A DNA stretch of 64,000 nucleotides from an uncultured Pelagibacteraceae bacterium. GTDB taxonomy: Bacteria > Pseudomonadota > Alphaproteobacteria > Pelagibacterales > Pelagibacteraceae. Numbering within the stretch: the stretch's first letter is position 1; every line of letters starts with the position of its first letter. Positions 1 to 64,000 of the stretch are shown piece by piece. The stretch is from positions 1 to 64,000 of the forward strand of contig CACAYM010000002.1 in NCBI GenBank assembly GCA_902536765.1, read 5' to 3'. The notes beneath the pieces were generated by a model. That model did not search any database and was not told the origin of the DNA. It worked only from the letters and a program-made list of their open reading frames with translations. The position numbers were made by a program, and so were the translations under genes.

Positions 1-1
1 A

Positions 2-931
2 ATTGATCTCACATTTTTTCATGGTAGAGGTGGATCTGCAGGAAGAGGTGGTGGTCCAATTCAGTCAACGTTAAGATCTCAGCCTCCAGGATCAGTTAAT
101 GGTAAAATTAGAATTACTGATCAAGGAGAAATGATACAACAAAAATATGGATACGAACCTTTAGCAAAATACAATCTCTGTAGTTATATCGGTGCAGTAA
201 TGCAAGCAACACTTAATCCACCGCCAAAACCTAAAGAAAGTTGGAGAAATTTAATTGAGGATATGACACAGATTTCGACAAGATCCTACAGAAAAAATAT
301 TAGAGAAAATACAGATTTCATAAGATACTTTAAAACAGTAACACCGCATCTTGCACTTGGAAAATTATCTATTGGATCAAGACCTTCAAAAAGGAAGAAT
401 GTTGATAACATAAAAGGACTGAGAGCAATTCCATGGGTCTTTGCGTGGACACAAATAAGATTGTTGTTACCAGCATGGCTTGGAACAGGTGAGGCATTAA
501 AATACTCTTCAGTTAAAAAATTTAAATCTATATTAGTTGATATGGAAAGGAATTGGCCTTTCTTTAATTCAACAATGGATATTTTAGACATGGTTATTTC
601 AAAAGTTGATCCTGAAATTTCAGAGGTTTATGAACAAGGATTAGCAGATGCTAAACTAAAAAAAGTTGGTGATAAATTAAGATTACAGTTCGATAATATC
701 AAAAAAATAAATCAATTTATAACTCCAACAGAAATTATTAATCAGAGGAAAAAATTTAGGTCATCAGTTATTGTAAGAAATATATACACCGAAGTTCTTA
801 ATATTTTGCAAGCAGTAGTCATGAAAAAATTATCTAAAAAAGGAATACAAAAAAAACATAAAAAATATTTAGATGATGCAATGATGACTTCTATTGCAGG
901 TATTGCTGCTGCAATGAAAAATTCAGGATAA
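2..931 (+). CDS. ppc: Phosphoenolpyruvate carboxylase, C-terminal part (5' end outside window)
   Basis: Carboxylates phosphoenolpyruvate to oxaloacetate in the cytoplasm, an anaplerotic reaction. The frame is open from base 2, and about 309 residues are visible. They start just before the glycine-rich catalytic loop FHGRGGSAGRGGGP, a family signature, and include AWTQIRLLLPAWLGTGEAL, the conserved substrate and lattice region near the C terminus. The protein ends AAAMKNSG, matching the usual C-terminal GLRNTG-type end of the family, so the 3' end is complete. The next gene begins 1 bp after the stop, which suggests co-transcription with the CcdA-like gene. The N-terminal two thirds cannot be seen. 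Confidence 0.96.
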   Translation: MDLTFFHGRGGSAGRGGGPIQSTLRSQPPGSVNGKIRITDQGEMIQQKYGYEPLAKYNLCSYIGAVMQATLNPPPKPKESWRNLIEDMTQISTRSYRKNIRENTDFIRYFKTVTPHLALGKLSIGSRPSKRKNVDNIKGLRAIPWVFAWTQIRLLLPAWLGTGEALKYSSVKKFKSILVDMERNWPFFNSTMDILDMVISKVDPEISEVYEQGLADAKLKKVGDKLRLQFDNIKKINQFITPTEIINQRKKFRSSVIVRNIYTEVLNILQAVVMKKLSKKGIQKKHKKYLDDAMMTSIAGIAAAMKNSG

Positions 932-932
932 A

Positions 933-1640
933 ATGACAGAAATATTTATTGCATTCGGTGCTGGATTAATAAGTTTTTTATCACCGTGTGTTTTGCCACT
1001 TATACCGGGTTATATATCTTACATATCAGGTTCCACTTTAGAGAATCTATTAAAAAGTAAAAATGTAAACTTATTACCAATAATTTTATTTACATTAGGT
1101 TTTTCAGTTGTCTTTATTATTTTTGGAGCATCAGCAACTTTTTTAGGAAAGATTTTATTAAAAAATTCTTTTCCATTAAGAATTATTGCTGGTTTAATAA
1201 TTATCATTTTCTCACTTCATATTTTAGGAGTGTTTAATCTTGATTTTCTTAACTACGAAAAAAGATTAGATGCAGAGAAAAGTAGTAATGTATTCAGCTC
1301 GTTTTTAGTAGGTATGGCTTTTGCATTTGGTTGGACACCTTGCATAGGTCCAATTCTTGGGTCCATTTTAATTTTGGCATCAACAACTGAAAGCATTTAT
1401 GAAGGAATAATGCTTCTTACATTTTATTCCTTAGGATTAGCTATTCCATTCATTTTAGCAGGTTATGCTATTCAAAAGTTTCTTCTTATTTCGAAAAATA
1501 TTAAGCAAAAAATGAATATTATAACTAAAACTGGAGGTGTCCTCTTATTCCTAACTGGAATATTAATAATAACAAATCAGCTTCAAGCAATAGGCTTTTA
1601 TCTACTAGAATACATTCCTTTTTTAGGAAAAATTGGATAA
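933..1640 (+). CDS. ccdA: CcdA-type thiol-disulfide transmembrane protein
   Basis: Polytopic inner-membrane protein that by family passes reducing equivalents from cytoplasmic thioredoxin to periplasmic thiol proteins, for example for cytochrome c maturation. The 235 residues contain six hydrophobic segments. Each half has its own Cys-Pro motif: FLSPCVLPLIPGY in the first helix and GWTPCIGPILG in the fourth, which is the duplicated CcdA/DsbD core. The length fits CcdA rather than full DsbD, because no thioredoxin domain follows. It follows ppc by one base. The specific partner (cytochrome c or another thiol protein) cannot be told from this window. Confidence 0.9.
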   Translation: MTEIFIAFGAGLISFLSPCVLPLIPGYISYISGSTLENLLKSKNVNLLPIILFTLGFSVVFIIFGASATFLGKILLKNSFPLRIIAGLIIIIFSLHILGVFNLDFLNYEKRLDAEKSSNVFSSFLVGMAFAFGWTPCIGPILGSILILASTTESIYEGIMLLTFYSLGLAIPFILAGYAIQKFLLISKNIKQKMNIITKTGGVLLFLTGILIITNQLQAIGFYLLEYIPFLGKIG

Positions 1641-1655
1641 ATTTTTAGTATGTTA

Positions 1656-2519
1656 TTAATTACTTTTTTTTTGTTTTGTATAAATAATTAAAATAACTCC
1701 TATTAAAATTATAAAGCCTCCAAAGTAAAGTTCTGTTGTTGGTTTTTCACCAAGAACAAGTATTGCAGCTAATAAGCCAGTCAAAGGTATTCCCATGGTA
1801 ACAATGGGCAAAACTTTATATAATGGGTTATTTTTTAATACGTAATAAAAACACCCATAGGTAATTGGTTGCATAAAAAATCCCAAATAAAACGCAATTG
1901 CCCAGCTATTAAAGTTTGCATATTTAATATAATTTATCGTATTACCATCAAGGATTGATGATAAAAAAATTAATATTGGTCCAGAAAAAACAGCTAGCCA
2001 TGCAACGAGTGTTAGTGGAGCTATTTCTTTACTTAATGGTTTTACTAATACTTGTCCTAATGCCCAAATAGCAGATCCTAGTATTGTAAGAAATATACCT
2101 AAAAATTTTCCCTCTAAATTAGGAGAGCCTGTTAAAATGTAAACTCCAACAAATGCAATTGTAATTCCAATTAAACTTCTTATCGTAGGTTTTTCTTTAA
2201 GCATGAAGTAAGCAAATAAAACTCCAAATGGAACTTCTGTTTGAACCAATAGTACGGCTGCAGAAGCATCGATCAAATTTAAACCAGTGTAAGTAACGCT
2301 ATACTGTAAAGTATTTGCAATCAAGGACGCTATAAATATTTGCTTAAGGTATCCTCTTGGAATTGGAAACCACCAAATTAAAATTGATGCTGCAAAAGTA
2401 AATCTCAGACCCATCAAAAGTATAGGTGGAAAATGTTCCATTGCTGGTTTAGCAATTACAAAACCATAACCTAAAAAAATTGGGACTAATGATGCGATTA
2501 AGGTATCTTTAAAAGTCAA
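1656..2519 (-). CDS. EamA/DMT-superfamily exporter
   Basis: Inner-membrane drug/metabolite transporter of about 287 residues with ten predicted helices in two EamA repeats, with the second repeat starting near residue 145. The substrate is unknown, and members of this family export amino acids or other metabolites. The start is a TTG at 2517-2519 overlapping the TGA of the upstream dioxygenase gene (TTGA). A later ATG would remove the first helix, so the coupled TTG start is preferred. Coupling with the dioxygenase suggests a related metabolite. Confidence 0.85.
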   Translation of the reverse strand: MTFKDTLIASLVPIFLGYGFVIAKPAMEHFPPILLMGLRFTFAASILIWWFPIPRGYLKQIFIASLIANTLQYSVTYTGLNLIDASAAVLLVQTEVPFGVLFAYFMLKEKPTIRSLIGITIAFVGVYILTGSPNLEGKFLGIFLTILGSAIWALGQVLVKPLSKEIAPLTLVAWLAVFSGPILIFLSSILDGNTINYIKYANFNSWAIAFYLGFFMQPITYGCFYYVLKNNPLYKVLPIVTMGIPLTGLLAAILVLGEKPTTELYFGGFIILIGVILIIYTKQKKSN

Positions 2520-3619
2520 AGATTAAATTTTCTTTTTAAGTGTCTTAATTTACCCTCTGTACTATCAAAATCTAAATAACAACCTTGTAAAAATCTACTT
2601 CCTTCATTTGCATCAAATTCTGTTCTACCATGTAATAGTCTATAATTATCCATCATTAAAAGATCTTTTGGTTGCAGTTTAAATTCAATTCTATATTGAT
2701 CAGAATTGTACATAGCAGATAATTTCTTTCTAGCTTTATAGTATAAATCTAATTCACTTTTTTCTAGAATAGGAACAAAGTCTAATCTTGGACTAAATCT
2801 TACCTGTTTTAATTTTTTATTTTCATCTAATTGAATTAATTCAGCCCAATGCTCTAAAACAACATCTTTATCTATAAATTTAAATTTAACCTTTACTTTG
2901 GTAAGAATATTATAAAATTCTGGATTTTCTTTTTTTAAATCTTCGGTTACAGTATATCCATCTACTAACGTTGAAAGACCACCAGAAACTTCATTTATAA
3001 TACAATGTAATAATTGAATACATGGCACAGGATTTCTGTAAGGATTGTCTGTATGTGGTGCTAGAGGAAGAGATGTATAAGCTAAATCGTTAGGGCTTGG
3101 AATTGATTTAACATTAAAATGTTCGCCAAAATTTGTTCGTCTTACACTTCCAACTTTATTCGCAAATTTTACTAAGAAATTATCCTCAGTTGGAACATCT
3201 TCAATAATTACAAATCCATATTTATAAAATGATAATAATAAATCATACATTTCCTGAGTTTCGAAAAGCTCATCAGAATATTTATATTTTTTAAAATCCG
3301 TAAAAGATGAATTCCATTTTACTTTTTCTATTCCGTAAATCACTTCATCTTCTTTTGAAAATTCTTCAGCAATCTTTTCAATATTTAGTTTAGAATTAAC
3401 ACCATCGTTAAAATCAATCTCTAATAAGTCATTATTAATTCGAGCACTTTTGATTGCAATTTCGACATTTAAGGAGGTTGGATCAAAAAGTCTTTGTTGT
3501 GTTTTTTTATCTAAGTATTTTTCACCATTGGCTCTTTCACGTAACCAAAATGGATGTATCTCCTGTACAGATGAGCCATTTTTATAGAAAATCTTGTTAT
3601 TATTCAGTTCTATTTTCAT
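2516..3619 (-). CDS. Gamma-butyrobetaine hydroxylase-like Fe(II)/2-oxoglutarate dioxygenase
   Basis: Predicted Fe(II)- and 2-oxoglutarate-dependent oxygenase of 367 residues. Residues 1-90 form the DUF971/GBBH-like N-terminal domain, and residues 110-360 form the TauD-type jelly roll. The iron ligands are visible as H189-x-D191 (APHTDNPYR) and a distal His near 330 (LLHGRTEF), with the 2-oxoglutarate-binding Arg near 342. The length and two-domain layout match gamma-butyrobetaine hydroxylase and trimethyllysine dioxygenase, so the substrate is probably a quaternary ammonium compound, though this is an inference. It is translationally coupled to the downstream DMT exporter. No carnitine genes are adjacent. 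Confidence 0.85.
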   Translation of the reverse strand: MKIELNNNKIFYKNGSSVQEIHPFWLRERANGEKYLDKKTQQRLFDPTSLNVEIAIKSARINNDLLEIDFNDGVNSKLNIEKIAEEFSKEDEVIYGIEKVKWNSSFTDFKKYKYSDELFETQEMYDLLLSFYKYGFVIIEDVPTEDNFLVKFANKVGSVRRTNFGEHFNVKSIPSPNDLAYTSLPLAPHTDNPYRNPVPCIQLLHCIINEVSGGLSTLVDGYTVTEDLKKENPEFYNILTKVKVKFKFIDKDVVLEHWAELIQLDENKKLKQVRFSPRLDFVPILEKSELDLYYKARKKLSAMYNSDQYRIEFKLQPKDLLMMDNYRLLHGRTEFDANEGSRFLQGCYLDFDSTEGKLRHLKRKFNL

Positions 3620-3685
3620 AGTTTATTCGAGGATTATTTAAAATTTGTCTTTAATCAAGATAAATAAAATAGTAAGTGACTATTT

Positions 3686-4492
3686 ATGCCAGAGATAAAT
3701 TCAAAGAAAATTAAAGTATTTTCAAGCTTTTTAAACAGCTTAGCTAAGGACCTAACAAGACTTTATTATAAAAAGCTTAACAAGCCTTTTAAAGTAAATA
3801 ATAAACTTAAAGGCAAAGGTTATGACCCGGTAACATCTGCAGATAAGGCATTTGAAAAATTTATAAGGGCTAAAATACAAAAGAAATTTCCAGATCATCA
3901 AATAATAGGAGAAGAATTTGGACATAAAAAGGTTAAAAGTGATTTCGCTTGGATTATAGACCCAATAGATGGAACAAGATCTTTTGTGATAGGAAACCCC
4001 ACTTGGAGCAATTTGATCTCGTTAAATTATAAAGGAGACCCAATTGTAGGTTTAGCAAATTTTCCTAAATTAAAAAAATACTACTACAATGTTTCTAACA
4101 AAGTTGCATATGTCGTTGATAATGGAAAAAAATCAAAATTATGTATCAATAAAAAAGCAACATTTAAAAATATGAAAGTATCTGCTGCTTTTCATGGATA
4201 TCTATCATTAAACAAACAAAAGAAAATTCCAAAGATTTTAAAAATGATGCAGTTTCCTTGTTCTGATGCATTAAGTTACGCTCATTTTTGTGAAGGAAGA
4301 TTAGATGTTGTAATTCAATGTATGAATAAAATCTGGGATATTCATCCACTAATACCCATAATAAAAGCCTCAGGTGGAATCGCTACTACTTGGCGTAACG
4401 AAAGCGCAAATAAGGCAGGCAATGTCTTAATTTGTGCAAATAAGTCTATACACAATAAAATGTTGAGGCTTTTAAAACCTACACTACAATAG
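3686..4492 (+). CDS. hisN: Inositol monophosphatase family, histidinol-phosphatase type
   Basis: Mg-dependent phosphatase of 268 residues. It shows the first metal site GEE (75-77), the signature DPIDGTRSF (92-100) and the second aspartate site around WDIHPLIPIIKASGG (near 215-230). The DGTRSF form is typical of HisN-like histidinol-phosphate phosphatases rather than of SuhB (DGTxNF), so dephosphorylation of histidinol phosphate is the best guess. There are no other true his biosynthesis genes next to it, so the substrate assignment is moderate. It is followed after 6 bp by the first outer-membrane paralog. Confidence 0.82.
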   Translation: MPEINSKKIKVFSSFLNSLAKDLTRLYYKKLNKPFKVNNKLKGKGYDPVTSADKAFEKFIRAKIQKKFPDHQIIGEEFGHKKVKSDFAWIIDPIDGTRSFVIGNPTWSNLISLNYKGDPIVGLANFPKLKKYYYNVSNKVAYVVDNGKKSKLCINKKATFKNMKVSAAFHGYLSLNKQKKIPKILKMMQFPCSDALSYAHFCEGRLDVVIQCMNKIWDIHPLIPIIKASGGIATTWRNESANKAGNVLICANKSIHNKMLRLLKPTLQ

Positions 4493-4498
4493 ACTATA

Positions 4499-6829
4499 AT
4501 GAAAAAAGCTGTCCTAATAATAATTTGCTATTTTATTTCGATTTTTATTTCAAATGTCGGTGTAGCTCGCGAATTAAAAGTGAGATGGGTAGATGGATTA
4601 ATTCCTGGTGGTAACAATGCACATGGCTCTTTGACTTGTCAAGCAAGTAGAGTTGCTACAGCCCTTAATAAAGATAGAACTGAACACCCAACGGATGTTG
4701 TATGGAGCGATGATGGTTTAATAGTTTATACAGTTAATGAAGATGACCGTGGTGATATGAATGGTCGTCAATTAAGTATGAATAAAGTAGCTATACCTTT
4801 TTTAGTAACATCAGATCTAATGACTAGTAAAGGCGAAGATGTAACTTGTGATGCTATTGATGGAGATAATGTTGCCGGATTGGCAGGTGGTCCAATGCAT
4901 ACTGAACAAGAAAACATTTTAATACAAGATGATGGAAAAATATTTTTTATTTTAGACAAAAATGGCGACTTGGGAAAGTTTAATGCTTCTACAGCTTTTG
5001 ATATTGATGGACTGATTTACGAGCGCGAAATTGATTTTTCAGCCGATATAGACAGTGTAGCATTTAATACAGAGGGAACAAAACTTTATACACTAAGTGC
5101 AACTGCGGAAACTCCTGTTTTGACTTCTTATGAATTGCCTGGATTTAATGATATTAGTTCAAAAACTCAAATACATCAAGTGAACCTAACTACTTTGGGT
5201 ATTGATGTAGACAATCCAGGAAATGACATAGGAAGTGATGTAGAATTTAGCGAAGATGGTTCAGCAATGTTTGTATTAATGAGAAATGAAACATTTAATG
5301 CATCAGGTACTGACTTACCATATAGTTACATGTATCAGTTTCGATTAGATATAAGTTTTGATATTTCCACTGCAGTAAAAGTTGGAAGATGGAATGTAGA
5401 AGGTTTTGGTAAAATAACAAATATGCATAGAGGGACAGGAAAACCTGAAGGTTTTACTTTTTCCCCTGATGGCATGATGTTATTTATAGTGCAATCAAAA
5501 GATGGCGCTGGAACAGATCAAGTAAATCGTTTTGATTTAGAATGTCCTTATGGAGTAGTAGAGTGTTTATCTGCTACAACTTCTACTTTTGGAACAACGG
5601 TGGAGCTTGCTAAGCAAAATATAAGTTTAAATACGAATACTATTTTTAAAAGATTTGAGTGGATCAAGAGAAATAGAGATGAAGAGAACCTAACTGCTCA
5701 TAATTTAAATTTTAATTATAAAAATACTTTAATAGATACTTTAGCAAATAAATTTGAACCGGTTGCAAGAAAAAATATTGCCTCATTAATTAGCAAAACT
5801 AAAAATGAAGATAAAAAATCTAAATGGTCTACCTGGAGTCTTGTAGATGTATATGTAGGTTTGTACGACCAGCATGGAAGTGAAAAACCAAAAGATGTGC
5901 TGGTAAAAGGAATAACATTGGGGGCAGATAGAAAATATAGTGAGGATAAGTTTTTTGGATTAGCTCTTAGATATGGAGATAGCAGTAGTGAAATTAAAAA
6001 ATCTAAACAAAATGTGACCATGGAGTCGCTTACTTTAAACTTATATGGAATTGCTCCAACTCAACATAATCAATATGTCAACGCTGTTTTAGGTGTCAGT
6101 TTTTTAAGTATTGATCATATTTATCAATCTAAGTTATCAGGTGAGAGAAATGGGGGACAAATTTTTGGAACTTTAAATTATCGGACTAGAAGTAAAGTAG
6201 GTAGACTTAATATGACTCCAACCGCAAAACTTACATATGGAATTACTCACTTGTCAGAATTTACAGATTATATAAATAATCCAAGTGATCCTGAAATTAA
6301 CAATTTAACTTACAAGGATACTGATTTTGCAACTGGCGAATTGGCTGCTGGTTTTCTTTTTGAAATGGATAAATATGTTACCGACATGGGAACAATTCAA
6401 CCAATGGGAGGATTAGAAATTCTTTACGACTTAAGTGAAGACATTGATTACAAATATATTTATCACGGTGAAAATCATGTTGTGACAGATACAATTCGAA
6501 AATATTCCAACCAGGATCTAAAATTTAATATTGGTTTCGAGGCTATTTATTTGAATGGCTTTACTATTTCTTCGAGTTTTGAAAAAATTATCAGTTGGAA
6601 TGATAGAAAAGATCCTAAAAGCTCTAGAGAAATATTTATATTGAAATTTAGTAGATCAAAAGAAGAGGATGGTGAATTTGCCTTTAATTACAATCCTGTA
6701 AATGCACATGAGTCTAGTTTAAGTTATGGTAAAAATATCAATGGTTTTGATTTTTCAATTAATCACAATCATATATTTGATAGCTCGCTCGAGTACGATA
6801 CAAACGTAGAAGTTTCAAGTAAGTTTTAA
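4499..6829 (+). CDS. Large secreted beta-propeller-like / autotransporter-barrel outer-membrane protein (copy 1)
   Basis: 776 residues with a Sec signal peptide at about 1-24 (hydrophobic core LIIICYFISIFIS). Residues 30-350 hold several blocks built around SEDG/SPDGxxxF and F-D-I-S-T, resembling WD40/lactonase-like beta-propeller blades. A linker at about 370-430 contains KRFEWIKRNR. Residues 440-776 are rich in alternating aromatic/polar strands and end in Phe (SSKF), as expected for a BAM-inserted barrel. The shape is a passenger plus C-terminal barrel. The function is unknown; surface display of the propeller is inferred. It is paralogous along its full length to the next gene. Confidence 0.75.
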   Translation: MKKAVLIIICYFISIFISNVGVARELKVRWVDGLIPGGNNAHGSLTCQASRVATALNKDRTEHPTDVVWSDDGLIVYTVNEDDRGDMNGRQLSMNKVAIPFLVTSDLMTSKGEDVTCDAIDGDNVAGLAGGPMHTEQENILIQDDGKIFFILDKNGDLGKFNASTAFDIDGLIYEREIDFSADIDSVAFNTEGTKLYTLSATAETPVLTSYELPGFNDISSKTQIHQVNLTTLGIDVDNPGNDIGSDVEFSEDGSAMFVLMRNETFNASGTDLPYSYMYQFRLDISFDISTAVKVGRWNVEGFGKITNMHRGTGKPEGFTFSPDGMMLFIVQSKDGAGTDQVNRFDLECPYGVVECLSATTSTFGTTVELAKQNISLNTNTIFKRFEWIKRNRDEENLTAHNLNFNYKNTLIDTLANKFEPVARKNIASLISKTKNEDKKSKWSTWSLVDVYVGLYDQHGSEKPKDVLVKGITLGADRKYSEDKFFGLALRYGDSSSEIKKSKQNVTMESLTLNLYGIAPTQHNQYVNAVLGVSFLSIDHIYQSKLSGERNGGQIFGTLNYRTRSKVGRLNMTPTAKLTYGITHLSEFTDYINNPSDPEINNLTYKDTDFATGELAAGFLFEMDKYVTDMGTIQPMGGLEILYDLSEDIDYKYIYHGENHVVTDTIRKYSNQDLKFNIGFEAIYLNGFTISSSFEKIISWNDRKDPKSSREIFILKFSRSKEEDGEFAFNYNPVNAHESSLSYGKNINGFDFSINHNHIFDSSLEYDTNVEVSSKF

Positions 6830-6900
6830 TTTATTTTTAAGGCTTTTTTTTCACAAAAAATAGTTTTCTAACAATTTAGATTGAATTATATATTCAACTT

Positions 6901-6906
6901 TATAAT
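6901..6906 (+). promoter_or_regulatory. Candidate -10 box and upstream palindrome before outer-membrane copy 2
   Basis: TATAAT lies only six bases before the ATG at 6913, so a transcript from it would be nearly leaderless. Just upstream, 6881-6897 is an imperfect 17-bp palindrome with arms TTGAAT and ATTCAA, which could be an operator or part of an extended promoter. No strong Shine-Dalgarno sequence is visible. This is inference from sequence pattern only. Confidence 0.4.
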
Positions 6907-6912
6907 TAATTT

Positions 6913-9240
6913 ATGAAAAATTTATTTTTATTACTTTTTTTTACAATATTTGTTTCAAACTTAGCGAAAGCCGAGGCATTGTCTGTGACATGGAAAGCTA
7001 GTCATATTCCAGATGGAAGCAATACCGGTGGAGTAGGTCCAACTAATTGTAGAGCTACCACAAATAATGCTTTGCTAGATAAAGATAGCGCACAGGATCC
7101 TTATGATCTTGCCTTTAGTGAGGATGGTCTTCAAATCTTTATTGCTAACAGAGCTTCTGATGGTGATATATCTGATAACCCATTAAGAATGAATAGACTC
7201 GGAAGCCCATTTAATATTCTATCAGATAAAATGGGTTTTGACCCAAGTGCAACCTGTGATGATGTAGATGGTGCAAATCCGAATGATGTATCTGGTGGTG
7301 CTTTGAGTTCTGATCACGTAAAAAGTATACATATTGCTGATGGTGGAAGTATATTTTTTACTTTAAATACAGGTGGTGTGATTGGTAAATTTAATTTAAC
7401 CACTCCATACGATATTAGTACCATGACATATGAAAGAAAGTTTGACACTGGTACAGTACAAAACGACAGTATGCATTTTAGTAGAGACGGATCAAAAATG
7501 TATACACTAAGTTCGTTTACAGCAAACCCAATTGTTACAACTTATACTTTATCAGAACCCTTTGATATCTCATCACCAACTGAAATTCATTCAATTGATT
7601 TAGATACAAAGGGGATTGATGTTAGTACACCAAATCATAATCAGGGATTTGACATCGAATTTACGCCTGATGGTAGTGCTATGTTTATTTTAATGATGAA
7701 CAAAAATGTTGTTGATAATGCTGATATACCAACAAGTAAAAACTTCATTTACCAATTTAGTTTATCTACAAATTATGATGTATCCACAGCCACTAATTTA
7801 GGTAGTTTTCATATAGATGATGTATTTCTTAATAGAGCTAGTGGTGATCGAGATGGTTACCCAAGAGGTTTCGCATTTTCAAGCGATGGAATGAAATTAT
7901 TTATTGCAGATCAACAACATGACTCTACTGCTTCAGACCATATAAACGAATTTCAATTAGAGTGTCCATACGGCCTTGTTAAATGTGTATCTGATCCAAC
8001 TACAGTTATTAGTTCTGCAGTTCAATTATCAAAACAAAATATCAATTTAAATATTTCAACAATTTTTAAAAGATTTGAATGGATCAAAAGAAATAGAGAT
8101 AAAGAAAAACTTAATAGCTTTAATATAAACTACAAAACATTAAATCCTGTTGTGACTTCTATATCGAATAAATTAAAAGATAGTAAATTTTTAAGACAAG
8201 CTTCAATAACAAGTGGCTCAAACAGTAGTAGCAAAAAATCAAAATGGTCTTATTGGAGTAATGGCGATATATCAATTGGCAATTATGAGAATACACCTAT
8301 AGAAAGACCAAAACATATTAAGACCACAGGTTTAACATTCGGTGCTGACAAAAAAATTGATGACAATAAATTCTTTGGCTTAGCCTTAAGATTTGCGCAA
8401 AATGAATCTAATACAAGAGGAACACCACATGAGGTGGATATGGAATCTTTAACTTTGAATCTTTATGGTATTGCACCACAAAGTGAACAAAAATATATAA
8501 ATGCTGTCGTTGGATTAAGTGTTTTAAGATTTGACCATAAACACTTTGGGAAACTAACTGGTGAAAGGAATGGAAAACAAATATTTACTGCGATAAACTT
8601 TAGAAATTTTGATACTTATAAAGATTTCAATTTCTCTCCATCTGGAAGAATTACTTATGGGTTAACTCATCTAGATGACTTTACAAATTTCGTCTCTACA
8701 AAAAATCCCTCAATTGATATTATCTACGAAGAGGATACTTTTGAAACTGCCGAAATTGCAGTTGGCTTTTTATTTGATTTAAAAGAGTACGATTTTACGG
8801 ACGGGACTTTCAATACTAATGGTGGCTTAGAAGCTGTTTATGATCTAACACCAGATGTTAAGTTTGAGCATTCAAGTCAAGGGAGTTCTACCGTTAATAC
8901 TGTTGAAATAGATAATTATTCTGAAAAGAATGTTAGAGCAAATTTAGGTTTTGAAGTTATCTACTTAAGTGGATTAACATTTTCAGCAAATTACGAAAGA
9001 TTTCAGAGTCTTGACAGTCATAGATTTTCTCACACAGATAGTCTTTTAATAAAATTTGGACATATAAATGAAGAAGATTCTGAATTTGCATTTAATTTTG
9101 ATCCTTTGATAAATAATTTAGCAGAATTAACATACATAAAAGATTTGAATGGTTTTGATGTTAGATTGAATTCTTCTTATAATTTTAATTCACCAATACC
9201 TGAATACGGAGCAAATTTAGAGCTTTCAAGTACTTTTTAA
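6913..9240 (+). CDS. Large secreted beta-propeller-like / autotransporter-barrel outer-membrane protein (copy 2)
   Basis: 775 residues, colinear with the preceding gene: signal peptide (about 1-21, ends KAEA), propeller-like passenger with SxDGxxxF blades, the shared linker KRFEWIKRNR near residue 395, a KSKWSxWS segment, and a C-terminal barrel ending in Phe (SSTF). Both copies share SLTLNLYGIAP and LTYGxTHL-type barrel strands. The barrel half is more alike than the passenger by eye, consistent with diversification of the exposed part. The function is unknown. It has its own upstream candidate promoter. Confidence 0.75.
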   Translation: MKNLFLLLFFTIFVSNLAKAEALSVTWKASHIPDGSNTGGVGPTNCRATTNNALLDKDSAQDPYDLAFSEDGLQIFIANRASDGDISDNPLRMNRLGSPFNILSDKMGFDPSATCDDVDGANPNDVSGGALSSDHVKSIHIADGGSIFFTLNTGGVIGKFNLTTPYDISTMTYERKFDTGTVQNDSMHFSRDGSKMYTLSSFTANPIVTTYTLSEPFDISSPTEIHSIDLDTKGIDVSTPNHNQGFDIEFTPDGSAMFILMMNKNVVDNADIPTSKNFIYQFSLSTNYDVSTATNLGSFHIDDVFLNRASGDRDGYPRGFAFSSDGMKLFIADQQHDSTASDHINEFQLECPYGLVKCVSDPTTVISSAVQLSKQNINLNISTIFKRFEWIKRNRDKEKLNSFNINYKTLNPVVTSISNKLKDSKFLRQASITSGSNSSSKKSKWSYWSNGDISIGNYENTPIERPKHIKTTGLTFGADKKIDDNKFFGLALRFAQNESNTRGTPHEVDMESLTLNLYGIAPQSEQKYINAVVGLSVLRFDHKHFGKLTGERNGKQIFTAINFRNFDTYKDFNFSPSGRITYGLTHLDDFTNFVSTKNPSIDIIYEEDTFETAEIAVGFLFDLKEYDFTDGTFNTNGGLEAVYDLTPDVKFEHSSQGSSTVNTVEIDNYSEKNVRANLGFEVIYLSGLTFSANYERFQSLDSHRFSHTDSLLIKFGHINEEDSEFAFNFDPLINNLAELTYIKDLNGFDVRLNSSYNFNSPIPEYGANLELSSTF

Positions 9241-9255
9241 TGTAATATTTTCACT

Positions 9256-9984
9256 ATGAGAATTTTAATTCTCCAACATATCAAAATAGAGGATCCTGGT
9301 TTTATAAAAGACTTAATGATTAAGGATGGAGCTAATTTAACAACAATTGAGTTAGATGAGGGTGAAAAAATTCCAAATGATCTTACAAAATTTAATGCCA
9401 TGTTTTGTATGGGAGGACCAATGGATACCTGGATGGAGAAGGATTATCCCTGGTTAGTTGAGGAAAAAAAAAGAATAAAAGAATACGTTGTTGATTTAAA
9501 AAAACCTTATTTAGGTTTTTGTCTTGGGTGTCAGCTATTAGGCGAGGTAGTTGGAGGAAAAGTAGTAAAATCTAATAATCCTGAAATAGGAATGTTGAAT
9601 ATCGATTTTTCTAAAAATAAAGATACAGATCCTTTATTTTCCAAATTTCCAAATCAAATTACATCGTTGCAATGGCATTCATATGAGGTTCAAGGCTTAG
9701 AAGATAATAAAAACGTAACTTTATTGGCATCGTCACCTGAAACTAAATATCAGATATTCAAATACCAAAATCATGCATATGGCATTCAATTTCATATAGA
9801 AGTTAAAGATACAACGGTTAATGAATGGGGCTGTGTACCAGAATATAAATCTGCTCTAGAAAAACAATTGGGAGCCAATGCATTAGAAAAATTTGATAAT
9901 GATGCAAAAGCAAATATGAAAGATATGAATAATTACTCTAATATTTTGTATTCAAAATTTAAGAGTGATATTCTTAAAATATAA
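9256..9984 (+). CDS. Class I glutamine amidotransferase-like protein
   Basis: 242-residue cytoplasmic protein of the triad GATase1 family. The nucleophile elbow is GFCLGCQLL (Cys89), with His180 and Glu182 in GIQFHIEV. Stand-alone members include GMP-synthase-like amidotransferases and gamma-glutamyl hydrolases, and no synthase domain is fused or adjacent here. It either hydrolyses glutamine or gamma-glutamyl compounds or has an unknown substrate. It lies 16 bp after the outer-membrane gene and 11 bp before an AhpD-like gene with a good ribosome-binding site (AGGAGG). Confidence 0.85.
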   Translation: MRILILQHIKIEDPGFIKDLMIKDGANLTTIELDEGEKIPNDLTKFNAMFCMGGPMDTWMEKDYPWLVEEKKRIKEYVVDLKKPYLGFCLGCQLLGEVVGGKVVKSNNPEIGMLNIDFSKNKDTDPLFSKFPNQITSLQWHSYEVQGLEDNKNVTLLASSPETKYQIFKYQNHAYGIQFHIEVKDTTVNEWGCVPEYKSALEKQLGANALEKFDNDAKANMKDMNNYSNILYSKFKSDILKI

Positions 9985-9995
9985 AAGGAGGATAT

Positions 9996-10388
9996 ATGTC
10001 AGTATTTAAACTTATCAACGAAACAAAAGCTAAGGGAAAAGTAAAAAAGGTATTCAATGATATAAAAAAAACGAGAAATATAAAAAAAATTCCAAATTTT
10101 TGGAAAGCAATAGCCAACAACCCCGAAACTTTGGAAAGAACTTGGAATAATTTGAAACAAATTATGAGTAAGGGTGCACTCGATCCAATTACCAAAGAGT
10201 TAATTTATGTTGCAGTTTCAATTACAAATAGTTGTGAATATTGTATTCGATCTCATACTGCTGCAGCTAAAAAAAAGGGTGCATCAGATCAAATGATTAA
10301 AGAAATGATTGATGTTGTTGGTATAGCAAATCAAAATAATAAGTTAGTAGAGTCTTATCAAGTAGAAGTCGATCAGATTTATAAGTAG
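9996..10388 (+). CDS. Carboxymuconolactone decarboxylase / AhpD-like alkylhydroperoxidase
   Basis: 130-residue all-alpha protein with the AhpD catalytic motif C80-x2-C83-x3-H87 (CEYCIRSH) preceded by a conserved Glu around residue 68. The family uses this CxxC as a thiol relay in peroxide reduction. A strong AGGAGG site precedes the ATG. It is adjacent to and collinear with the amidotransferase gene and convergent with the monooxygenase-like gene. The exact substrate is unknown. Confidence 0.85.
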   Translation: MSVFKLINETKAKGKVKKVFNDIKKTRNIKKIPNFWKAIANNPETLERTWNNLKQIMSKGALDPITKELIYVAVSITNSCEYCIRSHTAAAKKKGASDQMIKEMIDVVGIANQNNKLVESYQVEVDQIYK

Positions 10389-10390
10389 AT

Positions 10391-10693
10391 TTAGATAACT
10401 ACTTCAAAGCCTTCAAAGTTTGGTGCTCCTATATAAAGATCTTTATGCTGTCCAGCGTTTTTATGAGCAAGCCTAAAAGCTTCTGACTTTGTCCAATCAA
10501 TAAACGCCTCCTTAGAGGCCCAAATACTATGCGACGCATACAAAATATGATCTTCACTTTCATTTCCTTTAACTAAATGAAACTCTTTAAACCCATTTAC
10601 TCCTTGTAAATGTGTATCTCTATTTTTCCAAACATCTTCAAATTCTTTCTCTTTTCCTTTTACAATTTTGAATCTGTTCATTGCTATAAACAT
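10391..10693 (-). CDS. Antibiotic-biosynthesis-monooxygenase-domain protein (heme oxygenase-like fold)
   Basis: 100-residue single-domain dimeric alpha/beta-barrel protein. The start MFIAMNRFKIVKGKEKEFE and the later FKEFHLVKG segment are typical of the ABM family that includes IsdG/HmoB heme-degrading enzymes. The family pattern supports a small-molecule oxygenase or a binding role, but heme degradation is not proven here. It sits 5 bp downstream of the SDR gene, so the two form a minus-strand operon. Confidence 0.75.
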   Translation of the reverse strand: MFIAMNRFKIVKGKEKEFEDVWKNRDTHLQGVNGFKEFHLVKGNESEDHILYASHSIWASKEAFIDWTKSEAFRLAHKNAGQHKDLYIGAPNFEGFEVVI

Positions 10694-10698
10694 AAAAT

Positions 10699-11409
10699 TT
10701 AAGATAGTGTTGATCTTCCTCCATCAACACCAATAACTTGACCTGTTACCCAAGAACTTTCATCAGTTATTAAAAATTTTGCAAGTGATGCACTATCAGC
10801 ACCCTCACCAACTCTTTTAAGCGGGTGAGCTTTTGCAATACCTTCTGCAAGTACAGCATTTTTTAACATTGGTTCAGCAATTTTTGATTTAGACAAGCTC
10901 GGTGCAATGCAATTTACTCTTACATTAGGCGCAAGTTCAGAAGCCAAGCTTACAGTTAATCCCTCAACAGCAGCCTTGGCAGAAGCTATTATTCCATGAT
11001 TACTAAAACCTCTTCTAACTGCAACAGTTGAAAATAAAACTACTGATCCTTTACTTTTTTTTAAAACGTCTTGGTATCCTCTAATTACTTCTAATGCTGA
11101 ATAACAATTTAATTTCATACATTGATTAAATTCGTCTTCTTTAATCATTCTTAGTGGTTTTAAAACTATTGAACCAACACAATATGCAATACCTTTTACA
11201 TCTGGAACCTCTGCTTTAACTTTATCGACAAATCCATTTTCAAGAACATCAGCAACAGTAAAAGTACAACCTAATTCTTCTGAAAGTTTTTTACCCTCAC
11301 TTTCATTTCTTGCAACTAAATGAACTTCTTTTCCAGACTCTTTAAGTTGCCTCGATAAACTTGAACCGATCGAACCTGTCGCACCAAAAATTAAATATTT
11401 TTCTGACAT
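10699..11409 (-). CDS. Atypical short-chain dehydrogenase/reductase without the catalytic tyrosine
   Basis: 236-residue Rossmann protein with the nucleotide-binding motif GATGSIG at 9-15 and the SDR core. The usual YxxxK active site reads IASAK, so the catalytic Tyr position is Ile while the Lys remains. The downstream segment VRVNCIAPS and a C-terminal VTGQVIGVDGG are intact. Such Tyr-less SDRs are known as a subfamily, with uncertain activity. The gene starts only 28 bp from the divergent photolyase gene. Confidence 0.85.
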   Translation of the reverse strand: MSEKYLIFGATGSIGSSLSRQLKESGKEVHLVARNESEGKKLSEELGCTFTVADVLENGFVDKVKAEVPDVKGIAYCVGSIVLKPLRMIKEDEFNQCMKLNCYSALEVIRGYQDVLKKSKGSVVLFSTVAVRRGFSNHGIIASAKAAVEGLTVSLASELAPNVRVNCIAPSLSKSKIAEPMLKNAVLAEGIAKAHPLKRVGEGADSASLAKFLITDESSWVTGQVIGVDGGRSTLS

Positions 11410-11437
11410 ATATTTTTTTTAAAGCTATATTAGCTTT

Positions 11438-12934
11438 ATGAAGTTATTTTTTATACTTGGAAATCAACTATTTCCACCAAAATATCTAGACCGCTTCAAA
11501 AATGATCACCTGTTTTTTATGTCAGAAGACTATGAATTATGCACATATGAAAAGCATCACAAGTTAAAGATACTACTATTTTTGTCAGCTATGAGATCTC
11601 ATGCAGATCATTTAAAAAAAAATAAATTTAAAGTTGAATATACAAAGATCGATTCAGTAGATTTTAAAACAGATTATTTAGAAAAAGTTAAGAAAGTTAT
11701 TAAATCAAAAAAAATTAAGGAGATCACAACATTTGAAATTGAAGACAAATTCTTTGAAAAAAAAGTACAAAATTTTGTTAAAAAAAATGATTTGGTTTGG
11801 CACCAAATAAAATCCCCAATGTTTTTAAATACAAGAGAAGAATTTAATAACTATCTTTCAAAAAACAAACGGCCATTCATGGCAACTTTTTATAAAGGCA
11901 CAAGACAAAAACTGAACATTCTTATGAAGAAAGATGGAACACCAGAGGGTGGTAAATGGAGTTTTGATGAAGATAATAGAAAAAAACTTCCAAAAAATAC
12001 AAAAATACCAAAATTTCCAAATATAACTGAAACAAAACACACAAAAAATTTAAAACCGATAATTGATAAATTGTTTAAAAATCACCCAGGTATTACAAAA
12101 AATTTTTGGTTTGCAACTGAATACAATGAGGTTGTGAAACTTTTAAGTTTTTTTCTTAAAGAAAAATCAAATTTATTCGGTGATTACGAGGATGCAGTTG
12201 ATCAAAGTAATAATATTTTATTTCATAGTGCTTTAAGTCCTTATATTAATTTAGGACTTATAACACCTGAGTTTATTATTTCTAAAACTTTAGAGTTCCA
12301 TAAAAAAAATAAAATTAGACTTAATTCTTTAGAGGGTTATGTAAGACAAGTTATTGGTTGGCGAGAATTTATGCGAGGAATTTATCAAAAGTATAGTAAT
12401 GAAATGGAAACAAGAAATTTTTTTAAACAGAATAGAAAAATGAAAGTTTCATGGTATGAAGGAACAACTGGTCTACCACCTTTGGATTATGCAATTAAAA
12501 ATGCATTAAATCATGGATGGTCCCATCATATTGAAAGATTAATGATACTCTCAAATATTATGAACTTGTGTGAGATAAAACCTAAAATTGTTTACAAGTG
12601 GTTTATGGAAATGTTTGTAGATTCATCTGACTGGGTAATGGTGCCAAATGTTTACGGTATGGGTTTATTCAGCGATGGGGGAATTTTTGCAACCAAACCT
12701 TATATATGCGGATCAAGTTATTTTATGAAAATGATGGATTTTAAAAAAGGCGAATGGTGCAATACCATGGATGGTTTATACTGGAGATTTATAAATAGAA
12801 ATAGATCTTTCTTTTTAAAAAATCCAAGACTTTCAATGATGGTAAGAATTTTTGATAAAATGAAACCAGAAAGAAAAAAATTAATATTGTCAGAAGCTGA
12901 AAAATTTATAAATAAGAATACATATGGCAATTAA
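11438..12934 (+). CDS. Cryptochrome/photolyase family protein, FeS-BCP type
   Basis: 498 residues. An N-terminal DPRP alpha/beta domain (MKLFFILGNQLFP) is followed by the helical FAD-binding domain with GYVRQVIGWREFMRG near 300-314, HHIERLMIL and DWVMVPNVYGMGLFSDGG. This is the deoxyribodipyrimidine photolyase-related (FeS-BCP/PhrB) family that repairs UV lesions or senses blue light. In the cluster-binding region only C378, C424 and C441 are present, and the paired-cysteine motif remembered from PhrB appears replaced by FKKGEWC, so a full [4Fe-4S] site is doubtful. It overlaps the next gene by 11 bp. Confidence 0.88.
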   Translation: MKLFFILGNQLFPPKYLDRFKNDHLFFMSEDYELCTYEKHHKLKILLFLSAMRSHADHLKKNKFKVEYTKIDSVDFKTDYLEKVKKVIKSKKIKEITTFEIEDKFFEKKVQNFVKKNDLVWHQIKSPMFLNTREEFNNYLSKNKRPFMATFYKGTRQKLNILMKKDGTPEGGKWSFDEDNRKKLPKNTKIPKFPNITETKHTKNLKPIIDKLFKNHPGITKNFWFATEYNEVVKLLSFFLKEKSNLFGDYEDAVDQSNNILFHSALSPYINLGLITPEFIISKTLEFHKKNKIRLNSLEGYVRQVIGWREFMRGIYQKYSNEMETRNFFKQNRKMKVSWYEGTTGLPPLDYAIKNALNHGWSHHIERLMILSNIMNLCEIKPKIVYKWFMEMFVDSSDWVMVPNVYGMGLFSDGGIFATKPYICGSSYFMKMMDFKKGEWCNTMDGLYWRFINRNRSFFLKNPRLSMMVRIFDKMKPERKKLILSEAEKFINKNTYGN

Positions 12935-13274
12935 AGTATTTTTTAATGATTCATGTAATGTTTGTAGATTGGAGATAAACCATTACAAAAAAATTGCAGA
13001 CAGCAATCTTGAGTGGATTGATATAACAAATAATGATGAAGCATTAAAATTAACATCTAAATCTCAAGCAGAATTATTAAGAAGACTTCATGTAATTGAA
13101 GATGGTAAGGTGATAGGGGGTGCAAAAGCATTTATTATAATTTGGTCAAAAATCCCAAAATACAATTTTCTTGCAAAAATATTTTCCTTTAAGCCTTTGT
13201 ATATTTTATTTCACTACGGCTATGAAATAGTTGCATATTTTTTATTTTTGAAAAATAAAAATCAACTAAAATGA
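12924..13274 (+). CDS. DCC-family (DUF393) thiol-disulfide oxidoreductase-like protein
   Basis: 116 residues with the DxxCxxC motif at the N terminus ([13 protein letters not shown], Cys11 and Cys14), the hallmark of the DCC/DUF393 thioredoxin-like family, and a hydrophobic C-terminal segment (IVAYFLFL). It overlaps the photolyase gene by 11 bp and the following DUF2256 gene by 4 bp (ATGA), so the three are one translational unit. The function is unknown; a redox role for the photolyase partner is only a guess. Confidence 0.82.
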
Positions 13275-13396
13275 AAAAACAAAATCTGCCCTCTAAAATT
13301 TGTCCAGTTTGTAAAAGGCCTTTTGTTTGGAGAAAAAAGTGGAGGCTGAACTGGGACCGAGTAAAGTATTGCTCTAAAAGATGTTCTTCTAAATAA
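13271..13396 (+). CDS. DUF2256 zinc-ribbon-like micro-protein
   Basis: 41-residue protein. It begins [18 protein letters not shown] and has CPVC (11-14), WRKKW and YCSKRC, giving four cysteines in two CxxC-like knuckles, the complete DUF2256 pattern. The ATG lies inside the ATGA overlap with the DCC gene. DUF2256 genes are often found beside photolyase-related genes, as here. Its last bases overlap the end of the convergent photolyase gene. The function is unknown; metal binding is inferred from the cysteines. Confidence 0.85.
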
Positions 13397-14531
13397 ATTC
13401 TTGTACTATTTTTGGTATATAACTCTTAAAATTAAAAAAACCTTTGTTACAATATTTCCATGAATACTGATCTATTTTTCTATATAAAAAATTAATATTT
13501 TTTAAATTATTATTGTTTACGTAATCTAGATTCTCACCTATCGAGGGGTATAAGGCCAATAAATTTTCTTCCATTCTTTTTAAATCTTGAATATTGATAA
13601 TTTCGCAATTTAAGGATTTATTCTTTAAATTTTTGATTTGATCTTCAATTAGAGATTTCTTAAAAGTTAAAACCTTTTCATCAAGCTTTATTTGTCTTGT
13701 TTGATTTTCATTATATATAAAATAAATATTCTTAAAAGATTGATTTTTGAAATCTGTTTGATCAAATGAAAGATTGTTTTCAAATATTAATAAACTTTGA
13801 TCATTTGATAAATTTGTGTTTAAAAAGTTATTATTTACAATCGAATAATTCCTATCATCCATAATTGGAACAGGATTTTCATTTAACTTTATGTTGCTAA
13901 ATCTATTATTGGTAAATTTTTTAATATTCCATTCAGATGCAACATAATTTTTACCTTTAGTTTGAATGCCAGCTACCCATCTCCAACCCAAGGTATTTGA
14001 AGCACTATCGCCATCAAAAAGATATTTCATGAAAAACTCGGCACCTAACTGCCAAGGTAATCCGAGAGTAAAAATCCAAATACTGGCGAACCACATCCTT
14101 GAATGATTGTGCAGATAATTATAATTTTTTAATTCATTCACCCAGGAGTTAAAACATTCAATGCTTGTTTTACCCTCGATTGCATCCAAGTAATCTTTGT
14201 TATATTCGTATTCTTGCTTAAGTTTATTTAAATCTATCATGTAATCCATCCAAACATTGGGTCTAAGCTCAAGCCATCCCTTCCAATAAACACGCCACAA
14301 AACTTCTTGAATAAATTTTTCAATTTTTGGCAATGAATATTTTTTTAAAGACAGTTTCATAACTTCTTGTTCAGTCAAAATACCATGAGTTATAAATGGT
14401 GATAGGCAAGAAATATTTGTTCTTTTATTTGGACCAAAATCAAAATTTCTAAGTTTTGAATATTCAACTAAGTTATTATCAATAAAATTTATTAATTTTT
14501 TTACGGCAAAATCTCTTCTAGGTTCAAACAT
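13389..14531 (-). CDS. Photolyase/cryptochrome-like protein with FAD domain first (domain-permuted)
   Basis: 380 residues. The helical FAD-binding domain is N-terminal: [16 protein letters not shown] near 40-55, [34 protein letters not shown], and [19 protein letters not shown]. The C-terminal 160 residues look alpha/beta ([22 protein letters not shown]) and end [13 protein letters not shown]. Thus the order of antenna-type and FAD domains appears reversed relative to classical photolyases. The family probably binds FAD; lesion specificity is unknown. Its 3' end overlaps the DUF2256 gene tail to tail. Confidence 0.82.
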
Positions 14532-14555
14532 TTAAAGTTGCACTTTTAGAAATTA

Positions 14556-14795
14556 TTAATTTCCTTTTTTTCTAGGATCTTTAAGATTTTGAAGTACCCC
14601 AGCCAACCCAGATAACTTTATACTAATATAAACTATATAGACTAATGTTAAACCAAGAGCCATTGTAGAGAAAAATACAAATATTGCAGTTAAGAATTTT
14701 TCAGTGAACCAGTTTTCTACATCAGAGTTAGATAAATATAATATATTCCAGAATGCTAAAAATATTAGTTCGTAGGTAATTATAACTTTGTACAT
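14556..14795 (-). CDS. Small two-helix membrane protein, unknown
   Basis: 79 residues with two hydrophobic segments (about 4-22 and 35-60) and a charged tail ending DPRKKGN. I do not recognise a family. It sits 1 bp downstream of the DUF2798 gene and 24 bp upstream of the photolyase gene on the same strand, so it is the distal member of a run of small genes. Confidence 0.6.
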   Translation of the reverse strand: MYKVIITYELIFLAFWNILYLSNSDVENWFTEKFLTAIFVFFSTMALGLTLVYIVYISIKLSGLAGVLQNLKDPRKKGN

Positions 14796-14796
14796 T

Positions 14797-15018
14797 TCAG
14801 TTGCTTATATTATCTACAAATTTTTTTGCAATAGGCCCTACAACTAATGAGACAATAATTGCTATAGGTAATCCAACAGACCATGCTTTTAAAAACCTTT
14901 TAAAATAGTCATTATCGTAACCTGTATTAATGAAAGTTATAATAAGTGTCATTAAAAGGCTCATGCCAAAACCCATTATTAAAATATAAACAAAATTTGA
15001 ATATTTTTTTGGAATCAT
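14797..15018 (-). CDS. DUF2798 two-helix membrane protein
   Basis: 73 residues with two transmembrane helices, and the MSLLMTLIITFIN and WSVGLPIAIIVSLVVGPIAKKFV segments typical of DUF2798. The family function is not known. Its start overlaps the SMR gene stop by four bases (ATGA), so these membrane genes are translationally coupled. Confidence 0.75.
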   Translation of the reverse strand: MIPKKYSNFVYILIMGFGMSLLMTLIITFINTGYDNDYFKRFLKAWSVGLPIAIIVSLVVGPIAKKFVDNISN

Positions 15019-15353
15019 GATGAAGTTTTGCCAAGTAAATTTACTATCAAAACACCTGATATAATTAATATCATTCCCAAAATTGTATATAAATCTGGCA
15101 TTTGATTAAATTTAATAATTCCAATAACAATTGTAGCTATAATACACAATCCTGCAAAAGAAGCATATGTAACACCAACTGGAATTGTTTTCATAACTAA
15201 AGATAAAGTATACATACAGCCAACAATTGTTACTGCAGTCATTAAACTCGGCACTAAAAGGGTAAAGCCTTGAGCACTTTTTGCAAACCCATTTGCAGCT
15301 GTTCCTAGTGCTACAGAAATAATAAGAATTATATAGGGTAAAACGTTACTCAT
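15015..15353 (-). CDS. Small multidrug resistance (EmrE/SugE)-family protein lacking the TM1 glutamate
   Basis: 112 residues with four transmembrane helices and clear SMR landmarks: QGFTLLVPS in the helix 1-2 loop, VTYASFAGL in helix 3 and LGMILIISGVLIVNLL in helix 4. The proton/substrate-coupling Glu of helix 1 (Glu14 in EmrE) is absent; the aligned stretch reads SVALGTAANG with about three extra residues, and the protein contains no Glu at all. The helix-3 Trp (EmrE Trp63) is Phe. It may be a non-canonical or non-transporting homolog. Confidence 0.8.
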   Translation of the reverse strand: MSNVLPYIILIISVALGTAANGFAKSAQGFTLLVPSLMTAVTIVGCMYTLSLVMKTIPVGVTYASFAGLCIIATIVIGIIKFNQMPDLYTILGMILIISGVLIVNLLGKTSS

Positions 15354-15360
15354 CAGAGAA

Positions 15361-15579
15361 CTATAAATGAAATATTAAAAAATAAAAATAGATTATCCAT
15401 AAGAAGCAAGCTGCCATAGTAACAAAAATAATAGTTACACCTGTCACTGTTTCATTTTTATATTTTTTATTAACCTGATTTCTCCATTTTTGTGGATATA
15501 AAGGAATTGTAAATGCGTAAATGATTAAAAAAATATCAAGAGCAGTAATTATTATACAAAGAAAAAGCAATTGATCCAT
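15361..15579 (-). CDS. Small two-helix membrane protein, unknown
   Basis: 72 residues, with hydrophobic helices at about 3-25 and 48-70 separated by a basic loop PQKWRNQVNKKYKNE. No family recognised. It lies 7 bp upstream of the SMR gene and 6 bp downstream of the TPR gene, in the same minus-strand array of small genes. Confidence 0.55.
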   Translation of the reverse strand: MDQLLFLCIIITALDIFLIIYAFTIPLYPQKWRNQVNKKYKNETVTGVTIIFVTMAACFLWIIYFYFLIFHL

Positions 15580-15585
15580 TTCTTA

Positions 15586-16137
15586 TCATATACTTTCTTT
15601 TTTTATCATATCTTTTAATCTTTCAATCATCATTAAAGGTGTTTCCATTGCAGGATATACTTTATGAGCCTCTATATAACTATCAATAGCTTTTTGATAA
15701 TTTTTCATAGCGGTTTGAACAAGCCCTTGTCCAGATAAAGCACCAAAATGCCTCTTTTCTAATTTCAAAACCATGTCAATATCATTTTGTGACAACTCAA
15801 AATTCCCCATTAGATAAAGAACTGTAGCTCTTTTATTCCAAGCTTCAGCCCAATTAGGATCCAGTTCAATAGCTTTTGAAAAAACATTATGTGCACTAGT
15901 TAATTGATTTTGTGCCATATACTCGGATCCTTTTGCCAAAAGATTTGTTAAACTTTCTTCTGAGGGATGTGTTGTCCATAATTTCCAGATTTTTCCTTCG
16001 ATTTTCCTTGCAGACATTGGATTACTTGTTTTTTTCAATTTTTCAAATAACTCATCTAGTTCTGCAGCAGACTCATTTTTAGCGAAAGTTCCAGAAGAAA
16101 ATAAAAATATAAAAAATATTAAAAATACTTTTTTCAC
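15586..16137 (-). CDS. Periplasmic TPR-repeat protein
   Basis: 183 residues with a signal peptide ending around residue 19 (FSSGTFA). Tetratricopeptide repeats follow: AHNVFSKAIELDPNWAEAWN, then LYLMGNFELSQNDIDMVLKL and YQKAIDSYIEAHKVYP. It is probably a periplasmic protein-protein interaction scaffold; the partners are unknown. The gene directly abuts the SnoaL-like gene (stop at 16138) with no gap, consistent with co-transcription. Confidence 0.8.
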   Translation of the reverse strand: MKKVFLIFFIFLFSSGTFAKNESAAELDELFEKLKKTSNPMSARKIEGKIWKLWTTHPSEESLTNLLAKGSEYMAQNQLTSAHNVFSKAIELDPNWAEAWNKRATVLYLMGNFELSQNDIDMVLKLEKRHFGALSGQGLVQTAMKNYQKAIDSYIEAHKVYPAMETPLMMIERLKDMIKKESI

Positions 16138-16458
16138 TTACTTCGACATAGGTGTGGCACCCGTCTCCAAGCTCACAATTTTACCATCTTTAAACTTATA
16201 GACAGCCATAACCGCTTCAACATTTCCATCATCAAAAGTAACTATTGCGTGATGTACTCCAATTTCATTGTTTTCATAGACTATTCTAGACTTATCTTGT
16301 TTAATATCACCACTCATTGCCCATTTAACAACATCAGATTTTCCTAAAGTATTTCCAGATTTATGCATGGTAAATTTAAAATCATCATGTAAAAGTTCAT
16401 TCATAGTTGCTTCATCTTTGTTTTTGATCGCATCGCTATAGCTTTGTAGTATCGACAT
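16138..16458 (-). CDS. SnoaL/NTF2-like protein
   Basis: 106 residues with the cone-shaped NTF2 fold pattern: an N-terminal helix (YSDAIKNKDEATMNELLHDDF), then strands with a central DGNVEAVMAVYKFKDGKIVSLE. The family includes isomerases and ligand-binding proteins, so no specific activity can be given. One of two SnoaL-like genes in this 4 kb run (the other at 17889). Confidence 0.75.
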   Translation of the reverse strand: MSILQSYSDAIKNKDEATMNELLHDDFKFTMHKSGNTLGKSDVVKWAMSGDIKQDKSRIVYENNEIGVHHAIVTFDDGNVEAVMAVYKFKDGKIVSLETGATPMSK

Positions 16459-16474
16459 TTTTATTCTCCTTTTT

Positions 16475-16897
16475 TTAATAGTTATATATTTTATCTGCTA
16501 GTCCATAACATAGAGCTGCACTAAGTGTAGTAAATATTAACGGAGCTATAATTCCTTCTCTCGATCTCTCTGGATTTTTAATCCCAGTTTTATCAATTAG
16601 AATAGAATAACAGTTTACAACGAATATGCATAAGTTTTGTAGAAAGACTAAATTAAAAAAAGAACCTGCTCCAACAACACCATTGTTCCTTATAAACATT
16701 ACGTATAAAGCCATTATTACCCAGCCTGTCATGAAAGCACCAACAAATCTGATCATAGTGAATGCACTATCATCTATTTCAAATTTGGTACAAAATTGTC
16801 TGGTTCTAAAAATTGTTTGGAATGCGTATATACCAATTCCCGCAAAGTGGATTACGTAAATTAGCAGGTAGTAAATATTGTTAAACTTCTCAATCAT
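16475..16897 (-). CDS. Four-helix membrane protein, unknown
   Basis: 140 residues with about four transmembrane helices, including IYYLLIYVIHFAGIGIYAF and VVNCYSILID, and a charged loop GIKNPERSREG. No family recognised. It lies between the SnoaL-like and DUF1330 genes with gaps of 1-16 bp, so it is part of the same transcription unit. Confidence 0.6.
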   Translation of the reverse strand: MIEKFNNIYYLLIYVIHFAGIGIYAFQTIFRTRQFCTKFEIDDSAFTMIRFVGAFMTGWVIMALYVMFIRNNGVVGAGSFFNLVFLQNLCIFVVNCYSILIDKTGIKNPERSREGIIAPLIFTTLSAALCYGLADKIYNY

Positions 16898-16898
16898 A

Positions 16899-17186
16899 TT
16901 AAACTCCTTTAATTATTATTAAATTACCTTCAGTGTTATTTAATCTTAAATTTTTAATTTTATTGTATTCATCCGAATTATACCATTCTAGAGCTTTTTC
17001 ATAGCTTGGAAACTTTATTATTACATTTCTTTTAAAATTCCATACACCTTCCAATGATTTGAACTCTCCAGCCCGAACAAGGTATTCACCACCAAAATTT
17101 TTAACAGTATCTGGAACCTTATCTGCATACTCTTTATATCCTTCTTTACTTTTCAAATCGATTTGAGCAATGACGTAACCAGACAT
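16899..17186 (-). CDS. DUF1330 family protein
   Basis: 95 residues. The pattern YKEYADKVPDTVKNFGGEYLVR followed by the EGVWNFKRNVIIKFPS and ALEWYNSDEY segments is characteristic of DUF1330, a dimeric ferredoxin-like alpha/beta fold. The enzyme function is unknown. It is separated from the upstream secreted-protein gene by 2 bp. Confidence 0.85.
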   Translation of the reverse strand: MSGYVIAQIDLKSKEGYKEYADKVPDTVKNFGGEYLVRAGEFKSLEGVWNFKRNVIIKFPSYEKALEWYNSDEYNKIKNLRLNNTEGNLIIIKGV

Positions 17187-17188
17187 TT

Positions 17189-17566
17189 TTAATATAAAGT
17201 CTGAACTACTTTTTCTACTCTTGCTTTACCATCTGGAATGGTTTTTTCTAAAAAAGCATGGCAACCATCAGTTAACTCTTTATTATATTTAGAACCATAA
17301 TGTTTATCTACAGCTTTATTAGTTCCCTCATCCCAATCTTTCTCTTTAATACCAATCTCTAAAGCATATGATTTCCATACTTTAACTGATGAAATAGACT
17401 TTTCTTTCATGCTGTACTCAAATGTCTCTCCTGAAGGTAAAAAGTAGTTAGCCATGTATATACCAACACAATCCCATGCTTTTTCCATATCTTTCTTGCT
17501 TAATTCTCCTGCATTAGCAGAATTAATAAAAATGATGCTAAATAAAACTAAAAATAATTTTTTCAT
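17189..17566 (-). CDS. Small periplasmic protein, unknown
   Basis: 125 residues with a clear Sec signal peptide (FLVLFSIIFINSANA, cleavage after about residue 19). The mature part has two cysteines (WDCVG near 33 and DGCHAF near 102) that could form a disulfide. No family recognised. It is embedded in the minus-strand run of small genes. Confidence 0.65.
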   Translation of the reverse strand: MKKLFLVLFSIIFINSANAGELSKKDMEKAWDCVGIYMANYFLPSGETFEYSMKEKSISSVKVWKSYALEIGIKEKDWDEGTNKAVDKHYGSKYNKELTDGCHAFLEKTIPDGKARVEKVVQTLY

Positions 17567-17574
17567 ATTTAAAC

Positions 17575-17859
17575 CTATACTTTAGATAATTCCCATAATT
17601 GTACGTTTTCTACACATTCTGCATAAATTGCTTTTGCTTTTGGATTATTTCCAGCAGCAAATTCTTTCATTCCTTCCTCATTATGAACTGAAACCTTAAA
17701 CAGAATACCGCTTTTGTCAGGTTTCATTCCTCCAATAGTTTTTTCTGGATAAGCAACACTTTTCCTTACTTCCATACCTTCATCAGACTGCATCCATCCC
17801 ATAAAAGTTTCTAGTTTACCTTCTTTAAGATTAACTAAAGCTAACATTTCTTTTTCCAT
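17575..17859 (-). CDS. Small alpha/beta-barrel-like protein, unknown
   Basis: 94 residues with an alternating strand-helix layout (LALVNLKEGKLETFMGWM, then GILFKVSVHN and VQLWELSKV) resembling stress-responsive dimeric alpha/beta-barrel proteins. No specific family is identified. It has a good upstream AGGAG and sits between the secreted-protein gene and the SnoaL gene. Confidence 0.6.
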   Translation of the reverse strand: MEKEMLALVNLKEGKLETFMGWMQSDEGMEVRKSVAYPEKTIGGMKPDKSGILFKVSVHNEEGMKEFAAGNNPKAKAIYAECVENVQLWELSKV

Positions 17860-17888
17860 TTTATTTCTCCTCTCTTTTTGTAACTGAA

Positions 17889-18272
17889 TTATTTTTTCAT
17901 CGCATTAAACATGCTTAGAGTATCATCAAAAGTCATCATAATTTTAGTTTTTCCTTCATCACTTACTTCAAAATAATGACCAAACATCGTATCCATGTTA
18001 TCAGCAGTTGCATGTACTCTAACAAATACTTTATTACCTTCACTGATCATATCTAAAATTTTTAAATGAAAATTTGGCCATGCAGCTGGAATTTTTGACA
18101 TTGCAGCCATCATTGCTTGTTTACCTTTGTGAACTCCTGATAATGGGTGAACACCTTCTTTACCAGGAAATGTCCATACAATATTGTCATCAATCATATC
18201 ATTAAAAAAAGTTTCCATATCACCTTTGCCAAAAAGCTCATATGCTTTTCTAGTTTGTTCTTTTACATCCAT
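17889..18272 (-). CDS. SnoaL-like/NTF2-family protein
   Basis: 127 residues. An N-terminal helix ending in YELFGKGDMETFFNDMIDD is followed by WTFPGKEGVHPLSGVHKGK, the typical SnoaL-like start for ketosteroid-isomerase-type proteins, then strands with VFVRVHATADN. It is related in fold to the 16138 gene but not closely. The substrate is unknown. A strong GGAGG-type site precedes the ATG. Confidence 0.82.
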   Translation of the reverse strand: MDVKEQTRKAYELFGKGDMETFFNDMIDDNIVWTFPGKEGVHPLSGVHKGKQAMMAAMSKIPAAWPNFHLKILDMISEGNKVFVRVHATADNMDTMFGHYFEVSDEGKTKIMMTFDDTLSMFNAMKK

Positions 18273-18309
18273 TTTTCCTCCATTTGTTTATATTTTAACA
18301 TTGTTTGAT

Positions 18310-18594
18310 TTACATTTTAGAAAAGTCCATAACCTGTGAACATTCTTCTGAAGTAGTATCAAAAAAGTTATTCATATCGCCCAATTGGTCTATGATTGCT
18401 TCTGGACTTTCTGCTTGCCATTTGCAGTACATTTTCATTGAGTTACCTGCACCCATCATAGTCATATGGCATACAGCTTTTTCACCGTTTACTCCCTTTT
18501 TTAAATCCTCAGGAGAAGTAGACCCTACAACCTCATGAAATTTCTTCTTCATTTCTTCAGATTTGAATACGTGTGTTGCTAAATAGTCTTTCAT
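18310..18594 (-). CDS. Small cysteine-containing protein, unknown
   Basis: 94 residues if translation starts at the ATG at 18592-18594, which has a GAAAGGA ribosome-binding site seven bases upstream; an in-frame TTG five codons earlier overlaps that site and is less likely. Sequence features include AVCHMTMMGAGNSMKMYC and EECSQVMDF, giving three cysteines. No family recognised. It is the first gene of the minus-strand small-gene run. Confidence 0.6.
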   Translation of the reverse strand: MKDYLATHVFKSEEMKKKFHEVVGSTSPEDLKKGVNGEKAVCHMTMMGAGNSMKMYCKWQAESPEAIIDQLGDMNNFFDTTSEECSQVMDFSKM

Positions 18595-18673
18595 AATAAA
18601 TCCTTTCAATTTACATTAAATCTTAATTTAATTTAGGAATGTATAGATTTTATTACAATGCAGGTATGCGGTC

Positions 18674-19675
18674 TTATATCCAGTTGGGAAAAGGAAGGCC
18701 CTTTTCTTGAAGAAATTTTTTATTAAACAGCTTTGAGTTGTATTTATCTGATCGATCACACAGTATTGTTACAATAGTTTTTCCTGGTCCAAGTTTTTTA
18801 CCCAATCTAATTGCTCCTGCGATATTTACCCCACAACTTGTTCCTAGACTTAAACCTTCATTTTGAATTAGATCATATAAAATTGGTAAAGATTCTTTAT
18901 CTTCAATTGAAAAAGCTCCGTCAATTTTTGCTTCTGCAAAATTAGCTGTTACTCTACTTGAACCAATACCTTCAGTTATTGAATTTCCTTCTCCTTTTAG
19001 TTCTCCATTTTCTATATAATTGTATAAAGAAGATCCAGCAGGATCAGATAAGTAAATTTTTACATCTTTACTTTTCTCTTTTAAATAACTACTCACACCT
19101 GCAATTGTACCCCCAGTTCCAGAAGCGCAAACAAATGCATCTACCTTTCCATCTGTTTGATCCCAAATTTCAGGTCCTGTTGTTTCATAGTGGCCTTTTG
19201 AATTGGCAGTATTATCAAATTGATTTGCCCAAACTACACCATGATTATTCGAACTTTTTAACTCATCAGCAAGTCTTCCCGCAACTTTTACATAATTCCC
19301 ATCATCTTTATATGGTTTTGGTGGGACAAGTCTTAAATCTGCACCAATATTTTTTAGCATATCTTTTTTTTCTTGTGTTTGATTATCGTTCATAACAATT
19401 ACAGTTTTATAGCCAACTGAATTTCCTATCAAACATAGACCAATACCTGTATTTCCAGCAGTACCTTCAACTATGGTTCCGCCTTTTGATATTAGTTTTT
19501 TTTCTTCTGCGTCTTTAATTAAAGCTAAAGCTGCTCTATCTTTTACTGATCCACCTGGATTTAAATATTCAGCTTTTCCGTAAATATTACAGCCAGTAAT
19601 TTCTGAGGCTGCTTTTAGTTTTACTAATGGAGTGTTTCCAATACCGGAGATAAAGTTATCCTGAGTGCTCTTCAT
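18674..19675 (-). CDS. cysK: Cysteine synthase (O-acetylserine sulfhydrylase)
   Basis: PLP enzyme that makes cysteine from O-acetylserine and sulfide. It has 333 residues, with the PLP-binding Lys45 in [12 protein letters not shown], the substrate loop [11 protein letters not shown] (TSGNTG-like) and the phosphate-binding GTGGT near 185. The C-terminal segment [17 protein letters not shown] is typical. It starts 20 bp inside the cysE gene upstream (overlap 19656-19675), giving a cysE-cysK operon. It is marginally longer than typical CysK (about 310-325). Confidence 0.92.
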
Positions 19676-20240
19676 TTTTTTCTTCGTTACTTATACCATA
19701 AGGTTTAAATTCTTCACTTGCGGTCCCAACATTTTTAGCCGGTATCCCAACCATAACACCGTTTTCAGGAACGTCTTTTGTCACAACTGCATTAGCTCCA
19801 ATTTTTGCGTTCTTTCCAACTGTTATTGGTCCTAAAACTTGTGCACCTGATCCAATTACAACATTATCTTGTAGGGTAGGGTGTCTTTTAATTTCTCTTT
19901 GTTTATCAGAATTTATACTTGGTGAGATACCACCAAGTGTCGCCATATGATAAATTGTAACGTTGTCTCCTATATCTGATGTTTCACCTATTACTACTCC
20001 CATACCATGATCAATAAATAAATTTTTTCCAATTTTTGCTTTTGGATGAATTTCAATACCAGTCATAAATCTTGAAAACTGTGAAATTATTCTTGCAACT
20101 AAATCAAATTTTGCAATTGCAAAAAAATTTGCGATCCTATGCATAAATACAGCTTTCACTCCTGGATATGTTAAAATCACAGACAGCTTTGATTTTGCTG
20201 CAGGATCTCTTTTTATAATTGATTCTAAAAATTCATTCAT
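19656..20240 (-). CDS. cysE: Serine O-acetyltransferase
   Basis: Acetylates serine with acetyl-CoA to make O-acetylserine, the step before CysK. The 194-residue short (EpsC-like) form has a left-handed beta-helix of hexapeptides, with [38 protein letters not shown], and [18 protein letters not shown]. The catalytic histidine region is [12 protein letters not shown]. It overlaps cysK by 20 bp. Confidence 0.93.
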
Positions 20241-20277
20241 AATTTTTTTATTTTTTAGGATTAACTAAAAACTACTT

Positions 20278-20391
20278 TTAACAACAGCAACAAGTGTTTT
20301 CTGGTTTGCACAAACACTCTTTGCCGTTTTCACAAGCACAAGTGTCATTAGTGCAATTGGTACAAATGCATTTTGGATTTTCGCATGCCAT
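20278..20391 (-). CDS. Metallothionein-like Cys-rich micro-protein
   Basis: A 37-residue open frame starting at the ATG of 20389-20391. The sequence begins MACENPKCICTNC and ends NTCCCC. It carries 12 cysteines in CxC, CxxC and CCCC arrangements (for example CACENGKECLC), with almost no hydrophobic residues, as in small metal-binding metallothioneins. The composition is far from chance for such an AT-rich genome. It lies between cysE and the sulfur-dioxygenase-like gene on the same strand, with an upstream AAGAT but no strong ribosome-binding site. Metal binding is inferred. Confidence 0.75.
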   Translation of the reverse strand: MACENPKCICTNCTNDTCACENGKECLCKPENTCCCC

Positions 20392-20444
20392 GATTAAGAT
20401 ATAAATATTAATTGGCTAATTACAATACTTTTATTTACCGCAAA

Positions 20445-21137
20445 TTATAGCTGTTCTAAAGTAAGCCCTTTAACATTAGCAGGGACTGCAACATCCATCA
20501 TCTTAGGATTTGCTAGTTTTAGATTCTCCATTATCTCAGCATATTCTTCTTTTGAACTCACTTGTAATCTTGGGTTATTATTTCTCTCTGTTTCAATCGT
20601 TGAAAACTTTTTACCGTTATAATCATGTGCTGGATAAACTAGAGTTTTTTCAGGAAGTTTTAATAATTTATTAAACAATGAGTCGTAAGCATCAAATGAA
20701 CTACCATTTTGAAAATCTGTTCTTCCTGTGCCATTTATTAACAAAGTATCACCAGTAAAAACTCTATCCTTCATAAAATAACTGTAGGAACAATCCGTAT
20801 GACCTGGGGTATACATAGCTTTTAATTCTATGTTCTCAATATTAATTTTTTCATTATCTTTAACTTTAACATCTATAACTTCTGATTTAGAATTTTCTCC
20901 CATTATTCGTGTACAGCTAGTTCTTTTATTTAACTCGTTAAGAGCAGTAATATGATCAGCGTGAATATGTGTATCTATTACTTTAACTAATTTTAATTTT
21001 AGCTTTTCCAAAATTTTTAAATATTCATTAGTGTGTTCAATAACTGGATCAATAATTAATGCCTCTCGCCCTTCACCGCTTGATATAATGTAAGTGTAAG
21101 TTGAAGATTTAGTATCAAATAACTGCTCAAAGATCAT
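20445..21137 (-). CDS. ETHE1/GloB-like metallo-beta-lactamase-fold persulfide dioxygenase
   Basis: 230 residues of the MBL fold. The metal motif THIHADH is at 56-62, followed by a second histidine in TPGHTDCS, then GDTLLINGTGRTDF and the final YPAHDYNGK. The combination TGRTDFQ and PAHDY is that of the ETHE1-type sulfur dioxygenases, which oxidise glutathione persulfide to sulfite. It is close to cysE/cysK and the peroxiredoxin, consistent with sulfur detoxification. Substrate assignment is by family. Confidence 0.87.
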   Translation of the reverse strand: MIFEQLFDTKSSTYTYIISSGEGREALIIDPVIEHTNEYLKILEKLKLKLVKVIDTHIHADHITALNELNKRTSCTRIMGENSKSEVIDVKVKDNEKINIENIELKAMYTPGHTDCSYSYFMKDRVFTGDTLLINGTGRTDFQNGSSFDAYDSLFNKLLKLPEKTLVYPAHDYNGKKFSTIETERNNNPRLQVSSKEEYAEIMENLKLANPKMMDVAVPANVKGLTLEQL

Positions 21138-21159
21138 AATTTCCTAATATTATAAAAAA

Positions 21160-21188
21160 TTGCAAGGCAAATCAATCTTGCATATAAT
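21160..21188 (+). promoter_or_regulatory. Sigma-70-type promoter with embedded inverted repeat upstream of the peroxiredoxin gene
   Basis: TTGCAA at 21160-21165 and TATAAT at 21183-21188 are separated by 17 bases, an ideal spacing. Between them an inverted repeat TGCAAG/CTTGCA (21161-21166 and 21177-21182, ten-base spacer) overlaps the -35 and abuts the -10. This would be a good place for a dimeric regulator to bind, perhaps a redox sensor. The regulator is unknown. Confidence 0.5.
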
Positions 21189-21220
21189 TTAATTATAAAA
21201 ACTAATCGAGGGTAATTATT

Positions 21221-21883
21221 ATGACACTTAAAATAAATAGCTTAGCTCCTGATTTTAAAGCAAAAACTCAAGAAGGCGACATATCGTTTCATGAGTGGCT
21301 TGGTGATAGTTGGGGTGTTTTGTTTTCACATCCAAAAGATTTTACGCCAGTTTGCACAACAGAATTAGGATCACTAGCAAAAATGAAACCAGAGTTTGAT
21401 GCAAGAAATGTAAAAGTTTTAGGTCTTAGTGTAGATCCAGTTTCTGACCATGTAAAATGGTTAGAAGACATCAAAGATGTTTGTGGTATGAAACCAACAT
21501 ATCCAATTATTGCAGATGAAAAATTGGAAGTAGCAAAACTTTATAATATGCTAGAGGGTGATGCTGGCGTTACTTCAATGGGAAGAACAGCAGTAGATAA
21601 TGAAACAGTGAGAACTGTTTATATAATTAGACCAGATAAAAGAATTGGTCTATTTTTAACATATCCAATGACAACAGGACGAAATTTTGCAGAAATTCTT
21701 AGAGCAATAGACTCAATGCAAAGAACAGCAAAACACAAAATAGCTACTCCTGCTGACTGGAAACCAGGTGAGGATGTAATTATTGTTCCCAAGGTAACTA
21801 ATGAGGAAGCAAAAAAAATATATCCTGATGGATGGGAAACTGTAAAACCTTACTTAAGAAAAGTTCCAGATCCAAATAAATAA
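21221..21883 (+). CDS. 1-Cys peroxiredoxin (Prx6 type)
   Basis: 220 residues. The peroxidatic Cys45 is in DFTPVCTTELG and a conserved Arg follows in the core; the C-terminal arm DWKPGEDVIIVPKVTNEEA is typical of the Prx6/1-Cys group. The enzyme reduces hydroperoxides in the cytosol. A candidate promoter with an inverted repeat lies upstream and a strong hairpin lies just downstream. Confidence 0.93.
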   Translation: MTLKINSLAPDFKAKTQEGDISFHEWLGDSWGVLFSHPKDFTPVCTTELGSLAKMKPEFDARNVKVLGLSVDPVSDHVKWLEDIKDVCGMKPTYPIIADEKLEVAKLYNMLEGDAGVTSMGRTAVDNETVRTVYIIRPDKRIGLFLTYPMTTGRNFAEILRAIDSMQRTAKHKIATPADWKPGEDVIIVPKVTNEEAKKIYPDGWETVKPYLRKVPDPNK

Positions 21884-21893
21884 TTTTAAGATT

Positions 21894-21930
21894 AAAACCG
21901 ACGACTTTTGTTAAAAAAGTTGTTGGTTTT
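21894..21930. terminator. Bidirectional hairpin terminator between the peroxiredoxin and methyltransferase genes
   Basis: A 16-bp stem (AAAACCGACGACTTTT pairs with AAAAGTTGTTGGTTTT through two G-U pairs) with a GTTAA loop. A-run and T-run tails lie on both sides, so it can act on either strand. It overlaps the first bases of the methyltransferase stop region, so it serves the convergent ends of both genes. Confidence 0.75.
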
Positions 21931-22627
21931 AATTTATTATTTCAAAAATATTTTTCTCATCCACTATACGCATAAATTTATTATGATGGGTATAATAGTC
22001 TTTAAAAGTCAAATCTTTAAAATTCTTTATTTCGTGAGTTAGAATATCTTTATTTTTTCTTTTCAGAATAAGACCTAATCCCTGATCAGCTTTGATTGTA
22101 TAGGTATCAATATCTTCTCTTGCTCTAGATTTTACAATTGATTTCCAAACGTCACCGTTCCAACTTGAGTGTGTTTGAGGAATAGTTTGGTGCCAAATTT
22201 TTGAAGGTAAGCAATCGTGAATTAAAATAACACCATTCTCATTTAATACTTTTAGAGAGTTATCTATATCCTTTAATACTTGCTCGTATACATGTAGGCC
22301 ATCAATAAATATAAGATCAAAAGTACTTTTGTTTTCTGCAAAAAATTGATCACTAGTCATTCTGTGCGTACCACCTGATTGTGGATCTATTCCTACTTTT
22401 TCATTAATAATAATTTTAGAAAAGTTAACATCACTTTGACAACCAACTTCTAAATAAGACTTAAATTGTTTCTTTTTTATAATTTGGTTTATTAAATCGA
22501 ACCTACTTGACGTTTTATGCCAATCATAATTTAGTTTCTTTGAAAATCTTTCTTTAGTTAGGAAATATAAAAATCTTCTAAAATATAAGGTAAACCTACT
22601 TGGTAAATCGTCATTTCTTATTATCAT
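21929..22627 (-). CDS. Class I SAM-dependent methyltransferase
   Basis: 232 residues. The glycine-poor SAM-binding start YLEVGCQSDVNFSKI, then FDLIFIDGLHVYEQVLKDIDNSLKVL and NGVILIHDCLPS, are the Methyltransf_24-type core. The substrate is unknown. It overlaps the racemase gene by 4 bp, so the two are co-translated. Confidence 0.8.
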   Translation of the reverse strand: MIIRNDDLPSRFTLYFRRFLYFLTKERFSKKLNYDWHKTSSRFDLINQIIKKKQFKSYLEVGCQSDVNFSKIIINEKVGIDPQSGGTHRMTSDQFFAENKSTFDLIFIDGLHVYEQVLKDIDNSLKVLNENGVILIHDCLPSKIWHQTIPQTHSSWNGDVWKSIVKSRAREDIDTYTIKADQGLGLILKRKNKDILTHEIKNFKDLTFKDYYTHHNKFMRIVDEKNIFEIIN

Positions 22628-23319
22628 TTTGAGTATCTTTCCATAGAAATTTGAGCTAGTAACAAATTTGGATCGATAAATATTTTAGACTCTTTTACTT
22701 TCCTAAACGATTTGTAAGCAAATATTGCAATTGGTATCTCAGTACATCCTAATATTATTTTTTTACACTTCATTTTAAGAAGATAATTTACAGCTGGCCT
22801 CAACACTCTTTCAGCATCTTTTACTTTACCCATCTTCACAAGGTTAATAGCTTTATTTACACTTTTCTTTTGAATTGATTTACTTGGACTTATTAAACTA
22901 AAATTTTTATCAAAATATTTATTATAAACTTTTGTTTCAAGCGTTGCCTCAGTACAAAGTATTCCAATTTTAGAATTGTTTTTACAAGTCTTTTTTGCAT
23001 GTAAAAAAACCTCTTTTGGCATACTTAGTATTGGGATCTTGATATTTTTTTGAATATCTTTGTGCCAATAGTGAGCTGTATTACAAGGCATAACAATAAA
23101 TTTACATTTATTTTTTTGAAGAAGTCTACAGCCTGCAATTAAGCTTTTAAGAACATTTTTATATTTTTTTAAATTTTTAATTCTGTTCGGAATTTTTGAT
23201 TTATTATAGAGCATGAACATAGGATATTTTTGATCAATTTTACCTCTATTGATCACTGCAAGTTTGTTACAAAAGTCTAACCCTGCTCGAGTACCCATTC
23301 CACCAAGAATTCCAATCAT
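22624..23319 (-). CDS. Aspartate/glutamate racemase family protein
   Basis: 231 residues with the two catalytic cysteines in MPCNTAHYW (Cys79) and ILGCTEIPI (Cys192), and the GILGGMGTRAG start. These are the hallmarks of PLP-independent aspartate racemases. The likely reaction is L/D interconversion of aspartate or a related amino acid. It precedes a methyltransferase in a two-gene unit. Confidence 0.88.
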   Translation of the reverse strand: MIGILGGMGTRAGLDFCNKLAVINRGKIDQKYPMFMLYNKSKIPNRIKNLKKYKNVLKSLIAGCRLLQKNKCKFIVMPCNTAHYWHKDIQKNIKIPILSMPKEVFLHAKKTCKNNSKIGILCTEATLETKVYNKYFDKNFSLISPSKSIQKKSVNKAINLVKMGKVKDAERVLRPAVNYLLKMKCKKIILGCTEIPIAIFAYKSFRKVKESKIFIDPNLLLAQISMERYSK

Positions 23320-23402
23320 AAGTAATGTTGATATTATTTTTAAAAATATTGCAAGATATTTATCTCAATTAAGATAAAAGGTACCAAATAGAATTATTAT
23401 TT

Positions 23403-24020
23403 ATGAGTTTTTTGTTTTTAGGTTTTTTTACAGGACTAAGTTTAATTTTAGCTTTGGGTGCCCAAAATATTTTTGTTATAGAGCAAGGTCTTAAAAAAAA
23501 TTACATATTTATTGTTTGTTTAATATGCTCTCTATCAGACATAATTTTAATATTTTTTGGAATTTTTCTTTTTAATTTTTTTGAAAATTATCTATCAGGA
23601 ATAGTTGAATTTATTTTAAATATTTTATTGTTGATATTTTTAATTTATTTTATATTTGAAAAAATAAAGTCAAATTATCAAAATGTTAGTTTTGATGAAC
23701 AAAAAACAGCCTTAACTTTCAAAAGTGTTATAATTAAAACTCTTGGATTTACCTATTTGAACCCACATGTTTATTCAGATACTGTTTTTTTTCTTGGAAA
23801 TTTTTCTAAAAATTTTGAAATTTTTAATAAGTATTATTTCGGTATAGGAGCAGCTATTTCATCGTTTATCTTCTTTTTTTCATTAGGATATATGTCGAAA
23901 TTTTTTTCAAATTATTTAAAGGGTGAAAAAATTTGGAAATATATTAATAACTTTATAATTATATTTATGAGTTGTTTATGTATATATATTTTGAGTGATT
24001 TGTATAATTATTTAATTTAA
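23403..24020 (+). CDS. LysE/ArgO-family amino acid exporter
   Basis: 205 residues with about six transmembrane segments. The start GFFTGLSLILALGAQNIFVIEQGL and later LGFTYLNPHVYSDTVFFLG are LysE/ArgO signatures. Export of basic amino acids is the family role; the actual substrate is not shown. It is monocistronic and ends where the small reverse gene begins. Confidence 0.85.
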   Translation: MSFLFLGFFTGLSLILALGAQNIFVIEQGLKKNYIFIVCLICSLSDIILIFFGIFLFNFFENYLSGIVEFILNILLLIFLIYFIFEKIKSNYQNVSFDEQKTALTFKSVIIKTLGFTYLNPHVYSDTVFFLGNFSKNFEIFNKYYFGIGAAISSFIFFFSLGYMSKFFSNYLKGEKIWKYINNFIIIFMSCLCIYILSDLYNYLI

Positions 24021-24145
24021 GAAAAATTAATAAATCCAAGCCAAGCTAAAAAAAAGACTGCTAACCAAAGTAAACCTTTTATTAAAAAAAATAAAAAACT
24101 TCCAGTAACAAGATATTTAACAATTTTTTTTATTTGATTTTTCAA
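24017..24145 (-). CDS. 42-residue membrane micro-protein (possible)
   Basis: Starting from TTG at 24143-24145, a continuous frame of 42 codons encodes basic residues (KNQIKKIVKY) followed by a hydrophobic helix GSFLFFLIKGLLWLAVFFLAW. It lies 12 bp downstream of the HpsN-like dehydrogenase on the same strand and overlaps the end of the exporter gene by four bases. The one-helix profile and composition support a real small membrane protein. The TTG start lacks a clear ribosome-binding site, so it is tentative. Confidence 0.4.
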   Translation of the reverse strand: MKNQIKKIVKYLVTGSFLFFLIKGLLWLAVFFLAWLGFINFS

Positions 24146-24157
24146 TATATGCTAAAC

Positions 24158-25444
24158 TTAATTTGAATATCCGTATTTTCTCAATCGAACGTCACCAGTT
24201 CTTGCGTGTGCTTCCATGCCTTCGTATCTTGATATTCTAGCGGCTGCGGCTCCAACTTCTTTGGTAGACTCTTTGGTCATTCTTTGGAAGCTCAATGTTT
24301 TAATAAATTTTCCCACAAATAAACCACCAGTATATTTTCCAGCACCTTTTGTTGGTAAAATATGATTTGTACCTGAACACTTATCTCCATAAGCAACAGT
24401 AGTTTCTTCACCAATAAATAATGATCCATAGTTTTTTAGACGATCATGAAACCATTTTAGATTTTTTGTTTGTACCTCTAGGTGTTCCGGAGCATATTCA
24501 TCACTTATTTTTGCCATTTCTTCATCAGAGTCACAAAGAATTACTTCTCCATAATCTTTCCAAGCTGCTTCAGCACTTGTTCTCGGTAATTCTGGAAGTT
24601 CAGAAATTAATTCGGGAACTCTTTTCATAACTTGCTCAGCAAGTTTTTTACTTGTCGTGTAAAGCCATGCAGGTGAATTATATCCATGTTCTGCTTGTCC
24701 AACTAAATCCACAGCAACAATTTCAGGGTCAGCAGTTTCATCTGCTATTATCGCAATTTCTGTTGGTCCAGCAAACAAATCAATACCAACCTTTCCAAAT
24801 AAAATTCTTTTAGCTTCTGCAACAAATTGATTACCTGGTCCAACTAATATGTCTGCAGGTTCATTTCCGAATAATCCATAAGTCATTGCAGCAATAGCTG
24901 GAACACCACCAAGATTTAAAATTACATCTGCTCCACAAAGATTTGCAGTATATATAATAGCTGGATGCGCACCCATTTTTTCTTTTGGAGGACTACAAGC
25001 AATTATATTTTTTACACCTGCAACTTTTGCAGTTGTTACACTCATTACAGCTGATGCTATGTGAGCATACCTTCCACCAGGAATATAACATCCTGCAGTA
25101 TTAACAGGGATTAATTTTTGACCAGCGTAAAGTCCTTTTGAAAGCTCTACCTCGAAATCTTGTCCGTAATTTTTTAGTTGTGCTTCTGCAAATTTTCTTA
25201 CTCTTTCATACGAGAATTGAATATCATCCATAGTTTTTTGATCTAGCGACTTATTTATTTGATTAATTTTTTCTTTAGAAACAATTATCTCTCCGTCAAA
25301 TTTATCAAATTTTTTTGTAAGTTCTTTACAACCAGCTTCTTTTGATTTTTCTAATTCAGATAATAATTTTTGAACAATATCTCTAGTTTTAGTGTCATCT
25401 GATGAAGCAGTTTTAACGGCTTTTTTTAAATATTGAATTCCCAT
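24158..25444 (-). CDS. hpsN: HisD-family dehydrogenase, sulfopropanediol 3-dehydrogenase-like
   Basis: 428 residues of the histidinol-dehydrogenase family. The sequence shows TAGCYIPGGRYAHIASAVMS, LVGPGNQFVAEAKR, IDLFAGPTEIAIIADETADP and AEHGYNSPAWL. Those features match the HpsN-type branch (R-2,3-dihydroxypropane-1-sulfonate to sulfolactate) better than the biosynthetic HisD, as far as I remember the alignments. No his genes are adjacent. The neighbouring phosphate acyltransferase supports a sulfonate or C3 pathway. The activity is inferred and a NAD-dependent alcohol oxidation is likely. Confidence 0.75.
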   Translation of the reverse strand: MGIQYLKKAVKTASSDDTKTRDIVQKLLSELEKSKEAGCKELTKKFDKFDGEIIVSKEKINQINKSLDQKTMDDIQFSYERVRKFAEAQLKNYGQDFEVELSKGLYAGQKLIPVNTAGCYIPGGRYAHIASAVMSVTTAKVAGVKNIIACSPPKEKMGAHPAIIYTANLCGADVILNLGGVPAIAAMTYGLFGNEPADILVGPGNQFVAEAKRILFGKVGIDLFAGPTEIAIIADETADPEIVAVDLVGQAEHGYNSPAWLYTTSKKLAEQVMKRVPELISELPELPRTSAEAAWKDYGEVILCDSDEEMAKISDEYAPEHLEVQTKNLKWFHDRLKNYGSLFIGEETTVAYGDKCSGTNHILPTKGAGKYTGGLFVGKFIKTLSFQRMTKESTKEVGAAAARISRYEGMEAHARTGDVRLRKYGYSN

Positions 25445-25469
25445 TTTGGCAATATTTATATTTTGATTA

Positions 25470-26381
25470 TTAATCTAATGCAACTACTGCAGCTGCTATA
25501 GATGCCATCCTAGCAGTTGCCTCATCAGACCTACTTGTTATTACTACTGGAACTTTTCCACCAACCACAACTCCAGCTGCACATGCACCCATAAAATATA
25601 TCATCATTTTTACTAATGCGTTACCAGCCTCAACATTAGGAACCAATAAAACATCAGCCTGACCAGCAACTGAATTTTTAATACCTTTAATTCCTGATGA
25701 TTTTTTAGACACACTATTGTCAAAAGCTAATGGTCCAAAGACATCTGCTTTAAGATTTTCTTTTTTGGCAAGTTCTGTTATCTCTTTTGCATCAATTGAA
25801 CTTTGAACACTGTCTAAAACTTCTTCTGTTGCAGAAAGAACAGAAACTTTAGGTTTTTCAATACCAATTCTATGACAGAAGTTAATTACATTTTTTAAAA
25901 TGTGCATTTTTGTTTTTACATTTGGAGAAACATTTAATGCGCCATCAGTTATTATTATTGGCTGATCATTTTTTTCTAATGTCATGTGCCAAATATGACT
26001 TAGTCTAGTTTTTCCTAACAAATTATATTCTTTTTTAATTACCTCTTTCATTAAAACATCTGTATGAATATGACCTTTAACTATAATTTTTATTTTTCCT
26101 TGAGAAGCAAGTTTTGCAGCTATTGTAGCTGTTGAGTTTTCTTTTGGTTCATGGATAATTTCATATTTTGAAATATCAAATTGTAATTCCCCGGCACATT
26201 TTTGAATTTCATCTTTATCACCAATTAAAATAGGATTTATCAAATTCTCTTTAACAGCATCTATTACTGATAGCATGGGAAGCATTTTTCCAGCATTAAC
26301 AATCCCTGCTGGAATATCCTTCTTTTTATGCGCAACATCTAATAGATTAATCGGACAAATTATTTCTTTATTTGAAAGCAT
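25470..26381 (-). CDS. Phosphate acetyl/butyryltransferase
   Basis: 303 residues of the PTA/PTB family. Signatures include GDKDEIQKCA and a conserved VLLVPNVEAGNALVKMMIYFMGACAAGVVVG near the C terminus, followed by ITSRSDEATARMASIAAA. It transfers acyl groups between CoA and phosphate. In taurine and sulfonate degradation, Xsc yields acetyl phosphate that needs exactly this activity, and the taurine genes are elsewhere in this window. No acetate kinase is adjacent. It is upstream of the HpsN-like gene. Confidence 0.85.
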   Translation of the reverse strand: MLSNKEIICPINLLDVAHKKKDIPAGIVNAGKMLPMLSVIDAVKENLINPILIGDKDEIQKCAGELQFDISKYEIIHEPKENSTATIAAKLASQGKIKIIVKGHIHTDVLMKEVIKKEYNLLGKTRLSHIWHMTLEKNDQPIIITDGALNVSPNVKTKMHILKNVINFCHRIGIEKPKVSVLSATEEVLDSVQSSIDAKEITELAKKENLKADVFGPLAFDNSVSKKSSGIKGIKNSVAGQADVLLVPNVEAGNALVKMMIYFMGACAAGVVVGGKVPVVITSRSDEATARMASIAAAVVALD

Positions 26382-26436
26382 AAGTTTTTTTTACATATAT
26401 TTACGATGTGTATATAGTAAGTTAATATGGCATAAA

Positions 26437-27285
26437 ATGGAAATTGTAACAAAAATTGCACCAATTGCATTAGCTTTAATAATGTTAACTCTTGGATTAG
26501 GACTAACAATTAAAGATTTTACTAGAGTTATTAGTCAACCAAAGGATTTTCTTTCAGGTGTCATTTGTCAATTAATTATTCTTCCAATTGTTGCTTTTAT
26601 ATTAATTAAAATATTTAAAATACCTTTAGAGCTAGCATTAGGGGTTATGATTATAGCAGCTGCCCCAGGTGGAGTAACCTCAAATGTACTAACTAAATTT
26701 GCCAATGGTGATGTTGCATTGTCTGTTTCATTAACAGCAATTATAAGTTTAGTAAGCATTATTTCAGTACCATTTATTGTTTTTAAATCAGCAGATCTTT
26801 TACAAGTTAACTATTCAACTAAAGAAATTTCGATGATTGGAATTTCTATTAAAATGTTTTTGGTTGTAACTTTACCTGTAATTATTGGTATGGTAATTAG
26901 AAAATTTGCTACAATATTTATTTCATCAAATGAGAAATTAATCCAAAGAATTTCACTTTTGTTATTTATTATTGTTTTTTTGGCAATTTGGGTCGAAGAG
27001 TGGGAAAATATTACAACTTATATAAAACAGGCAGGGATTATTACATTAGTACTTAATATAGTTATGATGACTATTGGATATTTTATAGCAAAGTTGTTTG
27101 CGACGGGTATTGAACAAAGAAGATGTATTTCACTTGAATGTGGATTACAAAATGGAACATTGGCTGTATTTGTTGCATCTCAAATTTTTAATGATGTGAT
27201 TTACCTAGTTCCAACAGCATCATATGCACTAATAATGTTTATCACATCAATATTTTTTGTTCTTTTTATTAGAAACAAAAATTAA
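26437..27285 (+). CDS. Bile acid:sodium symporter (BASS) family transporter
   Basis: 282 residues with nine or ten helices. The start is the ATG at 26437, because longer frames would run into the divergent acyltransferase gene and lack a start near the first helix. SBF features include TLGLGLTIKDF, AAAPGGVTSNVLTKFANGDVALS and LECGLQNGTLAVFVA, which form the sodium-site regions. The family takes up organic anions (bile acids, pyruvate, pantoate, sulfonates) with sodium. A paralog lies at 53525. The pairing with the HpsN-like and acyltransferase genes suggests sulfonate or C3-acid uptake. Confidence 0.85.
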   Translation: MEIVTKIAPIALALIMLTLGLGLTIKDFTRVISQPKDFLSGVICQLIILPIVAFILIKIFKIPLELALGVMIIAAAPGGVTSNVLTKFANGDVALSVSLTAIISLVSIISVPFIVFKSADLLQVNYSTKEISMIGISIKMFLVVTLPVIIGMVIRKFATIFISSNEKLIQRISLLLFIIVFLAIWVEEWENITTYIKQAGIITLVLNIVMMTIGYFIAKLFATGIEQRRCISLECGLQNGTLAVFVASQIFNDVIYLVPTASYALIMFITSIFFVLFIRNKN

Positions 27286-27322
27286 ATTCAGGACATTTTG
27301 CATCTATTTGATTGAAAAAAAA

Positions 27323-27338
27323 TTGGTATATACACCAA
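27323..27338. promoter_or_regulatory. Inverted repeat next to the DUF4149-like start codon
   Basis: TTGGT and ACCAA flank a 6-base centre in TTGGTATATACACCAA, immediately before the ATG at 27340. The half-site resembles GntR-family operators. The AT core could also serve as a promoter -10 element. No adjacent regulator gene is present. Weak evidence. Confidence 0.3.
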
Positions 27339-27339
27339 T

Positions 27340-27723
27340 ATGCAAATTGAGATAATTTTACCGTCAATCGTTTTAGGCATAATGTTGTTTTTTTCTTTTG
27401 CGGTTGCGCCTATAATTTTTAAAGTTCTTAAAGAAAATGATGCAAGAAAGTTTGTGAGAACAATTTTTCCTTATTATTACTGCATAAATTTAATATTAGT
27501 TTCTCTAGTTTGTATTTTTTTATTCTATAAAGACTTTATAAATTTTGATTTTTATCTTCTCCTTTCTATAGCAATTCTTTTTGCTATCTCATTATTTGTA
27601 TTAATGCCGATGATTAATAATGCGAGAGATCAAAAGAAAGAGAGTAAATTTAAATATTTGCATGCAGCTTCTGTGATTATAAACTTCTTACAAATTTTTA
27701 TTCTTCTTTATGTTGTACTTTAA
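27340..27723 (+). CDS. DUF4149/TMEM205-like membrane protein
   Basis: 127 residues with four helices. The start IILPSIVLGIMLFFSFAVAP, the internal FVRTIFPYYYCINLI and the LHAASVIINFLQIFILLYVV end match the TMEM205-like DUF4149 family. The function is unknown. It overlaps the histidine-phosphatase gene by 14 bases. Confidence 0.78.
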   Translation: MQIEIILPSIVLGIMLFFSFAVAPIIFKVLKENDARKFVRTIFPYYYCINLILVSLVCIFLFYKDFINFDFYLLLSIAILFAISLFVLMPMINNARDQKKESKFKYLHAASVIINFLQIFILLYVVL

Positions 27724-28270
27724 AAAAAAAATATTTATTTTTTTTTTAGTTCTTTTCATCATTCCAAACCAATCTAAAACTGAAGAAAATTTAATAAATA
27801 CACTTAAAAAAGGTAAAAATATTATTTTTATCAGACACTCACTAGCACCAGGCAATGGTGACCCTTCAGGATTTATTTTAAATGATTGTTCAACTCAAAG
27901 AAATTTAAATAAAAAAGGAATAATTCAATCGAAAAAAATTGGAAACTTTTTTGAAAAAAATCAAATTCCTATAGATTTAGTTTTAAGTAGTGAATGGTGC
28001 AGGTGTAAGGATACTGCATTTTATGCTTTTAGTGATTTTAAAACCTTTGATGCTCTTAATTCTTTTTATGATGAAAAGTTTGCCACTAATGAGGATAAAC
28101 AAATTAAAAATTTAAAAAAATTCATAAAAAAATGGAGAGGTGATAAAAACCTAGTTCTAGTTACTCATTACGTTGTTATTAATTCTATTTTAGGCGTGGG
28201 ATCAAGTTCAGGTGAGATTGTTGTTGCAGACAAAAATCTAATTTTACAAGGAAGGATTAGCAATTATTAA
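27710..28270 (+). CDS. Secreted histidine phosphatase family protein
   Basis: 186 residues with a signal peptide (FIFFLVLFIIPNQ). The branch-1 RHG-type motif is IIFIRHSLAPG, with RHS in place of RHG, followed by LSSEWCRCKDTA and the second catalytic His in LVTHYVVINSI. It is likely a periplasmic phosphatase. It starts inside the previous gene and lies 5 bp before the VCBS gene. Confidence 0.83.
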   Translation: MLYFKKKIFIFFLVLFIIPNQSKTEENLINTLKKGKNIIFIRHSLAPGNGDPSGFILNDCSTQRNLNKKGIIQSKKIGNFFEKNQIPIDLVLSSEWCRCKDTAFYAFSDFKTFDALNSFYDEKFATNEDKQIKNLKKFIKKWRGDKNLVLVTHYVVINSILGVGSSSGEIVVADKNLILQGRISNY

Positions 28271-28275
28271 AAATC

Positions 28276-29706
28276 ATGACAGTGGCTAAAAAATTTATAA
28301 TTTATATATTTTTCATTACTTTTTATTTCTCTTTTGCTGCGGCAGAATTTTTTAAAGATATATCAGATATTATTGAGAACAATGAACCAAGACTTAGTTA
28401 CGGAGTGGCAGTTTCAGATGTAAATAATGATAATAAATTTGAGTTTGTAGTTACTGGGTTTGGTTATAAAAACTTAGCCTTAGGTTTTGAGAATAATAAT
28501 TTGGTAAATACAATAGATAATGAAATATTCAATGATGCAGAAAGAAAAACTATTGGTGTTGCAGCTTGCGATATTGATAAAGATGGATTCGAGGAAGTTT
28601 ATTTTTTGAATACAGATACTTATAGTGGAGATAAAAAATATTCAGACAGGCTTCTTGATAAAAAACAAAAAAAATTCTTTGATTTATTTGAAATAGAGGA
28701 AAATAAAACATCATTAAATCTTACTGCTGGAAGATCTGTTGTGTGCGTTGATCGTAACGGTAACGGTCTATATGGATTTTATGTTGCAAATTATGGTGGC
28801 CCTACCAGATTTTATGAACTAAATAACAATTTACTAATCGATAAAGCTCCTAAATTAAAAATTGATAGAGTTACTGGTGGAAGAGCAGTTGTAGCTGGAC
28901 ATATAATTTCAGATAATACTGACATTTTTGCTGCAAACGAGAGAGGATCAAATTTTTTATACAAAAATAATAAAGGTTCTTTTACAGAATTAGCAAATGA
29001 GTATGAAGTTCAAGACAAATATGAAAATGGGAGAGGCACAACTCTTTCTGATGTTTTTTATAGAGGACAATTAGATATTGTAAGTTCAAACTGGAATGGA
29101 AATCATAGAATATTTGCTTTAGACGGAAATGAATTTAGAGATATTGCTCAACCTGATTTTAACGAACCAACTCGTATAAGAACAGTTATATCCGCAGATT
29201 TTGATAACGATGGTTTTGATGAAATATTTATGAATAATATTGGTCAACCAAATAAATTATTTAAGATTTTAGATAATGGAGTGTTAAAAAAAATAGATAT
29301 ACAAGTAGGTTTAGAATATTTTGGTCTAGGTACAGGAGCAGCAGTTGCTGATATTGATAATGATGGGATACTAGAATTGTTAGTTGCTCATGGTGAAAGT
29401 GGCATGCAGCCACTGAGTCTTTACAAGGCAGATATAAAAGAAAAGTTCAATTATATAAGAGTTCAACCATTAAATAAATTTGGTGCACCAGCAAGAGGTG
29501 CTACAGTTACTTTAATTTCGAATTTAAGAAAACATTCCAAAACTATTGATGCTGGATCTGGATACTTGTGTCAAATGGAACCCGTAGCCCATTTTGGTTT
29601 ACGAAAAGGTGAGAAGATTCGAAGTGTTGTTATCCAATGGACTAATGGACAGAAAAAAAGTCTTAAGATATCAAAAATAAATAAAACAATTAAAGTAAAA
29701 CAATAA
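28276..29706 (+). CDS. Secreted VCBS/FG-GAP repeat protein with ASPIC/UnbV C-terminal domain
   Basis: 476 residues with a signal peptide (about 1-24). The FG-GAP/VCBS calcium loops are DVNNDNKFE, DIDKDGFEE, DRNGNGLYG, DFDNDGFDE and DIDNDGILE. The C terminus ARGATVTLIS, QWTNGQKKSL is the ASPIC/UnbV (CRTAC1) domain. It is probably a periplasmic or surface seven-bladed beta-propeller. The ligand is unknown. Confidence 0.88.
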   Translation: MTVAKKFIIYIFFITFYFSFAAAEFFKDISDIIENNEPRLSYGVAVSDVNNDNKFEFVVTGFGYKNLALGFENNNLVNTIDNEIFNDAERKTIGVAACDIDKDGFEEVYFLNTDTYSGDKKYSDRLLDKKQKKFFDLFEIEENKTSLNLTAGRSVVCVDRNGNGLYGFYVANYGGPTRFYELNNNLLIDKAPKLKIDRVTGGRAVVAGHIISDNTDIFAANERGSNFLYKNNKGSFTELANEYEVQDKYENGRGTTLSDVFYRGQLDIVSSNWNGNHRIFALDGNEFRDIAQPDFNEPTRIRTVISADFDNDGFDEIFMNNIGQPNKLFKILDNGVLKKIDIQVGLEYFGLGTGAAVADIDNDGILELLVAHGESGMQPLSLYKADIKEKFNYIRVQPLNKFGAPARGATVTLISNLRKHSKTIDAGSGYLCQMEPVAHFGLRKGEKIRSVVIQWTNGQKKSLKISKINKTIKVKQ

Positions 29707-29773
29707 ATAGCAAATATTTAACTAGGACAATTGTGACCAGTACTAATTTTTAACTTTTTGGTATTAAGTTATT

Positions 29774-29917
29774 ATGACTTCATGTTTATTTTCTCTTATA
29801 GTTGTTGCATTTGTCGGATTAATTGCTTTTGTATTTAGAAAACCGTCAGATAAAGAGATTAAAAAATTTAAGGATAAATCCCAGGATAAAGTAAACTGGT
29901 CAAGAATGGGTTTTTAA
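29774..29917 (+). CDS. 47-residue membrane micro-protein, unknown
   Basis: An ATG-initiated frame of 47 codons. A hydrophobic helix (LFSLIVVAFVGLIAFVF, about 5-21) is followed by a lysine-rich tail ending NWSRMGF. Coding composition looks typical for the genome and the frame fills most of a 242-bp gap. It resembles single-helix small proteins seen in many SAR11 gaps, but I do not recognise a family. Confidence 0.5.
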   Translation: MTSCLFSLIVVAFVGLIAFVFRKPSDKEIKKFKDKSQDKVNWSRMGF

Positions 29918-29948
29918 GTCAAAAAATAATACAATCTTAAAATTCGAT

Positions 29949-30641
29949 ATGTCAAGATTTTCAAAGTCTATCACAATCATGATTTTATTAATTACTTTTC
30001 AATCACCTTTAGTTGCATCTGATAAGGAATATTATGAAAATTTAGTTTCAAATTGGTCAAAAATTTTTCCTGATCAAAATAGAAATGCTGCTGGACCAAA
30101 GTTTTTTAAGTTTATAATTGATCAAGATATGAATTATAAAGAATTTGTTGAATATAATAAGCTTTATTGTGCAGTTAGTGGATCATTAATAAGTCCAGGA
30201 AGTATGCCTGAATTTCTTTATGTAAATCAAGATAAGTCAAATACAAAGATTTGTGGGTATTACTATAGATGTTGTATCCCATGTTCTTGTGATGTTATGA
30301 AATATTCGAAAGTTAAAAAAATAAATTACCAATTTAAAGATGTAAAAAAAGATATTTATGTTCTTACTATAGATAATCCTTGTGGAAAAGTAGACTTTCC
30401 AAAAAGAGTAAACAAAGATTATTTTTGTAAAAATGATAAATTAGATACAAATCAAGTATTTGAAATAGATGGTAAATTAGTAATTGGTCTTTTACATAAA
30501 GCAAAACCTTGTAATGAACAAAATATAAATTACATTGCTAAAAACGAAGTGACAGGCGAATATTGTGATATAAGAAATAATACACCTGTAGAAAGTTTAC
30601 AGTCAGGAATGGGAGATATTTTTATTAAGTTAGCTCGTTAA
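29949..30641 (+). CDS. Secreted cysteine-rich protein, unknown
   Basis: 230 residues with a signal peptide (about 1-23, IMILLITFQSPLVA). The mature protein has about ten cysteines, including CGYYYRCCIPCSCDVMKYS near residues 99-118, arranged as CC-x2-C-x-C, which may bind metal or form disulfides. No family recognised. It lies 5 bp upstream of the SRAP gene. Confidence 0.65.
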   Translation: MSRFSKSITIMILLITFQSPLVASDKEYYENLVSNWSKIFPDQNRNAAGPKFFKFIIDQDMNYKEFVEYNKLYCAVSGSLISPGSMPEFLYVNQDKSNTKICGYYYRCCIPCSCDVMKYSKVKKINYQFKDVKKDIYVLTIDNPCGKVDFPKRVNKDYFCKNDKLDTNQVFEIDGKLVIGLLHKAKPCNEQNINYIAKNEVTGEYCDIRNNTPVESLQSGMGDIFIKLAR

Positions 30642-30645
30642 ATTT

Positions 30646-31275
30646 ATGTGTGGAAGATACGTTGTTACAAATCCAGTTAATAAAACAAAAAAAATTGTTA
30701 AAACATCTATTAAAGTTGAAAATGATCTGAATTATAATGCACATCCCTCCCAAGAACTCCCAATAATAAAAAAATACTCTAATGGTTTTACACTTGAAAA
30801 AGCAAAATGGGGCATTATTCCATCATGGGCAAAAAAAAAAGATTTCAAAGCTTTAATCAACGCGAGATTAGAAACCATTAACGAAAAAGTCTCTTTTAAA
30901 AATTTGATAAAAAAAACCAGATGTGTATCTGTGATGGATGGATTTTATGAATGGAAGCGTGAGGGCACAATTAAAACACCTCATTATTTCACTAGAGATG
31001 ATAAAGCTACAATGTATGTTGCTGGAATATTTAGTAATGACGAGTTTTGCCTAATTACTGAAGAAGCACAAGATAATATAAAACAAATTCACCATAGGCA
31101 ACCAGTTTCATTACATGAACAAGATATAGAAAAATATTTGGAGAGCAACGAAGATATAACACCATTTTTAATTAAAAGAAATAAACCTAATTTTGAATTT
31201 TATGAAATTTCAAAAGATGTAAACAAACCACAAAATAATAACTCAAATTTGATAGAAAAGGTAAATTTAATATGA
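30646..31275 (+). CDS. SRAP (HMCES/YedK) family DNA-protein crosslink protein
   Basis: 209 residues starting MCGRY, so Cys2 becomes the N-terminal catalytic residue after Met removal; it crosslinks abasic sites in single-stranded DNA. Other conserved stretches: WGIIPSWAKK, INARLETINEK, GFYEWKREG and HHRQPVSL (normally HDRMP). The final His-Arg-x-Pro is altered to HRQPV but the Cys and Asn/Glu residues are present. It overlaps the next micro-gene by four bases. Confidence 0.9.
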   Translation: MCGRYVVTNPVNKTKKIVKTSIKVENDLNYNAHPSQELPIIKKYSNGFTLEKAKWGIIPSWAKKKDFKALINARLETINEKVSFKNLIKKTRCVSVMDGFYEWKREGTIKTPHYFTRDDKATMYVAGIFSNDEFCLITEEAQDNIKQIHHRQPVSLHEQDIEKYLESNEDITPFLIKRNKPNFEFYEISKDVNKPQNNNSNLIEKVNLI

Positions 31276-31373
31276 AAAAAAAATTTAAATATTTAATTTA
31301 TTTTATAATTTATTTAATTCTAGTTTTTGCATTAGCAATAGTATTTTACATAAATGGAATAAGTATAATTTAA
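31272..31373 (+). CDS. 33-residue single-helix membrane micro-protein
   Basis: Starts at the ATG inside the ATGA stop overlap of the SRAP gene and ends directly at the msrB start. It encodes MKKKFKYL followed by a 24-residue hydrophobic helix and ends NGISII. The exact fit between the two flanking genes argues that it is translated. Function unknown. Confidence 0.6.
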   Translation: MKKKFKYLIYFIIYLILVFALAIVFYINGISII

Positions 31374-31832
31374 ATGAATAAAAGAAAATTTATTAAGTCA
31401 ATATTCTCAACTTTAGCTTTACTTTTTTTATTACCAAAATCTCTACTGGCAAAAGTGGAAAAAAAAATAATTAACAATTCACTTACTGAAGAACAAAAGA
31501 AAATAATGTTTAAAGAGGGTACAGAAAGACCATTTACAAGCAGTTTGAATTATGAAACTAGAGAAGGTTTTTATCACTGCGCAAATTGTAATGCTAAACT
31601 ATTTTCCTCAAATGCAAAGTTTGATAGTGGGACAGGGTGGCCATCATTTTCTGAAGCTCTTCCGGGTGCATTTAAAACAAAAGTTGATTATTCATTTGGA
31701 ATGAAACGTATTGAATACCATTGTGCTAATTGTGGAGCACACCATGGTCATGTATTTGATGACGGACCTTCAGAAACAGGAAAAAGATTTTGTAATAACG
31801 GTCTTTGTTTAATCTTTATTCCATCTAATTAA
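31374..31832 (+). CDS. msrB: Peptide-methionine (R)-S-oxide reductase with N-terminal membrane/secretion signal
   Basis: 152 residues. Reduces R-methionine sulfoxide in proteins. The zinc CxxC pairs are at 69/72 and 117/120, and the catalytic Cys is 140 in KRFCNNGLC, where a second Cys145 follows. A hydrophobic segment at 10-26 (FSTLALLFLLPKSLLA) indicates export or anchoring, so the enzyme likely acts in the periplasm. It overlaps the convergent unknown gene by four bases. Confidence 0.92.
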   Translation: MNKRKFIKSIFSTLALLFLLPKSLLAKVEKKIINNSLTEEQKKIMFKEGTERPFTSSLNYETREGFYHCANCNAKLFSSNAKFDSGTGWPSFSEALPGAFKTKVDYSFGMKRIEYHCANCGAHHGHVFDDGPSETGKRFCNNGLCLIFIPSN

Positions 31833-32272
31833 TCTATAAAATTAAGCTTAATTAATTTTTCTTTTTTTATTTCTTTACACCAAAGCTCATATGTTTCACA
31901 CATTCTCCAAACAAGTCCAAAGGCGTTTTGTGAATTTGATAATGGAAAAGAACTTTTTGCAAAATAAGCTTCATTATTTTCTTTAAATTGCTTAATAACT
32001 GTATTCTTTTGCAAGTTAAGCAAATCTATCGTTTCTTTTGGAATTTTGTTTCCAGTTTCAAAATTAATAAAATTATTCTCTTTTATTTTAGCAAAAAGAT
32101 TATCATGAAAATTCCCTTTTTTAATTTCATTAAATTCTTTTGTCGCCAAAAATCTTTCTACAAGTTCAATGTTTGTTATTTGTGGATCTGATTCTTTAAT
32201 TTTAATTAATTGAAAATAAATAGATTCTGCTAAATAGAGCATTAAAGGTTTTGAGGTGTCTTTTTTTTTCAT
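31829..32272 (-). CDS. Hypothetical protein divergent from a Fur-type box
   Basis: 147 residues, lysine/glutamate rich with a few aromatic clusters (AFGLVWRMCETYELW). No signal peptide or recognised domain. Its start is 13 bp from the first Fur-type palindrome, so iron- or metal-dependent regulation is likely. It is convergent with msrB and divergent from the Cys-rich gene at 32427. Confidence 0.7.
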   Translation of the reverse strand: MKKKDTSKPLMLYLAESIYFQLIKIKESDPQITNIELVERFLATKEFNEIKKGNFHDNLFAKIKENNFINFETGNKIPKETIDLLNLQKNTVIKQFKENNEAYFAKSSFPLSNSQNAFGLVWRMCETYELWCKEIKKEKLIKLNFID

Positions 32273-32282
32273 TTTATTTTTT

Positions 32283-32304
32283 GTTAATGATAATCATTAT
32301 TAAC
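32283..32304. promoter_or_regulatory. Fur-type palindromic box 1
   Basis: Centre AATGAT-A-ATCATT (32286-32298) inside GTTAATGATAATCATTATTAAC. The two arms are perfect and the site resembles the classical Fur consensus of alternating GATAAT/ATTATC. It lies just upstream of the 31829-32272 gene. Binding is inferred; Fur, Mur, Irr or another metalloregulator could be involved. Confidence 0.75.
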
Positions 32305-32343
32305 TAAATTTTTTTTTATTAATTTTATGCATTTTTTTTTTGA

Positions 32344-32358
32344 TAATGATTATCATTA
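32344..32358. promoter_or_regulatory. Fur-type palindromic box 2
   Basis: TAATGATTATCATTA (7-1-7 palindrome) centred at 32351, preceded by TGA to give TGATAATGATTATCATTA, a near-consensus Fur box. It lies about 70 bp upstream of the Cys-rich gene at 32427. The core 13-mer is the reverse complement of box 1. Confidence 0.8.
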
Positions 32359-32426
32359 GTTTTGAGATTTATTATCAAAAATTTTAAAAAAGTTGAAAAA
32401 TAATTTTTTTTTCTTATTTTATCCAT

Positions 32427-32606
32427 ATGGAACTAGAAACTCACAACTGTAGAAAATGTGGTTTAACAATATCGGCAACATGTTCAAAATGTCATAGAGT
32501 TGTTGATGTTAAGAAACTTGATGACGGATGTATCGTAAAAGTTACTAAGTGTGGTGATTGTGCTAATACCCCAGTAATTAAAGATATCTGTACTAATCAG
32601 GCTTAA
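32427..32606 (+). CDS. Cys-rich zinc-ribbon-like micro-protein under a Fur-type box
   Basis: 59 residues with eight cysteines: C8-x2-C11, C19-x2-C22, C35, C42-x2-C45 and C55. The CRKCGLTISATCSKCHR start forms a zinc-ribbon-like double knuckle. No signal peptide or transmembrane helix. It has a clear ATG after an AT-rich leader and a Fur box upstream. I do not recognise the family; metal binding is inferred from the cysteines. Confidence 0.7.
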   Translation: MELETHNCRKCGLTISATCSKCHRVVDVKKLDDGCIVKVTKCGDCANTPVIKDICTNQA

Positions 32607-32612
32607 GTTAAA

Positions 32613-34193
32613 TCAATTAAGAACTAATTCTGAGCCTTTTTCAGCAATCATAAGCACAGGTGCATTTAAATTTGCACTTGGAATTTCTGGTATAACTGAT
32701 GCATCGATAACTCTTAAATTTTTGATCCCTTTAACTCTTAAATTCTCATCCACAACAGCCATATCATCAACTCCCATTTTACAAGTTCCACATGGATGAT
32801 AAGCTGTGTCAGCTTTAGATTTTATATACTCATTTAATTCATCATCTGTTTGAGCTTCTGAGCCAGGGCCTATTTCTTTACCAGCATGCTCTGAGAGAGC
32901 AGGTTGAGATAATATTTTTCTTGCAACATGAATGCACTCTCTTGTTTGTTTTAAATCTTCATCTTCTTTCAAATAATTAAATAATATTTTTGGATACTCA
33001 TATGGATTAGAAGAGGTTAAAGTAACTTGTCCTCTGCTTTTTGGGTGATTAGGACTTGCATGTAATTGATAACCATGAGTATCAGGGTCAACTAGTCCAT
33101 GGTTTATTACAAAAGAAGGAAAGAAATGAAACTGTATATTAGCGACCTTTCTTTCTGGTGAGGATTTTGCAAATCCACCAGCCTCTAAAAATGATTTAGA
33201 ACATGGGCCAGATTTAAAAAGAAACCATTGTATACCAGCTAACACTTTCGGTATTAGTTTTGTATATGTATATAAAGTATTAGGTGTTTTACATTCTTGT
33301 TGTATATAAGTTTCTAAATGATCATGTAAATTTTTTCCAACGCCCTTCACATCATTTACAACTTCAATACCTTTTTCTCTAAGATGATTTGCATCACCAA
33401 TCCCTGACAACATTAGCAATTGCGGTGAATTTATTGAGCCGCCGCTAAGTATAACCTCTTTATTTGCATAAACTTTTTTTACTTCATTCTTAATTTTGAC
33501 TTGAACACCTATAGCCTTTTTTCCATCAAATAATATTTTTTCTACATAAGAATTTTTTAAAATATTTAAATTTTTTCTATTTTTAACTGGATTTAAATAA
33601 TATTTGCCTGCACCAGCTCTTTCACCTTGATGCATTGTTGTATCAAACATACCAAAACCTTCTTGCTCTTCACCATTCATATCAATATTAATTTTGTGAC
33701 CAGCCTGTCCTGCAGCGTTAATAAAAGCTTTAAATAATGGATTTGGATTTTTAGATAAATTAATAGGAAGAGGGCCTAAAGAACCTCGATATTGATTTTC
33801 ACCCTCTGACCATGTTTCAATTTTTTTAAAATACGGCAGTACTTTTTCATAGGACCAGTTTTTTAGACCAAAACTTTCCCATCTTGAATAATCATCTTTA
33901 TTTCCTCTAACAAAAACCATTCCATTATGGGAAGAGCAACCTCCTATCATTTTACCTCTCGGACAAAAAACTCTTCTATTATTTAAATATGGTTCAGGTT
34001 CTGAGTAATATTTCCAATTATATTTTGGATCATGCATTGTATATAAAAGAGCAAGTGGCATTTTTACTTTCCATAAGTCACTTGAACCGCCTGCCTCAAA
34101 AATAGCAACCTTGTTGTCTGTATTTTCAGACAATCTATTTGCGAGAACGCAACCTGCTGATCCAGCACCTACAATTAAATAATCATAATTCAT
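32613..34193 (-). CDS. GMC-family FAD-dependent oxidoreductase (choline dehydrogenase-like)
   Basis: 526 residues. The FAD dinucleotide site GAGSAGCVLANRLSEN is at 8-23, a GMC signature around GGSSSHNGMVFVRG (CSSHNGM here), and the active-site His in AYHPCGTCKMG. The family oxidises alcohols such as choline or glucose derivatives. It is the last gene of a tight minus-strand operon with a sugar dehydrogenase and DprE-like genes, so a polyol or sugar alcohol is plausible but unproven. Confidence 0.88.
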   Translation of the reverse strand: MNYDYLIVGAGSAGCVLANRLSENTDNKVAIFEAGGSSDLWKVKMPLALLYTMHDPKYNWKYYSEPEPYLNNRRVFCPRGKMIGGCSSHNGMVFVRGNKDDYSRWESFGLKNWSYEKVLPYFKKIETWSEGENQYRGSLGPLPINLSKNPNPLFKAFINAAGQAGHKINIDMNGEEQEGFGMFDTTMHQGERAGAGKYYLNPVKNRKNLNILKNSYVEKILFDGKKAIGVQVKIKNEVKKVYANKEVILSGGSINSPQLLMLSGIGDANHLREKGIEVVNDVKGVGKNLHDHLETYIQQECKTPNTLYTYTKLIPKVLAGIQWFLFKSGPCSKSFLEAGGFAKSSPERKVANIQFHFFPSFVINHGLVDPDTHGYQLHASPNHPKSRGQVTLTSSNPYEYPKILFNYLKEDEDLKQTRECIHVARKILSQPALSEHAGKEIGPGSEAQTDDELNEYIKSKADTAYHPCGTCKMGVDDMAVVDENLRVKGIKNLRVIDASVIPEIPSANLNAPVLMIAEKGSELVLN

Positions 34194-34196
34194 TAG

Positions 34197-35255
34197 TTAT
34201 CCTTTTTCCATTATCCATAAACTATCTTTGCTTAAAAAATAAATCTTACCATTTTTTGGATGTACTTGAATATCCCTTATTCTTCCAATTTTTCTCTGAA
34301 AAATTATCTCTTCTTCAACATTTTTCAAAGTATTAAAATCCAACTTTCTCAGAGACATATCTTTTAAAGACGTAATTAAAGCATAACCATTCCATTCCTC
34401 GAACTCTTCTCCTTTATAAATTGTTATTGCGCTAGTCGCTATTGAAGGAACCCAATACTTTATTGCTTTTGTAAATCCTGGCTTCCATTTTGGTCCTATT
34501 TTTGTGCCAGAATAATTTGTTCCGCCCCATCCTAAAATTTTCCAACCGTAATTTTCTCCCTTTTTTACTTCACCAAACCAATCACCACCTTTCGCACCAT
34601 GGTTACTTATATAAATTTTCTGATCAAACGGTGATAAAGTAAGACCTTGTGGATTTCTTACGCCAATTTGAAAAATTTCTGGTAACCAATCTTTTTTATT
34701 TAAAAATTTTGGATTATCTTTAGGAATTTTTCCATCAAGATGAATTCTAATTATACTACCAGGATGCTTCGAAGCATCTTGTGCAATCATTCCTTGTCCT
34801 CTTTCGCCAACCGAGGCAAATAAATAATCATCTTTAATGGCCATCCTTGATCCAAAATGATATGGAGAGTCTATTGGTGGATAAGCCTGAAATAGATTAT
34901 TAAATTCAATTTTCTCTTTATTGAAATCACCCCTGGCGATAGAAGTGCTAGTTTTATAGTTTCCTCTATCTTCAGTATATGAAACCCAAACTACATTATC
35001 TTTATAAAGAATATCTAATAATCCTCCTTGTCCATATTCAAGAACATTTAAATTGTGATCTATAATGCTTATTTCTTTTTTTTTTAAATTAACAATTTTT
35101 ATTATTCCAGATTTTTCAGTTATCAATAACTCATTTTCATTTATAAAACTTGATCCCCAAGGTTCATTTAAATTTAAGATTTTTTTTAAATTAAATTCAG
35201 TAGCATTAAGATTTGAACAAAAAAAAATAATAATTACAAGAAAGATCTTTATCAT
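34197..35255 (-). CDS. PQQ-dependent sugar dehydrogenase-like protein (periplasmic)
   Basis: 352 residues with a signal peptide (about 1-19). Beta-propeller signatures of the glucose/sorbosone dehydrogenase family: GERGQGMIAQDASKHPGSIIRI near 150, GVRNPQGLTLSP near 198 and NHGAKGGDWFGEVK. PQQ binding is by family. It overlaps the Ldh gene by four bases and precedes the GMC gene by 3 bp. It is a periplasmic oxidation partner in the operon. Confidence 0.85.
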   Translation of the reverse strand: MIKIFLVIIIFFCSNLNATEFNLKKILNLNEPWGSSFINENELLITEKSGIIKIVNLKKKEISIIDHNLNVLEYGQGGLLDILYKDNVVWVSYTEDRGNYKTSTSIARGDFNKEKIEFNNLFQAYPPIDSPYHFGSRMAIKDDYLFASVGERGQGMIAQDASKHPGSIIRIHLDGKIPKDNPKFLNKKDWLPEIFQIGVRNPQGLTLSPFDQKIYISNHGAKGGDWFGEVKKGENYGWKILGWGGTNYSGTKIGPKWKPGFTKAIKYWVPSIATSAITIYKGEEFEEWNGYALITSLKDMSLRKLDFNTLKNVEEEIIFQRKIGRIRDIQVHPKNGKIYFLSKDSLWIMEKG

Positions 35256-36259
35256 AGATTGTTCAAATCATCGGATATGGATTTTGGAATTCTAATATTT
35301 TTTTTCATATTAAACTTGTACCTTTTCATTCTATTTTGACCTGGATATAAAATCTCTGTGACACCTTTTACTTTAGGTAGTTTTTTTACATTTTTAATAT
35401 TTTCCTTTATCCTTGTTGTGTAATTCGAAACAAAAAGGTTCGGTTTTAAAGCTATAAAGAGATGACCAATATTCTGTGGTCCACTAAAATCGTCAAATGG
35501 ATCTTTAACTTTACCCCCATGGCTTGCTCCAGTCATTACACCACTTAATATATCCACCATCCAAGCTAGACCTGAACCCTTAAATCCAGAAATCGGCAAT
35601 TGCACACCCTTAAGAGCTTTCATTGGGTCAGTTGTTGGTTTACCATATTTATCTAATGCAGATCCTGATGTAATTTTTTTTCCAATTTTTGCCGCAAGTC
35701 TAATTTTTCCTCTATTTATTACCGAAACAGAAGTATCAAGAATAAAAGGATCTCCTTTGCTCACCGGTGTTCCAAAACATATTGGATTTGTACCAAATAA
35801 ACTTTTTTTTGCGCCATATGGAGCAAGCGCTGGTGGAGCATTTGTAAAACAAAAAACTACCAAACCTTTTTTAACTGCCTGTTCAGCATAAAAACTTGAC
35901 AATCCATAATGACCACTATTTTTAATACCAACAATCCCTACACCAGTTTTTTTTGCAATTTTAATTGCTTCCTTAATCCCTAAGTCTGCAGAAACAAAAC
36001 CTATACTATTATTTGCATCAATGTGCCTTACGGATTGTGATATTTTTTTTATTTTAAATTTTGGTTTAGGGTTTATTAATTTTTTTTTAATTCTGTCACA
36101 GTACATTTTTAATCGAGATAATCCATGTGAAGAAAATCCTACAAGTTCAGCATTAATAATTGCTGACGCACAAACCCCCGAGTCTTTATGACTTAAATTA
36201 TATTTTTTAAAAATATTTAATACTTTTAAGTATAATTTTTTATTATTTTTATTTAGCAT
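35252..36259 (-). CDS. Ldh-family (malate/L-lactate/ureidoglycolate-type) NAD(P)-dependent oxidoreductase
   Basis: 335 residues. The family signatures are SSHGLSRLKMY near 52, GHYGLSSFYAE, NAPPALAPYG, GTNPICFG and GSGLAWMVDILSG. The family reduces 2-oxo acids or oxidises 2-hydroxy acids; it includes L-sulfolactate dehydrogenase (ComC). In this context the substrate is unclear. Overlaps the SDR gene by one base. Confidence 0.87.
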   Translation of the reverse strand: MLNKNNKKLYLKVLNIFKKYNLSHKDSGVCASAIINAELVGFSSHGLSRLKMYCDRIKKKLINPKPKFKIKKISQSVRHIDANNSIGFVSADLGIKEAIKIAKKTGVGIVGIKNSGHYGLSSFYAEQAVKKGLVVFCFTNAPPALAPYGAKKSLFGTNPICFGTPVSKGDPFILDTSVSVINRGKIRLAAKIGKKITSGSALDKYGKPTTDPMKALKGVQLPISGFKGSGLAWMVDILSGVMTGASHGGKVKDPFDDFSGPQNIGHLFIALKPNLFVSNYTTRIKENIKNVKKLPKVKGVTEILYPGQNRMKRYKFNMKKNIRIPKSISDDLNNL

Positions 36260-37002
36260 TAATTAAAAAATTTAATTATTTTTTTGGTTATGAAAAATGG
36301 TAAAATTTTTATTGCCATATCAATAAAAATCCACCAAAAAGGAAAAAACTTTTTAATACCTTTTTTACCTAAGTTTTTGTAAACAATTTTTGCTAAATTT
36401 ACTGGTGAGCCTTTTGGCAATAACAATTTTTTTCCAAATGATAGATTAGTATCTATATAGCCTAGAATATAGAACTGTACTTTTATATGATTTTTAAGAT
36501 TTGAAATTATTAAACTTTCAAAATAATTCTCCAAAGCTCTTTTTGCAGATGAATATGATACATTTATCTCTCTCCCAATTGCTCCAGAAATAGAGCCAAA
36601 ACCAACTATAAATCCATCTTTTTTTTCTTCGAAAATATTTAAAATATGCGAGATAAAAAAATTTATACTGTAAAAATTTGCAGAAAATATACTAATGAGA
36701 TCATCATTTGAATTTTTGACATTGTCATTTTCTTTCATCATTCCAATTGGAAATAATACTCCATCTATTTTTTCTAATACTTTTGTGTTATCTAAAATAA
36801 ATTTAGAGACCTCATTTAAGTCACTAAAATCTAACTGAAAAACATTTACTTCAATTTTAAATTTAATTTCCAAATCAGATTTTAAAATCTCTAAATCCTT
36901 AAGATTTCTTGAAATTAAAATAAGATTTTTTGAATTTCTTGCGAATTCATATGCGATTTCTCTTCCAAGACCTGAAGATGCTCCAATTATTAAATTGCTC
37001 AT
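36259..37002 (-). CDS. SDR, DprE2-like (2'-keto reductase partner)
   Basis: 247 residues. The nucleotide site IIGASSGLGREIAYE is at the N terminus, an N-x-x catalytic region and YSSAKRALENYFE provides the YxxxK. The adjacency to the DprE1-like oxidase, with a four-base overlap, mirrors the mycobacterial DprE1/DprE2 pair that epimerises a polyprenyl-phosphoryl ribose to arabinose. The C-terminal end is hydrophobic (WWIFIDMAIKILPFFI), suggesting membrane association. Confidence 0.78.
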   Translation of the reverse strand: MSNLIIGASSGLGREIAYEFARNSKNLILISRNLKDLEILKSDLEIKFKIEVNVFQLDFSDLNEVSKFILDNTKVLEKIDGVLFPIGMMKENDNVKNSNDDLISIFSANFYSINFFISHILNIFEEKKDGFIVGFGSISGAIGREINVSYSSAKRALENYFESLIISNLKNHIKVQFYILGYIDTNLSFGKKLLLPKGSPVNLAKIVYKNLGKKGIKKFFPFWWIFIDMAIKILPFFITKKIIKFFN

Positions 37003-38321
37003 ATCATCAATTTATCAGTAAGAGTTGATTTATATATTCTTTTATTGTCAAACTTATTTATTTCTTCCTTAAATCTATTAAAATCTTTATAACATTTTTC
37101 TATTGTCTCTAATTTAAGTCTGGAGTCTTTAATTATAGATGGCGTTAGATGATACTTTTCACAAATTTTGTCTAACTTGTTCATAAAAAATAGATTTTTT
37201 GAATTTTTAACAAAATCGAATGTAAAACAGATGCCATCATTTTCAAACCGCAAGTTCTTTTGCTCGCCCTTAAAATTTTTTAAAGAATATAGAGTTATAA
37301 GTGGATCATGTTTCTTAAAAATTGTCTCAACCTCATCAATAAAAATCTCTGTTTTGTCAAAAGGTACAATTATTTGACTCTCTAAAAATCCTTTTTTACC
37401 GAATAATTTAAAATAAAATTCTTTGCCAATAAAAGGAAATATTGCTTTTTGAAAACTTTCTTCATATTGTTTAGATTTAAAAAATTTAAAGTAATTTTGG
37501 TATACAGATTGAGCAAAAAAAACAGAATATTTATTCCAAAAGTTTATTATAAAATTTTTATTAATATCTGAGTTATTTAATTTTATATTTTTAGTTAATT
37601 TATTATTAGAACTAACATTTAATTCATTTTGGAAAACAAATCCTTTTCCAAAATTTTTAAAACTATCACTTCTATTCCATGAGTAACAATAGGTTTCTTT
37701 TTTAACATCAAAGTTAATTTTTTTTACAGCATCACTTGATGAGTCGGTCTTAATAATTTTTGTAACAAAATTATTCCCTGATAACTCCTCTAACCTTAAT
37801 TGCACCTCAACTATTGATCCTGTTAAGCCGAGCCCACCGATTGTTAGATCAAAAATATCTCTATTTTCCTCATTTGATAAATTTAACCATCCGTGTAACT
37901 TGTGAAAAATTTTAATCCTCTTGATCTGTTTTTTAATAGTTCCATGGAAACCACATGATTTTCCATGTGAGTTTGAGGCAATTGCACCCCCGATTGTGAT
38001 TGTTGGGTAGCCTGGAATTTGTGGAACCCACAAACCTCTAGCAAGCGTAAAGTTAAAAAGATCTGATAACATAATGCCAGCCTCAACAGTTATCAATTTT
38101 TGATTTTTATCAAATTCAATAATTCTATTAAATTTGGTTAGCTGAATACTTAAAGCATTTTTTCTAAAACTTGCAGGTGTATATGAGTTGCAAGACCCCA
38201 TTGTTATAATATTGTCAAATTTTGAACTCTCTATCTCGATTTCTTTATATTTATCTGGTCTTTTAAAAAAAATATCTGCTGAATAATTTTTATCTAATGA
38301 GTAAATTTTTTTTTTAGTCAT
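36999..38321 (-). CDS. FAD-linked oxidase, DprE1-like
   Basis: 440 residues with the VAO-type FAD domain: LFNFTLARGLWVPQIPGYPTITIGGAIASNSHGKSCG at about 95-130, then GGLGLTGSIVEVQL. The layout matches DprE1 and GulLO-like FAD oxidases. DprE1 oxidises a polyprenyl-phosphoryl pentose at C2', and the DprE2-like reductase is next. Whether the substrate here is a polyprenyl sugar is an inference. Codes lie in a chain of four-base overlaps. Confidence 0.78.
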   Translation of the reverse strand: MTKKKIYSLDKNYSADIFFKRPDKYKEIEIESSKFDNIITMGSCNSYTPASFRKNALSIQLTKFNRIIEFDKNQKLITVEAGIMLSDLFNFTLARGLWVPQIPGYPTITIGGAIASNSHGKSCGFHGTIKKQIKRIKIFHKLHGWLNLSNEENRDIFDLTIGGLGLTGSIVEVQLRLEELSGNNFVTKIIKTDSSSDAVKKINFDVKKETYCYSWNRSDSFKNFGKGFVFQNELNVSSNNKLTKNIKLNNSDINKNFIINFWNKYSVFFAQSVYQNYFKFFKSKQYEESFQKAIFPFIGKEFYFKLFGKKGFLESQIIVPFDKTEIFIDEVETIFKKHDPLITLYSLKNFKGEQKNLRFENDGICFTFDFVKNSKNLFFMNKLDKICEKYHLTPSIIKDSRLKLETIEKCYKDFNRFKEEINKFDNKRIYKSTLTDKLMI

Positions 38322-39019
38322 AATTTAAAATATAAATTAATCATATCACGAATAGTTAATATGATATTCATAAAGCTGACAGATGAACCAGATCTAAATC
38401 CAGTTGGGTAGTAAAAAATTCCATGTTCGCTTACCCTATAACCTTTATGGTTAGCCTTTATTGTCAGCTCCGCTCCTAAAAAAGGACTATTAGTATCTAT
38501 TTTTATTTTTTTGATCAATTTTTTACTTACTAGTCTAGAACCACTTGAGATATCTCTATAAGGAGTATTGAAAAGAAACCTTAATATCGCGTTGTAAGTC
38601 CACGAAACTATATGTCTCCAAGTATTATATTTTTTTTTATATCTTTTTGTAATTACTAAATCAGACTTTTCTAGTTTTTTTAATAAATCTGGTAATATAT
38701 TTACATCATATTCCCCATCTCCATCAATTGCAAAAATGCAATCGCATTTACTTTTTTTAAATCCTGTTTTAATTGCAGCCCCATAACCAATATTTTTTTT
38801 GTGAAAAAAAACTTTAATCCTTTTATTTTTTTTTGAAAATTCCTTTACTATTTCTCCAGAATTTTCAGGACAACCGTCGTCTACAGCAATTATTTCATAT
38901 TTTTTTGTAACTTTTTTTAATATTTTCAAACTATTTAAAATCATTTTTCTCACTGTTTTTTTATCTTTATACAAGGGAAACATAAGCGTAACGGACTTAT
39001 TCTGTAGCTTTGCTTTCAT
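38318..39019 (-). CDS. Family 2 glycosyltransferase, dolichyl/polyprenyl-phosphate sugar synthase-like
   Basis: 233 residues. The GT-A start TLMFPLYKDKKTVRKMI, IIAVDDGCPENSG and the DGDGEYD motif (about 96-102) show the DxD metal site. It resembles Dpm1-type synthases that load sugar onto polyprenyl phosphate, consistent with the DprE-like genes downstream. Only one terminal hydrophobic stretch is present. Head gene of the minus-strand operon and divergent from the large membrane gene. Confidence 0.83.
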   Translation of the reverse strand: MKAKLQNKSVTLMFPLYKDKKTVRKMILNSLKILKKVTKKYEIIAVDDGCPENSGEIVKEFSKKNKRIKVFFHKKNIGYGAAIKTGFKKSKCDCIFAIDGDGEYDVNILPDLLKKLEKSDLVITKRYKKKYNTWRHIVSWTYNAILRFLFNTPYRDISSGSRLVSKKLIKKIKIDTNSPFLGAELTIKANHKGYRVSEHGIFYYPTGFRSGSSVSFMNIILTIRDMINLYFKL

Positions 39020-39087
39020 AGAAAATATAATTATATTGTTAATTCAATTTATATTATTTAATTAAATCAAAAGTGTCATTTAAAAAA

Positions 39088-40902
39088 ATGAAACTCAAAC
39101 AAACAAAATTATTACCATATATTTTTTTAATTTTTTTTGTTTTTTTCACCACTTATATCTGGGACAAAATTGAAATTCCCTTTCCTGATGTTGACATAAT
39201 TGGAACTTATTCAAAAAATAATCATAATTCTCTGAATGAAATTTTAAGGTATTTAATCTTTATTTCATTACCTGTTTTATCATGGCTAGTAACTTTTCTT
39301 ATTTTAAATAAAAAAAAAATAAACAAATTCATTTACAATTTTAGAAATACAGACTTTATAAATGATAAACCTAATTTAAATCTTTATTTAAGTTTTTTTT
39401 TAATATTTTTTTTTTTATTTGTAGATTTTCTTTCTCTAAATTTACCAACTCAAGAATTGGATTTGGTCCACGAAGGACAACAGCTTAGCTCAGCATTCAG
39501 AAGTTCATTAGATAATTCTTTATGGTCCAACTCCTATGTGATAGTTGGAATTTTTTTTGAAACAATTAATGCTAAGTTATCTTGGAACTTTTTTAATGAT
39601 ATAAGTATTGGAGGTTTTCGAATATCAATATTAGTTTATATATTTATTTTAAAAATACTTTTTTTAATATTTGTTTTTAAAATTACAAATATTATAAATT
39701 TAGAAACAAATTTAAAACCTATCTTTTTTTTGATAAATTCGTTTATATTTATCAATTTTTTAGATTATGATACTTTTACCTCAAATCATATAAGTTATAG
39801 AGAAATACCAATCCTGGTTTCATTGATCCTTGTCGTAGATTTTTTTAATAACACTAAAAACAAAACTTTTACAATTCCTATTTTATTTTTTTTAAGTTTT
39901 CCGGTTTTGATGTGGAGTTTAGACAGAGGGATAGTCTATAACATAATTCTAATCTCTTTAATTTTTTTAATTTTGATTAAAAAAGATTATAAGAATTTGA
40001 TTTATTCCTTTATTTTTATGACTACGTCTTGGTATATTTCTTTTTTAATTTTAGGTGACGAATTTTATTATTTTTTAGAAAATTCAAAAAATATTATTTT
40101 TCAAATGAATTACATTCATGGAATTATTCATCCTCAACCATTCAGCGATGATTTAAACTCAACCAGATCCACTAAAACATTAATTCTATTAATCATTAAT
40201 CTCGTAATATCCATAAAGTTATTTTTTAACTCAAATTTTAAAATTTCGAATAATTTTAAATTTGTCTTGTTCTACATTTCAGTTGTTTCTTTGTTAACCT
40301 ACCTTTATGCATTGGGAAGATCTGACGGCCCGCATATTAAGGAAACTTTTGCTTATCCATTTATCTTCCAAGCTCTTTTTTTACTAAATCTGATTTTAAT
40401 TCTTATTGGCAAAAGTATCTCAAATGTTTTAAATAAAAGTAAGAATTTAATTATTTTTTTATTGCTGATCTTTATCGGTTTGAATTTTAATTATAGTTTA
40501 GAGAATTTAAAAACATATAATTCAAGAATTAAAAATTTTGTAAAATTAGAAGATAAGAATTTTTTAAAGGAAAATGAATTAGAGTTAATTGAAAAAATAT
40601 CTTCAGAATTAAATGATAAAAATTGTATACAATTATTTTCAAATGACGTTGCTCTGTTATATCTACTAAGAAAAAAAAGTTGTTCTAAATTTTATTTTAC
40701 ATGGAGCATAGGAACATTTGAAAACCAAAGGAAGGTAATATCTGAGTTAAATCAAAATAATTTGATTATTTCAGGTGGACCAAGTTATAGTTGGGATCTA
40801 GACATAGATGAAAAACTTCCAATCTTAAGTGAGTATATAAATGATAATTACGAATTATTGGCTAAGGTTAATAATTATCGAATACTTCAAAAAAAAAATT
40901 AA
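39088..40902 (+). CDS. Large polytopic membrane protein, possible GT-C glycosyltransferase
   Basis: 604 residues from the ATG at 39088 (an in-frame GTG at 39073 is five codons earlier). About ten to twelve hydrophobic helices, with the loop PTQELDLVHEGQQLSSAF near residue 115-135, which has the acidic/His pattern seen in GT-C membrane sugar transferases. A C-terminal soluble part follows (from about 480). It is divergent from the GT2/DprE operon. Function as a sugar transferase is a weak inference. Confidence 0.55.
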   Translation: MKLKQTKLLPYIFLIFFVFFTTYIWDKIEIPFPDVDIIGTYSKNNHNSLNEILRYLIFISLPVLSWLVTFLILNKKKINKFIYNFRNTDFINDKPNLNLYLSFFLIFFFLFVDFLSLNLPTQELDLVHEGQQLSSAFRSSLDNSLWSNSYVIVGIFFETINAKLSWNFFNDISIGGFRISILVYIFILKILFLIFVFKITNIINLETNLKPIFFLINSFIFINFLDYDTFTSNHISYREIPILVSLILVVDFFNNTKNKTFTIPILFFLSFPVLMWSLDRGIVYNIILISLIFLILIKKDYKNLIYSFIFMTTSWYISFLILGDEFYYFLENSKNIIFQMNYIHGIIHPQPFSDDLNSTRSTKTLILLIINLVISIKLFFNSNFKISNNFKFVLFYISVVSLLTYLYALGRSDGPHIKETFAYPFIFQALFLLNLILILIGKSISNVLNKSKNLIIFLLLIFIGLNFNYSLENLKTYNSRIKNFVKLEDKNFLKENELELIEKISSELNDKNCIQLFSNDVALLYLLRKKSCSKFYFTWSIGTFENQRKVISELNQNNLIISGGPSYSWDLDIDEKLPILSEYINDNYELLAKVNNYRILQKKN

Positions 40903-40903
40903 T

Positions 40904-41789
40904 TTAGTCAAACCACTTAATGTAATTTTCTTTATTGTCTATTAAGTATCTTGGTAGTTGATCATCGTCAATTTTTTTTAATTTATACTCAAATTCGTAT
41001 TTATTATTTGAGGTTTTATCAGCCTTATGATTATAAAATGCTAGTTTATTGTCGATTTTGCTTTGCAACTCTTTCACAGTTAGTTTTGATTTGTCAAATT
41101 CATTATGATGACCAAGATTAACCAATTTATTATAAAGTTCTTCAGCAGTTTTTAAGTTATTAAAATGCCATCCACCATTTCTAATTATTTCAACATTCAT
41201 AGATTTCAATTTATTAAATAAAACATCCAATCTCCAAAAAGCATATTTTTTATTTTTTAAGTTTTTAAGCCATGGAAACGATTTAATATTTTTTAACTTG
41301 CAAGCTCTCGATCCATACCAAGGTATCAAATCGTATAATAAATTAAATTTATAATTTAAAATTTTTTGTTCAAATATATAAATTTTTTTTCCTATATTTT
41401 TCAAATTACATTTTTTTAAATCAGGTATTTCATCATTATCACCAAATATAATTATATCATTTTCAATTGCATCTTTAAGACCAAATTTAATATATTCATA
41501 TGATTGCTCTATTCTTTTGATACTATTAAGCCTTTGCACTGATGAACTTGAGTCACCATTTTTTAATTTTATAATACCTTCTGGCTCTTTTTCGATTACT
41601 AAATAAATTATTTTATCTCTAAATTTTTTATGGTTATTTAAATCAAAATTAAGTTTTTTTTCCTTTCCGCTATGAGAAAATCTTGACTCTACGACAATAA
41701 ATTTTTCAACATATTCATTTAAGATATTAAATCTTAAATCCATCATCAAATTCTCTTCAAAAAAACGTTGTGCAATCAAAAATTTTCAT
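40904..41789 (-). pseudogene. GT17-family glycosyltransferase with an apparent +1 frameshift
   Basis: Homolog of the beta-1,4-mannosyl-glycoprotein N-acetylglucosaminyltransferase (GT17) family, with FIVVESRFSHSGKEK and IIFGDNDEIPDL (DND metal site). An ATG at 41787-41789 begins MKIFDCTTFF, the family's usual start, but a run of seven Ts on the coding strand (41759-41765) shifts the frame; six Ts would read straight through FFEENLMMDLRFNIL. The remaining frame can only start at TTG 41777-41779. It may be a real frameshift, a slippage site or a sequencing error. Confidence 0.75.
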
Positions 41790-41805
41790 AAGAAAAAAAA
41801 ATTAA

Positions 41806-43731
41806 TTAACCTTTACCTCGCCACGGAATAGTCTTATCGATTATTTTACGAAGTGTTATATCAAACAAAAGCCCTAGCATTCCCATAATGAATATTGTTA
41901 TCCAAATTACTTCATACTGAAAATATTTTTTTGCAACATTTTCAACAAATCCTATTCCTGTTGTACCTGCTAAAAATTCAGCAGCTACCAACGTTCCCCA
42001 ACACATACCAACTGCTACTCTTATACCTGTAAGTATTTCAGGTAAGGAATTTGGAAATATTACATGTCTTAATATTTGTTTTTTTGAAGCGCCTAATGAG
42101 TGAGCAGCATGTATCTTAGACAATTGCGTCCCAGATGCTCCCGCTCTTGCTGAAATTATCATTATTGATAATGATACCATAAATAATAAAAAAACTTTTC
42201 CTGTATTATCAATTCCTAAAACTGAAATAATAAGTGGGGCCCATGCGAGTGGAGGAACAGGTCTGTAAAGTTCAATTAAAGGATCAAAAAATCCTTTTGC
42301 AAATCTATTTAATCCCATAAATAGACCAAGAGGTACACCAATTAATATTCCAAAAACTAATCCTAGAAAAACTCTTAAAAAAGAATCCCAAATATGTCCA
42401 TAAGGTACAGGTACTTTAAACAAATTAAAATCACCAGTTACAATTTTTAAAACACCACCTTTGAAGTTTTGCTTTACTACTCCATCTTTAGTGTGAACAG
42501 GATATTCACCCGGTAAAATATCTGCAATCCAGTCTGGCAAAATAAAGCCAATCATTTTGCTCACATCAACCATTTGTATCCACAATAGAGGAATATCTTT
42601 GTAACCCACACTTGGTTTTGACATTAATATGAATTTATTGAAAGTATCGGATGGTTTTGGTAGCCATCTACCTGATCCTTGTTCTGAACAACTAGGACCA
42701 CTAGCAACGATAGTTCCTGCAGGAAATAAGAAAATATCGATTAATCTCAATCCACCTTGTTCTTTTTTTTGAGCATTATCAAATTTAACAATTGCTGCCT
42801 GCATCTTATCTAATGAATTTGGAGGATAGATACTTGCAAATTCAATTCTTCTAGCAATCTTAACAATATTCTTTGCGTATGTTGAAGCCACTTCCTCATT
42901 ATCACTTAAATCTTTTCTATAAGATTTAATTTCCTCTTTTAGTTCTTTAATCCTACTTTTAAATTGAGGGTTATGATTTCTTAACTTAAAAAATTCATCA
43001 CTTATTAAATTTAATTCTTGGGCGGCGGCATGAAATTTTAAACCCCTATATGTTGCAGGCACCAAAGGTACCTCTAACGTATTTTCAATAGATCCTGACC
43101 CTGCATCTACTTTAGTAATACCCCAACCACCTTCTTCATCTACAGCTTTCAGTCTTTCATTGAGCTCTTGCTCGGTTTCAAAAGGGTAATCAGGTTTTTG
43201 GAAATTTTCAGTTAATAGATTAATTTTTCCAGTGATGTCATCTATTTTTTGTTGGGTCTCAATTTCTAATAAATCTTCATTTGTAAGTAATGGGATGAGT
43301 TGATTAGTTTTACTTATGTAACTAATTAGTATTGTTTTTTGTTTGCTATTAAGTTCCTTGGAACTTCGAATTTCATTTTGAATTAATTTTAAATTTTTGT
43401 TCTCTTTTTTGATTTGTGAAGTGCTTTTGAACTCTCTTTCCTCAATTGGAAATTGATATTTCAATCCGAGAAGAGAGTCATTCACTTTTGCAACTTGGCA
43501 CAGCTCATTTGCAGATTTTGGATAAAATCCTTTGGCAATATCCCAAGAATAATAGAGCCAGATTAAAAGTAAAAAGCTACTTCCAACAATTACCCAGTGA
43601 GTACCACCTAAAGCTCTTTCTGGATTTCCAAATACCGCATCTACTTTTTCTGTTCTTATTAATCTTCGTCCATAAAGAATACAGCCAACTACAGCGAAGA
43701 ATATTAGAAATGTTAATATTTGAGTTAACAT
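41806..43731 (-). CDS. tauC: Taurine-type ABC transporter permease with large N-terminal extension
   Basis: 641 residues. The C-terminal 230 residues are a standard BPD permease: LGLVFGILIGVPLGL, YRPVPPLAWAPLIISVLGI and the EAA loop HSLGASKKQILRHVIFPNSLPEIL. The N-terminal 370 residues carry two additional helices, then a long Lys/Glu-rich coiled-coil-like periplasmic region. Ordinary TauC/SsuC have about 270 residues. It overlaps nothing and follows the ATPase gene directly with no gap. The substrate is taurine by context. Confidence 0.88.
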   Translation of the reverse strand: MLTQILTFLIFFAVVGCILYGRRLIRTEKVDAVFGNPERALGGTHWVIVGSSFLLLIWLYYSWDIAKGFYPKSANELCQVAKVNDSLLGLKYQFPIEEREFKSTSQIKKENKNLKLIQNEIRSSKELNSKQKTILISYISKTNQLIPLLTNEDLLEIETQQKIDDITGKINLLTENFQKPDYPFETEQELNERLKAVDEEGGWGITKVDAGSGSIENTLEVPLVPATYRGLKFHAAAQELNLISDEFFKLRNHNPQFKSRIKELKEEIKSYRKDLSDNEEVASTYAKNIVKIARRIEFASIYPPNSLDKMQAAIVKFDNAQKKEQGGLRLIDIFLFPAGTIVASGPSCSEQGSGRWLPKPSDTFNKFILMSKPSVGYKDIPLLWIQMVDVSKMIGFILPDWIADILPGEYPVHTKDGVVKQNFKGGVLKIVTGDFNLFKVPVPYGHIWDSFLRVFLGLVFGILIGVPLGLFMGLNRFAKGFFDPLIELYRPVPPLAWAPLIISVLGIDNTGKVFLLFMVSLSIMIISARAGASGTQLSKIHAAHSLGASKKQILRHVIFPNSLPEILTGIRVAVGMCWGTLVAAEFLAGTTGIGFVENVAKKYFQYEVIWITIFIMGMLGLLFDITLRKIIDKTIPWRGKG

Positions 43732-44529
43732 TTAATTATCTTTCCCCATAATTTCCTCTTCCATGTTCCAGATCATTTCGAGGATTTCTTCTCTTTTTTG
43801 TGAAAATTCTTTATTTTTTTTTATTTCTCTTAAATCTTCTTTCAAACCCATTTCTGCAAAAGGAAGATTGTATTCTTTATGAATTCTTCCTGGTCTTGGA
43901 GCCATTACATATAATCTTTCACCAAGTAATAATGCTTCTTCAACTGAGTGAGTAATTAAAATAATTGTTTTTCCAGTTTCTTTCCAAATTTTTAAAACCA
44001 GAGACTGCATTTTTTCTCTTGTTAAAGCATCAAGTGCTCCCAAGGGTTCATCCATCAAAATTAAATCTGGATCGTTAATTAAACATCTTGCAAGAGCCAC
44101 TCTTTGTTGCATCCCACCCGATAATTGATAAGTAGGAGTATTACCAAAACCTTTAAGACCCACTATTTCTAACCACTCTTCAACTTTTTTAGCAGTTGAA
44201 ATAGGATCTTCTTTTTTCATTCTAAGTCCAAAGTTTACGTTTTCAGCAACTGTTAACCATTCGAATAACGCACCTTGTTGAAATACCATGCCTCTATCAA
44301 CTCCTGGTCCATTAATTTCATTTCTACCCAATGTAATAGTTCCAGATGTTGGTCTTATGAAGCCTGCTGCAATATTTAAAAGTGTAGTTTTTCCACAACC
44401 TGAAGGACCTAAAACAGTTAAAAGCTCGCCCTTTTTTATTGTGAAGTTTAAATCTTTTAATGCGTGAACAGTTTCTCCTTTTGGAGATTTGAAAATCATA
44501 TTCAAATTTTGAGAAACAAGATCGCTCAT
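43732..44529 (-). CDS. tauB: Taurine ABC transporter ATP-binding protein
   Basis: 265 residues. The Walker A is GPSGCGKTTLL near 39-49, the signature LSGGMQQRVALARCL near 139, Walker B LILMDEPLGALD and the H-loop THSVEEA. It energises uptake with the TauC permease and TauA binding protein. The taurine assignment rests on the neighbours Tpa and Ald. The permease starts directly after its stop. Confidence 0.93.
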   Translation of the reverse strand: MSDLVSQNLNMIFKSPKGETVHALKDLNFTIKKGELLTVLGPSGCGKTTLLNIAAGFIRPTSGTITLGRNEINGPGVDRGMVFQQGALFEWLTVAENVNFGLRMKKEDPISTAKKVEEWLEIVGLKGFGNTPTYQLSGGMQQRVALARCLINDPDLILMDEPLGALDALTREKMQSLVLKIWKETGKTIILITHSVEEALLLGERLYVMAPRPGRIHKEYNLPFAEMGLKEDLREIKKNKEFSQKREEILEMIWNMEEEIMGKDN

Positions 44530-44560
44530 AAATGCTTTATATAAAAATTTAAATAAAAAA

Positions 44561-44593
44561 AATAGGCACCAATTTAAAAAATTGGCGCCTATT
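44561..44593. terminator. Stem-loop between tauA and tauB
   Basis: 15-bp stem AATAGGCACCAATTT with AAATTGGCGCCTATT (one G-U pair) and a three-base loop, in the 85-bp gap between the tauA stop and tauB start. It is likely a partial terminator or a stabiliser of tauA mRNA, which would let the binding protein be made in excess of TauB and TauC. Confidence 0.75.
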
Positions 44594-44614
44594 AAATTTT
44601 AATTTACCTTCAAA

Positions 44615-45556
44615 TTATAGAGGTAAGAAACTAGTATCTACGTTTCCTCTTGGTGTTCCCATTCCTTTTAGGAATGCATCAAGATTTCCACTTTCCATAG
44701 ACTGTTTAGTTTCTTCAGGTGTTAGAAATTTGAAACCACTTAAAGTTTCTTTCATATCAGCAACTTTCATTTCTGAAGCTTTTGACATTGCATTCATATC
44801 GCTTTTGCCAGCTCTATATCTTGCATTTGCTTCGTGAGTTACTTCAATAAAAGTTCTAAGCATTCCAGGATTTTCCTTCATAAACTTTGTAGTCACTGAA
44901 GTAATATCTATTCCTAAGATACCCGCATCTCTTGCTTCTTGAACAGTAAGTAATCTAGATCCAACTGCAGTTGCAGCTTTAATAGAATTACCACCAAATA
45001 AACATGCCATAACAACATCACCACTTACTAAAGCAGCAGCACCTTCTTCAGGATCCATTTGGATGATATCCATTTTTTTTCTGTCAGCGCCTACTACTTT
45101 CATACTTTCATCAAAAACATACTCAGCCATTGTTCCTAAAGGAACAGCAACTTTTTTACCTTCTAATTCAGTAGCATTTGCTTTTGTAATACCAGAAGCA
45201 TTAGATGTTACACAAGTTGTTCCACCCATTCCATATTCCATTGCTATATCTACTAGCTTTATTGGTGCTTTAGATTTAACAGCGTTTATAAAAGGTACTA
45301 ATCCTTGAGAATAAGAAATATCAATGTCTCCTGCTAGCATAGCATCAGTCATAGCTCCACCATTTGTGAAGTTAGTCCATTTAACTGGCACACCCAGTGC
45401 TTTTGCAAAGTTTTTTTTCATCATGTCCTCTAAATTTGGACTTGGCCATTCCAGAAAGTAAGCCACTCTAACTTCATTTGCTGCAGAATTTGCAGTCGAA
45501 ATAGTTAAGTTAAGAGCAACAAAACAACCTAGAAGAAAACTAATTATTTTTTTCAT
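44615..45556 (-). CDS. tauA: Taurine ABC transporter substrate-binding protein
   Basis: 313 residues with a Sec signal peptide (about 1-25, cleavage near ANSAA). The periplasmic type II binding fold follows: VRVAYFLEWPSPN and FTNGGAMTDAMLAGDIDISYSQG. It binds taurine or a related sulfonate outside the membrane and delivers it to TauBC. It is the first gene of tauABC, with a stem-loop downstream. The taurine-specific role is from context. Confidence 0.9.
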   Translation of the reverse strand: MKKIISFLLGCFVALNLTISTANSAANEVRVAYFLEWPSPNLEDMMKKNFAKALGVPVKWTNFTNGGAMTDAMLAGDIDISYSQGLVPFINAVKSKAPIKLVDIAMEYGMGGTTCVTSNASGITKANATELEGKKVAVPLGTMAEYVFDESMKVVGADRKKMDIIQMDPEEGAAALVSGDVVMACLFGGNSIKAATAVGSRLLTVQEARDAGILGIDITSVTTKFMKENPGMLRTFIEVTHEANARYRAGKSDMNAMSKASEMKVADMKETLSGFKFLTPEETKQSMESGNLDAFLKGMGTPRGNVDTSFLPL

Positions 45557-45614
45557 TTTTCCCCTTTTTCATTATTATTTATAATTATATTTAAATTCAA
45601 AATTAAACTGATGT

Positions 45615-45626
45615 AAATGATCATTT
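45615..45626. promoter_or_regulatory. Perfect palindrome in the tauA-tpa divergent region
   Basis: AAATGATCATTT is a 12-bp perfect palindrome, flanked by AAACT and AGTTT as outer arms. It lies 60 bp upstream of tauA and about 130 bp upstream of tpa, so it could be an operator shared by both directions. The regulator is unknown. Confidence 0.4.
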
Positions 45627-45703
45627 AGTTTAATTTAAGCTTACGGATTTGATTAAACAATCTAAGGTTGTAAAATTTAATCTAAGTGTTAAACTAATAA
45701 AAA

Positions 45704-45736
45704 TTTCTAGTGTAAAATTAATAATTAGTCTAGAAA
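45704..45736. promoter_or_regulatory. Inverted repeat upstream of the aminotransferase
   Basis: Arms TTTCTAG (45704-45710) and CTAGAAA (45730-45736) are separated by 19 AT-rich bases, and lie 20-50 bp upstream of the tpa ATG. The spacing is about three helix turns from centre to centre, so two half-sites on one face are possible. No regulator gene is adjacent. Confidence 0.35.
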
Positions 45737-45755
45737 CTTAATATCTACAAAATTT

Positions 45756-47102
45756 ATGAGTACAGATAATAAAACAAATATTCCAAATTCTTTAAATGAA
45801 CATTGGATGCCGTTTACATCTAATAAAGACTTTAAAGAAAGACCAAGATTAATTACTGAAGCTAAGGGTTGTTATTTAAAGAATCACGAAGGCCAAACAA
45901 TGATAGACGCAAGTTCTGGCTTGTTTTGTAATCCTTTAGGCCATGGTAGAAAAGAAATTATTGAGGCAATCACAAATCAATTAAATGTACTTGATTATTG
46001 TCAGCCTTTCCAACAAGGTTTCGGTGGATCATTTGATTTAGCAACTAAAATTTCAAAACATACTCCAGGAAATTTAAATAAAATATTTTATACTATATGT
46101 GGATCCACTGCAGTTGAGACAGCAATCAAAATTGCTATTGCTTACCATAAAGCAAGAGGAGAGGGTCATAGATATAGATTTGTTGGTAGAGAAAGAGCGT
46201 ACCATGGCATGAATATTGGCGCTACCTCTGTTGGTGGAATGATTAACAATGTAAAGACTTTTGCAAGCGTGTTGATGCCTGGTGTTTTACATATGAGACA
46301 TACTCATTTACCAGAGCACAAGTTTGTAAGCGGTCAACCAGAGACTGGCGCTGATATGGCAGATGATTTAGAAAGAATTTGTATAAATTTCGGAGCTGAG
46401 AATATTGCTGCATGTATTGTAGAGCCTGTTGCGGGTTCTACAGGCACACTTGTTCCGCCAAAAGGGTATTTGCAAAGATTAAGAGAAATATGTGACAAGC
46501 ATGGAATACTATTAATTTTTGATGAGGTAATAACTGGCTGGGGAAGAATGGGTTCAGCATTTGGTTCACAAGAATTTGGCGTTACACCAGATATTATGAC
46601 TATGGCAAAAGCAACAACCAATGGAATAAGTCCTATGGGTGTAGTTGCTTGTAAAGATGAGATTTATGATGGCATAGTAGATAATGCACCAAAGGGTACA
46701 ATAGAGTTATTTCATGGATATACTTATTCTGGAATTCCTATTTCAGTAGCAGCTGCCCTTGCAGTTCAAGATATTATCGAGAAAGATGATATTTTTAAAA
46801 GAGCAAAAGAAATGTCTCCATATTTCCAAGAAGGTTTATTCTCATTAAAAGATATTGATGTTGTTGATAATATAAGAGGATATGGAATGATGGGTGGTAT
46901 AGATATTAAAATGGATAAAAAACCTGGTGTAGCAGGCCTAACAACTTTTAAACATTGTTATGAAGCAGGTGTAAATTTTAAAGCTACAGGAGACTGTTTA
47001 ATAATAGCTCCAATGTTTATTTCAGAAAAAAAACATATTGATGAGATTATTGATAAATTAAGAACAGGGATAACAAACTATTCAAAAAGTAAAAAAAATT
47101 AA
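45756..47102 (+). CDS. tpa: Taurine:pyruvate aminotransferase-like class III aminotransferase
   Basis: 448 residues. The PLP fold type I class III signatures: GLFCNPLGHGRKEII, CGSTAVETAIKIA, IFDEVITGWGRMGSAFGSQEFG and the PLP Lys in TMAKATTNGISPMG. With alanine dehydrogenase next and taurine transport opposite, it is most likely taurine:pyruvate aminotransferase producing sulfoacetaldehyde and alanine. Omega-amino acid specificity is an alternative. Confidence 0.85.
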   Translation: MSTDNKTNIPNSLNEHWMPFTSNKDFKERPRLITEAKGCYLKNHEGQTMIDASSGLFCNPLGHGRKEIIEAITNQLNVLDYCQPFQQGFGGSFDLATKISKHTPGNLNKIFYTICGSTAVETAIKIAIAYHKARGEGHRYRFVGRERAYHGMNIGATSVGGMINNVKTFASVLMPGVLHMRHTHLPEHKFVSGQPETGADMADDLERICINFGAENIAACIVEPVAGSTGTLVPPKGYLQRLREICDKHGILLIFDEVITGWGRMGSAFGSQEFGVTPDIMTMAKATTNGISPMGVVACKDEIYDGIVDNAPKGTIELFHGYTYSGIPISVAAALAVQDIIEKDDIFKRAKEMSPYFQEGLFSLKDIDVVDNIRGYGMMGGIDIKMDKKPGVAGLTTFKHCYEAGVNFKATGDCLIIAPMFISEKKHIDEIIDKLRTGITNYSKSKKN

Positions 47103-47119
47103 TTTTCATTTGGAGGGAT

Positions 47120-48235
47120 ATGAAAATTGGTGTTCCTAAGGAAATTAAACCACAAGAAAATAGAATTGGTCTAACACCGGAGAGTGTTAAAGATCTCATT
47201 AAAAATGGTCATGAAGTGTTAGTTGAAAATAATGGTGGTTATGAAGCTGGTTTTGAAAACAAACAATATAAAGATGCTGGTGCAAAAATAGTAGATAAAG
47301 CTGAAGATATTTTTAACGACTCTGAAATAATTGTAAAAGTAAAAGAACCTTTAGCAAATGAAGTTAAAATGATTAAAGAAGATCAAATTATCTTTACGTA
47401 CTTACATCTTGCTGCAGCAAAAGAATTAACAAATGGATTAATTAAATCTAAGGGCGTTTGTATTGCTTATGAAACAGTGACAGACAATAATGGAAGACTA
47501 CCTTTACTTGCACCAATGAGTGCTGTTGCAGGAAGAATGTCTGTTCAGGCTGGTGCACATTGTTTAGAAAAAAATCAAAAGGGACGTGGAGTATTATTGG
47601 GTGGTGCTCCTGGAGGGGATCCTGCTGATGTTGTTATACTTGGTGGTGGAGTTGTAGGTGAAAATGCTGCAATTATAGCAACAGGCATGAGAGCAAAAGT
47701 TCATGTTGTTGACAAGTCTCAAGAGAGATTAGATCAATTAGTTAATACCTTTGGAGATAAAATTATACCTGAACTTAGCGATAAATGTGACTTAAATAAA
47801 TTAATTGCAGAGTGCGATTTATTAGTTGGGGGAGTTTTAATACCAGGTGCTGAGGCACCAAAATTAGTAACAAAAAAAATGTTGAAAAATATGAAACGAG
47901 GTTCAGTAATAGTTGATGTTGCAATTGATCAAGGCGGATGTGTAGAAACAAGTAAACCAACAACACATGCAAACCCTACATACATAGTAGATGATATTGT
48001 ACACTATTGTGTTGCGAATATGCCTGGAGGAGTTCCAAGAACCTCAACCTTTGCTCTTAATAAAGCAACTCTTCCTTTTTTAAATAAATTAGCTAAACAT
48101 GGATATAAAAAAGCTCTTAGCGAAGATAAAAATTTTCTTGCAGGGCTAAATGTTTGTAAGGGCGATGTGACATATAAAGCAGTGGCAGACGTTTTTGGAC
48201 ATAGCTATGTTTCACCTGATAAAGCAATAAATTAA
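47120..48235 (+). CDS. ald: Alanine dehydrogenase
   Basis: 371 residues. MKIGVPKEIKPQENRIGLTP, the catalytic-region Lys/His around FTYLHLAAAKE and the NAD site VILGGGVVGENAAIIATGM are typical of Ald. It converts alanine to pyruvate and ammonium, regenerating pyruvate for Tpa. It has a strong ribosome-binding site (GGAGGG) 17 bp after tpa, so they form a pair. Confidence 0.93.
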   Translation: MKIGVPKEIKPQENRIGLTPESVKDLIKNGHEVLVENNGGYEAGFENKQYKDAGAKIVDKAEDIFNDSEIIVKVKEPLANEVKMIKEDQIIFTYLHLAAAKELTNGLIKSKGVCIAYETVTDNNGRLPLLAPMSAVAGRMSVQAGAHCLEKNQKGRGVLLGGAPGGDPADVVILGGGVVGENAAIIATGMRAKVHVVDKSQERLDQLVNTFGDKIIPELSDKCDLNKLIAECDLLVGGVLIPGAEAPKLVTKKMLKNMKRGSVIVDVAIDQGGCVETSKPTTHANPTYIVDDIVHYCVANMPGGVPRTSTFALNKATLPFLNKLAKHGYKKALSEDKNFLAGLNVCKGDVTYKAVADVFGHSYVSPDKAIN

Positions 48236-48254
48236 TTATTAAAAAAGATAATAG

Positions 48255-48695
48255 ATGTATAGACCTTTGCCAGACGGATTAACAATAAAAAATTCACCTA
48301 TTGAAGGATTAGGTTTGTTTACCAATGTTGATATAAAAAAAAATACATTCATTGGCGTAACGCATATTAGAGATGAACAATTTGAAAATAAGTATATAAG
48401 AACACCATTAGGAGGTTTTTATAATCACTCCGATGACCCAACAGTTGTCAGAATGGTAACAGACTCACTACCAAAACTCAAATTTGGTGATTTACTAGAC
48501 GTGGACGCCACAACTAAAAAGTTTCCAGGAAATGATAATGATGGTGAAAATGTATTTTTTAATTTGCAGGAAAAACCAGATGCAAAATACTTTTTTATGG
48601 TTGCCGCAAAAGATATTAAAGCTGGTAATGAATTGACTGCAAATTATAATCTTTATACATATCCAAAGACCGGTGTTGGATTACAAATGATTTAA
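48255..48695 (+). CDS. SET-domain protein
   Basis: 146 residues. The SET start IKNSPIEGLGLFTNVDIKKNT is followed by GGFYNHSDDPTVVR (the NHS motif) and GNELTANYNLYTY, which are the core of the SET methyltransferase family. Bacterial SET proteins methylate lysines on proteins; the target here is unknown. It follows ald by 19 bp and overlaps the convergent galE end. Confidence 0.82.
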   Translation: MYRPLPDGLTIKNSPIEGLGLFTNVDIKKNTFIGVTHIRDEQFENKYIRTPLGGFYNHSDDPTVVRMVTDSLPKLKFGDLLDVDATTKKFPGNDNDGENVFFNLQEKPDAKYFFMVAAKDIKAGNELTANYNLYTYPKTGVGLQMI

Positions 48696-49670
48696 TTTCC
48701 TTTCCCACCTAATTGCACTGTATATAATTTTTTTAATATCATTATTTTTTGGTTTCCATTTGAAAATTTTTTTAAATTTACTCGAGTCAGCATAAACTTG
48801 ACTGACATCACCTGGTCTTCTATTTTTAAAATTAATAATTGTATTTTGTTTTATTTTTTTGAATATCTTTGATATTTCTAATACTGAATAACCTTTTTCG
48901 TAACCACAATTAAAGATATTAGATTTTAAATTTTTACTAAGATAATCAACACATTTTTTATGTATATCTGCGATATCCGAAACATGAATATAATCTCTAA
49001 TACATGTTCCATCTTTAGTTTTATAATTTGAGCCATGTATATTTATTTTAGGTTTATCTTTAAAATATTGTATTGCTAAATTTTTGATTAATCGGTCATT
49101 TTTATTTCCTACTTCTCCTATTTTTCCAGAATTACTTGCTCCACCAACATTAAAATATCTTAAAATAATATATTTAAATCTATATCTTTTAGAAAATTTT
49201 TTAATTAAATTTTCTGATTTATACTTTGTAATAGCATAATAACTTTTAGGATTTGGTTTTCTTTTTTCACTTACCTTACCTTTAACATTTCCATATACTG
49301 AACAAGATGATGAGTAAATAAAACTTCTAACCCCGGAGTTTTTGCATGCATTTAAAATGCTTAGAGTACCTTTAATATTGTTTAAAAAATATCTTTTTTT
49401 GAATTTTTGTGACTCAGCAACACTTGCAAGACTAGCTAAATGAATGACTGTATCAATCTTATTTTTAAATATGATTTTTTTTAATAATTTTGTATTATTG
49501 ATATTAGCTTTTACAAACTTAGTTTTTTTATTTATAAGTTTTTTATTACCTCTTATTAGATTATCTAAAATTACTATTTTAGATCTTGTTTTGACTAACT
49601 TTTCTGTCACATGACTTCCTATGTAGCCAGCGCCACCAGTAATTAAAATTTTCTTAGCTTTATTGATCAT
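48681..49670 (-). CDS. galE: UDP-glucose 4-epimerase
   Basis: 329 residues. The NAD site TGGAGYIGSHV is at the N terminus, and the catalytic YAITKYKSE (Tyr-x3-Lys) and later GTCIRDYIHVSDIADIH are GalE markers. It interconverts UDP-glucose and UDP-galactose for surface polysaccharides. It starts 24 bp from the divergent dimethylglycine dehydrogenase gene. Confidence 0.9.
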   Translation of the reverse strand: MINKAKKILITGGAGYIGSHVTEKLVKTRSKIVILDNLIRGNKKLINKKTKFVKANINNTKLLKKIIFKNKIDTVIHLASLASVAESQKFKKRYFLNNIKGTLSILNACKNSGVRSFIYSSSCSVYGNVKGKVSEKRKPNPKSYYAITKYKSENLIKKFSKRYRFKYIILRYFNVGGASNSGKIGEVGNKNDRLIKNLAIQYFKDKPKINIHGSNYKTKDGTCIRDYIHVSDIADIHKKCVDYLSKNLKSNIFNCGYEKGYSVLEISKIFKKIKQNTIINFKNRRPGDVSQVYADSSKFKKIFKWKPKNNDIKKIIYSAIRWERKLNHL

Positions 49671-49694
49671 TAATTTGCTATAAATATATTAATA

Positions 49695-52139
49695 ATGAAA
49701 AAAGATCTTCCAAAAAGCACAAAAGTAGTTGTTATAGGTGGTGGTGTTGCTGGCTGTTCATGCGCTTATCATCTAGCAAAATTTGGCTGGAAAGACACTA
49801 TTATTTTAGAAAGAGACCAGCTTACATCTGGAACAACTTGGCATGCAGCAGGTCTTATCGGGCAACTAGGAGCATCTCAAACTATAACTAAATTAAGAAA
49901 ATACTCTCTTGATTTATATAAAGAGCTTGAACAAACAACTGGTTTGTCAACTGGTCTGAAACAAAATGGCGCAATAACTGTAGCCTCCACAAAAGATAGA
50001 ATGCAAGAATTATTAAGACAAGCAACCACTGCGCAATTATCAAATGTAGACGTTAAAATATTAAACAAACAACAAACCAAAGATCTATATCCAGTAATAG
50101 AGAATACCGATATCGAAGGAAGTATATTTATGCCAGAGGATGGACAAGCAGATCCAGTTGGAGTTACAAATGTTCTGGCAAAAGCAGCCCGAATGGAGGG
50201 GGTAAAAATTTTTGAAAAAACTCCAGTAAGAAAAATTTTAGTTAACAAAGGTAAAATAGTAGGAGTTGATACTACTAGAGGAAGAATTGATTGCGAGTAT
50301 GTAGTGCTTGCCTCTGGAATGTGGTCTAGACAAATTGCTGAAGATATTAATGTTAGTGTGCCGCTTTATCCTAATGAGCATTTTTATATCATTACTGAGC
50401 CAATTAAAAATCTCCCAAAAAATTTACCAGTTTTAAGAGATTATAATGCATGTCTTTATTTGAAAGAAGATGCAGGTAAAATGCTTGTAGGGATATTTGA
50501 ACCAAACGCAAAACCTGCTTTTAAAGAAACAGGAAGAGTTCCAGATGATTTTTCTTTTGGAGAATTTCCAGATGACTTTGATCATTTTGAACCCTATCTA
50601 GAAAAATCTTTTTTTAGAATGCCAATGCTTAGGGATGCAGGAATTAGAAAATTTTTTTCAGGTCCGGAGTCTTTTACTCCTGATACACAATATTTATTAG
50701 GGGAAACAGCAGAAGTAAAAAAATTATACACATGTTGTGGTTTTAATAGCATTGGAATAGCAAGCGCTGGAGGAGCTGGGAAAGCTACAGCGGAATGGAT
50801 CATAAACGGACATATAAATGAAGATCTGTTCTCTTTAGATATTAAAAGGTTTCAAAAATTTCATTCAACAAAAAATTTTATTATGGAAAGAGTTACTGAA
50901 ACACTGGGTGACTTATATGGTATGCATTGGCCTTTCAAACAACATTCTACTGCAAGAAACCAAAAATTGCTTCCTTATCACGATAATTTAAAAAAAGCTG
51001 GAGCATGTTTTGGCGCTACATCCGGTTATGAGAGACCTATGTGGTATTCTTTAAATGGTAAAGATGCAAAGTATGAATATAGTTTTGGCTTCCAAAATTG
51101 GTATCCAGCAGTAAAACACGAAACTATAAATGCAAGAAAAAATGTAGGCTTATTTGATCTATCTTCGTTTTCTAAATTTGATTTGAAAGGTGACAATGTA
51201 CATGACGAACTACAAAAAATTAGTACTGCAAATGTAAAAAGTATACCTGGCAAAACAACATATACACAAATGTTAAATGAAGATGGTGGAATAGAAACAG
51301 ATTTAAGTATTGTGTGTATTGATAAAAATTATTTTCGAATAGTAAGTTCAGCTACTACGAGAGAACGAGATAAAAAACATATTCAAAAGTATTTATCTGA
51401 AAAAATTGAATTTATAGACGTAACAGAAGAATATTGTTGCTTTGGTTTATTTGGACCTAAAAGCAGAGAATTAATAAGCAAAATAAGTAGTGACGATTTT
51501 TCAAACAAAAACTTTAAATTTGGAAATGCTAAATCAGTTAATTTTGGAGACATTGGTGTATGGGCACAAAGATTATCTTATGTTGGTGAGCTTGGATATG
51601 AGCTGTATGTAAAAAGTAAAAATGCTAAAAAACTATATAATTTGATTATATTAGAAGGAAAAAAATTTAATTTGTCCCACTGTGGAATGCATGCAATGGA
51701 TATCATGAGAATGGAGAGTGGTTTTTTACATTGGGGCCACGATATCTCGCCTGAAGAAAATCAATATCAAGCAGGTTTGAGTTTTACTATAAGTTATAAG
51801 AAAAATATAAATTTTATTGGTAGAAATGCCTTATTAAAAATCAAAGATGAAATCCCATCTAAAAAGTTGGTAATGTTAACTCTAAAGGAAAATAATCCGG
51901 GTAAACCACTTTTATTACATGAGGAACCAATTTACCTAAATGATAAAATTATTGGTAGAACTACATCAGGTAACTATTCTTTCTGTTTTAACAAAAACAT
52001 GACATTTGGATATGTAAATGGAAATATTTCAAATGAGAGACTCAAAAATGAGGATTTATTTGTAGAAGTTGCAAAGACAAAGCATGCGGCAGAATTACAA
52101 ACACAAAGTTTAAATAAAAACAATTACAAAACAATTTAG
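49695..52139 (+). CDS. Dimethylglycine dehydrogenase-like flavoprotein (FAD + GCV-T domains)
   Basis: 814 residues. The FAD site VVVIGGGVAGCSCAYHLAKFG is at 11-31 with LTSGTTWHAAGL (His91-type covalent-FAD region). The C-terminal half is aminomethyltransferase-like (GCV_T) with GPKSRELISK, VGELGYELYV and MRMESGFLHWG. This is the dimethylglycine/sarcosine dehydrogenase family using tetrahydrofolate. Substrate choice (dimethylglycine or sarcosine) is inferred from family. Confidence 0.9.
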   Translation: MKKDLPKSTKVVVIGGGVAGCSCAYHLAKFGWKDTIILERDQLTSGTTWHAAGLIGQLGASQTITKLRKYSLDLYKELEQTTGLSTGLKQNGAITVASTKDRMQELLRQATTAQLSNVDVKILNKQQTKDLYPVIENTDIEGSIFMPEDGQADPVGVTNVLAKAARMEGVKIFEKTPVRKILVNKGKIVGVDTTRGRIDCEYVVLASGMWSRQIAEDINVSVPLYPNEHFYIITEPIKNLPKNLPVLRDYNACLYLKEDAGKMLVGIFEPNAKPAFKETGRVPDDFSFGEFPDDFDHFEPYLEKSFFRMPMLRDAGIRKFFSGPESFTPDTQYLLGETAEVKKLYTCCGFNSIGIASAGGAGKATAEWIINGHINEDLFSLDIKRFQKFHSTKNFIMERVTETLGDLYGMHWPFKQHSTARNQKLLPYHDNLKKAGACFGATSGYERPMWYSLNGKDAKYEYSFGFQNWYPAVKHETINARKNVGLFDLSSFSKFDLKGDNVHDELQKISTANVKSIPGKTTYTQMLNEDGGIETDLSIVCIDKNYFRIVSSATTRERDKKHIQKYLSEKIEFIDVTEEYCCFGLFGPKSRELISKISSDDFSNKNFKFGNAKSVNFGDIGVWAQRLSYVGELGYELYVKSKNAKKLYNLIILEGKKFNLSHCGMHAMDIMRMESGFLHWGHDISPEENQYQAGLSFTISYKKNINFIGRNALLKIKDEIPSKKLVMLTLKENNPGKPLLLHEEPIYLNDKIIGRTTSGNYSFCFNKNMTFGYVNGNISNERLKNEDLFVEVAKTKHAAELQTQSLNKNNYKTI

Positions 52140-52195
52140 ACTAGAATTTTCATTTTACCAAAGTGTTTTAATTGAAACCTCAAATTGAACAACCT

Positions 52196-52468
52196 ATGCA
52201 TTGTAAATGTGATTCTTCCGTGGTTTATTTAGGTATGTCTTCAGAACACGTAACTAGTAAACAAAACCCACAATTTATATTAGACGGCGAAGATGTTTCA
52301 TTAGAAATCGAAAATAATGTTCAAAAGAAAAGAGATGTAAAAGTGGATATTAATCTTCTAATGGATAAAGTTAGAGAAGAAAAGAAAAAAGAAAAGAAAG
52401 AAAATTTAATATTTGTAAGTTTGATTGCATCGGTAATTCTAATTACTGGGGCGATAGCATCTTTTTAG
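52196..52468 (+). CDS. Small membrane-anchored protein with Cys pair, unknown
   Basis: 90 residues from the ATG at 52196; an in-frame TTG eight codons earlier at 52172 is less likely. Starts MHCKCDSSVVYLGM, has a Lys/Glu-rich coiled-coil-like stretch (VREEKKKEKKE) and a C-terminal helix (LIFVSLIASVILITGAIA). Unknown family. It follows the dehydrogenase gene by 56 bp. Confidence 0.6.
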   Translation: MHCKCDSSVVYLGMSSEHVTSKQNPQFILDGEDVSLEIENNVQKKRDVKVDINLLMDKVREEKKKEKKENLIFVSLIASVILITGAIASF

Positions 52469-52477
52469 TAATAAAAA

Positions 52478-53467
52478 TCATTCTTTATAAATTCTTGCTG
52501 AATTAAATAATTTACAAGACATTTCAGAAATTTTACTCACGTTTTCCAATCTAAATTTATCAACTTCTTTTACTTTGCTTGAGTTAGATACAACGTATAA
52601 ACCATTAATATTTTTATCAACAAACCTATTTTTTATTAAAAAGTTTAATTTTCTAATCACAGTTGGTCTTGGTATTCCTGTTAAATCTGAAATTGTCATT
52701 GCATTCAATCCTAAAGTCTCAGTCAATGATAAAAGTTCGCTTAGATAATTATCTTTAACTTTTTCAGGATATTTATTTGAAGTTTTGATTTTTTTTGTTA
52801 GTGATAAGTTTTGATTATAAACAATCATTGCCCAAATCTGAACAGTTTCATAATCTTTGAAAAATTTTTGTTTAAAAGTGGTTAACATTTCTATCTGAAA
52901 TTTTAAGAAATAATTCCAGCAATGTGTGTAATTATTTTTAATTAACAATTCCATGTCTAAATTTGATATTTGTTGATGAATAATGTTATTTTTCTGTAAA
53001 AGCTTTGAAAGATTAGCTAAGAATTTTGATATCATATGTATTGAAGTATTTGGTTTCTGCAGATTGTAAGCTTTTCTATTTATTATGACAGCCTTCTTAT
53101 TTTTTTTTATGATTCCAATTTTTTCCAATTCTAAAATTTTTCTTCTCGCGGTTTCCTTCGATATTGAAAGGTCTTTAGCTATATGAACGATATTGAACTT
53201 TTTAATTTCATATTGATCGACATTATAAAATTGATCAAAATTATATTTAATAAAATATTCAGTATAACTATCAAAAGTTTTACTAACTAAACTCATTAAG
53301 ATAAAATACTTATCTAAATCCTTAAATGTTATATAAGCATTATTTAGCCATATTCTTTGAAGTTCGAAATAATCTGTAATTATTTCAATATAGTTTTTAG
53401 TTAGAACATTATAAACATCCACTACCTCTACCTCAGTAGAAAATTTTAATCTTTTTTCTTTTGACAT
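52478..53467 (-). CDS. Double winged-helix transcriptional regulator
   Basis: 329 residues. Two helix-turn-helix segments are visible: AKDLSISKETARRKILELEK near 115-134 and ISDLTGIPRPTVIRKLNFLI near 268-287. Each is preceded by a comparable helical stretch (about 90 residues), suggesting an internal duplication. It diverges from the BASS transporter with 57 bp between starts, so it may regulate it. Family not identified. Confidence 0.78.
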   Translation of the reverse strand: MSKEKRLKFSTEVEVVDVYNVLTKNYIEIITDYFELQRIWLNNAYITFKDLDKYFILMSLVSKTFDSYTEYFIKYNFDQFYNVDQYEIKKFNIVHIAKDLSISKETARRKILELEKIGIIKKNKKAVIINRKAYNLQKPNTSIHMISKFLANLSKLLQKNNIIHQQISNLDMELLIKNNYTHCWNYFLKFQIEMLTTFKQKFFKDYETVQIWAMIVYNQNLSLTKKIKTSNKYPEKVKDNYLSELLSLTETLGLNAMTISDLTGIPRPTVIRKLNFLIKNRFVDKNINGLYVVSNSSKVKEVDKFRLENVSKISEMSCKLFNSARIYKE

Positions 53468-53524
53468 TTTAATTTTAATAAATATTTAACTTAGTAACAA
53501 AAATAAATTAAGTAAATTAAATTT

Positions 53525-54367
53525 ATGGAATTTGTGAAATTAGTGGGACCTTTTGGTGTTTTTTTTATTATGTTTGCTTTAGGTCTTAATTTAAGCATTA
53601 GACGTTTTTTAAGAGTATTTAGCAAACCTAAAAATTTTATTGTTGGAATACTTTGTCAAATAGTGGCCCTCCCAATTATTGGTCTGTTGGTTATTAGTTT
53701 CTTGCCAATGACTAAAGAGTTCCAAATTGGTATATTTCTATTACTAATTATGCCTTCAGCAGCAATGTCTAATTATGCAACAAGGATTGCCGATGGAAAT
53801 GTGCCTTTGTCAATATGTTTAACTTCAATATGTGCTTTGGTTTCATTTATCACAGTTCCAATATATTTAAATTTATTTTCAAAATTTTTATACAACCAAA
53901 GTTTTAATTTGCAATTATTTACATTTTCAATAAAAACTTTTTTATTTATAACGCTACCTGTTTTCATTGGAATTTATTGTAGATATAAATTTACTAGTTT
54001 TTTTAAAAAGTATACGTTTACTCTTGATAGATTAGCATTTGCAATTTTTTTAATTATAGTTTTCATAGCTATTTACACTGAAAAGAATAACTTAGTAAGT
54101 TATTTTGATGATGTAGGCGTTATTATGAGTTTAATTTTAGTATTAGTTTTTATCTCATCTTTTATTTTTACTCAAGTATTTGTCGATGATGTCCCCTCAA
54201 AAAGAGCAATTAGAATTGAGGCATTATTGCAAAATGGAGCTATGGGATTTGTAGTTGGTGCTCTAATTTTTTCTGAGATTAAGTATCTAATTCCAATAAC
54301 AATTTATGCGTTATTGCAATACTGTTTTCTTCTTTTTTATTTAGGAAATATGAAATTAAAAAAATAA
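53525..54367 (+). CDS. Bile acid:sodium symporter family transporter (second copy)
   Basis: 280 residues with nine to ten helices; ALGLNLSIRRF, LLIMPSAAMSNYATRIADGNVPLS and IRIEALLQNGAMGFVVGALIF parallel the BASS gene at 26437 closely. The substrate is unknown. It is divergent from the double-HTH regulator, its likely local regulator. Confidence 0.85.
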   Translation: MEFVKLVGPFGVFFIMFALGLNLSIRRFLRVFSKPKNFIVGILCQIVALPIIGLLVISFLPMTKEFQIGIFLLLIMPSAAMSNYATRIADGNVPLSICLTSICALVSFITVPIYLNLFSKFLYNQSFNLQLFTFSIKTFLFITLPVFIGIYCRYKFTSFFKKYTFTLDRLAFAIFLIIVFIAIYTEKNNLVSYFDDVGVIMSLILVLVFISSFIFTQVFVDDVPSKRAIRIEALLQNGAMGFVVGALIFSEIKYLIPITIYALLQYCFLLFYLGNMKLKK

Positions 54368-54377
54368 AATAGATAAA

Positions 54378-55070
54378 ATGCTGAAGTTATTTTATAAACC
54401 ATATTTGTATTATAATTTATTCTTTCGTCATAAAATCCAAAATAAAAGGTTAACTTATTCTCAATTTCAGGAGGATTTGTTCATAAATGATTTTTTTAAA
54501 GATAAATCTAACGGCTTCTATATAGATATTGGATGTTACCATCCTGTAAAATACAGTAATACTGCATTAATTTATAATAAAGGCTGGTCTGGAATAAATA
54601 TAGACATAAACCAAACATCAATAGATTTATTTAATATAGCGAGGAAAAGAGATAAAAACATTTGTGCTGCAATATCTAATAATAATGGACTAACTGAATT
54701 TTACTTTGACCATTTATTAAGTCCAGTGAATACATTGAGCAAGGAATTTTCTGATTTTAGTTATAAAAATATTTCAAGAAATAAATATATCAAAAAAAAT
54801 ATTCAAAAATATACTTTTGAGAAAATAATAGAACAATTCAATTTAAAAATTCCTAATATTGATTTTTTAAATATTGATGCAGAGGCACACGATTTTGAGG
54901 TTTTGGAGGGTTTTAATCTTAATAAATTTAAGCCAAAAATAATATGTATTGAGCTTTATGATGCAAAATTAGAGCTGAAAGAAACAAAATTTAAAAATTT
55001 TTTAGAAAAATACGAATACACATTAATTGAAAAAATTGGACCAAATGGAATTTTTTGTTCTAAATCCTAG
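54378..55070 (+). CDS. FkbM-family methyltransferase
   Basis: 230 residues. The conserved start SQFQEDLFINDFFKDKSNGFYIDIGCYHPVKYSNTAL, then KIPNIDFLNIDAEAHDFEVLEGF and IICIELYD fit the FkbM methyltransferase pattern. Acts on small molecules or sugars in surface-glycan clusters. It follows the BASS gene by 10 bp. Confidence 0.87.
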   Translation: MLKLFYKPYLYYNLFFRHKIQNKRLTYSQFQEDLFINDFFKDKSNGFYIDIGCYHPVKYSNTALIYNKGWSGINIDINQTSIDLFNIARKRDKNICAAISNNNGLTEFYFDHLLSPVNTLSKEFSDFSYKNISRNKYIKKNIQKYTFEKIIEQFNLKIPNIDFLNIDAEAHDFEVLEGFNLNKFKPKIICIELYDAKLELKETKFKNFLEKYEYTLIEKIGPNGIFCSKS

Positions 55071-55182
55071 TCTTTAAGATAAAAATAATTATAAAGTGAT
55101 TTAACCTGAAGCCAAGTTTTAATATCATTTTTTAAACAAAATTGAGTCTAACAAATACCTATTTGTTTTTTTAAAAACAGAT

Positions 55183-55551
55183 ATGAGATTCTTAATCATA
55201 TTACTTTTATTCCCAACAATACTTTATGCAGATCAGGGAGTGAATATTTCATGCGTTAATATGAAAAATTTGTTAGATAAAAATCCAATAATACATAAAT
55301 TTAAATTTGATGTGATGACATTTCAGTATTTTGACCTAAATAAAAATTCATATGTAGAGGTACCTAATAATAAAATGATTATCAAAGAAAATTTCTTTGC
55401 AGCAAGGTTTCCAGAATATGAATTAGGTTTTCAAGTTAATGTATTTGAAGACGATAAAAGGCCTATTATGTCGATGTCAAAATACGATTATAGAAATGAT
55501 AAATTCTTAGAACATTATGTTTGTGATGTCCAACCTGCTTATATAAATTAA
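55183..55551 (+). CDS. Small secreted protein, unknown
   Basis: 122 residues with a signal peptide ending after LLLFPTILYA (about 1-16). The mature part has two cysteines (ISCVNM and YVCDVQP) and no recognised domain. It is monocistronic, with a hairpin 19 bp downstream. Confidence 0.6.
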   Translation: MRFLIILLLFPTILYADQGVNISCVNMKNLLDKNPIIHKFKFDVMTFQYFDLNKNSYVEVPNNKMIIKENFFAARFPEYELGFQVNVFEDDKRPIMSMSKYDYRNDKFLEHYVCDVQPAYIN

Positions 55552-55569
55552 TCACACATGAGTCTACAA

Positions 55570-55590
55570 TGGACCAAATTTTTTGGTCCA
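55570..55590. terminator. Hairpin followed by TTGGTCC direct repeats
   Basis: TGGACCAAA and TTTGGTCCA form a perfect 9-bp stem with a three-base TTT loop. TTGGTCC-like copies recur just downstream at about 55594-55600 and GGTGGTCC at 55604-55611. It is probably a terminator for the 55183 gene, though the repeats might instead be an operator or processing signal before the tRNA. Confidence 0.5.
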
Positions 55591-55695
55591 ATTTTGGTCC
55601 ACTGGTGGTCCGCAGAGAAACGCTTATTAAACGCTCTCTTAATTTGTTGTTTGAAAGAAAAAAAATAAGTAGTATAAATCAACAACAATTTAATG

Positions 55696-55771
55696 GCGGG
55701 GTAGCTCAGTTGGTTAGAGCGCGGGACTCATAAGCCCGAGGTCAGTGGTTCGATCCCACTTCCCGCTACCA
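55696..55771 (+). tRNA. tRNA-Met (CAT)
   Basis: 76-nt cloverleaf beginning GGCGGGGTAGCTCAG with CAT anticodon in CTCATAA, GTTCGATCC T-loop region, and encoded CCA. The acceptor GGCGGGG pairs with TCCCGCT through two G-U pairs. The first base pairs with U, unlike an initiator's C1-A72 mismatch, so an elongator Met is likely; an Ile-lysidine (CAT) identity cannot be excluded. There is an A-G mismatch at the top of the anticodon stem. Confidence 0.9.
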
Positions 55772-55789
55772 ATATAAATAAATCTATAT

Positions 55790-56653
55790 TTATAGTTTTT
55801 TAAGATAATTTGAATATTCACAATTACCATAAAATTTAATAGCATCTTTTAATTTTGATTTACCTATCCAGCCATTATTTAGTGCTATTTCCTCTAAGCA
55901 TGCAATCTTAAATCCTTGTCTATTTTCTATGGCTGATACAAAAGAACTGGTTTTGTAAAAGTCTTCAATTGACCCTGAGTCCAACCATGCCCCACCTCTG
56001 CCAATTAAGTCAGCAGTTAACTTTTTACTTTTTTTATATTTATTTATCAGATCAACAATTTCAAGCTCTTTTCTTTTAGAGGGTTTAAGCTGTTTTGCAT
56101 ATTTTACAACATTATTATCAAAAAAGTATAAACCTGTTATTGCTAAGTCTGATAAAAATTTTTTTGGCTTTTCTTTAATATTAATTACTTTATTTTTCTT
56201 ATCTATTTTTGCTACGCCATAAAGCTCTGGTTTACTTACTTTATGTAAGATAATTTTCGCTCCCTTTTTTAATTTTACAGAATTTAAAAGTTGTTTTGTT
56301 AAATTTTGTCCATAAAAAAAATTGTCACCAAGTATTAATGCAACACTATCGTTACCAATAAATTTTTCACCAAGTAAGAATGCATCTGGCAAACCTCTAG
56401 GTGTGAGTTGTTCTTTATAAGTGATATTTATCCCAAAGTTACTTCCGTTAGGAATAATTTTTTTATACTGGTTAAGTTGACCTTTATTTACAATAATCAA
56501 TATATCTTTGATTTTTGCTAACATCAAAATCGATAACGGGTAAAAAATCAAAGGTTTATCGTATATAGGAAGCAATTGTTTATTTACTGCTTTAGTTAGG
56601 GGGCTCATTCTTGTTCCCATTCCACCTGATAATATAATTCCTTTTTTAATCAT
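55790..56653 (-). CDS. rmlA: Glucose-1-phosphate thymidylyltransferase
   Basis: 287 residues. The nucleotidyltransferase start GIILSGGMGTRMSPLTKAVNKQLLPIYDKPL and later LILGDNFFYGQNL and GRGGAWLDSGS are characteristic. It activates glucose-1-P to dTDP-glucose, the first rhamnose step. It is co-transcribed with rmlB by four-base overlap. No rmlC/D in the window. Confidence 0.92.
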   Translation of the reverse strand: MIKKGIILSGGMGTRMSPLTKAVNKQLLPIYDKPLIFYPLSILMLAKIKDILIIVNKGQLNQYKKIIPNGSNFGINITYKEQLTPRGLPDAFLLGEKFIGNDSVALILGDNFFYGQNLTKQLLNSVKLKKGAKIILHKVSKPELYGVAKIDKKNKVINIKEKPKKFLSDLAITGLYFFDNNVVKYAKQLKPSKRKELEIVDLINKYKKSKKLTADLIGRGGAWLDSGSIEDFYKTSSFVSAIENRQGFKIACLEEIALNNGWIGKSKLKDAIKFYGNCEYSNYLKKL

Positions 56654-57675
56654 TTTAATTTATTTCCTAATCTATTAATTATATCTCTTTTTTTAAAGTT
56701 TGAAAAATATCCAGGATTTTTTAAATACCAATCAAAAGTTTTATTTAAACCTTTTAAAATATTCATTTTTGGTTTCCACTTCAAATTTCTAATAAGTTTA
56801 TCACTATTTAAGGCATATCTAATATCATGTCCTGGCCTATCTTTTACAAATTTAATTTTTACATTTTTTCCTAAACTTAACTTTGATTTTGCAATTTTGA
56901 TTAGAAGTTTTGAAATTTTAATATTATTAAGATTTAAATTGGATCCAATATTATAAAAATTACCATTTTTTCCTTTCTCAAAAATTTTGATTAAGGCCTC
57001 ACAATGATCATCAACATAAATCCATTCTCTTGAATTCAACCCTCTACCATATAGTGGTAAATTTTTATTATTTAAAATATTATAGATTAATTTTGGTATA
57101 AGTTTTTCTGGATGTTGCCTTGGCCCATAATTATTTGAACAGTTCGTAACAATTGCTGGAATTTTAAAAGTTCTTATGTAAGAACTTACCAAATGGTCAG
57201 AAGAAGCTTTTGAAGCAGCATAAGGTGAGCTTGGTTTATATGCATCTTCTTCTTTAGATCTTCCTTTTAAAACATCTCCATAAACTTCGTCAGTAGAAAT
57301 ATGTATCAACTTAGAATTATTATTGATTTCATTAAATTTTCTAAAAGCCTGCAATAAGTTAAATACACCTAAAATATTACTTTTAATAAAATTTTCAGGA
57401 CCATCAATAGACCTATCCACATGCGTTTCAGCTGCAAGATTAAAAATTGCAATCGGCTTATATTTTTTCAAGACTTGAAGAATTTTTTTACTATTATTGA
57501 TATCTAGTTGAATAAATTTATATTTTTTATTTTTAGATATTTCTTTAACGTTATAAAAATTTGAAGAATAAGTGACTTTATCAATATTAACGACAAAATA
57601 TTTTTTTTTTATTAGAATTTTAATTAAATTACTTCCTATAAAGCCCAGGCCTCCAGTAACTATAACTTTTTTCAT
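56650..57675 (-). CDS. rmlB: dTDP-glucose 4,6-dehydratase
   Basis: 341 residues. The NAD site TGGLGFIGSNLIK, HISTDEVYGDVLKGR, the YAASKASSDHLV catalytic Tyr-Lys motif, and NNYGPRQHPEKLIP match RmlB. It makes dTDP-4-keto-6-deoxyglucose from dTDP-glucose. It diverges from the GT2 gene with 48 bp between starts. Confidence 0.92.
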   Translation of the reverse strand: MKKVIVTGGLGFIGSNLIKILIKKKYFVVNIDKVTYSSNFYNVKEISKNKKYKFIQLDINNSKKILQVLKKYKPIAIFNLAAETHVDRSIDGPENFIKSNILGVFNLLQAFRKFNEINNNSKLIHISTDEVYGDVLKGRSKEEDAYKPSSPYAASKASSDHLVSSYIRTFKIPAIVTNCSNNYGPRQHPEKLIPKLIYNILNNKNLPLYGRGLNSREWIYVDDHCEALIKIFEKGKNGNFYNIGSNLNLNNIKISKLLIKIAKSKLSLGKNVKIKFVKDRPGHDIRYALNSDKLIRNLKWKPKMNILKGLNKTFDWYLKNPGYFSNFKKRDIINRLGNKLK

Positions 57676-57723
57676 AATTTTTTTTACAACAATTGTTAAT
57701 TTAAGTATACTTTTTTAATCTTA

Positions 57724-58572
57724 ATGAAATTAAATTTAGACGATATAACATTTATAATTGTAACTTATAAAAGTGAAAATATTATTCAAAATTGTTTAGA
57801 TTCACTTCCAAAAAACTCCAAAAAGATAATTATCGAAAACTCAAATAACTATAAATTAGAAAAAGAATTAAAATCAAAATATGACAACATTGAGGTAATT
57901 GTCTCTAATAACATAGGAATGGGTGCGGGGAATAATTTAGGTCTTAAAGCTTGTAAAACTAATTACGCTTTTGTGTTAAATCCAGATACAAAATTATACA
58001 GTGAAACACTTAACAATTTTATAAGGGCATTAGATAACGTTTCTGAATTTACATTGGCTTCACCCTTAAATGATAATAAAGATTTTCCAAACTATAAAAA
58101 AGCAATCTCTCATATAAATACAAATAAGAATATTTTATCAGTTGAAAGCATTGATGGATTTTCTATGTTGTTTAATCTTCAGAAGTTTAAAGATCAAATT
58201 TTTTTTGATGAAAACTTCTTTTTGTATCTTGAAAATGATGATCTTTGTTTAAGAATTAAAAAAAAAAATGAAGACATTTATGTTGTAACAGACTCTCTTA
58301 TTAATCATAAAGGTGGCATTAACAAGAATGAACAATTTGAATATTTAAGAAATTGGCATTGGATGTGGTCAAAGTTTTATTTTAATAAGAAACATTATGG
58401 ATTCTTAAATGCTATTGCAAAAATTTCTTTAAATCTTAGTGCAGCGTGTTTTAAATATTTAATTTATTTTTTTCTTTTTAATTCTCATAAAAAACAAATT
58501 TACAAGATGAGACTTTATGGAATAATTGCATCAGTGTTTGGAAAAAAATCTAGTTTTAGAGTGGATAATTAG
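57724..58572 (+). CDS. Family 2 glycosyltransferase, rhamnosyltransferase-like
   Basis: 282 residues. GT-A fold with ITFIIVTYKSENIIQNCLDSL, NNIGMGAGNNLGLKACKTNY and FVLNPDTKLY (NPD metal motif). FDENFFLYLENDDLCLRIKK is typical of rhamnosyltransferase-type GT2. Adjacent rmlAB supports a deoxyhexose donor. It overlaps the apt end by four bases. Confidence 0.83.
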   Translation: MKLNLDDITFIIVTYKSENIIQNCLDSLPKNSKKIIIENSNNYKLEKELKSKYDNIEVIVSNNIGMGAGNNLGLKACKTNYAFVLNPDTKLYSETLNNFIRALDNVSEFTLASPLNDNKDFPNYKKAISHINTNKNILSVESIDGFSMLFNLQKFKDQIFFDENFFLYLENDDLCLRIKKKNEDIYVVTDSLINHKGGINKNEQFEYLRNWHWMWSKFYFNKKHYGFLNAIAKISLNLSAACFKYLIYFFLFNSHKKQIYKMRLYGIIASVFGKKSSFRVDN

Positions 58573-59096
58573 TGTCCAGGAAATTCAATTAAATTTTCAA
58601 CTTTGTAATTATGTTTCTTCAAATTATCACATCCACCTAAATCAAATAAATTTATTACAAAAATAAAACCTGCAACATTTCCATCAGATATATTTACAAG
58701 TTTTGCCGCTGCTTCAGCGGTTCCACCAGTTGCAATCAAATCATCGATAATTAATACTTTATCATTTTTTTTTATGGAGTCTTTATGCACTTCAATGGTT
58801 GCTTTTCCATACTCCAGCTCAAAATCAACAGAGTGTGTTTCAGAAGGTAGCTTGTTTTTTTTTCTTAGCATTACAAAAGGTTTCTTGGCTAAATATGATA
58901 CAGCAGAAGCAAATACAAATCCTCTAGACTCTATTGCAGCAATTTTATCAAACGTAAAACTTCGAGATTTTTCAAAAATTAAATTTATACAATGTGCAAA
59001 TGCTTTTTCATCTTCTATTAAAGTAGTGATATCTCTAAATAAAATTCCCTTTTTTGGATAATCGGGGATTGACCTGATATAATCTTTTAAATCCAT
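58569..59096 (-). CDS. apt: Adenine phosphoribosyltransferase
   Basis: 175 residues. IPDYPKKGILFRDITTLI, AAIESRGFVFASAVSYL and the PRPP motif VLIIDDLIATGGTAEAA are APT signatures. It recycles adenine, which MtnP releases, to AMP. It is divergent from mtnP with 40 bp between starts, so the pair is functionally coupled. Confidence 0.93.
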   Translation of the reverse strand: MDLKDYIRSIPDYPKKGILFRDITTLIEDEKAFAHCINLIFEKSRSFTFDKIAAIESRGFVFASAVSYLAKKPFVMLRKKNKLPSETHSVDFELEYGKATIEVHKDSIKKNDKVLIIDDLIATGGTAEAAAKLVNISDGNVAGFIFVINLFDLGGCDNLKKHNYKVENLIEFPGH

Positions 59097-59136
59097 AAAT
59101 TTTTAAGTTATAAATAATTAAAGCATTTTAAATAAT

Positions 59137-60003
59137 ATGACAAATAAATTAGCAATTATCGGTGGAAGTGGTTTGTATGATGTAGAGGAATTTAAAGATA
59201 GAGAATTCTTAGATATAAAAACTTCTTGGGGTAGTCCATCTGATAAAATATTAAAAACTAAATATAATGATAAAGAGGTTTATTTCTTACCTAGACATGG
59301 TAAAGGACATTACATTTCACCATCAAAAATTAATTTTAGAGCAAACATTGATGCCTTAAAACAACTCGGAGTATCAGATATTGTATCAATTTCTGCTGTA
59401 GGATCTCTAAAAGAAAATTTGCCACCAGGAAAATTTGTAATAGTAGATCAATTTATAGATCGGACATTTGCTAGAAATAAAACTTTTTTTGATGAGGAAA
59501 TAGTTGCTCATGTTTCAATGGCTTATCCTACTTCAAACGGTCTTATGAACGCTTGTGAAGAGTCCATCAAAAAATCTGGCATAGATTATCAAAGAGGTGG
59601 AACTTATATAGTTATGGAGGGGCCACAATTTTCAACTCTAGCCGAGTCTAATTTATATAGAAGCTGGAACGCCGATGTTATTGGAATGACAAATATGCCA
59701 GAAGCAAAATTAGCACGAGAGGCAGAAATTAGATATGCATCGGTATCAATGGTTACAGATTATGATTGTTGGCATCCAGATCATGAAAATGTTGATGTCC
59801 AAAAAGTTATTAAAATTCTTTTAAATAATGCATCTAAAGCAAAGAATATGATTAAAAATTTGATAGACAATTACGAAAAGAGTATTGATCCTAATGATCC
59901 AACTAATAATTGTTTAGATGTTGCGATTATAACTGCTCCAGAAAAAAGAACTGAAAAAACTAAAAATAAACTTAAATTTATAGCTGGTAGAGTTTTAGAA
60001 TAA
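59137..60003 (+). CDS. mtnP: S-methyl-5'-thioadenosine phosphorylase
   Basis: 288 residues. KLAIIGGSGLYDV, YFLPRHGKGHYISPSKINFRANI, and MEGPQFSTLAESNLYR are MtnP features. Cleaves methylthioadenosine to adenine and methylthioribose-1-phosphate. Starts a run of five genes leading to SpeD-SpeE. The GFA gene start overlaps the stop. Confidence 0.93.
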   Translation: MTNKLAIIGGSGLYDVEEFKDREFLDIKTSWGSPSDKILKTKYNDKEVYFLPRHGKGHYISPSKINFRANIDALKQLGVSDIVSISAVGSLKENLPPGKFVIVDQFIDRTFARNKTFFDEEIVAHVSMAYPTSNGLMNACEESIKKSGIDYQRGGTYIVMEGPQFSTLAESNLYRSWNADVIGMTNMPEAKLAREAEIRYASVSMVTDYDCWHPDHENVDVQKVIKILLNNASKAKNMIKNLIDNYEKSIDPNDPTNNCLDVAIITAPEKRTEKTKNKLKFIAGRVLE

Positions 60004-60452
60004 TGACCAAAAAAAAAGAATTGAGGGGTAAATGTGGATGTGGAAATGTAAAATATACCATTAAAAACGAACCATTATTTACCCAGGCCTGTCATTGTAA
60101 AGATTGCAAAATTTCCACAGGATCATCCTTCGTAATTCACACAATGGTTCTGGAAAAAGATTTAGAGGTTAAAGGGGACGTTGCATCAATGGAATTACCG
60201 ACAGGAAGCGGAAAAGGTGTTAATGCCTACTTTTGTATTATTTGCGGTGTGTACGTTTTCTGTAAATATAATATTTCTCCAGGAAGAATTGCTATCAGAA
60301 CTCAAACACTAGAGGATCCTATTACTCCACAAGCTCATATATTTGTAAAAGATAAAGATCCATGGATAGAAATTAATGATAAAAAAATTTGTTATGATAA
60401 ATTTTATGACAGAGATAAAACTTGGCCTAAAAAAAGTTTAGATAGAATTTAA
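60003..60452 (+). CDS. GFA (CENP-V/glutathione-dependent formaldehyde-activating) family protein
   Basis: 149 residues. Zinc cysteines at C11, C13, C30, C32, C35, and C79/C82 near the C terminus, in GKCGCGNVKY, ACHCKDCK and YFCIICGVYVFC. The family may bind glutathione or aldehyde adducts. Its place between mtnP and mtnA suggests a link to reactive thio-aldehyde products. Start overlaps the mtnP stop (TAATG). Confidence 0.8.
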   Translation: MTKKKELRGKCGCGNVKYTIKNEPLFTQACHCKDCKISTGSSFVIHTMVLEKDLEVKGDVASMELPTGSGKGVNAYFCIICGVYVFCKYNISPGRIAIRTQTLEDPITPQAHIFVKDKDPWIEINDKKICYDKFYDRDKTWPKKSLDRI

Positions 60453-60453
60453 A

Positions 60454-61524
60454 ATGAAAATTGAGTCAAAGGAATATCGCACAATTTGGTTTGAAAATAA
60501 TGTTGTCAAAATAATTGATCAAACAAAACTTCCACATAGATTTGTAATAAAAGATCTTAAAACTGTAATGGAAGCAGTAAATGCAATTAAAATAATGGAA
60601 GTCAGAGGCGCACCATTAATAGGTGCTACAGCAGCTTATGGACTCGTATTGTCTATTTTGGAAAATAAAGATCAATCCTTTTTAAAAAAATCAGCTGATT
60701 ATTTAATTAAATCTAGACCCACAGCAATTAATTTAAAATGGGCAGTCGATAGGATGATGAAAAAATTATCAGGAGTGAACAGCGATAAAATTTTTGAAAT
60801 TGCTTTAAAAGAAGCTGAAGAAATTTGTAAAGAGGATGAAAAATTTTGTAAAAATATTGGAATACATGGACTAAAAATAATTGAGGACATCCATAATAAA
60901 AAAAAAGATACTATTAATATTTTAACCCATTGTAACGCAGGCTGGCTTGCTACAATAAATTGGGGAACAGCAACATCACCAATTTATCAAGCACATAGGA
61001 AGGGTATTCCAATTCATATATGGGTAGATGAAACGAGACCACGAAATCAAGGTGCTAACCTTACATCATATGAGCTAAATGAAGAGAAAGTTCCAAATAC
61101 ATTAATAGCAGATAATACTGGCGGATTATTAATGCAAAGAGGTAAAGTTGACATGTGTATTGTTGGATCAGATAGAACATTAGCAAATGGTGACGTTTGT
61201 AATAAAATTGGTACTTATCTTAAGGCATTGGCTGCAAAAGATAATAATATTCCTTTTTATGTAGCATTACCCAGTTCTACAATCGACTGGAAAACCAAAT
61301 ACCATAAAAATATTCCCATTGAAGAGAGAAATTCTGATGAATTATCTCATATCGAAGGATTAGATAATGATGGAAATTTTAAAACAATACGAATTTATCC
61401 AAAAAAAAGTAAAGCAATGAATTTAGCTTTTGATGTTACTCCTGCAAAATATATTACTGGTTTAATTACAGAAAAAGGAATTTGTGAAGCATCAACTGAA
61501 GGACTTAAAAATTTATTTAAATGA
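60454..61524 (+). CDS. mtnA: S-methyl-5-thioribose-1-phosphate isomerase
   Basis: 356 residues. VRGAPLIGATAAYG, HCNAGWLATINWGTATSPIY, VDETRPRNQGANLT and VGSDRTLANGDVCNKIGTY (catalytic Cys and Asp regions) are MtnA markers. Isomerises methylthioribose-1-P to methylthioribulose-1-P. Follows the GFA gene after 1 bp and overlaps the next gene by four bases. Confidence 0.93.
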   Translation: MKIESKEYRTIWFENNVVKIIDQTKLPHRFVIKDLKTVMEAVNAIKIMEVRGAPLIGATAAYGLVLSILENKDQSFLKKSADYLIKSRPTAINLKWAVDRMMKKLSGVNSDKIFEIALKEAEEICKEDEKFCKNIGIHGLKIIEDIHNKKKDTINILTHCNAGWLATINWGTATSPIYQAHRKGIPIHIWVDETRPRNQGANLTSYELNEEKVPNTLIADNTGGLLMQRGKVDMCIVGSDRTLANGDVCNKIGTYLKALAAKDNNIPFYVALPSSTIDWKTKYHKNIPIEERNSDELSHIEGLDNDGNFKTIRIYPKKSKAMNLAFDVTPAKYITGLITEKGICEASTEGLKNLFK

Positions 61525-61724
61525 AAAAAAATTTATACTTTATATTATTCATGATTATTGCTTTTGTTATGCTATATATATCAAGAATTGAGTATGGATC
61601 TCATAGTTTAGATAAATCAATGAAAGCATGTATGATTGCTCAAAAAAAATTAGATAAAAGTAAAAATATTGATGACATAAAATCTTTTTGTGAGAGAGAA
61701 ATAAATAAAAAACTTAAAAAATAA
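61521..61724 (+). CDS. Small single-helix membrane protein, unknown
   Basis: 67 residues; N-terminal helix LYFILFMIIAFVMLYI followed by a soluble tail with two Cys (ACMIAQ, SFCER). It overlaps mtnA and the class II aldolase start (TAATG) exactly. The tight fit argues for real translation. Function unknown. Confidence 0.6.
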   Translation: MKKNLYFILFMIIAFVMLYISRIEYGSHSLDKSMKACMIAQKKLDKSKNIDDIKSFCEREINKKLKK

Positions 61725-62383
61725 TGTTAGATAAAAAGCAAGAAGTAATAGAGTATGCAAAAAAACTTAATACTGAAAACCTCTCACCTTTGAGATCTGG
61801 AAATATTTCGATAAGAGGAGTTAATGAAGAAATAGATGGTTTCTTCATTACACCTTCCGGAATAAAATACGATGATCTTACTACAGATAGTATTGTTTTT
61901 TTAGAGTTAAACGAAAATAATAATATAAAAAAAATTTCAGATAAGGTTATTAATCCATCTTCTGAGTGGCGTTTTCATCAAGATATTTACATAGAAAAAA
62001 GGGATGCTCATGCGATAGTTCATGCTCATTCGGCTAATGCTGCAGCTGTTTCAGCTCATGGCAAGAATATTCCTGCATTTCATTATATGGTCGCTTTAGC
62101 TGGTGGAAATAATATAAAGTGCGCAGAATATGCGACCTTTGGAACAAAAGAATTATCTCAAAATATTATTAAGGCACTAGATGGAAGAAAAGCATGTCTT
62201 ATGTCTAATCATGGTCAGGTTGCATTTGGCAAATCTCTTAGCGAGGCATTTGAACTTGCAGGGGAGATCGAAAATATTTGTCATCAATACATAAATACAA
62301 TAAAATTAGGGCAACCTAAGATTCTTTCAGATGAAGAAATGAAAAAAATTTTAGACAAAACAAAGGATTACAAAAAAAACTAA
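61724..62383 (+). CDS. Class II aldolase, probable methylthioribulose-1-phosphate aldolase
   Basis: 219 residues. Zinc and active-site motifs are SGNISI at 25-30, TPSGIKY at 43-49, SSEWRFH at 79-85 and HAHS at 100-103 with His163 in SNHGQV. This is the fuculose-P aldolase/MtnB fold. Because it directly follows mtnP and mtnA and no mtnC/D/K genes are present, it more likely is the DHAP-shunt aldolase (DHAP plus methylthioacetaldehyde) than the MtnB dehydratase. Confidence 0.85.
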   Translation: MLDKKQEVIEYAKKLNTENLSPLRSGNISIRGVNEEIDGFFITPSGIKYDDLTTDSIVFLELNENNNIKKISDKVINPSSEWRFHQDIYIEKRDAHAIVHAHSANAAAVSAHGKNIPAFHYMVALAGGNNIKCAEYATFGTKELSQNIIKALDGRKACLMSNHGQVAFGKSLSEAFELAGEIENICHQYINTIKLGQPKILSDEEMKKILDKTKDYKKN

Positions 62384-62392
62384 AACTTTTAT

Positions 62393-63433
62393 ATGACTAA
62401 AGTTGGCGAACATATAACGTTAGACATTATAGGCACAATTAAAGAATATGATCCAAAATTCTTTGAAAAACTAGTCTATAAAATTGCAAAAAAAGCTAAA
62501 GTAACAGTTTTAGAAATATCAAAGTACAAATTTGAACCTCAAGGATTTACTTTAGTCGCACTTTTAGCTGAAAGTCATATAAGTTTTCATACTTTTCCTG
62601 AAAAAGGAATTATAAGTTTTGATTTTTTTACATGCGGAAAAGTTAACCCAGTTGTCGCCTTAGATATTATTAAAAAAGATATTAAACATAAAAAAATTGT
62701 AAAAAAAGAATTCAATAGAGATAATATTATTTACTATGATGATATTTATAGTTCACCAGGACTTAAAAAATATTATTTAGTTAAAGATGTTTTAGAAGAT
62801 TTCAATTCTAAAGTTGGTCAGCATATAGAAATTTTAAATCTAGAACAGTTTGGAAAATCCTTATTTATTGATAACGAACTTCAAGTTGCTGAAAGTGATG
62901 AACATTTGTATAGCTCAACTTTTGTTAATTCTGGTATTAAAATAAATCCACAGAAAGATAAATCTGCAATCATTGGTGGTGGAGACGGGGGTGTGGCAAG
63001 AGAATGTATATCACAAGGATTTAACTATATAGATTGGTTTGAACTTGATCCAGAGGTAGTCGAAGTTTGTGAAAAACATTTATCCAAAATTGGTAAAAAA
63101 GCTACAACAAAAAATTCAGTTAAGTGTGTTTGGGGTGATGCTTTTGAAAGTATTAAAAAAGTTGAGGACAACAAATACGATAAAATATTTGTAGATCTTA
63201 ACGACGACCAATATTGTATCGATCTTGCAGCAAAAAATATAAATTCACTTAAAAGAATTTTGAAGCCTAATGGTACAATAACAGCACAAGTCGGAAGTCA
63301 GGATAAAAAACCAAAGCAGGTAAAAAAATGGCTTAATTTGTTTGAAAAAAGCTTTGGCAATACATCTTTAGATAGAATTTATATACCGAGTTTTGATTGT
63401 TCTTGGAATTTTGCATCTTCATTAAATAAATAA
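62393..63433 (+). CDS. speD-speE: AdoMet decarboxylase-spermidine synthase fusion
   Basis: 346 residues. Residues 1-115 are the SpeD-like part, with the pyruvoyl precursor Ser61 in AESHISFHTFPEKG and Cys81 in TCGKVNP. Residues 120-346 are the SpeE-like aminopropyltransferase, with LFIDNELQVAESDEHLYSS, GGGDGG at 195-200 and DLNDDQYC. Autocleavage at Glu60-Ser61 is expected. It uses decarboxylated AdoMet directly and releases methylthioadenosine, which the upstream Mtn genes consume. Confidence 0.9.
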   Translation: MTKVGEHITLDIIGTIKEYDPKFFEKLVYKIAKKAKVTVLEISKYKFEPQGFTLVALLAESHISFHTFPEKGIISFDFFTCGKVNPVVALDIIKKDIKHKKIVKKEFNRDNIIYYDDIYSSPGLKKYYLVKDVLEDFNSKVGQHIEILNLEQFGKSLFIDNELQVAESDEHLYSSTFVNSGIKINPQKDKSAIIGGGDGGVARECISQGFNYIDWFELDPEVVEVCEKHLSKIGKKATTKNSVKCVWGDAFESIKKVEDNKYDKIFVDLNDDQYCIDLAAKNINSLKRILKPNGTITAQVGSQDKKPKQVKKWLNLFEKSFGNTSLDRIYIPSFDCSWNFASSLNK

Positions 63434-63490
63434 TTTCTTTTTAAATCTTTTAATTTGTGAAATACTTCTAAAAAAAATATTGGAGGCGAT

Positions 63491-64000
63491 ATGAATATTA
63501 TTAAAAAATTTAGCTTAGGAGTTTTGATTACTTTATTTTTATCATTTTCTGCTAACGCTGATAAAATTAAAATTGGAACAGAAGGTGCATACCCGCCTTG
63601 GAATTCAAAAGATGCTTCAGGCAAACTAATTGGATTTGAGGTCGAGCTTGCTTGGACGCTTTGTAGATATATAGGTCAGCAATGTGAGATAGTTGAGCAA
63701 GATTGGGATGGTATGATACCAGCTCTAATCATGAGAAAATTTGATGCAATAATGGCTGGAATGTCTATTACTGCTGAAAGACAAAAAGCAATCAGTTTTT
63801 CTCAAGGATATGCTGACGAAGTTGCTTCATTGGCTGTAATGAAAGGTTCAGATTTAGAGGGCATGGATACACCAGCTGGAATTAATTTAACTAAACCAAA
63901 TGCTGCTGCAAAAAAAGCACTAAAAACGCTTACTACTGGATTAGCAGGTAAAACAGTTTGTGTTCAAACAGCTACAATTCATCAGAATTTCTTAGACTCA
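63491..64000 (+). CDS. Amino-acid ABC transporter substrate-binding protein, 5' part
   Basis: 170 residues to the window end. A signal peptide (about 1-22, ending SFSANA) precedes the type II fold: KIGTEGAYPPWN, LIGFEVELAWTL and the MIPALIMRKFDAIMAGMSITAERQKAISFS block of the HisJ/ArgT group. It probably binds basic amino acids. The start is backed by a strong GGAGG ribosome-binding site eight bases upstream. The C-terminal half lies beyond the window. Confidence 0.92.
   Translation, partial: MNIIKKFSLGVLITLFLSFSANADKIKIGTEGAYPPWNSKDASGKLIGFEVELAWTLCRYIGQQCEIVEQDWDGMIPALIMRKFDAIMAGMSITAERQKAISFSQGYADEVASLAVMKGSDLEGMDTPAGINLTKPNAAAKKALKTLTTGLAGKTVCVQTATIHQNFLDS

Follow-up and report, generated by a model that had tools for sequence, protein, structure and literature searches.

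Conserved Fur-type boxes precede the gene of a 59-residue protein with eight cysteines in Pelagibacteraceae

Two Fur-type boxes lie between divergent open reading frames in the genome of an uncultured member of the Pelagibacteraceae, and this locus raises the question of which gene the boxes serve, which regulator would bind them and in which direction it would act. SAR11 bacteria are the commonest bacteria of the ocean; they live at very low iron concentrations and have few regulators. The stretch of DNA that was analysed comprises 64,000 nucleotides (‘the window’) and belongs to a source genome (G000) of 1,139,341 bases in 20 contigs, which is 92.82 per cent complete. The distal box occupies positions 32283-32301 (GTTAATGATAATCATTATT; centre 32292, -135 from the ATG of a plus-strand gene for 59 amino acids) and the proximal box positions 32342-32360 (GATAATGATTATCATTAGT; centre 32351, -76 from the same ATG), both without an assigned strand. 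The consensus of the Fur box, written as a 19-mer, is RATAATGATAATCATTATY. Each box differs from it by one mismatch on its better strand, and the two near-consensus boxes of an earlier note on this DNA were thus found where it had placed them. Their 13-bp cores, noted there as common to both boxes and opposite in orientation, are indeed reverse complements, with a gap of 46 bp and a centre-to-centre distance of 59 bp. Searching the window for the 19-mer with up to three mismatches gave four matches (two sites, each on both strands) where 0.80 were expected, a count equalled in 1 of 100 shuffles. The 13-bp core with up to two mismatches showed no enrichment in the window (14 matches, 12.76 expected). 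The perfect core AATGATWATCATT occurs three times in the source genome: two copies are the window boxes and the third (G000:C2:98973) lies inside a DUF1989 coding sequence, which leaves the window boxes as the only non-coding perfect cores in the assembled sequence.

To score promoters, we trained a 21-bp palindromic matrix on nothing but sfuC promoters (30 sites from 30 relatives, 15 of them distinct), loci having been obtained for 30 of 50 sfuC matches. It gave 17.0 bits for the distal and 17.8 bits for the proximal box. A near-consensus Fur box, one of our criteria for the Fur regulon, is present in the promoter of the 59-aa gene. A threshold of 8 bits alone is lax, since seven other sites in the window pass it. 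Further window sites found with this matrix have their centres at 8914 (12.7 bits) and 34898 (10.9 bits). In a first set of 101 genomes, source genome included, the 59-aa protein matched 27, of which 23 carry a protein of the 59-aa type and four one of a longer, 63-aa type, and the 147-aa protein encoded on the other side of the boxes matched 36. Promoters of the 59-aa type scored 12.7-26.3 bits in 23 of 23 cases (window included), those of the 63-aa type -2.5 to 8.5 in four of four and those of other 147-aa orthologues -8.3 to 2.6 in 29 of 29, six more orthologues without a locus being left out. A scan of named genomes then confirmed 301 relatives, the best 80 of which were kept; this larger set overlaps partly with the first, and all 80 are named Pelagibacteraceae, Pelagibacterales or Pelagibacter, in agreement with the SAR11 origin presumed in the earlier note. 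Among the best 80 of 301, at least one site of at least 8 bits was present in 79 of 79 distinct promoters and two in 77 of 79, and the top site reached at least 14.1 bits in 80 of 80 loci. Conservation of the boxes in relatives, which the earlier note had proposed as a check, was thus seen in all 23 promoters of the first set and, with at least one box, in all of the best 80 loci. The linkage of boxes and gene is kept although the neighbouring genes vary between loci. Judged from these comparisons, the boxes are a conserved Fur-type operator that belongs to the 59-aa gene. Between the presence of the 59-aa gene and that of sfuC across genomes no clear link was seen by eye.

Two other explanations for the boxes bear directly on this assignment. 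With a GC content of 24-34 per cent, palindromes might arise by chance, and the genome does hold eight further cores with one mismatch, while two of the seven other window sites reach 10 bits; the boxes nevertheless stand before every examined orthologue of the 59-aa type, and matches of at least 10 bits numbered 163 in the 160-bp promoters versus four in 461,283 flanking bases (best 80 of 301). This conservation refutes chance palindromes, whose probability we consider negligible. The 59-aa gene might instead form a genuine two-gene module, with the boxes as common operator, together with the 147-aa gene (31829-32272, minus strand), whose start lies 20 bp from the distal box centre in the window. 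A relative of the 147-aa gene is found near the 59-aa gene in 12 of the best 80 loci. In ten of them it is divergent across the boxes, with the distal box centre 20-25 bp ahead of its start, and in two more it is convergent downstream. Such a module is very unlikely, however, because boxes were found at none of the 29 other 147-aa orthologues examined and 68 of the best 80 loci have no 147-aa relative within up to 3 kb on each side (some flanks being shorter). Since all ten divergent loci are close to the window's protein, the 147-aa gene may be affected in the window's subclade, given the position of the distal box; beyond this subclade it was ruled out as the target. Of the divergent pair that the earlier note had described as driven by the boxes, the arrangement itself was recovered in ten of the best 80 loci and the shared control was not. 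In the reading that we prefer, the boxes would act on the 59-aa gene, and it would be by chance of location that the 147-aa neighbour meets them in one subclade.

The 147-aa protein is predicted to be helical, and no family was found for it: there was no Pfam match, and its model (pLDDT 79.4) had no match in the PDB at E 0.001 or better, so that it is as unfamiliar as had been remarked. Another protein without a Pfam match, of 230 amino acids, is encoded at 29949-30641 of the window and carries a cysteine cluster (CGYYYRCCIPCSC) and, by eye, a start resembling a signal peptide. In the window the 59-aa gene stops 6 bp short of where a convergent GMC oxidoreductase gene ends, and because this gene follows directly downstream the 59-aa gene is probably transcribed alone. 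Neighbours were counted up to 3 kb on each side, with shorter flanks upstream in five loci and downstream in seven. Among the best 80 loci, katG was found in 47, an Asp/Asn hydroxylase gene in 46, a DUF2061 gene in 46, msrB in 10 and a redoxin-like gene in 17, this last label coming from a 60-residue piece that scored 25.1 bits, under the cut-off of 26.6. Boxes and gene thus stay together amid changing surroundings, often beside katG or msrB. At least one of katG, redoxin or msrB lies nearby in 57 of the best 80 loci, a number that reduces to two non-independent neighbourhoods (47 katG, 10 msrB) without a control, and a link of the 59-aa gene to oxidative stress is hinted at, no more. One label and one candidate site were discarded. 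A PsiE-like label for a 126-aa upstream gene had been given by eye, and a 60-residue piece of it had no Pfam match. A site of 16.3 bits on contig 13 of the source genome, before the Asp/Asn hydroxylase gene, was not counted as a Fur target because it (L062:1468-1482) falls on the opening codons of hemB, a divergent gene (ATG ATT ATC ACT, on the other strand), whose coding conservation can account for it; of the 21 rows examined, a number that includes the own genome but not L207 and nine further loci, seven had this site, with scores of 11.1-16.3 bits.

The 59-aa gene itself (32427-32606, plus strand) is an open reading frame conserved in relatives, and its product has cysteines at positions 8, 11, 19, 22, 35, 42, 45 and 55, which include three CxxC pairs. 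All eight stand at identical positions in 47 of 47 distinct proteins from the best 80 loci, which bears out the earlier description of a cysteine-rich 59-residue protein. Pairwise comparison of the best 80 gave 56,676 synonymous versus 28,145 non-synonymous codon changes, and 68,914 of 105,135 base changes fell on third codon positions, the pairs being non-independent in both counts. By this pattern of changes, the gene is real and under purifying selection. The protein had also been placed outside known families, and this agrees with our searches, in which no Pfam or NCBIfam family exceeded its cut-off and PHROGs gave no match at E 0.001. The double zinc ribbon family (DZR, PF12773) scored 17.5 bits, below its curated cut-off of 27.3; by its CxxC pairs, the protein looks zinc-ribbon-like. 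The AlphaFold model was unusable, with a pLDDT of 49.5. No relatives were found in phage records (query of the 63-aa type), plasmids (59-aa protein) or viral contigs (59-aa type), and the listings and passages of the open-access literature that we consulted contain no report of the gene. On this sequence evidence, the protein represents a new family of Cys8 microproteins.

Comparison with known systems places this family more closely. The 63-aa type (MATYECSxCGM...CCGxDM), present in a few alphaproteobacteria, is homologous to the 59-aa type in its first half, including the first two CxxC pairs, but differs in its second half, which has a CCGxDM-like end. Of 385 genomes drawn from across the class, eight were matched by a 63-aa query, six with the 63-aa type and two (G000 and G307) with the 59-aa type. 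The six additional 63-aa-type promoters scored at most 4.1 bits, so that all ten promoters examined of this type stay below 12.7 bits, the lowest score of the 59-aa type, the best having 8.5 (L024). One of them, L025, carries a one-mismatch core at -76 that is not favoured by the sfuC matrix. Both types occupy matching places: a position between dnaJ and dapB is common to the 63-aa type in L024 and the 59-aa type in L014, L021 and L023 (the latter labels given by eye), and a position next to DUF2061 is common to the 63-aa type in L201/L202 and the 59-aa type in L204. These shared places suggest that the boxes were acquired by an ancestor that had none. The 63-aa type has its CCGxDM-like ending in common with Fe(Cys)4 proteins of the desulforedoxin type (desulforedoxin/desulfoferrodoxin N-terminal domain, PF06397), with 11.5 bits (curated cut-off 23) and E 0.25 over eight residues; the 59-aa protein had no match to this family. 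The CxxC zinc-finger microprotein HVO_2753 of Haloferax likewise has about 60 residues and several CxxC pairs. With 6ydh, which we take to be HVO_2753, a 59-aa family profile aligned over its first 24 positions at a non-significant E of 0.012; this alignment is confined to the part around the first two CxxC pairs and reaches into another domain of life. The SAR11 Fur targets sfuABC and FTR1 have the same 21-bp palindrome, mostly in two or more boxes, and a Fur gene is present. According to passages of PMC4771312, Fur boxes in 22 SAR11 genomes always precede components of Fe3+ ABC transporters and FTR1 permeases, and four SAR11 genomes have no Fur boxes. These known targets are transporters, whereas the 59-aa target is a small non-transporter gene, and its boxes have a centre-to-centre distance of about 30, 50 or 60 bp (22 bp in one case) in contrast to 22 bp in 25 of 30 sfuC promoters. 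The FTR1 iron-permease gene of the relative G029 (L072:1501-2201) has the same kind of box upstream. In many sfuC promoters (L087-L112) we noticed by eye a TGCGACA heptamer shortly before the first Fur box, which may be a -35 element or the site of another factor.

Between the boxes and the 59-aa gene, a candidate promoter was found on the plus strand, with a -35 hexamer TTGAAA at 32393-32398 (-34 from the ATG) and a -10 hexamer TATTTT at 32415-32420 (-12). A TTG hexamer at -35/-34 occurs in 80 of the best 80 loci (TTGAAA in 39, TTGAAT in 25). TAnnnT stands at -12 in 44 of them, and none of the other offsets between -40 and -1 has it in more than 17; at -13 it stands in 13, which is not above some other offsets. 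Shine-Dalgarno-like 4-mers within 20 nt of the start are present in 4 of the best 80 59-aa loci versus 20 of 30 sfuC genes, some of whose starts may be misplaced by a few codons. A -10 element at -12 puts the transcription start at or next to the A of the ATG, and the mRNA of the 59-aa gene is, going by this predicted promoter, probably leaderless. An unconstrained scan of 22 promoters for sigma-70-like elements gave the best match at -35/-34 with -12 in six, at -35/-34 with -14 in one, inside the boxes (-80/-58) in seven and elsewhere in eight. The seven with a match inside the boxes belong to the class with a box spacing of 30 bp, and the other classes cannot form such a match.

The positions of the boxes relative to this promoter fall into few classes. 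In the 79 distinct promoters of the best 80 loci, box centres lie at -55/-56 (69), -76/-77 (11), -85 to -87 (29), -104 to -107 (29), -117 (8) and -134/-135 (10) from the ATG, and 156 of 156 centres fall at 4-7 modulo 10. Outside the window's subclade the proximal box stands at -55/-56, within it at -76 and thus 20 bp farther up. For the six class values, the phase statistic R was 0.94 at a period of 10.0 bp, 0.87 at 10.2 and 0.65 at 10.5, and the best phase value was reached by 0.23 per cent of 20,000 random draws (P 0.0023). Because this test was chosen after the data had been seen, and the spacing classes are few and related, the phasing of about 10 bp is suggestive only. On a gene tree of the 80 loci (best 80 of 301), good support was obtained for 4 of the 77 inner branches, and a minimum of eight changes in spacing label was counted; two single-box labels and one label of a 22-bp pair are single tips. 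As the labels were rounded to 10 bp, these changes are uninformative on phase. This arrangement, with box centres in steps of roughly 10 bp upstream of a conserved candidate promoter, is new.

Which regulator would bind the boxes was approached through the genome. The source genome encodes three proteins of the Fur family: one nearest to Fur, one Irr-like and one Zur-like. The Fur-like protein scored 109.1 bits with the best NCBIfam Fur model, under its cut-off of 146, and its nearest solved structures are Fur proteins, among them 5fd5 and 5fd6, presumably a manganese-responsive rhizobial Fur. The Zur-like gene adjoins znuB and znuC, and the DNA between the divergent znuC and znuA (G000:C2; L066 about 1284-1321) contains repeats of the GTTATAATATAAC type, namely two GTTATAATATTA/GTTATAATATAACA repeats, that are likely the SAR11 Zur operator. 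For a Zur regulon we looked for an operator like that of the znu genes, and the window boxes do not have it; Zur is therefore disfavoured as the binder. Among solved structures, periplasmic iron-binding proteins match SfuC. In Ca. P. ubique the sfuC transcript rises 16-fold under iron limitation, as stated in PMC2864753, the promoters in the matrix being those of the relatives themselves. In the source genome, neither a protein query nor a search with the family PF13343 gave a match to SfuC. A Fur-like gene without an SfuC match may reflect an assembly gap or a real loss, and perhaps SfuC is missing because the assembly is incomplete.

Because a matrix trained on sfuC alone finds the boxes and the likely Zur operator is a different motif, an iron-type Fur is the likeliest regulator, and we estimate a probability of roughly 0.78 that it controls the 59-aa gene, in either direction. 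The earlier view of the boxes as Fur-type is supported, with iron as the likeliest metal. Binding by Zur, by Irr or by a manganese-responsive Fur is quite unlikely in our estimate. Zur-like and Irr-like proteins are encoded in the source genome, the metal may be manganese, given 5fd5 and 5fd6 among the nearest solved relatives of its Fur, and passages of PMC4771312 describe the choice of metal within the Fur family as hard to tell from sequence; yet the znuA-znuC motif differs from the boxes, which are the same as the one before the iron-uptake gene sfuC. As to the direction of control by an iron-type Fur, metal-loaded Fur might repress the 59-aa gene, either by obstructing the upstream promoter region or by occluding a promoter within the boxes, so that the protein would be made under iron limitation together with SfuC. 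This rival is compatible with Fur control as such. It agrees with the motif shared with sfuC, whose transcript rises when iron is limiting, with repression as the usual action of Fur described in passages of PMC3751524, and with the seven of 22 promoters whose best sigma-70-like match lies inside the boxes, a position that implies ordinary repression in those loci. On the other hand, the same passages show repressed genes with Fur sites that overlap the -35 and -10 elements, whereas here the TTG hexamer lies downstream of the boxes in 80 of the best 80 loci, and the TTG and TAnnnT elements have not moved in the window's subclade, where the proximal box has its more distant place. Plain repression cannot be assumed with boxes that stand upstream of the conserved candidate promoter and do not cover it, and by this geometry activation is as likely as repression. 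The arrangement of the boxes is slightly easier to reconcile with an activator that works from one DNA face than with a repressor that covers the promoter. We therefore very slightly prefer activation of the 59-aa gene by metal-loaded Fur, to which we give just under even odds, over derepression at low iron, whose odds we put somewhat below even.

Under the preferred reading, control by an iron-type Fur with activation as its tentative direction, the Fur protein would bind two boxes upstream of one small gene. The distance between the boxes, and that from them to a sigma-70-like promoter, would be close to whole turns of the helix, and this promoter would make a leaderless mRNA for the 59-aa protein. 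With Cys4 sites the protein would bind a metal (Zn or Fe) and serve iron or thiol housekeeping, and the operator suggests that its level follows the iron supply. The complete proposal, that Fur directly activates the leaderless gene of the Cys8 protein from one face of the DNA and that the protein acts as an iron buffer or protects thiols at plentiful iron, is possible but unlikely as a whole. Passages of PMC2864753 report the genome of Ca. P. ubique to be without ferritin. The 59-aa gene would be a further Fur target beyond the uptake genes reported for SAR11. It offers a one-gene test of direct activation by Fur in SAR11, with the spacing classes as promoter variants that nature has supplied for it. 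As a conserved non-transporter target with an operator geometry of its own, it would show what else SAR11 bacteria adjust as iron changes.
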